Shown: positions 1-41,665 of the stretch, in pieces | How the letters are laid out: each line of letters begins with the position of its first letter | Position numbering within the stretch: position 1 is the first letter of the stretch | Assembly (NCBI GenBank): GCA_020832495.1 | Contig: JAFIEP010000053.1 | Span: 1-41,665 of the forward strand | DNA length: 41,665 nucleotides | From: Acidimicrobiia bacterium | GTDB lineage: Bacteria > Actinomycetota > Acidimicrobiia > Acidimicrobiales > Acidimicrobilacustridaceae | Direction: 5' to 3' | Notes under the pieces: generated by a model | The model's input: only the letters and a program-made list of their open reading frames with translations | Told to the model about the DNA's origin: nothing | The model's database searches: none | Program-made: the position numbers and the translations under genes

Positions 1-16
1 CCCCCCCCCCCCCCCC
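1..16. other. Run of 16 cytosines at the window edge
   Basis: The window opens with sixteen consecutive C residues, just before the end of the panE-like gene. No other homopolymer of this length was noticed in the window. It may be a true G/C tract or an artefact at a contig edge; the sequence alone cannot tell. Confidence 0.6.
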
Positions 17-20
17 GCCG

Positions 21-968
21 TCAGGAACGGTTTCTGCGGTCGAGGAAGGCCAACTGCTGGTGGAGTTGGCGGGTGGCCACCATGTCGGCGCCGACCCCGG
101 CGGCCACCTCGATCGGTGTGCGGTAGATCGCCTCGAGTTCCAGCGGACGGCGGGCCTCGAAGTCGAGCTTCATCGACGGCGCGTACGGTGTCATCCGCTC
201 GGTGTTGCGCAGCATCGTGGCCACCGTGTCGGCGGCCACCGGATGGCCAGCCGCCTCGGCAGCCGCCACCACCTCCTCCATCAAGGTCACCACGACCTCA
301 CGGCAGGAGGGGTCACCCACCATCTCCGCGGTGGTGGCATCGAGCAGCACCGACAACCCGTTGAACGGGACGTTCCAGCAGAGCTTGCGCCACCTGCCTT
401 CCCACAGATCCTCCAAGGGCTCGGTCGGCAACCCGGCGCCCCTGAGGTCGGCCACGACCGAGGCGACCTCGTCGGTGACGCCCTGGGGAGTGCCACTCGG
501 GTCGTAGGCGCCCACGGTGACCGCCTCGTAGTCGAGATGGTGGACCTCGCCATCGGCCGCCTTGTGTGCACAGATGAAGCTCATCGCGCCCAGGATGCGC
601 ACCGACGGGCGGTTGGCTGCGGCAGCGGCGAAGGGCGCTTCAACCTCGAGCCCATTCTGCAGCACGACCAGGATCCCTCGGTCCGCCACCAGTGACACCA
701 CTCGTTCGGCGAGTGCCTCGTTGGTCCCGGTCTTGGTGGCCACGATCACCACCTCCGACGGTGGGACGTGGTCGTCGGAGCCGTAGACCTCGAGGTCCGT
801 CAGGCGGAGGTCCCCACGTGGCGAGACCACCTGCAGGCCGTGGCGGCGCAGATGCTCGACGTCCGATCGGGCCACCCACCGCACCGGGAGACCGCTGGCC
901 GCCAATCGTGCGCCGTAGTAGCCGCCGACCCCACCGACACCGATCACCGTGTAGTTGCGCGCTCCCAC
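21..968 (-). CDS. panE: 2-dehydropantoate 2-reductase (ketopantoate reductase family)
   Basis: Predicted to reduce 2-dehydropantoate to pantoate with NADPH in the cytoplasm, a step of pantothenate/CoA synthesis. The N-terminus VIGVGGVGGYYGARLA is the Rossmann dinucleotide loop of the ApbA/PanE family. ATKTGTNEA and VLQNGLE are typical of the NADP-binding half. The C-terminal half holds WRKLCWNVPFN, carrying the family's catalytic Lys, and LELEAIYRTP, carrying its conserved Glu. Length (about 315 residues) is normal. Start: GTG at 977 is possible, but GTG at 968 lies exactly 7 nt behind TACGGT and puts the Rossmann strand at the expected distance from the N-terminus. It is divergent from the metallo-beta-lactamase gene. 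No other pan genes are nearby, and the family also contains other ketoacid reductases, so the substrate is inferred. Confidence 0.88.
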   Translation of the reverse strand: MGARNYTVIGVGGVGGYYGARLAASGLPVRWVARSDVEHLRRHGLQVVSPRGDLRLTDLEVYGSDDHVPPSEVVIVATKTGTNEALAERVVSLVADRGILVVLQNGLEVEAPFAAAAANRPSVRILGAMSFICAHKAADGEVHHLDYEAVTVGAYDPSGTPQGVTDEVASVVADLRGAGLPTEPLEDLWEGRWRKLCWNVPFNGLSVLLDATTAEMVGDPSCREVVVTLMEEVVAAAEAAGHPVAADTVATMLRNTERMTPYAPSMKLDFEARRPLELEAIYRTPIEVAAGVGADMVATRQLHQQLAFLDRRNRS

Positions 969-975
969 GAGGCTC

Positions 976-981
976 ACCGTA
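976..981 (-). promoter_or_regulatory. -10 element of panE-like gene (leaderless)
   Basis: On the minus strand TACGGT is followed by 7 nt and then GTG at 968. This spacing matches leaderless actinobacterial promoters, where transcription starts at or next to the start codon. No -35 match is claimed. Confidence 0.4.
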
Positions 982-1022
982 GAGCACTGGTCGGCACGGC
1001 GGTCACCTCCGCCTGCACGCCC

Positions 1023-1028
1023 TACCCT
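1023..1028 (+). promoter_or_regulatory. -10 element of ETHE1-like gene (leaderless)
   Basis: TACCCT is followed by 7 nt and then GTG at 1036, the preferred start. No Shine-Dalgarno sequence is seen in the 7-nt gap. Confidence 0.45.
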
Positions 1029-1035
1029 GGTGGGC

Positions 1036-1761
1036 GTGGCACAGCACGACGACTCCTCCCGCTTCTACTTCCGCCAGTTGCTCGCTGGCCGCGACATCGC
1101 CGTCGGTGACCCGCTCGCTCGCCAGATGGTGAACTTCGTGTACCTCATCGGCGACCGCCAGAGCGGTGAGGCGGTGGTGGTCGACCCGGCCTACGACCCC
1201 AGGGGCATCCTCGAGGTGCTCGCTGCCGACGAGATGCGCCTCACCGGGGTGTTGGCCACCCACTACCACCCCGACCACGTGGGCGGGAACATGATGGGCT
1301 ACCAGATCGCCGGCATCTCCGAGCTGCTCGAGCAGATCGACGTCCCGGTGCACGTGCAGGACGACGAGGCCGAGTACGTGACCCACGTTACCGACGTCGG
1401 TGGGCCAGCGCTGGTCCGACACCACAGCGGCGACGAGGTGCGCGTCGGCGACGTGGCCATCGAACTCATCCACACCCCCGGCCACACGCCCGGCAGTCAG
1501 TGCTTCTTCGTCGACAACCGCCTCGTGGCGGGCGACACCTTGTTCCTCCAGGGGTGCGGGCGCACCGATCTGCCCGGCGGCGACCCCGCCGCGTTGTACA
1601 CCTCGCTCACCCAGCGTCTGGCCAAGGTGCCCGACAGCGCCGTGCTGTTCCCCGGACACCTCTACTCCCCCGAGCCTTCCGCCACCATGGGCGAGACCCG
1701 GGAACAGAACTACGTGTTCGCGCCCCGCAACGAAGCGGAGTGGCTGTCGATGTTCGGCTGA
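1036..1761 (+). CDS. Metallo-beta-lactamase fold hydrolase, ETHE1/glyoxalase II-like
   Basis: A soluble metallo-beta-lactamase protein of about 241 residues. The metal-binding motif HYHPDHVGG is present, followed by HTPGHTPGSQC, VAGDTLF and FPGHLY, which supply the later His and Asp ligands. The stretch LQGCGRTDLPGGDP resembles the ETHE1 persulfide-dioxygenase branch more than classical glyoxalase II, so sulfur (glutathione persulfide) oxidation is a plausible role; a general thioesterase is the alternative. The reading frame is open upstream to an ATG at 955, but that start would overlap the divergent panE gene. GTG at 1036 is preferred because a TACCCT hexamer lies 7 nt upstream and the conserved region starts soon after. 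No rhodanese or sulfide:quinone oxidoreductase gene is adjacent to support the sulfur role. Confidence 0.85.
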   Translation: MAQHDDSSRFYFRQLLAGRDIAVGDPLARQMVNFVYLIGDRQSGEAVVVDPAYDPRGILEVLAADEMRLTGVLATHYHPDHVGGNMMGYQIAGISELLEQIDVPVHVQDDEAEYVTHVTDVGGPALVRHHSGDEVRVGDVAIELIHTPGHTPGSQCFFVDNRLVAGDTLFLQGCGRTDLPGGDPAALYTSLTQRLAKVPDSAVLFPGHLYSPEPSATMGETREQNYVFAPRNEAEWLSMFG

Positions 1762-1984
1762 CCCACGACCACCCCCGACGCCCGTGCGCCGTCGCCCGTC
1801 ATACCGTTCGTCGACGGCGATGGCGTCACAGGAGCCGCCTACTTGCATCGCGTCGGCCGCTCGCGCTGTAGTGCGCGTGGGTCTGTCGAATCATCTCGGT
1901 CAACCCCGATGCCGGTTCGTGCCGACAAGTAGGTAACACGGATGATCACGTAGGCCGGCCCAGGCCAGCCCCGAGGGGGGTGAC

Positions 1985-3481
1985 ATGGGGGACGAAGACG
2001 CAACCGAGGATCCGACCGGCGAAACGGCCGGCGAGACGGCGCGGCCCACCACATCCCCGCTCGACAGCGACGAGACCTGGCAGCCGGGCCTGCGTCCCCT
2101 GCTCGAGGCCCACGCCCGCGAGTTCGTGCTGGCTGTCAGGGCCCGAGGAGAACTGGTCGGCTCCACCCAACAGGCGGCCCTGGGCTACACGCCCGAGGAG
2201 CAGGGCGGTCACCACATCGCCGAGACGCTCCACCCCGATGACCTCCCTCGCGTGTTCGACGTTCTCGAGCGAGCACGCCGGCACGCTGGTTTCGAAGAGG
2301 ACATCCGCGTCCGTGCCCGCCACCGCGACGGAACCTGGCACGTGCTGGCCGCCACCATCATCGCCGTCACCGACGCTGCGCTGGACTTCGAGGGTGCCGT
2401 CGTGCGGGTACGCGATGTCACCGACGAGCTTCCCCCGGACCAGGCACTGGACCTCGACGTCGGCGGGGACGACGGCCGCTTCCTGTCGCTGGCCGAGGCG
2501 GTGCCACTGGGGATCCTCTCCGCCGACGCCCGTGGCTGGGTGGTGTACGCCAACAGCGCGGCGATCGACTTGTTCGGCCTGGAATCGAACGCCATGCTCG
2601 GCTCGGGGTGGACCCGAGCCGTGCTGGCCGAGGACCTCGACGACGTGGTGCGCACCGGCCGGGAGGTGATCCGTGACCACGAACCGCGTGAGGTCACGTT
2701 CCGCCTGGCCACCGGGCTGTTCCAACGGTGGGTCCACGCCCGGTTCGTGCCCCTCGGGGACGAACGGACGACCGGGTGGATCGCAACGCTCGACGACGTG
2801 ACCGAACGCCGCCGAGCCGAGTCGCGCCTGGCCCACATGGCCACCCACGACAGCCTCACCGGTCTCCCCAACCGGGTGCTGCTCGAGGACCGGCTCCGCC
2901 AGGCCTACGGCCGGCTCCGTCGAGGCTCCCACTCGGTCACCGTCGTGTTCGTCGACCTCGATGACTTCAAGGATGTGAACGACCAGTTCGGCCACGCCGT
3001 CGGTGATGCCGTCCTCGTCGAGACCGCCCGACGCCTGCGGGCGGCGGTGCGCGACGTGGACACCATTGCCCGACTCGGCGGCGACGAGTTCGTGGTGGTG
3101 TGCGAATCGTTGAGCGACACCGAGGCCGAGGAGGTACTGCAGCGCCTGCGTCGCAACCTCGCCGCGCCCTTCACCATCGACGGCGAACGACTGGGCACCC
3201 CCGCCAGCTTCGGAGCGGTCACCACCAGCGAGCCCACCGAGGAGATCGAGGACCTGCTCGGGCGAGCCGACCAGGCGATGTACCGCGTCAAGCACGCCCG
3301 GCGCGCCGGCACCGACCCGCCGTGGCAAGCTGGTCGGGTGCCGACCGTCCCACCGATCTCCGTCCCGCCGGAAGCCCACGGGCCCCCGCAGGGGAACCAC
3401 GACCGGCCCGCCTCGAGCGGCCCCGGTGACCGCTCGACCACCGAGCCCGACGGTGTCGACGTGGAGCCAGGCTCGACATGA
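1985..3481 (+). CDS. Diguanylate cyclase with two PAS domains
   Basis: Makes the second messenger c-di-GMP from two GTP. Residues 1-35 are acidic and probably disordered. Residues about 40-150 form a PAS domain ending in VRVRDVTDEL, and about 165-280 a second PAS domain ending in TLDDVTERRRAE, the usual PAS-to-GGDEF linker. The GGDEF domain follows, starting HDSLTGLPNR. The catalytic GGDEF is intact at residues 365-369, and RDVD at 356-359 is a correctly spaced RxxD inhibitory site, so product feedback is expected. There is no transmembrane segment or EAL domain; sensing is cytoplasmic with an unknown ligand. GAGGGGGG six bases before ATG 1985 is a strong ribosome binding site. The C-terminal 60 residues are Pro-rich and the stop overlaps the next start in ATGA, so the hydrolase downstream is probably translationally coupled. 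Confidence 0.93.
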   Translation: MGDEDATEDPTGETAGETARPTTSPLDSDETWQPGLRPLLEAHAREFVLAVRARGELVGSTQQAALGYTPEEQGGHHIAETLHPDDLPRVFDVLERARRHAGFEEDIRVRARHRDGTWHVLAATIIAVTDAALDFEGAVVRVRDVTDELPPDQALDLDVGGDDGRFLSLAEAVPLGILSADARGWVVYANSAAIDLFGLESNAMLGSGWTRAVLAEDLDDVVRTGREVIRDHEPREVTFRLATGLFQRWVHARFVPLGDERTTGWIATLDDVTERRRAESRLAHMATHDSLTGLPNRVLLEDRLRQAYGRLRRGSHSVTVVFVDLDDFKDVNDQFGHAVGDAVLVETARRLRAAVRDVDTIARLGGDEFVVVCESLSDTEAEEVLQRLRRNLAAPFTIDGERLGTPASFGAVTTSEPTEEIEDLLGRADQAMYRVKHARRAGTDPPWQAGRVPTVPPISVPPEAHGPPQGNHDRPASSGPGDRSTTEPDGVDVEPGST

Positions 3482-4806
3482 GCGACCTCATCGAGCTGTC
3501 CTCAGCCATCATCGACGGCCGCAGCAGCGAATCGGCCACTCGTCTCACCCTGCAGCTCGGCGAGGTGACCGACGACGTTGCCGTCATCGAGTCCTTCTCC
3601 AACGTGGTCGCCATCCGTTCCGACGCGGGGCTCACGCTGTTCGACACCAGCCTCGAGAGCTTCGCCATGCCGGTGCTCGCTGCGCTGCGATCGTGGAGTC
3701 CCGAGCCGGTCCACACCATCGTCTACACCCACGGGCACGTCGACCACGTCGGCGGCTCAGAGGCCCTCGTTGCCGAAGCAGCTGCCGCTGGGAGGCCAGC
3801 GCCCCACGTGGTGTCGCACTCGGCGGTGCCTCATCGGTTCGACCGGTACCGTGAGACGCAGGGCTACAACGGGTGGATCAACGCCCGGCAGTTCGGCGGC
3901 GGCGGCCTCAGCGGACGGCAGCGCGCGTCCCCCGACGCACCCCCGCTGTTCCCCGGGGACTTCGTCCACCCCACACGCGTGTTCGACGACCGGCTCGGGC
4001 TCAGCATCGGCCAGCACACCATCGAGCTCCACCACGACCGGGGCGAGACCGACGACCACGCCTGGGCCTGGCTGCCCGACCTTCGGGCCATCGCCTGTGG
4101 CGACCTGTTCATCTGGTGCTTCCCCAACGCCGGCAACCCCCAGAAGGTGCAGCGCTACCCCCTGGAGTGGGCGCGCGCCCTGCGACGGATGTTGGCACTC
4201 GAACCCGAGCTGCTGCTTCCCGCCCACGGACTGCCCATCGCCGGGGCGGAGCGGATCGCCACAGTCCTGGGCGACGTGGCCGATGCGCTCGAGTCCATCG
4301 TCAGCCAGACGCTGGCTGCCATGAACGAAGGGCTCCCTCTCGACGACGTCGTCGCCGCCGTACAGCTCGATCCAGCGCTGCTCGAACGACCGTGGCTGGC
4401 CCCGATCTACGACGAACCGGAGTTCGTGGTCCGCAACACCTGGCGACTCTACGGCGGGTGGTACGACGGGAATCCGTCCCGCCTGAAGCCAGCACGCGAC
4501 GCCGCCCTGGCCGCCGAGGTGGCCACCTTGGCCGGTGGATCGGCCACGCTCGTGGACCGGGCCACCAGCTTGGCTGCGGTCGGCGACGACGAGTCGCTAC
4601 GCCTCGCCTGCCACCTCGTCGAGTTCGCCGTTCGAGCGGACCCCATGTCGGCCGATGCCCACGAGGCTCGGGCCTCGATCTACCGCCAGCGCCGCAGCGG
4701 CGAGCAGTCACTCATGGCTCGGGGCATCTTCGGCTGGACCGCTGAGCAGTCCGAGGCACGCGCTACGAAAGACGATCCTGGCGACCAGGCGTCCGACGGC
4801 GAGTGA
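3478..4806 (+). CDS. Alkylsulfatase-like metallo-beta-lactamase hydrolase
   Basis: About 442 residues. The N-terminal metallo-beta-lactamase domain (to about residue 265) holds THGHVDHVGG, HHDRGETDDH, ACGDLF and LPAHGLP, the metal-ligand set of this fold. A helical domain follows, with VRNTWRLYGGWYDGNPSRLKP, which is the signature of the alkylsulfatase dimerisation domain in SdsA1-type enzymes. The C-terminal SCP2-like domain of full-length SdsA1 is missing, so the protein is shorter than the classical family. No signal peptide is visible, so it appears cytoplasmic. The likely reaction is hydrolysis of a sulfate ester or a related substrate, but substrate is uncertain for short members. It starts inside the stop of the diguanylate cyclase (ATGA), implying coupled expression. 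Confidence 0.85.
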   Translation: MSDLIELSSAIIDGRSSESATRLTLQLGEVTDDVAVIESFSNVVAIRSDAGLTLFDTSLESFAMPVLAALRSWSPEPVHTIVYTHGHVDHVGGSEALVAEAAAAGRPAPHVVSHSAVPHRFDRYRETQGYNGWINARQFGGGGLSGRQRASPDAPPLFPGDFVHPTRVFDDRLGLSIGQHTIELHHDRGETDDHAWAWLPDLRAIACGDLFIWCFPNAGNPQKVQRYPLEWARALRRMLALEPELLLPAHGLPIAGAERIATVLGDVADALESIVSQTLAAMNEGLPLDDVVAAVQLDPALLERPWLAPIYDEPEFVVRNTWRLYGGWYDGNPSRLKPARDAALAAEVATLAGGSATLVDRATSLAAVGDDESLRLACHLVEFAVRADPMSADAHEARASIYRQRRSGEQSLMARGIFGWTAEQSEARATKDDPGDQASDGE

Positions 4807-4856
4807 CCTTCTCGCATCGGCGCCCGCCGCGCCGTCGCTCGCGGCGGCCGACAGCG

Positions 4857-4862
4857 TAGGCT
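4857..4862 (+). promoter_or_regulatory. Possible -10 element upstream of lipoprotein hydrolase
   Basis: TAGGCT lies about 57 nt before ATG 4920, implying a leader of roughly 50 nt. GAGGGG just upstream of the ATG would act as ribosome binding site. Confidence 0.3.
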
Positions 4863-4919
4863 CGATCGACGAACCGTGCGCAGCCGCTCTGGCGCGCCGC
4901 ACCCGAGGGGATCCCGACC

Positions 4920-6242
4920 ATGACTCGTCCGCTGCGCTCCGTCGTTGCTCTGCTGGCCGCCGGATCACTGGTGCTCGGAGCCTGCGCCAGCGACGACGAG
5001 AGCGACGATCCACCACCGACCACCGCCGACGAGGTCGAGACGCCCCAACCGGACGACGACGAGGACGACGAGTCCGCCGACGGACCGGCCATCGACTACT
5101 CAGGGCGAGGGCCCCACGAGGTGGGCTACATCGAGATGGACGTCGACGGCGTCGAGGTGTTCGTCTTCTATCCCGCCGACGACGAGGGGCTCGACGACAG
5201 CGAACACGTCACCTCGATCTCCTCGACCGTCGCCTTCCCCGACGAGTTCGCCGAGCTGGTCCCCGACTTCTTCATCCAGGAACTTCCCGTCGACTACTAC
5301 CCCGACGCCCCCGCCAGCGATGCCGGGCCCTTCCCCGTCGTACTCCACAGCCACGGCGCCAGCGGCTTCCCGCTCTACTCGGCCAACCACCTGAGCCACA
5401 CCGCCTCGTGGGGCTACGTGGTGGCCGCACCCAGCCATCCGACGCGGAACCTGGCCGCCGCCGTCGGGGGTGGTGCCTCCACCGAGGCCTCCGACGTCGA
5501 CGACCTCGCCGCCACGCTCGACCGCCTCGAAGCAGAGAACGGCGACGCCGAGAGCCTGCTCTTCGACACCATGGACACCTCGCTGGTCGGTGCCGAAGGC
5601 CACAGCGCCGGTGGGCGCGCCGTGCTGCAGTGGTCGATGACCGACGACCGAGTGCAGGCGCTCATCGGGCTCGCCCCGGCGCCTCCGGTTCGGCTGGACC
5701 TGCTCGTCCCCGACCAGGCCGACGAGACGAGTGACGACGAGGGCGAGGCCGATCCCGAAGGACAAAACGGCGCTCCGGTCGACGACCAGGACCGGGCAAC
5801 GCTCACCGCCGAGGCGCTGGCCGAACTCGATCCCCCGACCGCGCCGACCCTGCTCATGCCCGGTGAACGGGACGGGGTCATTCCGCTCGAGTCCATCGCT
5901 GCCATCTACACGTGGTTGGCTGCGCCCAAGGCCATGGTCGTGTTGGCCGATGCCGGCCACAACCCCTTCCTCGACATCTGCGCACCCATCCGCGAACAAG
6001 GTGGCCTGGTGGCCAACGCCGGGGACTTCGCCGACGCCTTCGGTCCGCTGCTTGCTCTCGGGGAGGACGGATGTGTCGAGGGTTACCTCGAACCCGAGGC
6101 CGGCTTCGACCTGAGTCGACACCTCACGGTGGCCTGGTACCGGTGGGCGTTCGGCGAGGACGACAGCACGGCATCGCTGGCACCGTCGTTCCTCGAGGCC
6201 ACGTTCCCCGATGCCACGGGCGACATCTCCGAGGATCTCTGA
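4920..6242 (+). CDS. Lipoprotein with alpha/beta-hydrolase domain
   Basis: An exported, lipid-anchored hydrolase of 440 residues. The signal peptide ends in the lipobox LGAC with Cys22. Residues 23-60 form a highly acidic, Pro-containing linker. The hydrolase domain carries SHGASGF (oxyanion region), the nucleophile elbow GHSAGG with Ser229, an Asp in PGERDGV and a His in DAGHNPF, so a full Ser-Asp-His triad is visible. The layout resembles platelet-activating-factor acetylhydrolase and dienelactone/chlorophyllase-type hydrolases. An acidic insertion lies at about residues 265-300. Substrate cannot be named. The gene is monocistronic and converges on the SDR gene with only 10 bp between stops. 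Confidence 0.85.
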   Translation: MTRPLRSVVALLAAGSLVLGACASDDESDDPPPTTADEVETPQPDDDEDDESADGPAIDYSGRGPHEVGYIEMDVDGVEVFVFYPADDEGLDDSEHVTSISSTVAFPDEFAELVPDFFIQELPVDYYPDAPASDAGPFPVVLHSHGASGFPLYSANHLSHTASWGYVVAAPSHPTRNLAAAVGGGASTEASDVDDLAATLDRLEAENGDAESLLFDTMDTSLVGAEGHSAGGRAVLQWSMTDDRVQALIGLAPAPPVRLDLLVPDQADETSDDEGEADPEGQNGAPVDDQDRATLTAEALAELDPPTAPTLLMPGERDGVIPLESIAAIYTWLAAPKAMVVLADAGHNPFLDICAPIREQGGLVANAGDFADAFGPLLALGEDGCVEGYLEPEAGFDLSRHLTVAWYRWAFGEDDSTASLAPSFLEATFPDATGDISEDL

Positions 6243-6252
6243 CCCGTCGCCG

Positions 6253-7047
6253 TCACCCGGCGGTGGTACCGCCGTCGATGCTGAGCACGGCGCCGTTCAC
6301 GTACGACGCCTCGTCGCTGGCCACATAGGCGACCATGGCCGCCACCGACTCGGGCTCCTGGAGTTCCCGGTCGAGGAAGGCACGCGCCACCAGCGACGAA
6401 CTCGCGCCTTCCGGAGGCATGAACCCGGCCAGGATGCCGGTGTTCACCCCACCGGGGCACACGGCGTTGAAGCGGACGCCCTGACGCCCGTACTCGAGGG
6501 CCAGCGCCTTGGTCAGCCCCACCACGGCGTGCTTGGAGGCGCAGTAGGCCGCGCAGTAGGCCTGCCCCTGCATGCCGGTGATCGAGGCCATGTTCACCAC
6601 GTTGCCCCGGCTGTCGAGCAGTGAGGGCAGTGCGGCCTGGACGAGGTTGAACGGCCCGCCGGCGTTCACAGCGAACATGGCGGCGAACCGCTCGGGCGTC
6701 TCCTCGTTGGTGTGGGCCGAACCGCCGATGCCGGCGATGTTGGCCACCACGTCGAGGCGGCCCGAGGCGGCGAGCACCTCGGCGATCACCTCGTTGACCG
6801 CTGCAGGGTCGGTCACGTCGAGGCCACGACCGTCGGCCTGGCCACCGCGCCGGGTGACCTCCTCCCCAGTGCGCTGCGCCCCCGCCTCGTCGAGATCGCA
6901 GCACCACACCGTGGCACCCTCGGCGGCCAACCGGTGGGCAGTGGCCCGGCCGATCCCTGCAGCGGCACCGGTGATCACCGCCACCTTGCCGGCGAATCGT
7001 CGCCCCACCTCGGGGGAATCAAAGGGGGCGGTGGGTGCGGGGGTCAC
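6253..7047 (-). CDS. SDR family NAD(P)-dependent oxidoreductase
   Basis: A classical short-chain dehydrogenase/reductase of 264 residues, cytoplasmic. The cofactor motif TGAAAGIG is at residues 26-33, and NIAG stands in place of the usual NNAG. The catalytic residues are Ser155, Tyr168 and Lys172 (the last two in YCASK). The C-terminus VNGAVLSIDGG is characteristic of the FabG-like branch. The acidic residue in CCDLD after the second strand suggests NAD(H) rather than NADP(H). Start is GTG 7047 with GAGG a few bases upstream. A KstR-type palindrome lies about 50 bp upstream, which points to a role in steroid or other lipid breakdown, for example oxidation of a hydroxyacyl or hydroxysteroid group. 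The exact substrate is not evident. Confidence 0.9.
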   Translation of the reverse strand: MTPAPTAPFDSPEVGRRFAGKVAVITGAAAGIGRATAHRLAAEGATVWCCDLDEAGAQRTGEEVTRRGGQADGRGLDVTDPAAVNEVIAEVLAASGRLDVVANIAGIGGSAHTNEETPERFAAMFAVNAGGPFNLVQAALPSLLDSRGNVVNMASITGMQGQAYCAAYCASKHAVVGLTKALALEYGRQGVRFNAVCPGGVNTGILAGFMPPEGASSSLVARAFLDRELQEPESVAAMVAYVASDEASYVNGAVLSIDGGTTAG

Positions 7048-7097
7048 GGCGCCTCAGCTCTCTGCGGGGGTGATGGTGGGCAGGGCTCTGTGCCCCA

Positions 7098-7119
7098 AGA
7101 ATGAAACGTGTTCCATTCT
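7098..7119 (-). promoter_or_regulatory. KstR-type operator palindrome upstream of the SDR gene
   Basis: A 22-bp imperfect palindrome with outer arms AGAATG and CATTCT around AAC-NN-GTT. The core at 7102-7115, TGAAACGTGTTCCA, fits TnnAACnnGTTnnA, the motif known for the mycobacterial cholesterol-regulon repressor KstR. It sits in the short gap between the membrane-protein stop (7121) and the SDR start (7047), so it most likely controls the SDR gene. The adjacent TetR gene has a clearly different palindrome of its own, so the regulator here is probably encoded elsewhere. Confidence 0.6.
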
Positions 7120-7120
7120 G

Positions 7121-7648
7121 TCAGCCCGCCAACCCCAGCGCGGCCACTCCTCCGGCGGCGAGCCCGGCCAGGGCCACGGTCCACACGGCGAGCCCACCGA
7201 GGATCCACACCGCCACCCGCCGAGGAGCAATGCCCGAACCGGCCAGGACCAGTGCAGCCACGTGGGTGCCCACGCTCACCGGAGCGAGCGCAGCCAGGCC
7301 GGGCAGACCCCAGCGGTCGAGGAGACGGCGGGCCCGGTTCGACCGCCTCGAGCCGGAGGACAGCGGGGAACCGGTGCCGGCATCGGCGGTCACACCGGCG
7401 GTGCCCGGGGCGGTAGCGGCCGCTGGTGCCCGCCGTGCCCGACGAGCGCGGTACCAGGCGGTTGCTCGCCGCTGCAGCGCCAGCGCGCCCACCAGGGTGG
7501 CCGCATTGCCGACGAAGGCGACGACAGCCACCACCACCGGGTTCAGTCCACTGGCGACACCGACCGGCACCACCGCGGCGACCTCCAACCACGGCACGGC
7601 CGCACCTACGAGGACCGCTCCGTAGCCGAGGAGCGCGGCTCGTGTCAC
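7121..7648 (-). CDS. Small export-family membrane protein (COG2426-like)
   Basis: A 175-residue integral membrane protein. Hydrophobic segments lie at about residues 5-30 and 32-58, with two or more after residue 110. A charged, Ala/Arg-rich loop (about 62-108) separates the halves. The N-terminal pattern PWLEVAAVVPVG and the later pairing GLAALAPVSVGTHVAAL resemble the putative small multidrug export proteins of COG2426, whose substrates are unproven. The GTG start at 7648 overlaps the tetR stop (GTGA), so it is translated with the regulator and is probably under its control. Confidence 0.7.
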   Translation of the reverse strand: MTRAALLGYGAVLVGAAVPWLEVAAVVPVGVASGLNPVVVAVVAFVGNAATLVGALALQRRATAWYRARRARRAPAAATAPGTAGVTADAGTGSPLSSGSRRSNRARRLLDRWGLPGLAALAPVSVGTHVAALVLAGSGIAPRRVAVWILGGLAVWTVALAGLAAGGVAALGLAG

Positions 7649-8256
7649 GGCTGCCCCCCGGCGGTTGCCGCCTCGCCGACCGCCTCGGGGGAGGGGGCCC
7701 CGCCGAGCCGATCCAACAGCGCCAACAGGTCGTCACGGGCACGACCCTCGGGCGGCGCCAGCCCGAAGGCATCCGCCAACCACAAGCCATCGGCGGCCAG
7801 GCGCAGGAGGGTGGCCGCCACCGCGTCGTCGGTGTCGGCCACTGCACGCTCCTGGTACGAACCGAACGCCGCCGCCATGCGGCCCAGCAGGGCGGGTCGG
7901 TTGGCCACCACTGCCAGCATGGTGGGGGCGAGGTCCGGGAGCGACGCCTCGGGGTCGGCGCAGACCCGGACATAGGCCCGTGCCCACCCACCCGGTGCCG
8001 GGTCGGCAGCCGAGGCGACGGCCATGGCCGCGTCGAAACGGGAGATCACCGAATCCACGATCGCCTCCATGAGGGCGTCCTTGTCAGGGAAGTGGTAGAG
8101 GAGACCTCCCTTGCTCACGCCTGCTTCCTCGGCGACGGCATCGAGGGTGAGATGCGACGGGTCCCGGCGAGCCACCGCGATGGCGGCATCCACCAGACGA
8201 GTGCGCGTCGTGGGGGTTGCAGGGTCGGTTGTGGGCCTCGGGGTTCGCGCCGTCAT
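7645..8256 (-). CDS. TetR family transcriptional regulator
   Basis: 203 residues. The N-terminal helix-turn-helix is clear: LTLDAVAEEAGVSKGGLLYH followed by FPDKDALM is a textbook TetR DNA-binding region (about residues 38-70). The remaining C-terminal helical domain should bind ligand and dimerise. The ATG at 8256 lies 6 nt from TATAGT, so the message is probably leaderless. A 22-bp palindrome overlaps that hexamer, which strongly suggests autorepression. Genes likely controlled are its own operon with the small membrane protein and possibly the divergent acyl-CoA dehydrogenase. The ligand may be an acyl-CoA or a drug; the sequence does not decide. Confidence 0.92.
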   Translation of the reverse strand: MTARTPRPTTDPATPTTRTRLVDAAIAVARRDPSHLTLDAVAEEAGVSKGGLLYHFPDKDALMEAIVDSVISRFDAAMAVASAADPAPGGWARAYVRVCADPEASLPDLAPTMLAVVANRPALLGRMAAAFGSYQERAVADTDDAVAATLLRLAADGLWLADAFGLAPPEGRARDDLLALLDRLGGAPSPEAVGEAATAGGQP

Positions 8257-8262
8257 GGACCC

Positions 8263-8285
8263 ACTATACCGTCTGGACGGTATAG
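8263..8285. promoter_or_regulatory. TetR operator overlapping the tetR -10 element
   Basis: A perfect inverted repeat at 8264-8285 has arms CTATACCGTC and GACGGTATAG around a 2-bp centre. On the minus strand the hexamer TATAGT (8263-8268) followed by 6 nt and ATG 8256 is the tetR -10, so a bound dimer would block tetR transcription. The centre of the palindrome is about 50 bp upstream of the -10 of the divergent acyl-CoA dehydrogenase gene. Confidence 0.75.
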
Positions 8286-8320
8286 CCAGACCCGGCGGAT
8301 CGACCGGGCGCTCGCTCCCC

Positions 8321-8326
8321 TACAGT
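8321..8326 (+). promoter_or_regulatory. -10 element of acyl-CoA dehydrogenase gene (leaderless)
   Basis: TACAGT is followed by 6 nt and ATG 8333. This fixes the start at 8333, although the frame is open further upstream. Confidence 0.5.
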
Positions 8327-8332
8327 CCGCCC

Positions 8333-9532
8333 ATGACCGATGTGCCGACCCCTTCCGCGCCCGACCCCGTCGACGACGAGACCCGCGACGCCCTGCTCGC
8401 CGTGGTGCGTCGCTTCGTGGCCGACGAGGTGGTCCCCACCGCCGCTCACTGGGACGCCACCGACACCTACCCCGAACCCCTCGTCGACCGGATGGCCGAG
8501 TTGGGCCTGTTCGGCATCACCGTCCCGGTCCGCTACGGCGGTGCCGGCCTCGACCTGGTCACCTACGCAGCGGTGGTCGAGGAACTGGCCTACGGCTGGA
8601 TGAGCACCACAGGCTTTCTCAACACCCACTTCATGGCCTGCTACCTCATCGGCCGCTTCGGCACCGAGGAGCAGCGGCAGCGATGGCTCCCCGTGCTGGC
8701 ATCGGGCGAGATCCGCGCCGCCTACTCACTGTCGGAGCCCGACGCCGGCAGCGACGTGGCCGCCATCCGCACCCGCGCCCGCCGCCACGGCGACCACTAC
8801 GTGGTGGACGGCACCAAGACGTGGCTGACCAACGGACGCATGGCCGGTCTGGCCGTCACCCTCGTACGTACCAACGACACCGACCCCCCGCACCGCGGCA
8901 TGAGCGTGCTGCTCGTCGACAAGGAGCCCGGGGCGTCAACCCACGGCGGGATCACCGTCGGACCCAACATCGCCAAGCTGGGCTACCGCGGTATCGAGAC
9001 CGTGGAGGTGGTCTACGACAACCACGCCGTGGGGACCGACGCCCTCCTCGGCGGCGTGGAGGACCAGGGGTTCGCCCAGATGATGGCGGCCGTCGAGTTG
9101 GGAAGGGTCAACATCGCCGCCCGGGCCGTGGGTGTGGCCCGCCGCGCCTTCGAGGAGTCGATGCGCTACGCGCAGCAACGCCAGACCTTCGGCCGACCCA
9201 TCGCCGAGCACCAGGCCATCAGCTTCAAGCTGGCGGAGATGGGCACCAAGCTCACGGCAGCCCGACTGCTCTACCAGGAGGCCGCCCGCAAGAAGGGGCG
9301 CGGCGAGCGCGCCGACCTCGAAGCCTCCATGGCCAAGCTCTTCTGCAGCGAGACGTGCTGGGAGATCTGCGCCGAGGCACTCCGCATCCACGGGGGCAAC
9401 GGCTACGCCTCGGAGTACCCCATCGAGCGCCTCTACCGCGACGCCCCGTTGATGATCGTCGGCGAAGGCACGAGCGAGATCCAAAAGGTGGTCATCGCCC
9501 GGCGCCTCCTCGAGGAGCACCCACTCCGTTGA
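8333..9532 (+). CDS. Acyl-CoA dehydrogenase
   Basis: An FAD enzyme of 399 residues that introduces the alpha,beta double bond into an acyl-CoA. Family signatures include YSLSEPDAGSDVA (FAD/substrate region), KTWLTNG, RQTFGRPIAEHQAI and IHGGNGY. GEGTSEIQK contains the catalytic base position, Glu378. The length is normal for short- and medium-chain or branched-chain dehydrogenases; chain-length preference cannot be read. The open frame extends to 8111 across the divergent tetR gene, but that extension is spurious: ATG 8333 has a leaderless -10, and the next residues begin the family's N-terminal helix. It is divergent from tetR, with the TetR operator between them. No electron-transfer flavoprotein genes are in the window. 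Confidence 0.95.
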   Translation: MTDVPTPSAPDPVDDETRDALLAVVRRFVADEVVPTAAHWDATDTYPEPLVDRMAELGLFGITVPVRYGGAGLDLVTYAAVVEELAYGWMSTTGFLNTHFMACYLIGRFGTEEQRQRWLPVLASGEIRAAYSLSEPDAGSDVAAIRTRARRHGDHYVVDGTKTWLTNGRMAGLAVTLVRTNDTDPPHRGMSVLLVDKEPGASTHGGITVGPNIAKLGYRGIETVEVVYDNHAVGTDALLGGVEDQGFAQMMAAVELGRVNIAARAVGVARRAFEESMRYAQQRQTFGRPIAEHQAISFKLAEMGTKLTAARLLYQEAARKKGRGERADLEASMAKLFCSETCWEICAEALRIHGGNGYASEYPIERLYRDAPLMIVGEGTSEIQKVVIARRLLEEHPLR

Positions 9533-9591
9533 CGGTCACCGGCGACGCCGACACACGCTGGTGCAGTGCAGGCCCACCGCCGGCGGCCTTC

Positions 9592-9597
9592 TAGGGT
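9592..9597 (+). promoter_or_regulatory. Possible -10 element of pyrE
   Basis: TAGGGT lies 43 nt before ATG 9641, implying a leader of about 35-40 nt. GGGAG shortly before the ATG would be the ribosome binding site. An ATG directly behind the hexamer (9601) is out of frame. Confidence 0.3.
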
Positions 9598-9640
9598 GGC
9601 ATGGTCAGCGCCGCACCTCGACACGACACCGGGAGTTCCC

Positions 9641-10207
9641 ATGGATGCCCAGCGCACCGTTCTGCGTGATCTGATCCTCGCGCGAGGGCACCTCCGGCTC
9701 GCCGCCCCCGTCCAGCTCTCGTCGGGCGCCATGAGCTCGGATTTCGTGGACGCCAAGGCGGCCCTGGCGCGGGGCACCGATCTCGCCACCGCCTGCCGGG
9801 CGTTCGTGGCGTTGAGCGAGGAGCTCGGCACCTCCTTCTCGGCCGTCGGTGGGCTGACCATGGGGGCCGACATGTTCTCCCACGGCATCGCCATGGTGGC
9901 CGACTGCCACTGGTTCGTAGTGCGCAAGCAGGCCAAGGGTCGGGGCACCAACCGTCGGGTCGAAGGGGCCAGGCTCGAGCCCGGCACCGAGGTCCTGCTC
10001 GTCGAGGACGTGGTCACCACCGGGGGTTCGCTCCTCGAGGCGCTCGGCGTCGTGCGGGATCTCGGGGTCGAGGTGCGCCTGGCCACCACGCTGGTCGACC
10101 GGGGCGACGTGGCCGCCGAACGGTTCGCCGCCGAGGGTGTGCGCTACCACCCGCTGTTCACCTACGCGGACCTGGGTCTCGACCCGGTGGTGCCACCGAA
10201 CACATGA
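9641..10207 (+). CDS. pyrE: Orotate phosphoribosyltransferase
   Basis: Converts orotate and PRPP to orotidine 5'-phosphate in pyrimidine synthesis. 188 residues. GGLTMGADMF and RKQAKGRGTNRRVEG give the PRPP-contact lysines and flexible loop, and VLLVEDVVTTGGSLLEA is the PRPP-binding motif of type I phosphoribosyltransferases. The frame is open back to 9566, but ATG 9641 with GGGAG upstream fits the usual N-terminus. The gene is not next to other pyr genes, as is common for actinobacterial pyrE. Its stop overlaps the start of the membrane protein gene (ATGA), so the two are coupled, although no functional tie is obvious. Confidence 0.93.
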   Translation: MDAQRTVLRDLILARGHLRLAAPVQLSSGAMSSDFVDAKAALARGTDLATACRAFVALSEELGTSFSAVGGLTMGADMFSHGIAMVADCHWFVVRKQAKGRGTNRRVEGARLEPGTEVLLVEDVVTTGGSLLEALGVVRDLGVEVRLATTLVDRGDVAAERFAAEGVRYHPLFTYADLGLDPVVPPNT

Positions 10208-12033
10208 GCTCGCCCGACGCGACGCCACCGAAGCCGTCACGACCCCCGCCGCTGCGAGAGCGCGCTGGCGGGCTCACGGTGGTGGTCGTGGTACTCGCCG
10301 TCGTTCCCTTGCTGGTCGGCGCCCTGGTGGCCCTCGGCCGTCCGTGGTGGCCGGCGTCGGACTGGGCACTGATCGACCTGCGGACCCGAGACGTGGGCAC
10401 CACCGACACCCCGCTGGTGGGCGTGTTCTCCCGGGTCGGGTGGAACCACCCCGGTCCCCTGCTGTTCTGGCTGTTCGCCCCGATCCAGCGGCTGGCCGGC
10501 AGCCCGGCAGGGCTGATGGCGGCCGCAGCACTGTGGAACGCCGTCTCGCTCACCACCGCGCTGTGGTTGGCCCGGCGCACCGGCGGCCGGGGATTCCTCC
10601 TGCTGGTGGGATCGGCAATGTCGGTGATGGTGGTGGTACTCGGTGGCGTGCTGGTGGACCCGTGGAACCCGTGGATCGCCGTGCTCCCCTTTGCCGTGTT
10701 CGTGCTCGCCACCTGGACGACGAGTACCGGCGACCTGGTGGGCATCCCGCTCGCCGTGATCTCGGGCAGCTTCGTCGTCCAGGCCCACATCGGCTACGCC
10801 GCCCTCGTCGTTCCCCTGGCGGTGTGGACAGCCGCTGCGCTGGCGTGGACCTACCGGCGGCGCACTGCCCCCGTTGAACCGACGAGCCGATGGCAACGGC
10901 CCACCATGGTGCTGACGGTGAGCGGCCTCGTCGGCCTGCTCCTGTGGATCGGACCCATCGTCGAACAAGTGACCACCTCACCCGGCAACCTCCGGCGCAT
11001 CGCCTCCCACTTCGGCACGGCCGGCGAGTCCACGATCGGGCCCGCTGAGGCGCTGGGCATCGTCGCCCGCCAGTTCGCGCTGCTCCCGCCGTGGCTCGGC
11101 GGCGACGAACCCATCGACATCTTCACCGCTGGCCTCGTCCCCGCCTCGCTGTGGTGGGCGCTACCGACAGTGGCGTTGTTCGTCGTCGGCGTGCTCGTCG
11201 CCCTCCGACGCCGCGACGGGGTGGTGGTCCGACTCCAGGGCGCCCTGGCAGTGACCATCGTCGCCGGCGTGGTGGCCACGGCGCGCATCGAGGGTGACGC
11301 CTTCTTCTACCTGGTGCGCTGGTGGTGGGTGGTCTCCCTGCTCGTGTGGGTGTGCACGGCCTGGGCGCTCGGCCGGGCCATCCCTTCCGACCGTGGCGCC
11401 CACCTGGCTCGCCTGGGCGCGCCGGTGGCGCTCACCACCATGCTCCTCATGGGCATGGCCACCATCACCGAGCTGTTCTCGCCGGTGGAGACCACCACCC
11501 ACAACCTGGCCGTCGAGGCTATTGCCGACGACCTCGCCGCTGCGCTCGACCGCGACGGTCGCTACCTGATCGCGCCCATCGGGGTGTCGTGGTTCGAGAC
11601 CTATTTCGGTGTGGTGAACGAGCTCGACCGACGAGGGTTCGACGTGGTGGCCGACGAGCGGTTCACCAGCCACTTCGGTGCGCACCGTATCGACGACGGA
11701 CAGCCCGTGGATGCCACCATCCTGGTGGCCACCGGCGACGTCGTCGCTGAACTGCGCAACGACGACGAGCTTCGGACCGTCGCCGGCTATGACCCACTCA
11801 GCCCCGACGAACGAACGGAACTCGACGAGTTGCGCGCCCGGGCGCGGCGGGATCTCGTGGCCGCCGGCCGAGACGACCTCCTCGGGTCCGTCGATGACGG
11901 TGGCCTCCGCTACTTCGCCATCGATGAACCCGCCATCGACGGCACGGCCGCCGAGCGCATCGGTGACCTGCTCGAGGCCGGGACGTGGGTCGAGGTGTTC
12001 GTTGCACCGCCACGTTGGGATGGCGCCGGCTGA
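10204..12033 (+). CDS. Multi-pass membrane protein with GT-C-like layout, function unknown
   Basis: 609 residues. After a short Pro-rich cytoplasmic start, about ten hydrophobic segments run from residue 23 to about 430. They are followed by a soluble C-terminal domain of roughly 180 residues that is rich in Asp, Glu and Arg. The first long loop contains VGTTDTPLVGVFSRVGWNHP just before a hydrophobic PGPLLFWLF segment. An acidic first loop after TM1 (LIDLRTRD here) is the place where GT-C glycosyltransferases keep catalytic acids, so a lipid-linked sugar transferase is possible. No sequence motif proves this, and it is recorded as unknown. The gene overlaps pyrE by 4 nt. Confidence 0.8.
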   Translation: MSSPDATPPKPSRPPPLRERAGGLTVVVVVLAVVPLLVGALVALGRPWWPASDWALIDLRTRDVGTTDTPLVGVFSRVGWNHPGPLLFWLFAPIQRLAGSPAGLMAAAALWNAVSLTTALWLARRTGGRGFLLLVGSAMSVMVVVLGGVLVDPWNPWIAVLPFAVFVLATWTTSTGDLVGIPLAVISGSFVVQAHIGYAALVVPLAVWTAAALAWTYRRRTAPVEPTSRWQRPTMVLTVSGLVGLLLWIGPIVEQVTTSPGNLRRIASHFGTAGESTIGPAEALGIVARQFALLPPWLGGDEPIDIFTAGLVPASLWWALPTVALFVVGVLVALRRRDGVVVRLQGALAVTIVAGVVATARIEGDAFFYLVRWWWVVSLLVWVCTAWALGRAIPSDRGAHLARLGAPVALTTMLLMGMATITELFSPVETTTHNLAVEAIADDLAAALDRDGRYLIAPIGVSWFETYFGVVNELDRRGFDVVADERFTSHFGAHRIDDGQPVDATILVATGDVVAELRNDDELRTVAGYDPLSPDERTELDELRARARRDLVAAGRDDLLGSVDDGGLRYFAIDEPAIDGTAAERIGDLLEAGTWVEVFVAPPRWDGAG

Positions 12034-12114
12034 TCGGCACCACTGCCGAACCGGGGGCCACAGCACCCGGGGACGACCGATGGCCAGCCGGAACGCCCGT
12101 ACGCCCACCAGGGC

Positions 12115-12120
12115 TAACGT
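12115..12120 (+). promoter_or_regulatory. -10 element of the CHAD-ParA operon (leaderless)
   Basis: TAACGT is followed by 8 nt and ATG 12129, and no Shine-Dalgarno sequence lies between. This supports ATG 12129 over the upstream open frame that begins at 11985 inside the membrane-protein gene. Confidence 0.45.
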
Positions 12121-12128
12121 GGCCGACC

Positions 12129-13748
12129 ATGGGTGTCCGACGCTTCGCCTTCCCGGAGGGAGGCGACCTGTCCTCGCTGCTCGCTGGTGTGGCCACCCGC
12201 ACCCCACTGGTCACCGATGACGAGGTCCGTGTGGTGCGGACCCTGTACGACACCTTCGACTGGCGCATCTGGGGCGATGACGGCCTCCTCGAACACGAAC
12301 GTCCCGACACCCCCGGCGGCGAGGGCCATCTCGTGTGGCGGCGACGTTCGAGCGGGGAGGTACTCGGCCGCCTGGAGATCGACGATGTCCCTCGCTTCGT
12401 GACCGAGCTGCGCTCGGGCCGGCTGGCCGACCGACTGGCGCCGGTGGTCGACGTCCGGGCCATCGAGCCCCTCACCCGGCTGACCACTGACCGCCAGACC
12501 CTCCGCATGATCGACGACGACGACAAGACCGTGGCTCGAGTGGTCGTCGACCGCTCCACCGTGGTGCCGCTGGATCGTCCCCACGGCACACGTGCTGAAC
12601 CTCGCACGCTCCAAACCACCATCGAGGTCGTCCCGGTTCGTGGCTACCCGAAGGCCGCCAAGGAGCTGAACCGGCTGCTCGAGGCACAGGTCACCCTCCG
12701 TCCACAGGCCGAGAGCTCAGCGGTGGAGGCACTGCGGACGAACCGCCGCCGGCCGGGTGACTACAGCTCCAAGCTGGCCCTCGAGCTGAGCTCGACCATG
12801 ACGGCAAGCGAAGCCTGGTGCACGGTGCTGCGCACGCTCCTGGCCGTGATGCACACCAACGAGGACGGCGTGCGCCACGACCGCGACCCGGAATTCCTCC
12901 ACGACTACCGGGTGGCCATCCGACGCAGCCGATCGGTGCTCGCCCAAGGCAAGGGGGTGTTGCCCGACGCCGAGCGCCGACAGTTCGCCGACGAACTGCG
13001 CTGGCTCGGCGGCGTGACCAGCCCGGTCCGAGACCTCGACGTGGAACTGCTCGAGCTGCCGACCTACGACACCAGCCTGCCGACGTCGTTGCGCGGCTCA
13101 CTCCAGCCGCTGGCCGACTGGCTGCAGGCACGCCAACGCGCCGCGCATGGCGACCTGGTGGCCGCGCTCGACGGCGAGCGGTACCGAGAACTGCTCGCCG
13201 CCTACGCCACCTGGCTGGATCACCCGGGCCACGACCCTCGTGCCCCCGAGGCAGCTCATCCGTCCTCCGCCGTGGCCGCCGCCCGGATCGCCAAGGCGTT
13301 CCGCCGTGTGGTCCGCGACGGGCGACGCATCGACGACACGAGCCCTCCGGAATCGCTCCACGACCTGCGCAAGGACACCAAGAAGCTTCGCTACGCCCTC
13401 GAGTGCTACGGCAGCCTGTTCCCCCCCGAGACGGTCCGCCCCATCGTGCGCCACCTGAAAGTGCTCCAGGACTGCCTGGGCGAGTTCCAGGACTGCGAGG
13501 TGCAGGCACTGTCGTTGCGCACCGCGGCCGACGCCCTGCTCGCCGAGCAGCGGACCCAGGCAGCCACCCTGATGGCCATCGGTCACCTCGTCGAACACCT
13601 CGACGAACGACAGGCAGAGGCCCGAGCCGCGTTCAACCGCACGTTCCGCCAGTTCGACACCGACGAGGTGGGTCACCTGGTCTCGCTCGTCCGCGACCAC
13701 GGGCGGGCCAGCCTCGCTGCATCCCCCGCCGGCCGAGAGGAGCACTGA
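12129..13748 (+). CDS. CHAD domain protein with degenerate CYTH-like N-terminus
   Basis: 539 residues. The CHAD domain (about 215-520) shows both internal halves: FLHDYRVAIRRSRS near 257-269 with SPVRDLDVELLEL near 300, and SLHDLRKDTKKLRYALE followed by QDCLGEFQDCE in the second half. CHAD domains are helical, bind polyphosphate through conserved His/Arg/Lys, and several have been shown to sit on polyphosphate granules. The first 180 residues look like a CYTH (triphosphate tunnel) fold but lack the N-terminal ExExK motif, so triphosphatase activity is doubtful. The stop is 2 bp before parA, and the two share a promoter at 12115. The reading frame upstream of 12129 runs into the previous gene and is not used. 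Confidence 0.87.
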   Translation: MGVRRFAFPEGGDLSSLLAGVATRTPLVTDDEVRVVRTLYDTFDWRIWGDDGLLEHERPDTPGGEGHLVWRRRSSGEVLGRLEIDDVPRFVTELRSGRLADRLAPVVDVRAIEPLTRLTTDRQTLRMIDDDDKTVARVVVDRSTVVPLDRPHGTRAEPRTLQTTIEVVPVRGYPKAAKELNRLLEAQVTLRPQAESSAVEALRTNRRRPGDYSSKLALELSSTMTASEAWCTVLRTLLAVMHTNEDGVRHDRDPEFLHDYRVAIRRSRSVLAQGKGVLPDAERRQFADELRWLGGVTSPVRDLDVELLELPTYDTSLPTSLRGSLQPLADWLQARQRAAHGDLVAALDGERYRELLAAYATWLDHPGHDPRAPEAAHPSSAVAAARIAKAFRRVVRDGRRIDDTSPPESLHDLRKDTKKLRYALECYGSLFPPETVRPIVRHLKVLQDCLGEFQDCEVQALSLRTAADALLAEQRTQAATLMAIGHLVEHLDERQAEARAAFNRTFRQFDTDEVGHLVSLVRDHGRASLAASPAGREEH

Positions 13749-13750
13749 CC

Positions 13751-14506
13751 ATGGCAGCGATCGTGCTGGCCAGCTACAGCAGCAAGGGCGGGGTGGGTAA
13801 GACCGCCGCCGCGGTGAACCTGGCGCACGTGGCCGCCGAGCAGGGGTGGCGAACGCTCGTATGGGACCTCGACCCCCAGGCGGCGGCCACGTTCTACTTC
13901 CGGGTGAAACCCAAGGTGAAAGGCGGAGGCCGAGCTCTCATCCGACAGAAGCGCCCGCTCGACGACGTGGTCAAGGGCACCGACTTCGAGGGGCTGGACC
14001 TCGTGCCGGCCGACTTCTCCTACCGCAACCTCGACCTCGTCCTCGACGACACGAAGAAGCCGTTGCGACGCCTGGCCAAGGTCCTCAAACCGATCGCCCG
14101 CGACTACGACGTGGTGCTCCTCGACTGTCCACCGAGCATCTCGCTGGCGTCCGAGAGCGTCTTCGAGGCCGCCAACGCGCTGATGGTGCCGGTCATCCCC
14201 ACCACCCTGTCGGTGAGGACGCTGGAACAGCTCGACGACTTCCTGGCCGACGCCACCAGCCCGCCCCGGCTCATGCCCTTCTTCTCCATGGTGGACGGCC
14301 GCAAGCGCCTCCATCGGGATGTCATGGAAGCGCTGCGTGCCAGCCGGACGGACCTGTTGACCACGACCGTGCCGGCCACCGCCGACGTCGAACGCATGGG
14401 CCTCCACCGCACTCCCGTCACAGCGCAGGCTCCGCGCTCACGCGCTGCCGCTGCCTATCGCGACCTGTGGGCCGAGGTCATCGCCACCTGTCGCGCCGAC
14501 CGCTGA
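13751..14506 (+). CDS. ParA/MinD-like ATPase
   Basis: 251 residues. The deviant Walker A motif SKGGVGKTAAAVNLA carries the signature Lys12 and Lys17 of ParA/MinD proteins. WDLDPQAAAT (A' region) and VVLLDCPPS (Walker B) follow. There is no N-terminal DNA-binding domain and no amphipathic MinD-type C-terminal helix, so it resembles small ParA proteins that position cargo by gradients over the nucleoid. No parB lies beside it and no parS sites were noticed, which argues against chromosome partition. It is 2 bp behind the CHAD gene with GAGAGGAG as ribosome binding site. Positioning of CHAD-bound polyphosphate granules is the inferred role. The long frame continuing upstream from 12818 is an overlap with the CHAD gene. 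Confidence 0.9.
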   Translation: MAAIVLASYSSKGGVGKTAAAVNLAHVAAEQGWRTLVWDLDPQAAATFYFRVKPKVKGGGRALIRQKRPLDDVVKGTDFEGLDLVPADFSYRNLDLVLDDTKKPLRRLAKVLKPIARDYDVVLLDCPPSISLASESVFEAANALMVPVIPTTLSVRTLEQLDDFLADATSPPRLMPFFSMVDGRKRLHRDVMEALRASRTDLLTTTVPATADVERMGLHRTPVTAQAPRSRAAAAYRDLWAEVIATCRADR

Positions 14507-14585
14507 CGGCGGAACCGGGCGAACGCCGGCCACGGGGTCGGTCCGTTGGACGACAGTGGGACCGAACGAGGCACAATGGTTCGTG

Positions 14586-15296
14586 ATGACGAGCCAGCCC
14601 GATACCACCGCTGAGGACGTCCACGCCGATGCCGACACCGACGCCGGATCCTTTGTCATCGATGCTGCGTTCGACGACCCGGTGCCGCCGGCCACCACCA
14701 AGCGCCCCAACCTCGACTTCGTGACCGAACGGCTGGCCACCGGCGGCGACCTGCACCCGGTCGAGGAGGTGGCGCGGACCGACCTCGAGGCGATGCTCGA
14801 GCTGGGCATCACCCACATCGTCGACACGCGCATGGAGTGGAGCGACGAGGACTTCGTGGCGGAGCACGCGCCCGAGGTCACCTACGTCCACCTCGGCGTC
14901 GACGACGCCGGCCAGCGACTCCCCGACGAGTGGTTCGATCGGGGCATCGGTGCCGCGGTCGGGGCGCTGGCGCTGCCCGACACCCGCGTGCTCGTGCACT
15001 GCCACATGGGGATCAACCGGGGCCCCAGCCTGGCCTTCGCCGTGCTGCTCCACCAGGGGCTGCCGGTCACCGACGCCCTGGCGGCCATCCGGACGGCTCG
15101 CCCCATCGCCGCCATCGGCTACGCCCACGATGCCCTTCGACATCACCACGTCGCCAACGACGTGCCCTTCGACGTCCGTGAGGAGAACTGGGCGACGCTC
15201 GACCGCTGGATGTCTGAGAACCGGATCGACGTCGAACGCATCATCCGTGGGATCCGTGCCGAGGAAGGCACGATCTTCAAGAGCATGGGAGGATGA
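14586..15296 (+). CDS. Dual-specificity/tyrosine phosphatase-like protein
   Basis: 236 residues. The P-loop HCHMGINRG gives the Cys-based phosphatase signature HCx5R, with Cys139 and Arg145. HLGVDD (about 102-107) offers the general-acid Asp. The first 45 residues are acidic and probably disordered. After the P-loop the protein has the helical pattern of the dual-specificity family, with LPVTDALAAIRTARP in place of the usual helix. ATG 14586 is preferred; a GTG at 14556 would add ten residues. Possible substrates are phosphoproteins, phosphoinositides or phosphorylated small molecules. The stop overlaps the GluQ-RS start (ATGA). It probably belongs to the same transcription unit as CHAD and ParA, with a 79-bp gap in front. 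Confidence 0.8.
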   Translation: MTSQPDTTAEDVHADADTDAGSFVIDAAFDDPVPPATTKRPNLDFVTERLATGGDLHPVEEVARTDLEAMLELGITHIVDTRMEWSDEDFVAEHAPEVTYVHLGVDDAGQRLPDEWFDRGIGAAVGALALPDTRVLVHCHMGINRGPSLAFAVLLHQGLPVTDALAAIRTARPIAAIGYAHDALRHHHVANDVPFDVREENWATLDRWMSENRIDVERIIRGIRAEEGTIFKSMGG

Positions 15297-16222
15297 GCGT
15301 CGGCCGGTTCGCTCCCAGCCCGACCGGCCCACTCCACCTCGGCAACCTGAGGACCGCGCTCGTGGCCTGGCTCACCGCACGGCGAGCCGCCAGCGCCTTC
15401 CACCTCCGCGTCGAGGATCTCGAAGCCGTGCCCCTGGCGAGAGAGCACGAGACCGAACAACTCGCCGACCTCGCCGCGCTCGGCCTCGACTGGGACGGTC
15501 CGGTCATCCGCCAGACCGACCGGCGAGCCGCTCACGACGCCGCCATCGACCACCTGGCCGCACGAGGGCTGCTCTACGAGTGCTTCTGCACCCGCCGCGA
15601 GATCCGGGAGGCCACGGTGGCCCCCCACGCCGATCTGCCCGAGGGTGCGTACCCGGGCACCTGTCGCCACCTGACCGAACGTGAGCGCGCCGAGCGGCGG
15701 CGGTCCGGTCGACCACCGGCGCTGCGGCTGCGGGCCGACGGCCGACAAGTGGCCTTCGCCGATCTGCTCAACGGAACGGTGCAGGGCACCATCGACGACT
15801 TCGTCGTCCGCCGCAACGACGGCGCCCCGGCGTACAACTTGGCGGTGGTGGTCGACGACGACCACCAGGGCGTCGAACAGGTCGTGCGAGGTGACGACCT
15901 CCTCGATACCACCCCCCGCCAGGTCCTGCTCGCCGACCTGCTCGACGTGACGCCACCGACCTATCTCCACGTACCGCTGGCACTGGCTCCCGACGGAGAG
16001 CGCCTGGCGAAGCGGCGCGGCGCTCGCTCGCTCGGCGACCTCCGACGACTCGGTGTGTCGATCCCCGAGATCCTTCTCGCCATGGCCACGAGCCTCGGGA
16101 TCGACCTCGCCCGCCCGCCCTCCACCGCCGCCGATCTCCTTCGCGACTTCGAACCCCGCCGCATCGCTCGCCAACCATGGCTGGTCCCACCGCAGGGGGA
16201 CGGTACCGGGGCGCTCGGGTGA
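15293..16222 (+). CDS. gluQ: Glutamyl-Q tRNA(Asp) synthetase
   Basis: A truncated paralogue of glutamyl-tRNA synthetase that activates Glu without tRNA and transfers it to queuosine in the tRNA(Asp) anticodon. 309 residues, the normal size, with no anticodon-binding domain. FAPSPTGPLHLGNLR has the HIGH-type motif (HLGN at 15-18). ERLAKRRGAR is the KMSKS-like loop. Cys97, Cys99, Tyr120 and Cys124 form the zinc site that distinguishes GluQ-RS from GluRS. It starts inside the stop of the phosphatase-like gene. No queuosine synthesis genes are in the window, so whether the host makes queuosine is unknown. Confidence 0.9.
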   Translation: MSVGRFAPSPTGPLHLGNLRTALVAWLTARRAASAFHLRVEDLEAVPLAREHETEQLADLAALGLDWDGPVIRQTDRRAAHDAAIDHLAARGLLYECFCTRREIREATVAPHADLPEGAYPGTCRHLTERERAERRRSGRPPALRLRADGRQVAFADLLNGTVQGTIDDFVVRRNDGAPAYNLAVVVDDDHQGVEQVVRGDDLLDTTPRQVLLADLLDVTPPTYLHVPLALAPDGERLAKRRGARSLGDLRRLGVSIPEILLAMATSLGIDLARPPSTAADLLRDFEPRRIARQPWLVPPQGDGTGALG

Positions 16223-16226
16223 ACCA

Positions 16227-16250
16227 GCCGTCCCGGTATGGAGGACGGGC
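16227..16250. terminator. Possible hairpin between convergent genes
   Basis: CCGTCC (16228-16233) pairs with GGACGG (16243-16248) around a 9-nt loop, in the 64-bp gap between gluQ and the convergent DUF389 gene. There is no U-tract, so intrinsic termination is uncertain. Confidence 0.3.
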
Positions 16251-16286
16251 GGGCCGAGACGCAGGGCACGCCGGCGGGTAGGAGCG

Positions 16287-17921
16287 TCAGTCGGAGGGGT
16301 CCACCTGGACGATCGACCGGTGTTCGGGGATCCAGCGCAGGTCGAGTGTGACCATGCTGTCCATCTTGTCGCTCAGCGACGAGACCAAGTCGTCGATACC
16401 CGGCGGATCACCCGCACCGACCACCGTCACCTGGATCTCGCCGCCGTTCACCGCGATGTTCATCACCCTGGTGTCGTCTCGATCGACGAGCCAGGAGTCC
16501 ACCACCGTAGCCACGGTGTTCTCGTGCGACACCGATCGGGCGATCTGGTTCCCTGACACGATGAGAGGGAGGCTGACCGCGAGCGTCCCGGCCAACAGGG
16601 TGGCCACATAGACGCTGACCCTGTGCTGCTCTGCTTCGAGTCGGGCCACCGGGCTGTAACCCGAGAGCACGAGGACGAAGCCGCCCGCCAACATGATGGC
16701 CACCAGGTTGGTCGCGTACAGGAGGAACGCGCCGATCGCATCGCCGTAGAGTCCGGCCTGCAAGGTGATCCCGACGACGCTGAGCGGCGGCACCAATGCC
16801 ACGGCGATAGCCACGCCCGGCAACGAGTCGGCCACATCCTCGCGGGCCAAGGCGAAGGCGCCGGCGGCGCCGGCGGCGATGGCGATCAGCAGGTCCAAGA
16901 AGGTCGGTGACACCCGAGAGGCGATCTGTGCGTTGGTGTCGAGGTCGGCGAGGACGGGCAGGAAGCGCGCTGCGATGAACGAGAAGGCGATGGCCCCTGC
17001 GGTTCCACCCGCCACGATGAGGGCGCTCACCCCCGCCCGCCCCGGCAGTCCGGTGACGAGCGCGGCCGTGGTGGCCATGATCGGGACCATCAACGGAGCA
17101 ATGAGCATGGCGCCGATGACCACCGCCGTCGAGTCGGTGATGATGCCCAAGGTGGCGATGAACACCGACAGCAGGAGCAGCACGGTGAAGCGTGCCAGGC
17201 GAGGGCGATACGCAGCGCCCTCGAAGAACAGTTTCTCGTCGAGCCGGTTGCGGTCCTCGACCGGGAGTTCTCTTGCTCGGAGCCACAGGCGCAGCACACG
17301 AGCGGTCTCGGCCGGGTCGGGGTCGACGAGATCGTTCTCCCTGCGCGGCGCCGCGTAGGTGACGGCGATCGCCCCGGCGACGACCCATGCCACACCGATG
17401 GCCAGCACCGTGGCTCGCGCCGCCATGACCGGCCACACCAACGGAACGATGCCACCAGCCACGGCCAGGAGCCCCTTGGCCACCAGCCAGGATCGTTCGC
17501 CGCTGCGACGGCCGGCGAACCCGCCCCGCACGAGCGACACAGCGCCGTACGCTACGAGAAGCGCGCCCACGGCGCGGCCGAGCACCATCACGCTGGCGTC
17601 TGGCCAGACCACCAGCACGAGACCCGCCCCGGACGCTGTTGCAATCTCAGCGAGACGGCGGTGTCCGCCGCGTCGACGGGCAAGCAGGAAGTCGAGCGCC
17701 GCCGTCGCCACCAGCGCGCCACCTACGACGAGAGCTAGGAAGTCCGGGTCGCCCTCGGGACCGAAGAGCACGATCAGGAAGGCGACGATGGCAATCGTCG
17801 CCCGTCCGGTGGCCCGGTTGACGACGGCGGGATGGGTCAGGCGCTCACGGAGCGCCGCCAGCCGGTCAGTGCTCGACTGGTCCGCCGTCGAGTCGCCGGT
17901 GCGACGTCGCTCCTCAGACAC
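16287..17921 (-). CDS. DUF308-like plus DUF389 membrane protein
   Basis: 544 residues. The second half is DUF389 (TIGR00341-type): TDSTAVVIGAMLIAPLMVPI is its hallmark, followed by further helices and a short C-terminal soluble domain ending about residue 544. The first half (about 35-190) contains six hydrophobic segments with the alternating pattern of HdeD/DUF308 proteins, such as GLVLVVWPDASV and GGIVPLVWPV. A charged linker, VDPDPAETARVLRLWLRAREL, joins them. DUF389 proteins have no established activity. The GTG start at 17921 has no clear ribosome binding site. The radical SAM gene ends 57 bp upstream on the same strand, so the two may be co-transcribed. Confidence 0.85.
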   Translation of the reverse strand: MSEERRRTGDSTADQSSTDRLAALRERLTHPAVVNRATGRATIAIVAFLIVLFGPEGDPDFLALVVGGALVATAALDFLLARRRGGHRRLAEIATASGAGLVLVVWPDASVMVLGRAVGALLVAYGAVSLVRGGFAGRRSGERSWLVAKGLLAVAGGIVPLVWPVMAARATVLAIGVAWVVAGAIAVTYAAPRRENDLVDPDPAETARVLRLWLRARELPVEDRNRLDEKLFFEGAAYRPRLARFTVLLLLSVFIATLGIITDSTAVVIGAMLIAPLMVPIMATTAALVTGLPGRAGVSALIVAGGTAGAIAFSFIAARFLPVLADLDTNAQIASRVSPTFLDLLIAIAAGAAGAFALAREDVADSLPGVAIAVALVPPLSVVGITLQAGLYGDAIGAFLLYATNLVAIMLAGGFVLVLSGYSPVARLEAEQHRVSVYVATLLAGTLAVSLPLIVSGNQIARSVSHENTVATVVDSWLVDRDDTRVMNIAVNGGEIQVTVVGAGDPPGIDDLVSSLSDKMDSMVTLDLRWIPEHRSIVQVDPSD

Positions 17922-17978
17922 CGACGAGCCGCTCGCTCAGCATGTGCAGATGATGGCACGCACCAGGTGCGCGCCGGG

Positions 17979-20687
17979 TCACCCGCCAGCGAGGACGGGA
18001 CCCTCGGCCTCGGGGACTCCGAGTGCAGGCGCCACGCGACCGATCCGACTCACGGGCGACTCGAACTCCCAGTGGTACCAATCCGTGCCACCACTGTTGA
18101 TGGAGATCTCCCAATTGGCCTGGGCCGTCCGCCCGAGGGAGTCGTCGATCACCATGGTGGCCGGCGGGAAGGTGCTGAGCTTCGGCACCACCTGCTCCCA
18201 GTCCGTCCGATGTGCCGACTGGCGTGCCTCTTCCATCTGCCGGTACCAGGCCCCGTAGTCGTGCGCCAGCTCCAGGGTGGTCGGGTAGTGACGGTCACGT
18301 GCGGGCAGATGGGCATGCTGCACGGCGAGCACCGTGTCGAGAACAGCGTCATCGGGCAGACCGAGATGTTCGACGAGCAGGACTCGTAGGTCGGCGATGA
18401 ACAGCGCCCAGCTCACCGGGGTCAGGCGAGTGTGCGGAAGGGAGCGCAGCACGACATCGAGTAGGGGCAACCGGTCGCGATGCGCGTCGACGATCTCGAC
18501 GACCCGCTCGTAGAAGTCGACCTCGCTCATCGCAGCGACCGCCCGAACGTGCAACGAGACGTGGCGGAAAGCGCCGAAGAAGTCACCCGTGGTGTAGATG
18601 TCGGCGAGACGGCTCATGTGCTGCCAGTCCGACTCGGTGTAGGTGGCTGTCTCTCGCAACACCTCGCCCGGCCGGGCCACGATTCCGTTCTCTCGCCGAT
18701 AGTCGGGGTCGTTCATGGGGGCGTTGGGAAGCAGCACCGTGGGGTACACGAACCCTCGCACGTTGCGGTTGATGGATTCCTGCAGGTCACGACGGAACGA
18801 ATCGAGGGTGGAGCCGGGAAGACCCATCATCAGCTCGACGGCCAACGGAAGGCCGTTGGCACTGAACTCGGCCGCCATGTCGTTGTACTTCTCCGTGCGA
18901 ATGTTCTTGCGACGGATGGTGGTCAGCGTCGGCTGATCCATGCTCTGCAGGGCGAGCTTGCCCTCGGTCAGGATGCCCGCGTCGGCGAACGTCTCGATGA
19001 TCGCCGTGAGGTACTTGACGGTGTTCTTGGCGTAGTTGGTCGTCACCGTCTTGGGGAAGCCGTACTCCTTCTTCAGCTCGGCGAAGCGCTGTGCGATGGC
19101 GACATCGCGTTCGAAGATCCCGTAGTTGGCATCGGCCATGAAGACGCGGTAGATGCGATGTTCTGCGCACCACTGCAGTTCCTCGTACACGCGCTCTAGG
19201 GAGAACTGCCGGATGCGCGAGTTGGTGGCTGACCCCCAGTCACAGAACGTGCACCCGTAGGGGCATCCGCGGTTCGTCTCGATGATGGCCATGGCCTGTT
19301 CGCCACCCATGCCGATGATGTCGAACCAGCCGGTGAGATAGGGCGAGGGCAGACTGTCGAGCTCGGCGATCCGATCGCGCGGACCGCTCCGGACGAAGCC
19401 GGCCTCGGTCCGGTACGACAGGCCGGGCACATCGGCCAACACCGACAGGTCGGCGGGGCCCTTGCCGTCCCAGACTCGCAACGCGTCGAGGAGGTCGAGG
19501 AAGGTTGTCTCCCCTTCACCGTGGACGACGACGTCGACATCTGGGTGGTCGTGGAACCAGCGCTCGAGGTCGTCGGTGTACTTCGGGGCATCGGGGCCAC
19601 CGTGTACGTTCACCGTGGCAGGATTCGTGCTCTTCACGATGGCACTGAGTCCGAGGTGAGCAGCACTCGACCAGAGGTAGTCGGAGAACAAGAAGATGCC
19701 GCCACGTCGCGCCGCGTCGCGCACGCCTGCTTCCTTGAACCAGATGCGGGGATGGAACACGTAGTGATCACTGAAGTCCCGCGGTCCGTTCGTGGCGTTG
19801 GCCAGCAGCATTCCCAACCCGAGCGGCAGCACGGACCGCGACTGGACGACCCCCACGACCTGGACTCGATCCGAGAGGCCACGGTCACGGCGGGCGGCTT
19901 CGTCGCGTTCGTGCGCGGCGATGACACCCGCATAGGCGCGCTCGATCCGCATGCCGCTGCGCATGCGCTGTCTGCTCTGCTCCACCAACTCTGACGCCAC
20001 CCGATGCTCCGGGTCGGTCGGATCGAAGCGGCTCACCAGGCGGGCATTCCGCAGGCGCTGCAGCGTCGATGCCACCTCGTCGAAGGTGAGGCCCATGGCA
20101 GCGCTGGCACTCACCATCTCGGCGATGGCCTCGCTGGCGGGACGTGGTCGCGCGAGTCCCAGGGCGACCATCAGGCCGACGGGGGAAAGCCTGATCCGGC
20201 ACACACCTTGGTGGTCCCACCACTCGAACCCTCCACCGCGGACCAACAGGTAGAGGGGCAGGCACATCACCTCGAGCGGCTCGTCGAGCGGCGCTTCCAC
20301 CGTGGGTCCGTCCACGTCGACGTCATCGATGGCGGGCTCAGTGCCGTACCAGTCGGGGGTGACCTCGAGCGGCGGCGCCCCGAGGTCGTCCGGCCCGTTG
20401 CGCAGCAGCCCGCGGGTGACCAGTGCCTCCCAGGTCCCGTGCAACGCCGCCCGGTCCTCTTCTGCATCACCCCCGACCGAGCCCGCGTAGGCGAGGAACG
20501 CCTCCCGAGACGCAACGTCGCCAGCCGACAGGCCAGCCAGCGCGGCAACCGCCGCCGGCGCCAGTCGATTGGCGACGGCATCGTCGGCTCTCGGCAGGAA
20601 GATGCCGTCAGACCTCAACAGCACCACGGTCGACGGAGCGAGGCGCAGCTCGCCCCGCTCCGGATGTGAGGTGGGATCAGGAACCAT
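17979..20687 (-). CDS. B12-binding radical SAM protein with extended N-terminus
   Basis: 902 residues, cytoplasmic. RGCPYGCTFCDWG gives the radical SAM CxxxCxxC cluster (Cys475, Cys479, Cys482). ALQSMDQPTLTTIRRKN and ELMMGLPGSTLDSF are typical later strands. Residues about 275-405 form a cobalamin-binding Rossmann-like domain (VVGVVQSRSVLPLG, VNVHGGPDAPKY, DVVVHGEGETTF) without the classical DxHxxG motif, as in many such enzymes. Unusually, about 250 residues precede it, with two winged-helix or PqqD-like segments (about 12-97 and 140-222). The C-terminal 220 residues are helical and end in a Trp-rich piece. The family includes methyltransferases and rearrangement enzymes. The substrate is unknown, and no precursor peptide gene was recognised in the flanking 230 bp. 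Confidence 0.88.
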   Translation of the reverse strand: MVPDPTSHPERGELRLAPSTVVLLRSDGIFLPRADDAVANRLAPAAVAALAGLSAGDVASREAFLAYAGSVGGDAEEDRAALHGTWEALVTRGLLRNGPDDLGAPPLEVTPDWYGTEPAIDDVDVDGPTVEAPLDEPLEVMCLPLYLLVRGGGFEWWDHQGVCRIRLSPVGLMVALGLARPRPASEAIAEMVSASAAMGLTFDEVASTLQRLRNARLVSRFDPTDPEHRVASELVEQSRQRMRSGMRIERAYAGVIAAHERDEAARRDRGLSDRVQVVGVVQSRSVLPLGLGMLLANATNGPRDFSDHYVFHPRIWFKEAGVRDAARRGGIFLFSDYLWSSAAHLGLSAIVKSTNPATVNVHGGPDAPKYTDDLERWFHDHPDVDVVVHGEGETTFLDLLDALRVWDGKGPADLSVLADVPGLSYRTEAGFVRSGPRDRIAELDSLPSPYLTGWFDIIGMGGEQAMAIIETNRGCPYGCTFCDWGSATNSRIRQFSLERVYEELQWCAEHRIYRVFMADANYGIFERDVAIAQRFAELKKEYGFPKTVTTNYAKNTVKYLTAIIETFADAGILTEGKLALQSMDQPTLTTIRRKNIRTEKYNDMAAEFSANGLPLAVELMMGLPGSTLDSFRRDLQESINRNVRGFVYPTVLLPNAPMNDPDYRRENGIVARPGEVLRETATYTESDWQHMSRLADIYTTGDFFGAFRHVSLHVRAVAAMSEVDFYERVVEIVDAHRDRLPLLDVVLRSLPHTRLTPVSWALFIADLRVLLVEHLGLPDDAVLDTVLAVQHAHLPARDRHYPTTLELAHDYGAWYRQMEEARQSAHRTDWEQVVPKLSTFPPATMVIDDSLGRTAQANWEISINSGGTDWYHWEFESPVSRIGRVAPALGVPEAEGPVLAGG

Positions 20688-20916
20688 CGTGCGCGTCTCG
20701 GTTCGTCAGGGTGCGGCCGCCAAGGCCGAAGACTACTTCGCCAACCGGTGACGTGCGCTTCGTAACCATCGCTCCGTGCTGCCCGGAACTGAACCCGGCT
20801 TCAGCCGTCGCTGGCGCTGGACCCGAACGATACACGCAATGTTCCCGATGGCATCGTAGAGCGGCCGAACCCGGCATGCGCGCCCGGGCTCGGGAAGCCG
20901 GAAGGGTCGCAGCCGT

Positions 20917-21456
20917 TCAGAGCGTCGGGGTCCCAGCGGTGGTCGTGGTGGTCTCGCCCGACGTGGTGGTCGTGGTCTCGCCCGAGGTCGTCGTGGTGGT
21001 CTCGCCCGACGTGGTCGTCGTCTGTCCAGCGGTGGTCGTGGTGGTCTCGCCAGCGGTGGTCGTGGTGGTCTCGCCGGCGGTGGTCGTGGTGGTGGGTCGC
21101 TCGCACACGGCCCGGCCCTCGGCGAACGCCGTCTGGAGCGCGTCCCGGGTCTCGGGACCGATGGCCCCGTCAACCTCGAGTCCCTCGGCCCGCTGGAAGT
21201 CGGCGATGGCCTCGAAGGTCGCCTGCCCCTCGATACCGTCAACCGGTCCGTCGTAACAGCCCACGGCGGCGAGTTCGCGCTGCCAGACCATCATCGTCTC
21301 GGCGTCGACCTCGGTCGCGTCCTCGTCGGTGTCACTGTCGTCGCCACCACAGCCGGCGGCGAGGAGGCCGAGGACAGCGAACAACGAGGCCATCAGCACC
21401 ACGGCGCGATGCCGGTGCACTGGACGGGTGGTGGGGTTGGTCTCGGTGATCGACAT
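20917..21456 (-). CDS. Lipoprotein with peptidoglycan-binding-like domain and Thr-rich repeat tail
   Basis: 179 residues. The lipobox LAAGC (Cys36) predicts a membrane-anchored lipoprotein. A short acidic linker precedes a PG_binding_1-like domain (about 55-110), with GCYDGPVDGIEGQATFEAI and FQRAEGLEVDGAIGPETRDAL. The C-terminal 60 residues are seven near-identical units of the type TTTTTAGE or TTTTTSGE, a low-complexity tail that may span the wall or carry O-glycans. The frame begins at 21498, but AGGAGG is placed 4 nt before the ATG at 21456, which decides the start. No catalytic domain is present, so it is a binding or spacer protein. Its upstream neighbour on the same strand is the hydrolase lipoprotein, 63 bp away. 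Confidence 0.85.
   Translation of the reverse strand: MSITETNPTTRPVHRHRAVVLMASLFAVLGLLAAGCGGDDSDTDEDATEVDAETMMVWQRELAAVGCYDGPVDGIEGQATFEAIADFQRAEGLEVDGAIGPETRDALQTAFAEGRAVCERPTTTTTAGETTTTTAGETTTTTAGQTTTTSGETTTTTSGETTTTTSGETTTTTAGTPTL
20935..21093. repeat. Tandem 24-bp coding repeat, about seven copies
   Basis: On the plus strand units of about 24 bp share GTGGTCGTGGTGGTCTCGCC with a few changes; one copy is 21 bp. They encode the Thr-rich tail of the lipoprotein. In-frame length change by slippage is likely. Confidence 0.85.
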
Positions 21457-21519
21457 CATTCCTCCTGGCGACGACATGCGGTGGCCGATGCTACTCATCC
21501 GCAGCGACCTGCGTGGCCA

Positions 21520-23628
21520 TCACCGGTCGGTGACACACGGCGTGCCTGTCGGACACGGATCGGGGAGCTGTCCGTCGAGCAGGAACGCCACCACGGCCAA
21601 CAGCGCGGCAGGCTCGTCGGCAGGCATGCCGTGCGGGTCGTCGCCCTCTCGTGGCGGCACGTTGGCAACCGGTGGCGCTGGCGTGCCGAAGTCCCACATC
21701 AGATAGAGCGAACCGTCCCAGGGCCACGACGGGACGGGGTCGATGCCCCAGAACGGTTCGACGTCGGGACTCCGCCCGTCGCCGAGGCCTGGGCTGCGCA
21801 CGGGCACGTCGGCCGTGCGGGCCAACACGTCGGTGGCCACGTTCGCCACCTGGTGGTCGCCGAACGCAGCCAACAGCAGGATCCGGCTCGGGCCCGTGCC
21901 GGGGAGGGGATCCTCCGTGAGATGCGCGCTGTACCCGTTGTTCTCGCCGCGATCCCACAACTGCTGGGCGAGCGCCAACAGCAGCTGCTGGTCGACAGCG
22001 TCGGGTGTGGCCTCGGCCAGGAGCAAGGCGAAGGGATCGAAGTCGATGCTGCGGTCGAGGAGCGTCGAGTAGTTCTGGGCCGGCACGAGCAGGGCGGCGC
22101 TGTCCCAGTCCGTTGCCACCGCTGTGGTGGCACCCCCGAGGATCCCGCCCTGGCTGGCGCCCACGTAGGCCATCCTCCCGTCGAGCACCGGCTCACCATC
22201 GGTATCGGCGAACTCGGGGGCACCGACGAAGCCGTCCGGCGCCACCAGCAGCCGTCCGAGGAACAGCTGGTTGACGTGCGCCTGTTGGAGGCGGTCAGGG
22301 ATGATGCGGAAGTCGGAGAAGTCCCCGAGCATCGTCCCGATGGCCGGAATGTCGTCGCGCGCCATGCCGATCCAGTCGGTGCCGCACACCGTGGCGCCGA
22401 TGAGCGGAGCGGCGATGGCACCCACGGTGAGGGCTTCCTCGGCACCACCGAGCAGCCCGTGCCCGTAGAGCACCGCCGGATTCGGCCCGGGCGCCGCAGG
22501 CACCACGCAGATGAACCGCGCGTCGTAGGTGCCGGTGATCTCCGGCACGCCGTCAGGCACCCCGTCGTTGGCCAACATGCTGGCCGGCGCGCCACCGTCG
22601 GTGAGGAACAGCGGGACCTCGAACGTGCCGGTCACCACCGTGGCCCCGTCGATCTCACCATCGGCCACGCTGGCCACCTCGAAGGCGGGGGCGCCGTCGC
22701 CGAGTTGTTCGAAGGCCAGGTCCCGCATGGCCAGCAATCGGCCGGTGACGTCCTCGGTGGACCGAACGGTGAAGTCCCAGGCCAGGTAGAGGTCGTCCCG
22801 GTCGATCCCAGCCGTGTCGAGGTCGTCGAAGACCCGCTCCATCGCCGGACGACGCGCCTCCACCGGATCGAGATCGCTGGGGAGGGCGTCCCGATAGGTG
22901 ACAAAACCCGGGGACGCCTCGATCGGGGAACCGTCGCCGTCGACGAGACCCCGGAGTGCCACCACATGACGATGGCCCTCGGTCAGGTTGCGGGCAGGGC
23001 GGATGAGCAGCGCCGTGGCCTCGTCGGCCACCTCGGGTGCCTGCAGGCGTTCGGGGGTGAGGTCGGCCAGGTTGTCGGCGTCGAGTTCGGCCCAGTAGGG
23101 CACCCGCTCACCGGTCTCGGCGTCGAGTAGCACGATCGGCGCGGCCCCCTCGAGGGAGGCACCGATGTCGGTGATGGGTGCCATCCCGCTCGCTGCCGGA
23201 TCGAGCCCGGGCACGACCACCACGATGGGGCTGCCGGCAGAGAAGCCGTCATTGCGGTTCCACTCGGTCGGGTCGACGGGATCACCAGCAGCGTTGGTCG
23301 GCATCGAGGCCACGTCGAGCGCCACCTGCCGTCCGGTCGGGGTGTCGGCGGCGATGGTGAAGTGATCGCTCGGGAAGGGGAGGAGACAGTGGCCGGCATC
23401 GAAGTGCTCACAGCGCTCCGGGGCGTCGAGCGTCAGGGCGATCGCCGTATCGCCTGCCTCGGATTCGTCGGCGTCGTCGGAACGCTCGGCATCGTCTGCC
23501 GAGCAGGACGCCGCCACCACGACCAACACGAGGACGGCGGTCCGGCGCAGCCATCGGCCGAGGATCGAACCGTCTGCGCACCGGGTGCCCGCTCCCGGTG
23601 TCTCCCCTGTCGTGCAATCAACGTTCAT
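21520..23628 (-). CDS. Large secreted alpha/beta-hydrolase, probable lipoprotein
   Basis: 702 residues. The N-terminus has a twin-Arg-like GRWLRRTAVLVLVVVAASC stretch: a hydrophobic signal core ending in a Cys at residue 42, best read as a lipobox with a weak -3 position. An acidic linker follows. The first half (about 60-330) is a beta-rich region with CHLLPFPSDHF-type sequence (CLLPFPSDHFT here), seen in very large actinobacterial esterases. The hydrolase core holds LYGHGLLGG (oxyanion region) and GASQGG with nucleophile Ser492; a late FGDHQV supplies a His. The substrate is unknown; bulky esters or lipids are plausible. ATG 23628 is preferred over the frame start at 23670 because GAGGGGG lies just upstream. 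Confidence 0.82.
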   Translation of the reverse strand: MNVDCTTGETPGAGTRCADGSILGRWLRRTAVLVLVVVAASCSADDAERSDDADESEAGDTAIALTLDAPERCEHFDAGHCLLPFPSDHFTIAADTPTGRQVALDVASMPTNAAGDPVDPTEWNRNDGFSAGSPIVVVVPGLDPAASGMAPITDIGASLEGAAPIVLLDAETGERVPYWAELDADNLADLTPERLQAPEVADEATALLIRPARNLTEGHRHVVALRGLVDGDGSPIEASPGFVTYRDALPSDLDPVEARRPAMERVFDDLDTAGIDRDDLYLAWDFTVRSTEDVTGRLLAMRDLAFEQLGDGAPAFEVASVADGEIDGATVVTGTFEVPLFLTDGGAPASMLANDGVPDGVPEITGTYDARFICVVPAAPGPNPAVLYGHGLLGGAEEALTVGAIAAPLIGATVCGTDWIGMARDDIPAIGTMLGDFSDFRIIPDRLQQAHVNQLFLGRLLVAPDGFVGAPEFADTDGEPVLDGRMAYVGASQGGILGGATTAVATDWDSAALLVPAQNYSTLLDRSIDFDPFALLLAEATPDAVDQQLLLALAQQLWDRGENNGYSAHLTEDPLPGTGPSRILLLAAFGDHQVANVATDVLARTADVPVRSPGLGDGRSPDVEPFWGIDPVPSWPWDGSLYLMWDFGTPAPPVANVPPREGDDPHGMPADEPAALLAVVAFLLDGQLPDPCPTGTPCVTDR

Positions 23629-23727
23629 CCGTCCCCCTCGGCTCGCCGTCGGCGTGAGCGCCTCGAACATAGCTGTCCCGTCCGCCAGGACCTGGTTCCG
23701 CCGGGGTGCAGGTCGAGGTGGTGCGAC

Positions 23728-25344
23728 TCAGGCGGGGCTGTCCCCCACTCCACGGGCGTCGATCTCGGCGTAGCCGGCGAGCAGCTCCCGCTCCTCGTCG
23801 CGTCGCGGGAAGGCCACGGCGACCAGCGCCGCTCCTCCCACCGAGGCCGCCACCCCGGCGGCGTACGCCCAGTTCGACCCGGTGACGAACGACTCGCGGG
23901 CAGCCGCCACGATGGCCTCGGCGTACTGCGGGTACTGCTGCGCGGTGGTGGCGGCGCTCGAGTAGGACTTGGTGAGTTCGTCGGCCACGTCTGAGGACAC
24001 CTGGGCAGCCTCCGGGGATGCGGCGATGGCCCGGGCGAACGCCGCGGCGTAGCCGGCAGTGAGCAGCGCCCCCAGGATGGACTGCATGACGGCGCCCCCG
24101 AGGTCGCGTTGCAGATCCGCCGTTCCCGACGCCATGCCGGCCCGACGGACGGGCACCGCCCCGGTGAGCGACCGCGACGCCGGCGTTCCGGCCAGCCCGA
24201 CCCCGGCACCCACCAGGAGGTAGGCCAGGCCCACCTGCCAGTACGGGCTGTGATCGGTCCACAGCACCAGCATGGCCACGAAGCCGGCGATGCAGAAGCC
24301 GTAGCCGGCCAGGAGCGTCGAGCGCGAACCGTTGCGTTCGACCAGCCGCGCCGAGATCGGCGCCACCACCACCATGGCGAGCGCGCCGGGGAGGATGGCC
24401 AGTCCGGATTCGAGGGTCGAGTACGCCAGCACGTTCTGCAGGAACTGCTGGCCGATGAACATCGCCCCCATCAGCGAGCCGAACACGATGATGCCGGCCA
24501 CCGCCGCCACCCAGAAGATCCGCCGTCCGGCGACCGACAACTCGTACAAGGGGTTCGGGGCTCGTCGTTGGCGAACAACGAACAGCGCACCGGTCACCAC
24601 AGCGGTGCCGGCGAGCGCCAACGACCAGGTCCCCTTGCCCTGCTCGGGTGCGAAGTTGATGGCCAGGACGACCCCCGCCACCAGCAGCACCGAGAGGACC
24701 CCACCGAGGTTGTCCACCCGGGCGGTGGTCTCGTTCACCTTCGCCGGGATCAGGATGGCGGCCAGCACGAAGGCAACCACTGCCACCGGAATGGTCACCA
24801 CGAACACCGACCCCCAGTAGAAGCGCTCCAACACAGCACCGGAGACGAGTGGCCCCAACGCAGCAGCGGCACCACCGAACGCCGACCACAGCGCGATCAT
24901 CCTGGTGCGAACCGGCCCCGCCCACAGGGCGGCGATCAGCGCCAACGTCGTGGGGTAGGCCATGCCCGCTGCCACACCGGCCAGCACCCTCGCCGCCATG
25001 AGAACCTCCACGCTGGCTGCCACCGCGGCCAGGACACCGAAGGGAATCGACAGCCCCGTTCCAGCGAGCAGCATCAGCTTGCGTCCGTGCCGGTCGCCCA
25101 GGGCACCGAGCCACAGCACTGAGGAGGCCAGGCCGAGCGAATAGCCGACCGCCACCAGGTTGAGCGACGTCTGGCTGGCGTCGAAGGCGTTCCCGATGTC
25201 GGGGAGTGCCACGTTGGCCACACCGAGGTTCACGTTGGCCACGGCGGCGACGAGGATCAGCGCGGCGATGACCAGCCCCGACCGGGCTGGGCCGCTCGAG
25301 GTGCCCACCGCCGCGCCGCCCGGCTCCGCAGCGTGCGTGGTCAC
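23728..25344 (-). CDS. MFS transporter, DHA2 (14-TM) drug/proton antiporter family
   Basis: 538 residues with 14 predicted membrane helices. YSLGLASSVLWLGALGDRHGRKLML holds the MFS motif A (GALGDRHGRK) after helix 2. VLAGVAAGMAYPTTLALI matches motif B, and GSVFVVTIPVAVVAFVLA resembles motif C of the EmrB/QacA group. The protein exports a hydrophobic or cationic compound against protons; its substrate is not evident. The GTG start at 25344 has GGGAGGG eight bases upstream. It probably forms a unit with the LLM oxidoreductase gene 79 bp upstream on the same strand, though nothing else links them. Confidence 0.9.
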   Translation of the reverse strand: MTTHAAEPGGAAVGTSSGPARSGLVIAALILVAAVANVNLGVANVALPDIGNAFDASQTSLNLVAVGYSLGLASSVLWLGALGDRHGRKLMLLAGTGLSIPFGVLAAVAASVEVLMAARVLAGVAAGMAYPTTLALIAALWAGPVRTRMIALWSAFGGAAAALGPLVSGAVLERFYWGSVFVVTIPVAVVAFVLAAILIPAKVNETTARVDNLGGVLSVLLVAGVVLAINFAPEQGKGTWSLALAGTAVVTGALFVVRQRRAPNPLYELSVAGRRIFWVAAVAGIIVFGSLMGAMFIGQQFLQNVLAYSTLESGLAILPGALAMVVVAPISARLVERNGSRSTLLAGYGFCIAGFVAMLVLWTDHSPYWQVGLAYLLVGAGVGLAGTPASRSLTGAVPVRRAGMASGTADLQRDLGGAVMQSILGALLTAGYAAAFARAIAASPEAAQVSSDVADELTKSYSSAATTAQQYPQYAEAIVAAARESFVTGSNWAYAAGVAASVGGAALVAVAFPRRDEERELLAGYAEIDARGVGDSPA

Positions 25345-25423
25345 CGCGCTGTCCCTCCCGGCCCAGTCAGCCCGGTCAGCCCAGTCAGGCTGTCCGGCGA
25401 CGATGACGGTGCCGATCGCACCG

Positions 25424-26257
25424 TCACAACTCGCTCAGCTCGGGCAGCAACCCCTCGGCGAACTCGACCAACCGCCCCTCGCCCTCGCTCGGCCATCCGC
25501 AGATCAGATAGCCGAAACCCGCAGCGGCGAACCCCTCCGCCTGCGCCCGGACGGCATCCCAGGGCTGGGACAGATCGAGCGTGGCCGATCGCAGGATGTC
25601 CTCAGGGTTCCGTCCGCACTCCTCTGCCAGCCGGCTGAGCTTCTCCGACCGGGCCGCCATCTCCGCCACGCCCCCGAAGGAGTGCCAGGCGTCGGCATGG
25701 CGGGCAGCCATGGGGAGGGCCTTCCGCTCTCCGGTGGCCGCCACCCACAACGGAGGATGCGGGCGCTGGCGAGGTTTGGGGTCCAACGTGGCGTGCTCCA
25801 GTTGCCAGACCTGCCCATCGAAGCTGAAACCGTCGGTGGTGAACAGCCCTCGCAGGATGGTGAGCGCCTCGTCGGTCATCTGAAGGCGTCGGGCGGTGGT
25901 CGGGAACTCGATGCCGAGCGCTCGGTGCTCGGGTTCGAACCAGGCCGAGCCGAGCGACACCTCGAGGCGGCCGTCCGACACGTGATCAATGGTGACCGCC
26001 TGCGCCGCCAGCACGGAGGGGTGCCGGTAGGTCACGCCGGTGACCAGGACCCCGAGCCGCAACCGGTCGGTCAGACCGGCCAGCGCCGCCACGGTCGTGT
26101 AGGCCTCGAAACACTCCCCCGGGCCGCTCCCGTACATCGGCTGGAAGTGGTCGAATCCCCACCACCCGTCGAAGCCCACCTCCTCGGCGAGTTGCACCCG
26201 CCGCACCAGTTCCTCCCACGACATCCGCTGCTGGCTGGCCTCGAGTCCGAATCGCAT
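25424..26257 (-). CDS. LLM class (F420-dependent) oxidoreductase
   Basis: 277 residues with the luciferase-like TIM-barrel pattern: MRFGLEASQQ at the start, AEEVGFDGWWGFDHFQP, LGVLVTGVTYRHPSVLAAQA, DHVSDGRLEVSLGSAW and PHPPLWVAATGERKAL. The sequence most resembles the F420-dependent subgroup common in actinobacteria. It transfers hydride between F420 and an unknown substrate. A GTG at 26263 would add two residues; ATG 26257 gives the usual family N-terminus. Divergent from the methyltransferase-fold gene at 26419. Confidence 0.88.
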   Translation of the reverse strand: MRFGLEASQQRMSWEELVRRVQLAEEVGFDGWWGFDHFQPMYGSGPGECFEAYTTVAALAGLTDRLRLGVLVTGVTYRHPSVLAAQAVTIDHVSDGRLEVSLGSAWFEPEHRALGIEFPTTARRLQMTDEALTILRGLFTTDGFSFDGQVWQLEHATLDPKPRQRPHPPLWVAATGERKALPMAARHADAWHSFGGVAEMAARSEKLSRLAEECGRNPEDILRSATLDLSQPWDAVRAQAEGFAAAGFGYLICGWPSEGEGRLVEFAEGLLPELSEL

Positions 26258-26375
26258 GGCCACAGTCTGACCGATGGCGTCGTCCGCCGTCAGCGCTCCA
26301 CTCCCCGCTCTGCTCCGCTCAGCGCCACCCTGGGACCAAGGGCCGTGGACACATCGACAGCCGCGCCAGGACAGC

Positions 26376-26381
26376 TACTGT
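26376..26381 (+). promoter_or_regulatory. Possible -10 element of methyltransferase-fold gene A
   Basis: TACTGT lies 43 nt before GTG 26419, implying a leader of about 30-35 nt. The degenerate paralogue at 32631 has a TAGGGT at nearly the same distance. Confidence 0.3.
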
Positions 26382-26418
26382 TCCCCCTCATCGACCGGAG
26401 CCCCCGACCTTCTTCACC

Positions 26419-27528
26419 GTGAGCGCACCCCGCCTCGAACCGCCGGCCTTGCAGTGGACCGGTCCCGACGCCTTCGAGATCGACGGGGTGGCCTTCGTCC
26501 ACGCGCTCGCGCAGCAGTCGAAACCCGGCCGCTTCGTCATCGCCAAGCCCCGACAGCTCGTCGAGCGCTACATCGACACGGTGACGACCGTCCCCGACGC
26601 CACGATCGTCGAGCTGGGCATCTTCCGCGGCGGCAGCGCAGTGCTCACCGCTCTGGTCGCCCGACCTCGCAGGCTCGTCGTCGCCGACGTGCGGGCGGAA
26701 CCGGTGATCGAGCTCGAGCAGTTCGTGGCCGATCGTCAGCTCGATACGGTCGTTCGTCGCAGGTACGGGCTCGACCAGGCCGACCGTGCTCAAGTGGCGG
26801 CACTGCTCGACGAGGAGATCGGCGAGGCTCCGATCGACCTGGTGATCGACGACGCTTCGCACCGCTACGAGCCAACGCTCGCCTCTTTCGAGGTCATCTT
26901 CCCCCGCCTTGCCGTCGGTGGCCGGTATCTCATCGAGGACTGGAGGAGCCGCGCCAAGGTGGCGTATCGGATAAGGGAGGTCCGGCGAGGGGCGACAGGA
27001 GACGAGGTGGCACCTCTCGCCTCTCCCCTCGGTGAGGAGTCTCGGCAACAGTTCCGCCGCAACATCGTGTCCAACCGCGCTGCGCTCGATGCGTTCGCGG
27101 CGCGTATCGCCGAGGTGTTGCGGTCACCCGCCCACCCGGATCATGCCACCGTCCGCGCCGACCTCGAACAGATCGCAGGCAACGAGGCGGCGCCGGAGCA
27201 CCCGGTGGTGGCCGCACTGCTCCGTCGAGCCCACCAGGACCCGAGTGACCCGGCCCATGACGTGGTCCGGCACCTCGTCGATCACGAGCCGGATTCAGCG
27301 GTGGCGAGCGCTGTCCTCGCCGACCCGTCCCCCGACCTCCTGCCACCGCCGGCGCCGGTGCCGGCGGTTGAGGTCTCACTGCCGGGTCTTGCCGTCGAGT
27401 TGCTGCGTGCGCACACCGCCCGGCCCGACGTCATCGCCGAGTTCCGAGCAGACCCCGATTGGATCGAGCTGACGCGGGGATCAGCCCTCCTCGACGAGAG
27501 CTTCTCGGTGCGGTCACTCACGGCCTGA
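26419..27528 (+). CDS. Class I SAM methyltransferase-fold protein (CmcI/Methyltransf_24-like), copy A
   Basis: 369 residues. The core (about 40-200) has VELGIFRGGSAVL (glycine-rich SAM loop, Glu65), an acidic residue after strand 2 (Asp90 in VVADV), DLVIDDASHRY (Asp144, Asp145, His148) and GGRYLIEDW (Glu173, Asp174). DDxSH followed by ED is the pattern of CmcI-like and sugar O-methyltransferases that use a divalent metal. Beyond residue 200 comes a helical extension and a C-terminal motif, LAVELLRAHTARPDVIAEF, shared with the paralogue at 32631-33776. It is predicted to methylate a hydroxyl of a sugar or small molecule. A GTG start at 26419 is used. The gene stands alone, divergent from the LLM gene. 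Confidence 0.8.
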   Translation: MSAPRLEPPALQWTGPDAFEIDGVAFVHALAQQSKPGRFVIAKPRQLVERYIDTVTTVPDATIVELGIFRGGSAVLTALVARPRRLVVADVRAEPVIELEQFVADRQLDTVVRRRYGLDQADRAQVAALLDEEIGEAPIDLVIDDASHRYEPTLASFEVIFPRLAVGGRYLIEDWRSRAKVAYRIREVRRGATGDEVAPLASPLGEESRQQFRRNIVSNRAALDAFAARIAEVLRSPAHPDHATVRADLEQIAGNEAAPEHPVVAALLRRAHQDPSDPAHDVVRHLVDHEPDSAVASAVLADPSPDLLPPPAPVPAVEVSLPGLAVELLRAHTARPDVIAEFRADPDWIELTRGSALLDESFSVRSLTA

Positions 27529-27631
27529 ACGGCCACGACCTGCCACCTCGCGACACCCGGTGGTCGAGCACCGCAGACGCCCCGTTCCCCCCAGTGTCCC
27601 AGACGCCGACCCCGGCGCTCGCATCCAGCCC

Positions 27632-27637
27632 TAGGCT
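27632..27637 (+). promoter_or_regulatory. -10 element of second LLM gene (leaderless)
   Basis: TAGGCT is followed by 7 nt and ATG 27645, which supports this start over the open frame from 27459 that overlaps gene A. Confidence 0.5.
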
Positions 27638-27644
27638 CCGTCCC

Positions 27645-28556
27645 ATGCGCATCGCCATCAACGGTTCTTCCTCGGTCCTGGCCGGTCGGCTCGACGACAC
27701 CTTGGCCGACATGGCCTCCGTCGTCGACGCCGGCTTCCACAGCTACTGGCTGGCACAGACCACGCTCGTGGACGCACTCAGCGCCTTCGCCGTGGCGGGG
27801 GCGACCGGCCGGGCGCCAGCCGAGGTGGGTACGGCCGTGGTCCCCACCTTTCCCCGACATCCCTTCGCGCTCGCCGCCCAGGCCCACACCGTGCAGGAGG
27901 CCCTGCCCGGCCGGCTGGTCCTGGGCATCGGCCTCTCCCACCAACCGGTGGTGGAAGAGGCCTGGGGACTCACGTTCGAGCGGCCGGTGCGCCACATGAG
28001 CGACTACCTGGCCATCCTCGAGGGCTTGCTCCACGAGGGCTCGGTTCGCCACCGGGGCGAGATCTGGTCGGCCACGATCGACGGAGCGCCACCACAGGGA
28101 ACGCCACCGTCGATCATGGTCGCCGCCATGGGTGAACAGATGCTGCGGCTCGCCGGTCGTCGGACCGACGGCACCATTCTGTGGATGGTGGGTGCACGAA
28201 CGATCGCTGAGCACGTCGCTCCCACCATCGGTGCCGCCGCCGAGCAGGCCGGGCGGCCGACTCCGCGCATCGTGGCCAGCCTCCCGGTGTGCGTCACCGA
28301 CGACCCGTCGCCGGTCCGGGACCTGATCGCCACGATGTTGGTGCGCTACGGGGAGTTGCCCAGCTACCGAGCCATGCTCGACCGGGAAGGGGCTGCCGGC
28401 CCGGCCGATGTCTCCATCGTCGGCAACGAGGAAGAGGTGGACGCCGTGCTCGACGCCCTGGCCGAGGCGGGGGCCACCGACTTCGCGGCAGTCGAGTTCG
28501 GAACAAACCCCGACGAGCAGGCCCGCACACGGGCCCTGCTGCACCGACGGGCCTGA
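27645..28556 (+). CDS. LLM class (F420-dependent) oxidoreductase, second copy
   Basis: 303 residues of luciferase-like fold: MRIAINGSS at the start, VDAGFHSYWLAQ, VGTAVVPTFPRHPFALAAQA, LPGRLVLGIGLSHQP and PPSIMVAAMGEQMLRLAG. The pattern matches the TIGR03564-type F420-dependent LLM proteins of actinobacteria. It is only distantly similar to the copy at 25424-26257. The substrate is unknown. Leaderless -10 TAGGCT sets the start. It converges on the DrrB-like permease gene, with 63 bp between stops. Confidence 0.87.
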   Translation: MRIAINGSSSVLAGRLDDTLADMASVVDAGFHSYWLAQTTLVDALSAFAVAGATGRAPAEVGTAVVPTFPRHPFALAAQAHTVQEALPGRLVLGIGLSHQPVVEEAWGLTFERPVRHMSDYLAILEGLLHEGSVRHRGEIWSATIDGAPPQGTPPSIMVAAMGEQMLRLAGRRTDGTILWMVGARTIAEHVAPTIGAAAEQAGRPTPRIVASLPVCVTDDPSPVRDLIATMLVRYGELPSYRAMLDREGAAGPADVSIVGNEEEVDAVLDALAEAGATDFAAVEFGTNPDEQARTRALLHRRA

Positions 28557-28619
28557 ACGGCGCCCCGGGCGCAGCGGACCCCGTACCCCACCGAGTCGGC
28601 TCCGACCCGGCGGCGCAGG

Positions 28620-29423
28620 TCAGCGAGATGTTGCCTTGAAGCGTCGCACGGACAAGGGCACGAACACCACGAGGATGACCGCGATCCAGATCAGGGTGTA
28701 GAGCACCGGGTTCTGCAACGACCACACGTCCGGGACCGGCGCTGCCGGATTGACGTTGCCGAACAGTTCTCGCACCGCTTGTGTCACCGACGACACCGGG
28801 TTCCACTCCACGAAGTGGCGCAGCGCTGTCGGGAACGACTCGACGGGTACGAAGGCGTTGGAGACGAACGTCAGGGGGAAGATGACGACGAACGAGGCGT
28901 TGTTGATGACCTCCACGCTCGGCACCATCAGCCCGACGTACGCCATGATCCAACTGAAGGCGTAGGCGAACAACAGCAGCAAGGCGTAGGCCGCCAGGGC
29001 GTCGGGCACGTTGCTCGTGATGCGCCAGCCGACCAGCAACCCGGTGCCCGACATGATGACGATCGACAGCAGGTTGTAGACGACGTCAGAACCGGTCCTC
29101 CCCACGAGCACCGCCGAGCGGGACATGGGAAGGGACCGGAAACGATCGATGATGCCCTTCTGCATGTCCTCGGCCAGGCCAGCGCCGGTGAAGGTGGCCC
29201 CGAAGACCACCGTCTGAGCGAAGATCCCGCCGATGAGAAACTCGCGATAGCTGATCCCTGCACCGGGGTCGATGGCCCCGCCGAACACGTAGGCGAACAA
29301 CAGGACGAACATGATCGGTGAGATCAGCACGAACACGAGCACCTCTGGCACCCGCTTCAACTTGATCAGGTTCCGGGTGGCGATGATGGACCCGTCGACA
29401 ACGACTCGTTGCACCGAACTCAT
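28620..29423 (-). CDS. ABC-2 type transporter permease (DrrB-like)
   Basis: 267 residues, six predicted membrane helices. The N-terminal cytoplasmic region precedes FVLLFAYVFGGAI. DMQKGIIDRFRSLPMSRSAVLVGR is the conserved cytoplasmic loop of the DrrB family, and FVSNAFVPVESFPTALRHFVEWNPVS is the matching late loop. It works with the ATPase encoded immediately upstream to export a drug, lipid or glycolipid. ATG 29423 overlaps the ATPase stop (ATGA). The frame open to 29876 is overlap with the ATPase gene and is not used. Confidence 0.92.
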   Translation of the reverse strand: MSSVQRVVVDGSIIATRNLIKLKRVPEVLVFVLISPIMFVLLFAYVFGGAIDPGAGISYREFLIGGIFAQTVVFGATFTGAGLAEDMQKGIIDRFRSLPMSRSAVLVGRTGSDVVYNLLSIVIMSGTGLLVGWRITSNVPDALAAYALLLLFAYAFSWIMAYVGLMVPSVEVINNASFVVIFPLTFVSNAFVPVESFPTALRHFVEWNPVSSVTQAVRELFGNVNPAAPVPDVWSLQNPVLYTLIWIAVILVVFVPLSVRRFKATSR

Positions 29424-30457
29424 GATCCGTCCTGGTTCGTCTCGTCGGCCACCGTGTCCTCGGCACCGTGCCCGGTCAGTTCGAGGAACACGTCGTCGAG
29501 CGTCGGCCGCCGGAGCCCGACGTCGTCGAGGACGATCGCCTCGGTGTCCAAACGGCGCAGCACCTCCATGAGCGTCTGAGGCCCGGCCACGGCCGGTGCC
29601 GTGAGGGTACGGGTCTCCCCATCCACCACCACCTCGCCACCGGTGACCTGCTCGAGCACCTCGCGCACCGCCTCGAGCGCCGACGGGTCGGCGACGACCA
29701 CCTCGACCCGCTCGCCGCCGATCTGTCGCTTGAGGTCGTCCGCCGTGCCCTTGGCGATGGCTCGACCCCTGTCGATGACCACGATCTGGTCGGCCAGGAG
29801 GTCGGCCTCCTCGAGGTACTGGGTGGTCAGCAACAACGTGGCACCCCCGGCAACCAGCTCGCGGATGACCGCCCACATCTGGTTCCGGCTACGCGGATCC
29901 AGGCCCGTCGTCGGCTCGTCGAGTACCAACACGTCCGGCTCGGCCACCAGCGCGCCGGCGAGGTCGAGGCGTCGCCGCATCCCGCCCGAGTAGGTCCTCG
30001 CCGGACGGTCCCCGGCGTCGGCCAGCGAGAACCGCTCGAGCAGTTCCTTGGCGCGCGCCCGGGCCCGACGCCGATCGAACCCGTAGAGTCGCCCGACCAT
30101 CACAAGGTTCTCGAACCCGGTGAGGTACTCGTCGACCGCCGCGTACTGCCCGGACAGTCCCATCCGTGCCCGCACCGCGTCGGGCCGGGCGATCACGTCG
30201 ATACCGGCGACGTCCACCGTCCCCTCGTCGGGCACGAGCAACGTGGCCAGGATCCGGACGCAGGTGGTCTTGCCGGCACCGTTCGGGCCCAGCAAGCCCA
30301 ACACCGTGCCTCGGGGAACGTCCAGGTCCAAGCCGTCGAGAGCTCGAACGTCGCCGTAGGACTTCCGTAGGCCCCGGGCCCGGATCATCGGGTCGGGGGT
30401 GGCGTCGTCCGGTGTCAGGACGGGTTCCACCTCGAGGGGCTGGGGTGGCGTTGCCAT
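29420..30457 (-). CDS. ABC transporter ATP-binding protein (DrrA-like)
   Basis: 345 residues. Walker A GPNGAGKTT, signature YSGGMRRRLDLA and Walker B VLVLDEPTTGLD are intact. TTQYLEEADLL shows that the switch (H-loop) position is not His, as is usual in DrrA proteins. The C-terminal 100 residues form the regulatory domain of this subfamily, ending in RPTLDDVFLELTGH. It powers the DrrB-like permease, with which it overlaps. ATG 30457 is preferred over the frame start at 30520 because GGAGA lies upstream at good spacing. A 10-bp palindrome 76 bp upstream may be an operator. Confidence 0.93.
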   Translation of the reverse strand: MATPPQPLEVEPVLTPDDATPDPMIRARGLRKSYGDVRALDGLDLDVPRGTVLGLLGPNGAGKTTCVRILATLLVPDEGTVDVAGIDVIARPDAVRARMGLSGQYAAVDEYLTGFENLVMVGRLYGFDRRRARARAKELLERFSLADAGDRPARTYSGGMRRRLDLAGALVAEPDVLVLDEPTTGLDPRSRNQMWAVIRELVAGGATLLLTTQYLEEADLLADQIVVIDRGRAIAKGTADDLKRQIGGERVEVVVADPSALEAVREVLEQVTGGEVVVDGETRTLTAPAVAGPQTLMEVLRRLDTEAIVLDDVGLRRPTLDDVFLELTGHGAEDTVADETNQDGS

Positions 30458-30532
30458 GAGGTCTCCATCGTCGGACCCGCCGGGCCACTGGGGTCGGCAC
30501 GGGAAGCATCCCACCACCACGACGTCCTGGCG

Positions 30533-30542
30533 GAACCGGTTC
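30533..30542. promoter_or_regulatory. Palindrome upstream of the ABC exporter operon
   Basis: GAACCGGTTC is a perfect 10-bp palindrome with an AAC-NN-GTT core, about 76 bp before the ATPase start. Its flanks fail the T...A outer positions of the KstR motif, so another TetR-type regulator would be needed. Chance occurrence is possible in GC-rich DNA. Confidence 0.3.
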
Positions 30543-30666
30543 GAGCGCGTCGCACCTTACCGATTCCGGCACGGGTGACCCATCGGGTTTCCAGTCGGCC
30601 CCCAGGACGCTCGTCCGCCGCCGGGCGGGAACCACCCATCGGGAGGGACGGCTGCCCGTTGGCCGG

Positions 30667-31851
30667 CTACGCCCCGACCGCCGCCAGCGCGTCGCACAGC
30701 GTGTCGATGTCGGCGGCGCTCAGCGCGGCGATGTTGAAGCGCCCCGAGCGCAACAGGTACACGGCATGCTTGCTGCGCAGCTCGTCGGCCTGCTCCGGGG
30801 TGATCGACGCCACGTGGAACATGCCGTTGCCATCGCTGATCCCCTCGAGCGCCCGAACGCCGGCCGCCGCCGTGCGCTCCGCCAAGGTACGACGATGCTC
30901 GTGCAACCGGTCGCGCATCTCGGTCAGCTCCACCGACCACGACGCTCGCAACGCGGTGTCCCCGAGGACCTCGGCCACGATGGTGCCACCCAGCCACGGT
31001 GGGTTCGACCAGACCGCCCGGGCGATGGCGCTGGCGGTCTCCGCCGCTCGGGCCCGCTGCTCGCCGTCGGCGATGATGATGCCGAGGGCACCGACCCGCT
31101 CACGGTACAGACCGAAGTTCTTCGAACAGCTGGTGGCCACGTACAACTCGGGCGCCGCTGCCGCCAGCCGGCTGATCGGCCGCACGTCGTCCGCAGGTGT
31201 CCCAGCGAAGCCGACGTAGGCAGCATCCACGAGCACGCTGAGGCCACGTGCGTGCACGACCTCGGCCAGCGCCTCCCATTCCTCGTCGTCGAGGTCGAAG
31301 CCCGTCGGGTTGTGACAACACAGGTGGACGAGCACCAGGTCGTCGTTGGTCGCCCCGGCGAGGTCCTCGAGCATGCGACCGATGCGTTCGGGAACCGCCG
31401 GCCCGTAGCGGTAGGGGACCACCTCGAGCCCGGCGCGCTCCATGATTGGCGCATGGTTGGCCCACGTGGGGTCGGGGAGGAACACTCGCCGCGCACCGCA
31501 GGATCCGGTGAGACGAGCGGCGAGTGCCAGCGCGGCAGTGCCCGACGGTGTCTGAGCGACCGCTGCGGCATCGGGGAGTTCGAGGAGTCCGGCGATCGCC
31601 TCACGGAATCCTGCGGCGCCCAGGATGGGAAGGTACGCCTTGGTGGACTCCTGCTCGATCAGGCGCTGCTGCGCCTCCCGGACGGCCGCGAACACCGGGG
31701 TGCGGCCCGAGTCGTCCTTGTACACGCCGGCGGAGAGATCCAACTTCTCCGCGCGGTCATCGGCGTCGTAGGCAGCCTTGAGGCCGAAGATCGGGTCCGG
31801 TGGCAACGGAGCCAGTCCCTCGTAGCGGGTGCGAGGCGATGCAGCGGTCAT
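30667..31851 (-). CDS. Aromatic/aspartate aminotransferase, class I
   Basis: 394 residues, a PLP enzyme that moves amino groups between aspartate or aromatic amino acids and 2-oxoglutarate. SCSKNFGLYRERVG contains the PLP Lys (Lys244) in the exact pattern of the AspC/TyrB branch. KLDLSAGVYKDDSGRTP, CHNPTGFDL (PLP and substrate contacts) and SNPPWLGG also fit that branch, and the C-terminal Arg lies in LRSGRFNIAAL. ATG 31851 is used rather than the frame start at 31995, because the family N-terminus begins just after it (PPDPIFGLKAAY) and AAAGG lies upstream. The gene is alone on the minus strand. Confidence 0.93.
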   Translation of the reverse strand: MTAASPRTRYEGLAPLPPDPIFGLKAAYDADDRAEKLDLSAGVYKDDSGRTPVFAAVREAQQRLIEQESTKAYLPILGAAGFREAIAGLLELPDAAAVAQTPSGTAALALAARLTGSCGARRVFLPDPTWANHAPIMERAGLEVVPYRYGPAVPERIGRMLEDLAGATNDDLVLVHLCCHNPTGFDLDDEEWEALAEVVHARGLSVLVDAAYVGFAGTPADDVRPISRLAAAAPELYVATSCSKNFGLYRERVGALGIIIADGEQRARAAETASAIARAVWSNPPWLGGTIVAEVLGDTALRASWSVELTEMRDRLHEHRRTLAERTAAAGVRALEGISDGNGMFHVASITPEQADELRSKHAVYLLRSGRFNIAALSAADIDTLCDALAAVGA

Positions 31852-32334
31852 GAGGACGGACCTTTCGACAGGAGATATCTCGACAGGGCGACCGAGTGGC
31901 CAGGGATCACGTCGGCCAGACGACGCCGGTGCATTGTCGCTCATGAGGCCGACGAAGCCCGCACCGGTTCGGGCCGACGCTCCCGGGCTGCCCACCAGCG
32001 CGTATCGATCCCCACCTTCACGACGATGATAAATGTGGGTTCAGCAACGGGAGGAAAACCGAGTGTCCTTGACAGGAGACCTCAGTACATGTCAGCTGGC
32101 CGCGTCCACCGACGAGTCCGGCGGCGATCATGGGTGACGGCGGTTACTGGACGGCGTCGGGGGACACCGTGGCGCCGCTCCTCACCATCGCTTCGGACGA
32201 TCCCCTCGACGAGGAGGACACGATGGTGCCGGAAGGGACACTTCCCGCGCCCCGAGTGCCGCCGGACGGGTCGGCGCCCCCCGAGGCCGAGACGACCCTG
32301 AACGGGCCGTCCGCATCTCTGGAGCCGTGACGTG
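31852..32334. other. 483-bp intergenic region between aminotransferase and tRNA-Leu
   Basis: It holds a perfect 10-bp palindrome, GAGATATCTC, at 31872-31881 flanked by a direct repeat TCGACAGG, about 20 bp before the aminotransferase start and so a candidate operator. An A/T-rich spot, GATGATAAATG, lies near 32025. A short open frame at 32130-32330 is listed separately. No riboswitch or RNA gene was recognised. Confidence 0.5.
32130..32330 (+). CDS. Possible small acidic protein
   Basis: An open frame of 66 codons, MGDGGYWTASGDTV at the start, rich in Asp, Glu and Pro and with the high third-position GC of true genes here. A stop precedes it in frame at about 32074. The ribosome binding site is weak and no domain is recognised. 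It ends 5 bp before the tRNA. It may be a chance frame. Confidence 0.2.
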   Translation: MGDGGYWTASGDTVAPLLTIASDDPLDEEDTMVPEGTLPAPRVPPDGSAPPEAETTLNGPSASLEP

Positions 32335-32421
32335 TGGTGCGCGAGGGGGGAGTTGAACCCCCACGTCCTTTCGGACACTGGAACCTGAATCCAGCGCGTC
32401 TGCCTATTCCGCCACTCGCGC
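32335..32421 (-). tRNA. tRNA-Leu (CAG anticodon)
   Basis: The minus strand folds as a type II tRNA. Acceptor stem: GCGCGAG with CTCGCGC. Anticodon arm: CTGGA-TTCAGGT-TCCAG, giving anticodon CAG. Variable arm: TGTCC-GAAA-GGACG. T arm: GGGGG-TTCAACT-CCCCC. The discriminator is A and the CCA end is encoded (32335-32337). The long variable arm and the A73 discriminator are leucine identity features. Confidence 0.95.
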
Positions 32422-32432
32422 GTGACAACCAG

Positions 32433-32438
32433 AGGCTA
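32433..32438 (-). promoter_or_regulatory. Possible -10 element of tRNA-Leu
   Basis: TAGCCT on the minus strand lies 11 nt before the mature tRNA 5' end, with TTCGCA 18 nt further upstream as a weak -35. Confidence 0.35.
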
Positions 32439-32585
32439 CCGGGCGAGCGACGCCGGTGCGAAACACCTGGCTCGCAACCGGACCTGTGCAGCGTCTCCAC
32501 CTGTTCGCCCGTGCGTCGTTCCATTCCTGAGATTCCCCGCGCTCAGTGGTCACGCAGGGCGCACGAGGGCCTCTGTTCGGAGCAC

Positions 32586-32591
32586 TAGGGT
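32586..32591 (+). promoter_or_regulatory. Possible -10 element of methyltransferase-fold gene B
   Basis: TAGGGT lies 45 nt before ATG 32631. GAGGAG, about 15 nt before the ATG, is a rather distant ribosome binding site. Confidence 0.3.
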
Positions 32592-32630
32592 CGTGGCCAT
32601 CAGTGTCGGCCGAGGAGAACTCCACACCGC

Positions 32631-33776
32631 ATGCCGAAGAGGGCTGAAGTACACGACATCGACGACGCCACGCGTCCGCCGCTCGAGTGGCGCAGCAAGC
32701 GGAAGCTGACCGTCGGCAGCACCACGTTCGCCTGCGTCGGCGAACACCAGGTTCGCGGCAAGTTCGATGTGCAACTGCAGCGCGCCAAGAAGTTCGCCAC
32801 CCAGCACCTGGCGCTGCTCGAATCGACCCCACCGGGCGCAACGGTGGTCAGCCTGGGGGTGGTTGACTGGGGAACGACCGTCCTGACCACCCGCTACGGC
32901 GCAGTCCGCCATCACGTGGCACTCGAGGCAGCCCCCGACCGACAATCCGAACTCGACCAGTACGTCTCGGAGCACCAGCTCGAACCCGTGCTCCGACCGC
33001 ACTTCGGGGTGGACCTCACCGACCGCAGCAAGCTCCAGGATCTGCTGTACGAGGAGTTGGGGAGCGACCTCATCGACCTCGTCGTCGACGAGCAGACCCA
33101 GGCACAGTTCGACCTGCAGGCCAGCTTCGACGCCATCTTCCCCCTTATGCGACCTGGTGGCCGGTACGTGCTCCAGCAATGGCGCCGCCAGGTCGACGTC
33201 ATCGCCCGCCTGCAGGAGGCCGCTCCGATCCGGTCCCCGAACAACGCTGCGCTGGCAGCGACCCGGCCGAGGGAGGCTGCCATCGCCGTCCTCACCGGAC
33301 CCGATCCCGACGAGGCGGACGCGATGCTCCAGCGGTTCGAACGCCTGTTGGTGGCCGGCGGCGATGTGGGGTCGACGCTGGATCGACAGATCCGCGCTGC
33401 GCTCCCCGAATTGCGCTCCCAGACGGGGGACGGCACACACGCCGTCGTCGATCGGCTCGAAGCGATGCTGGACCCGGCGCAACGGTCGGCGTCGCCGGCG
33501 GCCAAGGAGGAACAACTGGCGGCCCGCGGTGTCCTCGGCATCATCGACGACGGCTCGACGGGCGAATCCACTGACGCCATCCCGGCACCGATCACCTGTT
33601 TCGGTCTGGCAGTGGCACTGGCCCACACCGCCCGACCAGATGTCATTGCCTCGGTGCAGTTCGACGAGTGGCTGACGATCGAACGGGGTCGCGCCCTGCT
33701 CGACCCCGAGACCTTCTCGCTGGCGGAGCTCCACCACGGCGACCCCACGGAGATGGCAGCCATCTTCAAGCTCTGA
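32631..33776 (+). CDS. Degenerate methyltransferase-fold protein, paralogue copy B
   Basis: 381 residues that align along most of their length with the protein of 26419-27528. The fold landmarks remain, but the residues expected to bind cofactor and metal are changed. The SAM loop VELGIFRGG of copy A is here VSLGVVDWG (Glu to Ser74), Asp90 is Glu99, DDASH is DEQTQ (153-157), and IEDW is LQQW (Gln182, Gln183). The C-terminal motif LAVALAHTARPDVIASV and the later RGRALLDPETFSL are shared. Enzymatic methylation is unlikely; a binding or scaffold role is inferred. The frame is intact with normal codon use, so it is not an obvious pseudogene. It lies 133 bp before fhaA on the same strand. Confidence 0.75.
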   Translation: MPKRAEVHDIDDATRPPLEWRSKRKLTVGSTTFACVGEHQVRGKFDVQLQRAKKFATQHLALLESTPPGATVVSLGVVDWGTTVLTTRYGAVRHHVALEAAPDRQSELDQYVSEHQLEPVLRPHFGVDLTDRSKLQDLLYEELGSDLIDLVVDEQTQAQFDLQASFDAIFPLMRPGGRYVLQQWRRQVDVIARLQEAAPIRSPNNAALAATRPREAAIAVLTGPDPDEADAMLQRFERLLVAGGDVGSTLDRQIRAALPELRSQTGDGTHAVVDRLEAMLDPAQRSASPAAKEEQLAARGVLGIIDDGSTGESTDAIPAPITCFGLAVALAHTARPDVIASVQFDEWLTIERGRALLDPETFSLAELHHGDPTEMAAIFKL

Positions 33777-33897
33777 CCCCTGTTCTGACCCCTGAGCGGG
33801 CGACACCCGCCCTCGGGCGCCGCCGAGCGACCTGGCCGAACCGGCGTGGCGACCGGCGATGTCGAGCAGACGGCGGACGAGACGCAACCAGCGTGGA

Positions 33898-33903
33898 TAG
33901 GGT
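33898..33903 (+). promoter_or_regulatory. -10 element of fhaA (leaderless)
   Basis: TAGGGT is followed by 6 nt and ATG 33910. It would be the first promoter of the kinase/cell-wall cluster. Confidence 0.5.
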
Positions 33904-33909
33904 GCTGAC

Positions 33910-34569
33910 ATGGTGCTCAGGGGATTCGAGCGCAGGTTGGAGAACCTGGTGGAGGGCGTGTTCGCTCGGGTGTTCCGATCCGGGCTCCGCCCCATCGAAC
34001 TGGGTCGGCGCCTGGTCAGGGAGATGGACGTCAATCGTTCGGTCGACGTCAAGGGTCGGACCATGGTCCCCAACTCGTTCACCATCCTGCTGTCCCCCAG
34101 CGACGCCGAACGCTTCGCCGAGATCGCCGACTCCCTCGAACGCGAGCTGTGCGATGCCGCCCGGGAACACGCCCACGACGAGAACTACTCGTTCCCCGGA
34201 CCGGTCAGCGTCGAACTACTCGAACACGACAGGCTCCGCACCGGCGAGTTCCGGATCGAGGCGCGACTCCGCCAGGGTGAAGGGGGTGTCGGCGCCGGAT
34301 CGCTGCTCCTGCCCGGCGGAGAGCGCCACATCCTCGACGACCGCGTGGCAACCATCGGTCGTTTGCCCGACTGCGAGGTGACGGTGTCGGACACGAACGT
34401 GTCACGCCGCCACGCCGAGATCCGCCCACACGGCGACGGCTTCGTGGTCGTCGACCTGGGATCGACCAACGGCACCAAGGTGAACGGCGTGCGGGTCACC
34501 GAGCGGACGCTCCGCGACGGCGACGAACTCACCTTCGGCAACACCCGGATCACCTTCGAGGCGTCGTGA
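33910..34569 (+). CDS. fhaA: FhaA-like DUF3662 plus FHA domain protein
   Basis: 219 residues. Residues 1-115 are the DUF3662 domain: GFERRLENLVEGVFARVFRS and IELGRRLVREMD are its hallmarks. Residues about 145-219 are an FHA domain with IGRLPDCEV, VSRRHAEI and STNGTKVNG, which binds phosphothreonine. In mycobacteria FhaA recognises phosphorylated PknB and the pseudokinase MviN and restrains peptidoglycan synthesis. This protein is less than half the length of M. tuberculosis FhaA because the long low-complexity linker is missing. It is first in the cluster, 109 bp before fhaB. Confidence 0.92.
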   Translation: MVLRGFERRLENLVEGVFARVFRSGLRPIELGRRLVREMDVNRSVDVKGRTMVPNSFTILLSPSDAERFAEIADSLERELCDAAREHAHDENYSFPGPVSVELLEHDRLRTGEFRIEARLRQGEGGVGAGSLLLPGGERHILDDRVATIGRLPDCEVTVSDTNVSRRHAEIRPHGDGFVVVDLGSTNGTKVNGVRVTERTLRDGDELTFGNTRITFEAS

Positions 34570-34662
34570 ACCGCCCTCCCCCCACTCGGCGCCGACCCCG
34601 ACCGGCACGAACGTCGGACGCTGCCCACCACCGAAGTGCGGGCCCCGACGACGGCCGACCGG

Positions 34663-34668
34663 TAGTCT
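34663..34668 (+). promoter_or_regulatory. -10 element of fhaB (leaderless)
   Basis: TAGTCT is followed by 9 nt and GTG 34678; the gap has no ribosome binding site. Confidence 0.4.
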
Positions 34669-34677
34669 CTCCGTCCA

Positions 34678-35241
34678 GTGTCGGCACAGCTGCTCGGTCT
34701 GCTGAAGTTCTCGCTCTTGGCGCTGCTCTACCTGTTCCTGTTCCGGGTGGTGCGGGCCGTGTGGGCTGAACTCGCTCCCCCGGACCAACCACTGGCACCG
34801 CCGTCGAGTGGCCGTGGTCGTGGTCGCCGCCGCCGGCCGCCACCGTCCGAGGCGCCGGTGCCTGCCATGGCCGGCGCTTCATCGACATCTGCCACCACCT
34901 CGGCGCCGACTCCGGCCACCGAACCCCGGCGGCCACGGCGGCCGGGGCGTCGCAGTCCACCGGTGCTCGTGATCCGCGAACCCGCCGACCGGGCAGGCAC
35001 TCGATTCGACCTGGCCGACGAGCTCACGATCGGACGAGCCGGTGGCTGCGGCATCACCATCGACGACACCTTTGCCTCACAGCTCCACGCCCGGCTGTTC
35101 CGCGACGGCGACCACTACTTCATCGAAGATCTGGGCTCGACGAACGGCACGCACCGCAACGACCAGCCCGTCTCGGGCCCTCAGCAACTGGCCCGCGGCG
35201 ATCTCATCCGGCTCGGCAACACGGTGCTGGAGTTCACATGA
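34678..35241 (+). CDS. fhaB: FhaB-like FHA domain protein
   Basis: 187 residues. An N-terminal membrane helix (LLGLLKFSLLALLYLFLFRV) anchors it to the membrane. A Pro/Ala/Arg-rich linker (about 40-98) leads to a C-terminal FHA domain with IGRAGGCGI, SQLHARLF and STNGTHRND. FhaB (FipA in mycobacteria) links PknB signalling to the division machinery. GTG 34678 is the start. Its stop overlaps the start of pstP (ATGA). Confidence 0.92.
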   Translation: MSAQLLGLLKFSLLALLYLFLFRVVRAVWAELAPPDQPLAPPSSGRGRGRRRRPPPSEAPVPAMAGASSTSATTSAPTPATEPRRPRRPGRRSPPVLVIREPADRAGTRFDLADELTIGRAGGCGITIDDTFASQLHARLFRDGDHYFIEDLGSTNGTHRNDQPVSGPQQLARGDLIRLGNTVLEFT

Positions 35242-36665
35242 CCACGTTCCGCTGGGGTTCGGCCGAGGACGTGGGGCAGGTCCGCCAGGTCAACCAGGAC
35301 CACTTGTTCACCACCGACGGCCTCTTCGTCGTGGCCGATGGCATGGGCGGCCATCGAGCCGGTGAGGTGGCCTCGGAGCTCGCCGTCGCCACCTTCCGGG
35401 AGCACACCGACGGTTCCAGCGTCGACCAGTTGGTGACCGCCGTGCAGGCAGCCAACACCGCGGTGGTCACCCAGGCGCAGGACAACGCCGAGTTCCGTGG
35501 CATGGGCACCACACTGTCGGCAGTGGCCCGCGTGCGCGACACCGACGGGGACGGCGACCTCCTCGCCGTGGTGAACGTCGGCGACTCGCGGGTCTACCTG
35601 CTGCGAGCAGAGAGCCAAGACCTCGAGCAGATCACCGACGACCACAGCCTGGTCGAGACCCTGCGCCGTCAGGGCCAGCTCACCGAGGAGGAAGCGGCAG
35701 TCCACCCTCAGCGCAACATCCTCACCCGCGCACTCGGCATCGACCACGACGTGCTCGTCGACAGCTGGGAACTCTTGCCGGTGACGGGTGACCGCTATCT
35801 CATCTGCTCGGACGGACTGTTCAACGAGGTGGCCGAGTCGAAGATCGCCGCCGTGCTGCGGCGACTCGACGACCCCGACGACGCTGCGGCCGAACTGGTC
35901 CGCCTGGCCAACGAGGCCGGCGGGAAGGACAACATCAGCGTGGTCATCCTCGACGTGGCCGAGGCGGAGACGACCGTCGAGGGTCCGGGCGCGGATCGCA
36001 TCGTCCGCGTGACCCATGGCGAGGCCCGCTCGGGCAGCGAGAGCATCGACGAGGCCATCCCGGCTCGTCCCGCGGCGGTGACGGCCGGGGCCACTCCGGC
36101 ACCCGAGGTCACCGGTGGCACCGACGACCTGGCTGACGCCGGGTCGACCACCTCGGCGCCCGCCGCACCAGATGCTCCCCCGCCGGCACCACCGTCGCCA
36201 CGGAGCCGCCTGACCTGGCGTGTGCTGGTCTTCATGGCGTCGTTCGCCGTGGTGCTCGGCGGGTCGGTGGTGGTGATCAACTGGTACGCCACGAGCACCT
36301 ACTACGTCGGCCTCCAAGGTGGTCAGGTACAGCTGCTCCAGGGCCGCCCCGGCGGCGTGCTGTGGTTCGATCCCGAGACCGTACGGGCCAGTACCTGGGA
36401 CGTGGACGAGGTCGAGGAACTCCTCCCCAACGAGGCCCGGCTGCTCCGCACCGACCCGCCGCTGTACACCGACCGGGCCAGCGCCGAGGCGGCGTTCGAC
36501 GAGCTGATCGAGGAACTCGAGGCCCTGGAAGTCGACGCAGCCACCGAACCCTCGACCCCTGGCAGCGCCATGGCAGACGCGTTGGCCGACACCACGGTCA
36601 CGACGGACACCACGGTGGTCGAGTCCCCGACCACGACCACGACCACGGCCACGACCGCCCCGTGA
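35238..36665 (+). CDS. pstP: PP2C-family Ser/Thr phosphatase, PstP-like
   Basis: 475 residues. The cytoplasmic PP2C domain (1-245) has DHLF, VVADGMGGH, GDSR, SDGLFN and KDNISV, the metal- and phosphate-binding motifs. A Pro/Ala linker (about 270-325) leads to a single membrane helix at 328-350. The extracytoplasmic part (351-475) begins YYVGLQGGQVQLLQG and ends in a Thr-rich tail. In actinobacteria PstP dephosphorylates PknB and its targets, counteracting the kinase encoded downstream. It overlaps fhaB by 4 nt. The gap to rodA is 90 bp and contains a new -10. Confidence 0.94.
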   Translation: MTTFRWGSAEDVGQVRQVNQDHLFTTDGLFVVADGMGGHRAGEVASELAVATFREHTDGSSVDQLVTAVQAANTAVVTQAQDNAEFRGMGTTLSAVARVRDTDGDGDLLAVVNVGDSRVYLLRAESQDLEQITDDHSLVETLRRQGQLTEEEAAVHPQRNILTRALGIDHDVLVDSWELLPVTGDRYLICSDGLFNEVAESKIAAVLRRLDDPDDAAAELVRLANEAGGKDNISVVILDVAEAETTVEGPGADRIVRVTHGEARSGSESIDEAIPARPAAVTAGATPAPEVTGGTDDLADAGSTTSAPAAPDAPPPAPPSPRSRLTWRVLVFMASFAVVLGGSVVVINWYATSTYYVGLQGGQVQLLQGRPGGVLWFDPETVRASTWDVDEVEELLPNEARLLRTDPPLYTDRASAEAAFDELIEELEALEVDAATEPSTPGSAMADALADTTVTTDTTVVESPTTTTTTATTAP

Positions 36666-36742
36666 CGCCGGTGGCGCGGCACGGGCTCCACCCGGCACGG
36701 CCAACCCGTCCTCGGTGATGCCCCCCATGCCTCCGGCCTCCC

Positions 36743-36748
36743 TAGCCT
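36743..36748 (+). promoter_or_regulatory. -10 element of rodA (leaderless)
   Basis: TAGCCT is followed by 7 nt and GTG 36756, supporting this start and an internal promoter of the cluster. Confidence 0.5.
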
Positions 36749-36755
36749 GATCGAC

Positions 36756-38057
36756 GTGCGACGCCGCAACACCGAGCTGGGACTGTTGGTCCTCGTGGTC
36801 TGCATCACCGCCGGCGCCTACGTGCTGGCCACCTTGGGCCTCGACAGCGAGATCCCCGTCGACATCGGACCGTTCCTGCTCGTGGTCTGCGGGCTGTTGT
36901 TGTTCGCCAACCTGATCACCCGTCGAACGGCCCCACAGGGTGATCCGATCCTCCTGCCGGTGGCCGGGCTGCTGAACGGCATCGGCTACGTGATGATCGC
37001 CCGCATCGACCAAGACCTTGCCGCGCTCCAAGCGGTGTGGAGCCTCATCGGTCTCGCTGCCTTCGCCGCCACGCTCGCCGTGGTCCGCCACACGCGGGAT
37101 CTGGCGGCCTACCGGTGGACGATCGGACTGGTGGGCCTGGCCCTGATCGCCCTGCCATTCACCCCCTTCGGCCAGGAGATCAACGGCGCGCGCATCTGGG
37201 TACAGATCGGCCCGGTGAACTTCCAGCCAGGTGAGTTCGCCAAGCTGGCACTGGCGTGCTTCTTCGCCGCCTATCTGGTGGAGAAGCGGGAGTTGCTGGC
37301 GCTCGGTTCGTGGGGCATCGGCCGGCTCCGTATCCCCGACCCGAAGCACCTCGGGCCGGTCCTGGTGGCCTGGGGCGTGTCGCTGGCCGTCATGGCCTAC
37401 CAGACCGACCTCGGCTCCGCGCTGCTGTTCTTCACCCTGTTCCTCGTCATGCTGTGGGTGGCCACCCAGAGGGCGTCGTACCTGGTGGTCGGCTTCACCC
37501 TGTTCGCGCTCGGTTCGTACGCAGCGTGGACCCAGTTCGGTCACATCCGCCAGCGCCTCCGCATCTGGCTGGACCCCTGGGCCGACGTGCAGGACGAAGG
37601 CTTCCAGATCGCCCAAGCTGCGTTCGCCATGGCCGACGGTGGCCTCACCGGCACCGGTCTGGGCCTCTCGGGGCGTGTGGCCATTCCCTTCGCCGAGACG
37701 GACTTCATCTTCGCCGTCATCGCCCAGGAACTCGGTCTCGCCGGCGCCGCGGTGGTGCTGATGAGCTACGTCTTGCTGGTCGGGTCCGGGCTCCGTGTGG
37801 CCATCCGGGCTGCCGATCCGTTCGACAAACTCCTGGCGACCGGGCTGTCCACCCTGCTCGGTGTGCAGGCCTTCGTCATCATCGCCGGGGTGACCCGCCT
37901 GTTGCCCCTCACCGGCATCACCCTCCCCTTCGTCTCCTACGGGGGTTCCAGTCTGATCTCCAACTACATCCTCATCGCCCTCCTGCTGAGGATCTCCGAC
38001 GAGAACGCGCCCGAGCGCCTGGCGGCGAAGACCACGGCGAGGGAGGTGGCGCCGTGA
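36756..38057 (+). CDS. rodA: SEDS-family peptidoglycan polymerase RodA/FtsW-like
   Basis: 433 residues with about ten to twelve membrane helices. Family signatures are ARIWVQIGPVNFQPGEFAKLAL, MAYQTDLGSALLFF, the large extracellular loop with RLRIWLDPWADVQDEGFQ (the Asp region needed for glycan polymerisation) and TGITLPFVSYGGSSLISNY near the end. It polymerises lipid II with the class B penicillin-binding protein encoded next. Its stop overlaps the pbpA start in GTGA, consistent with the two acting as a complex. Confidence 0.94.
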   Translation: MRRRNTELGLLVLVVCITAGAYVLATLGLDSEIPVDIGPFLLVVCGLLLFANLITRRTAPQGDPILLPVAGLLNGIGYVMIARIDQDLAALQAVWSLIGLAAFAATLAVVRHTRDLAAYRWTIGLVGLALIALPFTPFGQEINGARIWVQIGPVNFQPGEFAKLALACFFAAYLVEKRELLALGSWGIGRLRIPDPKHLGPVLVAWGVSLAVMAYQTDLGSALLFFTLFLVMLWVATQRASYLVVGFTLFALGSYAAWTQFGHIRQRLRIWLDPWADVQDEGFQIAQAAFAMADGGLTGTGLGLSGRVAIPFAETDFIFAVIAQELGLAGAAVVLMSYVLLVGSGLRVAIRAADPFDKLLATGLSTLLGVQAFVIIAGVTRLLPLTGITLPFVSYGGSSLISNYILIALLLRISDENAPERLAAKTTAREVAP

Positions 38058-39832
38058 ACCGGTCCATCCGCCGACTGGGTCTGGTCATCGTGGTCTGCTA
38101 CCTGGCGTTGTTCGCCCAGCTCAACTGGGTGCAGATCTACAACGCCGACGAACTGAATGCGCACCCGGCGAACAACCGCCAGATCCAGCGGGAGTTCAAC
38201 CGTCCCCGCGGCGCCATCGTGACCGCTGACGCGCAGGTGATCGCCGAATCGGTGCCCGTCGAAGGGGCAGCGTTCGACTGGGAGCGCCGCTACCCCCACC
38301 CAGAGCTGTTCGCCCACACGACTGGCTGGTTCGCCTTCAACCTCGGGTCCTTCGGCCTCGAACGCACCTACAGCGCCGAACTGGCCGGCGACACCTTCGA
38401 CCAGCAGATCCGCAACCTGCGCGACATCCTCGTGGCCGGCGACAACGTCGGCGACCTCCACCTGTCGCTCCGGATGGACCTGCAGGAGGTGGCCCGCGAC
38501 GCCCTCGGCGACCGTGAGGGATCTGTGGTGGCACTCGACCCCCGCACCGGCGAGTTGCTCGCCTTCTGGTCCTACCCCTCCTACGACCCGAATCTGCTGT
38601 CAACGCTCGATCTCGCCGCGGCCGACGCCGCCTGGGTGGACCTCAACTCCGCTCCGGGCAACCCGTTGCGGGCCAACCAGTACCGCGAGAACTACTTCCC
38701 CGGCTCCACCTTCAAGGTGGTGACCGCCGGCGCCGGGCTGGCCGCCGGCACCGTGACGGTCGAGGAACCCGCCTATCCCGTCGAACGCTCGTGGACTCCG
38801 CCGATGACCACCTTCCCCATCAGCAACTTCGGGGGCTCGCAGTGCGGGGGGACGCTGGTGCCGATCATGGCGGTGTCGTGTAACACCGCCTTTGCTCGCA
38901 TGGGCGTGGAGACGGTCGGACCCGAGCTCATGATCTCTGGCAGCGAGGCCTGGGGTTTCAACGACGCGCCGCCGATCGACCTGCCCGAACCGGGTCGCTC
39001 CGAGTTCCCCACCGAGTTCGAACAAGATCTGCCGAGGCTGGCGCAGGCATCGATCGGCCAGAACGACGTGCGCGCCACCCCGCTGCAGATGGCCCTCGTC
39101 GCCGGGGCCGTGGCGAACGACGGGCGCATGATGGTCCCCACGGTCGTCTCGGAGATCCGGGATCGGCGAGCGAGCGTCGTACAGCGCACCGAACCCCAGG
39201 TGTGGCACCGACCGCTCGCCCCCGACGCGGCAGCGCAACTCCGTGCGTCGATGGTGGCGGTGGTCGAGTCGGGCACCGCCACCAGCCTGGCCACGCCCGG
39301 TGTCGAGGTCGGGGCCAAGACCGGCACGGCCCAGCTGGGGACCGATCCGCCACGCTCGCACACCTGGATGATCGCCTTCGCCGGCCCCCCCGGCGACCCA
39401 CAGGTGGCGCTGGCCGTTGTGGTGCTGAACCAACCCGGCGACGTGGCCGGCGCCACGGGAGGCGCAGTGGCCGGGCCGGTTGCCCGCCAGGTCATGGACG
39501 CTGCGTTGGCAGTCCAAGCCGATCGGCCGCCGCCGACCGGAGCCGACGAGGCGGAGGACACTGCACCCCAGGACCCGCCCACGACCGCGCCGACCGATGT
39601 CCCGACCACCGACCCCCCCGTGACCACAGTGACCACCTCGCCACCGACCACCCCTGCTCCGGCGCCCGATCCGACCGATCCCCCACCCACCGAACCATCC
39701 CCGACCACCGACCCCCCGACACCCCCGACCGACGCCCCGCCACCCCCCGAGGCCGCCGCCCCCGCCAGGTCTGTGGCCGAGCCTCGTCGACGACACCTGG
39801 CCCTACCCGGCCACCGGGCGAGCGGTCGGTAG
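38054..39832 (+). CDS. pbpA: Penicillin-binding protein (class B transpeptidase), PbpA-like
   Basis: 592 residues. One N-terminal membrane helix (LGLVIVVCYLALFAQLNWVQ) is followed by a dimerisation region (FNRPRGAIVT). The transpeptidase domain carries SxxK at Ser218-Lys221 (GSTFK), SxN at 275-277 (SCN) and KTG at 422-424. It cross-links peptidoglycan outside the membrane in complex with RodA. The last 90 residues are a Pro/Thr-rich tail of the kind found on other exported proteins in this window. The frame is open back to 37256, but that part overlaps rodA. The TAG stop lies inside the -10 hexamer of pknB. Confidence 0.94.
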   Translation: MNRSIRRLGLVIVVCYLALFAQLNWVQIYNADELNAHPANNRQIQREFNRPRGAIVTADAQVIAESVPVEGAAFDWERRYPHPELFAHTTGWFAFNLGSFGLERTYSAELAGDTFDQQIRNLRDILVAGDNVGDLHLSLRMDLQEVARDALGDREGSVVALDPRTGELLAFWSYPSYDPNLLSTLDLAAADAAWVDLNSAPGNPLRANQYRENYFPGSTFKVVTAGAGLAAGTVTVEEPAYPVERSWTPPMTTFPISNFGGSQCGGTLVPIMAVSCNTAFARMGVETVGPELMISGSEAWGFNDAPPIDLPEPGRSEFPTEFEQDLPRLAQASIGQNDVRATPLQMALVAGAVANDGRMMVPTVVSEIRDRRASVVQRTEPQVWHRPLAPDAAAQLRASMVAVVESGTATSLATPGVEVGAKTGTAQLGTDPPRSHTWMIAFAGPPGDPQVALAVVVLNQPGDVAGATGGAVAGPVARQVMDAALAVQADRPPPTGADEAEDTAPQDPPTTAPTDVPTTDPPVTTVTTSPPTTPAPAPDPTDPPPTEPSPTTDPPTPPTDAPPPPEAAAPARSVAEPRRRHLALPGHRASGR

Positions 39833-39835
39833 GCT
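39830..39835 (+). promoter_or_regulatory. -10 element of pknB overlapping the pbpA stop
   Basis: TAGGCT starts with the pbpA stop codon TAG and is followed by 8 nt and ATG 39844. The kinase may thus have its own leaderless message. Confidence 0.45.
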
Positions 39836-39843
39836 GACGCCCG

Positions 39844-41665
39844 ATGTCCGACACCGAGGGCCCCACCGTCTTCAAGGAGCGCTACGAGCTGCACCGCCGC
39901 TTGGCGCGCGGTGGCATGTCGGACGTGTACCTGGCACGCGACATCGTGCTCGATCGGCCGGTGGCGGTGAAGGTCCTCTTCCCCGAGTTCGCCCGCGACG
40001 CCACGTTCGTCGAGCGCTTCCGGCGTGAGGCACAAGCGGCGGCTCGGCTGAGCGACGGCCACATCGTCGCCATCTACGACTGGGGCGAAGAGCTCGGCAC
40101 CTACTTCATCGCCATGGAGTACGTCGACGGCCGCAGTCTCTCGGAGGTCATCCGGGCCGAGGGCACTCTGCCGCCCAAGCGCGCAGCGGAGATCGCCGCC
40201 CAGGCTGCCGGGGCGCTCGAAGCCGCTCATCGCGCTGGCGTCGTCCACCGTGACGTGAAGCCGGGCAACATCCTGCTGACCCCCCAGGGCCAGGTGAAGG
40301 TGGCCGACTTCGGCATCGCCCAGGCACTGTCGAGCAGCGAGCAGCTCAGCCTCACCCAGACCGGTGCCGTGATGGGCACGGCCACCTACTTCTCACCAGA
40401 GCAGGCCCAGGGACACCAGGTCGACGCCCGTACCGACCTGTACTCGCTCGGCTGCGTGCTCTACGAGATGCTCACCGGCCGGCCTCCCTTCAGCGGTGAC
40501 ACGCCAGTGGCCATTGCCTACATGCACGTGCAGAACCAACCTGACCCGCCCTCGGCACGCGGCGTCGAGGTCCCGCCCGACCTCGAAGCCATCATCATGA
40601 AGCTGCTGCGCAAGGAGCCCTCCGCTCGCTACGCGTCGGCGGCCGACCTGCGCGACGAGCTCGAGCACTACCTCGACGGGTCAGAGGTGGCCGCAGCCGC
40701 CGAGCCCATCGTGGAGGCACAACCGACAGCCGCCATGGCAACAACTGCCATGGCCGGTGCGGCCGGCGGCGCCATCGCCACCGGCACGGTGGCCGCGGCT
40801 GCGACCCCGCCGGACGCCTACGACTCGCTTCCCCCGACGCGTCGGGGTCGGAGCGGATGGCTGGTGGCCATCACGGTCCTGTTGCTCATCATCCTGGCCG
40901 CAGCCCTGTTCCAGATCGGTTCCAACCTCTCGAGTGACCAGGAGGTGTTGCTCGACGTCCCCACGGTCAACAACCTCACCCGCGAGCGCGCCGAGGAAAT
41001 CCTGCGCACCGAGGGATTCGAGGTGGAGGTCATCGAGGAGATCAACGCCAACATCACCCGGGGACAGGTCTTCGCCCAGGATCCCGCGGGTGGGACCAAG
41101 GCCCCCGAGGGCAGCACGGTGCAGATAACCGTGAGCCTCGGTGTCGGTGAGGCCCAGGTACCCGACGTGGTGGGGCTCACCGTCGAGGCAGCCCGCGTCC
41201 GATTGCGCGACGCCGACTTCGCCGTCAACGAGGACGAACGCAGCCACGATCGCGTACCCGCGGGCGAGGTGATCAGCCAGAACCCACGCGCCGGCGACAC
41301 GGCCGAACGGGGATCGCGCGTCACCATCGTGGTGTCCACCGGTCCGGCAGGCGTGGAGATCCCCTCAGTGGCAGGGCAGAACGAGGCCAGCGCGTTGAAC
41401 ACCCTGGAACGACTCGATCTCGTGGTCACCGTGGAACGACGATCCGACGACTCCGTACCCGCCGGGCAGGTCATCGGGACCCGACCCTCCGCCGGCACCG
41501 AGGTGCCTGCCGGTGGCGCCGTGGCGCTCATCGTCTCGACCGGTCCTGCCCCGACGACCACCACCACGACCCCGCCAACCACGCCCACCACCGAACCCAC
41601 GACGACGACCACAGCCGAGCCCACCACGCCCACGCCGACAACGACGCCCCCGACCACCACCACGA
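39844..41665 (+). CDS. pknB: PASTA-domain Ser/Thr protein kinase PknB-like, truncated by the window end
   Basis: At least 607 residues; the window ends inside the Thr-rich tail, so no stop is seen. The kinase domain (about 14-275) has a glycine loop LARGGMSDVYLA, Lys43 in VAVK, HRDVKPGN with Asp137, DFG at 155-157 and an activation loop with Thr171 and Thr173 before SPEQ. An Ala-rich juxtamembrane linker leads to one membrane helix (338-358). Outside are three PASTA repeats (about 368-434, 435-499 and 500-565), which in relatives bind muropeptides or lipid II. A TTTTTTPPTTP tail follows. It phosphorylates FHA adaptors and wall-synthesis proteins. No pknA precedes it, unlike in mycobacteria. 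Confidence 0.94.
   Translation, partial: MSDTEGPTVFKERYELHRRLARGGMSDVYLARDIVLDRPVAVKVLFPEFARDATFVERFRREAQAAARLSDGHIVAIYDWGEELGTYFIAMEYVDGRSLSEVIRAEGTLPPKRAAEIAAQAAGALEAAHRAGVVHRDVKPGNILLTPQGQVKVADFGIAQALSSSEQLSLTQTGAVMGTATYFSPEQAQGHQVDARTDLYSLGCVLYEMLTGRPPFSGDTPVAIAYMHVQNQPDPPSARGVEVPPDLEAIIMKLLRKEPSARYASAADLRDELEHYLDGSEVAAAAEPIVEAQPTAAMATTAMAGAAGGAIATGTVAAAATPPDAYDSLPPTRRGRSGWLVAITVLLLIILAAALFQIGSNLSSDQEVLLDVPTVNNLTRERAEEILRTEGFEVEVIEEINANITRGQVFAQDPAGGTKAPEGSTVQITVSLGVGEAQVPDVVGLTVEAARVRLRDADFAVNEDERSHDRVPAGEVISQNPRAGDTAERGSRVTIVVSTGPAGVEIPSVAGQNEASALNTLERLDLVVTVERRSDDSVPAGQVIGTRPSAGTEVPAGGAVALIVSTGPAPTTTTTTPPTTPTTEPTTTTTAEPTTPTPTTTPPTTTT

Follow-up and report, generated by a model that had tools for sequence, protein, structure and literature searches.

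The window (the whole stretch of DNA analysed, 41,665 nucleotides of an Acidimicrobiia contig) carries a gene for a CHAD protein, followed on the same strand by a gene for a ParA ATPase (table 1). The facing ends of the two open reading frames, at 13748 and 13751, agree with the 2 bp spacing given in the original prediction. No Shine-Dalgarno sequence was evident on reading the sequence before the CHAD start codon; together with the single TAACGT motif upstream, this makes a leaderless promoter ahead of the CHAD gene only plausible.

Table 1. Features of the CHAD–ParA locus, in window coordinates.
Feature	Position	Strand	Details
CHAD protein gene (P0001)	12129..13748	+	ATG 12129, stop 13746–13748; 539 aa; N-terminal pseudo-TTM/CYTH and C-terminal CHAD
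ParA ATPase gene (P0002)	13751..14506	+	ATG 13751; 251 aa; CHAD-linked ParA family
Pseudo-TTM (triphosphate tunnel metalloenzyme) domain	12129..12761	+	residues 1–211; EXEXK absent; from fold prediction
CHAD domain	12762..13706	+	residues 212–526; structure match to 6qv7 and residue mapping
Deviant Walker A KGGVGKT	13784..13804	+	ParA residues 12–18; from alignment
Shine-Dalgarno-like GAGAGGAG for parA	13735..13742	+	within 3′ end of CHAD gene; sequence read
TAACGT, possible −10 element of leaderless promoter	12115..12120	+	8 nt upstream of CHAD ATG; single weak motif, sequence read

PF05235 (CHAD) matched residues 233–463 of P0001 (E 1.2e-63), and the predicted model placed the protein in the CHAD fold, aligning with 6qv7 over 314 residues (Z-score 35.8, rmsd 1.8). 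CtCHAD is the domain crystallised with polyphosphate, and its binding has been demonstrated in print; its polyphosphate-contact residues, as listed in the accessible text of PMC6537752, were mapped onto P0001. This revealed that 11 of the 12 contacts are kept, nine as identical residues and two with Lys changed to Arg (H258, R261, R265, R301, K389, R392, R393, R421, Y422, R441 and K444), the one loss being CtCHAD R385, which is replaced by Ala388. By this mapping the basic residues of the central pore and surface patches are present in P0001, and polyphosphate binding by its CHAD domain is predicted from homology to CtCHAD (39% identity). Over 307 aa, the CHAD of locus L312 matches CtCHAD at 100% identity; a ParA of the CHAD-linked family, 48% identical to P0002, starts 2 bp after the L312 CHAD gene. 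A Chlorobium tepidum ParA-family structure in the fold list, 3ea0 (20% identity), was taken not to be this linked ParA. With the contact residues retained and the crystallised domain matching a ParA-linked CHAD, the earlier suggestion that the CHAD protein binds polyphosphate is supported, and these sequence comparisons make a strong case for a polyphosphate link of the pair. Depletion of CHAD proteins in Ralstonia, which may be of another class than the one described here, gave no apparent phenotype according to the accessible text of the CtCHAD paper (PMC6537752).

The N-terminal domain of P0001 (residues 1–211) has no Pfam match, and its predicted fold matches single-domain TTM structures with Z-scores of about 14–15. 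Active TTM/CYTH enzymes carry the motif EXEXK, which is absent from P0001. The motif is missing from 37 of 38 ParA-linked CHADs (one has it), whereas 18 of 19 CHADs adjacent to ppk1 possess it. The latter class derives from 20 hand-picked stretches, from which L287 was excluded as its stretch contains no PPK1; a ParA-family gene (180 bits) lies beside this same CHAD in its genome, and counting L287 as ParA-linked brings the motif to 1 in 39. None of the 30 CHADs from the phylum of genome G203, 25 of them ParA-linked, has EXEXK. Three CHADs of the same class with no adjoining ParA (L009/L251, L012/L252 and L024/L253) also lack it (0/3), so linkage is not obligatory and loss of the motif marks the CHAD class rather than present adjacency to ParA. 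The loss across the ParA-linked CHADs, taken with the predicted fold, suggests that the TTM-fold domain is a pseudo-enzyme adaptor, a reading that is new here. Partner proteins usually contact ParA through a charged N-terminal stretch (PMC10241942, accessible text). No such charged, disordered stretch is evident in P0001, where strand 1 of the model begins at residue 4, and it is possible that contact with ParA involves another surface.

P0002 matched AAA_31 (ParA) with an E-value of 5.6e-31. Its deviant Walker A motif, KGGVGKT, is intact, with the signature lysine, and invariant across 23 aligned rows, the window included. The predicted fold is ParA-type and not MinD-type, with Z-scores of about 33–34 for Soj/ParA, 29.6 for McdA and 26.9 for MinD; BcsQ and FleN were also among the matches. 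Sequence identity is 22–32% to Soj/ParA structures and 32% to the Soj-type ParA of the same genome. In a tree that excluded rows shorter than 200 residues, duplicate loci and outgroup ParAs beyond 10, the CHAD-linked family split from the Soj-type outgroup with an SH-aLRT of 100. Assignment of P0002 as a plain chromosomal or plasmid ParA was rejected: among the loci first gathered, the CHAD-linked family scored at least 262 bits and other ParAs at most 154 bits. The family edge is not sharp, as searches at E 1e-50 also yielded places scoring 180–260 bits, and two of the three places in the order scoring 180–184 bits are CHAD-adjacent. The original prediction had noted that no parB is adjacent and had named a matching ParB elsewhere as a possible objection. 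Within the assembled genome (97% complete), no ParB partner was found for P0002: the sole ParB_N match, at C70, lies beside a different ParA.

Conservation of the pair beyond the source genome had been in question. The pair recurs in four phyla: Actinomycetota, Pseudomonadota, the Bacteroidota/Chlorobiia group and, on one contig, Thermodesulfobacteriota. Across 198 genomes of the order (E ≤ 1e-50, window included), a CHAD gene lies directly upstream on the same strand at 31 of 44 ParA-family places, the other 13 having no adjoining CHAD. A scan of 80 loci from the matches listed, covering at most 6 kb of flank and less where a contig ended, found CHAD upstream of 8 of 13 close ParA relatives (at least 38% identity) versus 0 of 67 other ParAs (at most 34% identity). 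Exactly 4 bp are shared by the two genes in 45 of 73 pairs, and 70 of 73 lie within 20 bp. The order places, the difference between ParA classes and the 4 bp overlaps all argue against chance adjacency. Wider samples gave the pair at 13 of 24 ParA-family places in Actinomycetota (396 genomes; six of the 24 shared with the order sample) and 7 of 69 in Pseudomonadota (398 genomes). In the G203 phylum, ParA adjoins 25 of 30 fetched CHAD loci; three of the remaining five have ppk1 next to CHAD instead. Distances in the ParA and CHAD gene trees are correlated, with a Mantel r of 0.61 that none of 999 permutations reached, although shared descent contributes to this value. We conclude that a functional link between ParA and CHAD is well supported on genomic grounds.

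The surroundings of the pair vary. Antisense frames over the pair aside, no third gene was conserved in more than 8 of 21 loci (20 pair-selected loci of the order plus the window); the upstream membrane protein and downstream phosphatase, considered as conserved neighbours, are not conserved in these loci. One gammaproteobacterial locus reads ppk1–CHAD–parA with ppk2 on the opposite side. Eight plasmid records matched ParA, of which three were inspected. The Paracoccus plasmid carries CHAD–ParA–CYTH–NUDIX; the Pontibacter plasmid has no CHAD gene in the stretch around ParA, where the upstream side ends with the record; and the unannotated Halomonas plasmid, like genomes G203 and G208, has ParA and no CHAD match.

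Unlinked genes nevertheless tend to occur together in counts that are not corrected for ancestry. Among Pseudomonadota, CHAD is found in 57 of 68 ParA-positive genomes (11 show none) versus 145 of 330 ParA-negative ones. A strong stand-alone CHAD occurs in 39 genomes, 31 of which have ParA, versus 37 of the 359 others; the cut for a strong match was set after viewing the list. In the order, ppk1 is present in all 43 ParA-positive genomes versus 131 of the remaining 155, again without correction for ancestry. In the ParA tree, one Pseudomonadota clade (37 rows) has no CHAD-adjacent member. The unlinked Pseudomonadota ParAs adjoin truA, cysM, rnfH, bacA-like, DNA-glycosylase, mutL and ABC-transporter genes, and no common partner was found using one representative per neighbour cluster. 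One same-strand neighbour cluster, found at 22 of these loci, had no family match.

We consider the two genes to be probably (roughly 60%) a dedicated cargo-positioning pair for polyphosphate granules, with the CHAD protein as adaptor. The observed basis is the coupled and conserved pair, the distinct ParA family, the kept contact residues, the lost TTM motif and the ParA-type fold prediction. From these we infer that ParA contacts CHAD and binds the nucleoid, that its ATPase is stimulated and that granules are moved. The CHAD domain would bind polyphosphate at the granule surface, while the pseudo-TTM domain, no longer enzymatic, would act as a protein–protein adaptor that recruits ParA and probably also raises its ATPase activity. 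Dimers of ATP-bound ParA would coat the nucleoid; CHAD-coated granules would remove them locally and then track the resulting gradient. Granules would thus be spaced and divided between daughters, by a diffusion ratchet as in McdAB carboxysomes and ParABS DNA. Conservation of the pair, its link to polyphosphate and the functional link of ParA with CHAD all favour the original idea that ParA spaces or segregates granules through a CHAD adaptor; the lack of an evident charged N-terminal ParA-binding stretch counts against it, as do the ParAs and CHADs of these families that occur apart and the Ralstonia depletion result. The fuller claim, that ParA drives granule partition in four phyla through a dead TTM–CHAD adaptor and that CtCHAD is a member of this system, has in our estimate barely better than an even chance.

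The same gene-pair evidence would also fit if CHAD-bound polyphosphate switched the ParA-like ATPase, or the reverse, and so reported phosphate or energy state to the cell cycle or chromosome apparatus, leaving granules unmoved. The pseudo-TTM domain could be regulatory, and two ParA-like fold matches of P0002, BcsQ and FleN, have regulatory roles. We regard such coupling as a serious but unlikely alternative, given that no third conserved gene offers a target and that the ParA fold is nearest to Soj/ParA and McdA, a class that moves cargo (PMC13052382, accessible text). Less probable again is a passive tether, with ParA on DNA and CHAD on polyphosphate anchoring granules to the nucleoid without ATP-driven spacing. 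AlgP, a DNA-binding protein needed for even granule spacing, has been speculated to be such a tether (PMC9239181, accessible text), and the available part of a 2025 review says that a need for energy in placing polyphosphate granules ‘remains to be seen’ (PMC13052382); however, a tether alone would not obviously require a conserved ATPase site, and the deviant Walker A shows no variation across the 23 rows.

The predicted TTM fold of P0001 could alternatively mean that the CHAD protein works as an enzyme, either a polyphosphatase or a CYTH adenylyl cyclase, and that ParA serves polyphosphate or nucleotide metabolism as an accessory ATPase; a polyphosphate-regulated cyclase has been suggested, in the accessible text of PMC6416229, for an Acidithiobacillus protein beside ppk and parA. 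The loss of EXEXK from 37 of 38 ParA-linked and 30 of 30 G203-phylum CHADs, set against its retention in 18 of 19 ppk1-adjacent ones, makes this very improbable. That the gene order is mere hitch-hiking without functional meaning might be argued from the several genomes in which one gene occurs without the other alongside, but this is already contradicted by the conservation data: recurrence in four phyla, mostly with the 4 bp overlap, correlated trees, changing surroundings and co-occurrence when unlinked.

If granule positioning is indeed the role of the pair, the TTM/CHAD family would gain a non-enzymatic function and a storage polymer would join the cargoes of ParA ATPases. Recurrence of the two-gene unit in four phyla suggests that bacteria may actively place granules or share them between daughters, and since a four-phylum partition system would include the crystallised CtCHAD, inheritance of polyphosphate stores driven by ATP would be widespread. 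The pair is a concrete candidate for a two-protein machine of granule placement and inheritance, and its polyphosphate-binding half already has a ligand-bound crystal structure, the identical domain adjoining a ParA gene in L312. A ParA proposed for polyphosphate granules was not found in the titles and abstract openings of the matches listed, the scope of which excluded bioRxiv and most subscription papers.

Several known systems invite comparison. The folD–ppk–parA–CHAD group of Acidithiobacillus, already in print, likewise brings parA and CHAD together with ppk (PMC10892726, PMC6416229); the likeness is one of gene grouping, its ParA may belong to the family described here, and no positioning role was found proposed in the accessible text. 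AlgP, which acts in granule spacing in Pseudomonas aeruginosa, differs in being a histone H1-like DNA-binding protein (accessible text of PMC9239181, whose main text does not use the word ParA). Caulobacter granules resemble the proposed system in that placement and inheritance keep step with the cell cycle, but they depend on chromosome replication and segregation, and no dedicated ATPase is named in the accessible part of PMC13052382. The phosins and CHAD proteins (CtCHAD, ygiF and PptA) share the CHAD fold and contact residues with P0001, whose TTM domain lacks EXEXK; the word ParA is absent from the available main text of the CtCHAD paper, where, judging from the legend, a figure shows gene loci. 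ParABS (Soj) is the nearest system by fold (Z-score about 33–34) and shares the sequence class at 22–32% identity, but here no ParB partner was found and the ParA family is separate (SH-aLRT 100). McdAB of carboxysomes matches in gene arrangement, a small ParA-type ATPase gene beside that of a cargo-binding partner and no parB, with cargo binding here resting on homology, and in the fold of P0002, which is similar to that of McdA (Z-score 29.6). The cargo here would instead be polyphosphate, and in place of the small, largely disordered McdB stands a folded pseudo-TTM/CHAD protein.

The CHAD and ParA genes of the window lie on the same strand with 2 bp between them, in agreement with the original prediction, on what is the entire contig C2 of a 147-contig genome (4.46 Mb, 97% complete). 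A Pfam search found a strong CHAD domain in the CHAD protein and matched no family in its N-terminal ~210 residues, while the ParA contains KGGVGKT and matches AAA_31. The genome encodes one CHAD protein and one ppk1, the latter on a different contig. It holds five ParA matches including that of the window, the next best being 32% identical, and its own Soj-type ParA clusters with an Acidimicrobiaceae sequence in the tree. The single ParB_N match adjoins the ParA of contig C70, in line with the original prediction's point that no parB is adjacent. The phosphatase-like gene just 3′ of parA is not conserved with the pair in 20 Acidimicrobiales loci having the pair plus the window; the radical SAM protein (902 aa) has a long N-terminal region with no further Pfam match at E 0.001.

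Coordinates of the gene pair and neighbouring genes in the window
Feature	Position	Strand	Basis
CHAD gene	12129-13748	+	sequence
ParA gene	13751-14506	+	sequence
Dual-specificity phosphatase-like protein	14556-15296	+	DSPc, E 7.8e-9
Single chain with DUF308 and DUF389	16287-17921	-	
Radical SAM protein	17979-20687	-	PF04055

Within the Acidimicrobiales, a CHAD-protein search yielded matches in 94 of 198 genomes. At 23 of the best 30 loci, which include the window's own, ParA lies directly 3′ of CHAD on the same strand; six of the 30 have no ParA within the 1.5-kb flank and one (L026) has ParA only in pieces. The ParAs at these loci, excluding the window itself, are 55–67% identical to the window ParA, the CHAD proteins merely 30–46% identical to the window CHAD. 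Searching the same genomes with a ParA alignment (E ≤ 1e-50) gave 44 places in 43 genomes, 31 adjoining a CHAD match and 13 without a neighbouring CHAD. All 43 ParA-positive genomes have ppk1, compared with 131 of the remaining 155 (p 0.003).

Tested for conservation, as the prediction asked, the pair recurs in Actinomycetota, Pseudomonadota, the Bacteroidota/Chlorobiia group and one Desulfobacterales contig. A GTDB contig scan with the ParA alignment returned at least 80 loci, namely 13 close relatives (≥38% identity) and 67 other ParAs (≤34%). Among the matches listed, CHAD is upstream of ParA in 8/13 close relatives versus 0/67 others, some flanks ending at contig ends (locus L046 has just 374 bases upstream); these eight comprise four Actinomycetota, two Gammaproteobacteria, one alphaproteobacterium and one short Desulfobacterales contig. 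The ParA family was present in 24 of 396 Actinomycetota genomes (six of these positives are also in the Acidimicrobiales sample), with CHAD adjacent in 13, and in 68 of 398 Pseudomonadota genomes, where CHAD adjoins 7 of 69 places. For the Bacteroidota/Chlorobiia group, which includes the Chitinophagales genome G203, CHAD-protein matches were found in 56 of 196 genomes, and ParA adjoins CHAD in 25 of 30 loci examined from these. A Paracoccus marcusii plasmid (L118:3467-7243) carries a version of the pair with additional phosphate-type genes, CHAD, ParA, CYTH, NUDIX and CYTH in a row, and a gammaproteobacterial locus (L175:2024-8453, equivalent to L039) brings polyphosphate synthesis genes and the pair together as ppk1-CHAD-parA, with ppk2 convergent on the other side.

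One script found 73 pairs in 90 loci, 45 with an exact 4-bp overlap and 70 no more than 20 bp apart. In the 21 loci formed by the window and 20 Acidimicrobiales loci picked for having the pair (up to about 8 kb each side, contig permitting), no other gene family is common to more than eight, antisense frames over the pair excepted, and PPK1 is near the pair in two. Gene-tree distances of ParA and CHAD correlate (Mantel r 0.61; 0/999 permutations as high), partly because shared descent contributes. The two genes also co-occur when unlinked: CHAD is present anywhere in the genome in 57/68 ParA-positive versus 145/330 ParA-negative Pseudomonadota (n = 398; Fisher p 7e-10), and ParA in 31/39 genomes whose CHAD is a strong stand-alone match (E up to 1e-47 in an open frame of at most 400 aa, the cut being picked after the list was inspected) versus 37/359 others (p 4e-20), p-values that ignore shared ancestry.

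The predicted CHAD-protein model (pLDDT 94.3) has a CHAD domain at residues 212–526 (Z 35.8 to CtCHAD, 6qv7) and a triphosphate tunnel metalloenzyme (TTM) fold at residues 1–211, with Z about 14–15 to structures of single-domain TTMs (HpAC1 and TTM3 among them), 13.8 to Vtc2 and 10–11 to Mediator Med18 or Med18/20 chains. The TTM motif EXEXK occurs in 1/38 ParA-linked CHADs, the exception (L045) being a flagged long branch in the tree, versus 18/19 CHADs within about 1 kb of ppk1. It is absent from all 30 CHADs of the Bacteroidota/Chlorobiia set and from three same-class CHADs without a neighbouring ParA. Four genomes examined (G115, G029, G038, G127) contain both types. Because EXEXK is mostly missing beside ParA and kept beside ppk1, the ParA-adjacent protein looks like a pseudo-enzyme. 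A charged stretch at the N-terminus, as is usual for ParA partners (PMC10241942), is not evident in the model. Some CHADs of the ParA-linked class have no ParA alongside, so the pair is not obligatory; three of these (L306, L310, L314) directly adjoin PPK1 instead, a possible swap of neighbour.

Of the 12 CtCHAD residues taken from the mutants in the parts of PMC6537752 covered, nine are identical in the window CHAD, two are changed from Lys to Arg and one is lost. The CHAD of locus L312 is 100% identical to the CtCHAD chain over 307 aa, which makes Chlorobaculum (Chlorobium) tepidum, or a species very close to it, the likeliest source of its genome (G1084); 2 bp further on lies a ParA of the CHAD-linked family, 48% identical to the window ParA. 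ParA-linked CHADs match CtCHAD with a median of 164 bits (71 of 73 matched), or 143 bits outside the Bacteroidota/Chlorobiia set (n = 46), against a weaker 64 bits for the ppk1 set (n = 20, including L287). The polyphosphate binding measured for CtCHAD therefore bears directly on the ParA-linked class. The word ParA occurs nowhere in the main text of the CtCHAD paper (PMC6537752), one figure of which presents gene loci.

A quick 139-ParA tree separates the 129 rows of the family from a 10-row Soj-type outgroup (SH-aLRT 100). CHAD adjacency changes eight times on the tree, against 40.4 times when shuffled. Of the 49 CHAD-adjacent rows, 48 fall within one 67-row clade, which is not firm as its SH-aLRT is 87. 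A 37-row Pseudomonadota clade is never adjacent to CHAD; its members (L187, L196, L208, L221, L224 and others of L186–L233) sit among housekeeping genes, which by cluster representatives are truA, cysM, rnfH and bacA-like, and in many of its genomes a stand-alone CHAD lies elsewhere. ParA is present with no CHAD match found in two genomes and one plasmid record, and members of this kind include L048:4691-6735 (Alcanivorax), with an upstream 396-aa frame of no known family, and L043:1171-1920 (Chitinophagales). These two members perhaps have another cargo, and the family may serve more than one.

A functional link between ParA, CHAD and polyphosphate is strongly supported, and granule positioning by the pair is the most likely mechanism we infer, with a probability of roughly 0.6. 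A folD-ppk-parA-CHAD gene group has been reported in Acidithiobacillus, with no positioning role in the portions consulted (PMC10892726; PMC6416229). Polyphosphate and CHAD appear nowhere in the main text of a survey of ParA/MinD cargoes by term counts (PMC10241942), and no ParA for polyphosphate granules was proposed among the titles and abstract beginnings that the literature searches listed. In the sections covered, granule spacing in Pseudomonas aeruginosa is ascribed to AlgP (PMC9239181) and granule placement in Caulobacter to chromosome segregation (PMC13052382). The predicted structure of the window ParA (pLDDT 90.1) is closest to Soj/ParA (Z about 33–34), followed by McdA (29.6) and then MinD (26.9).
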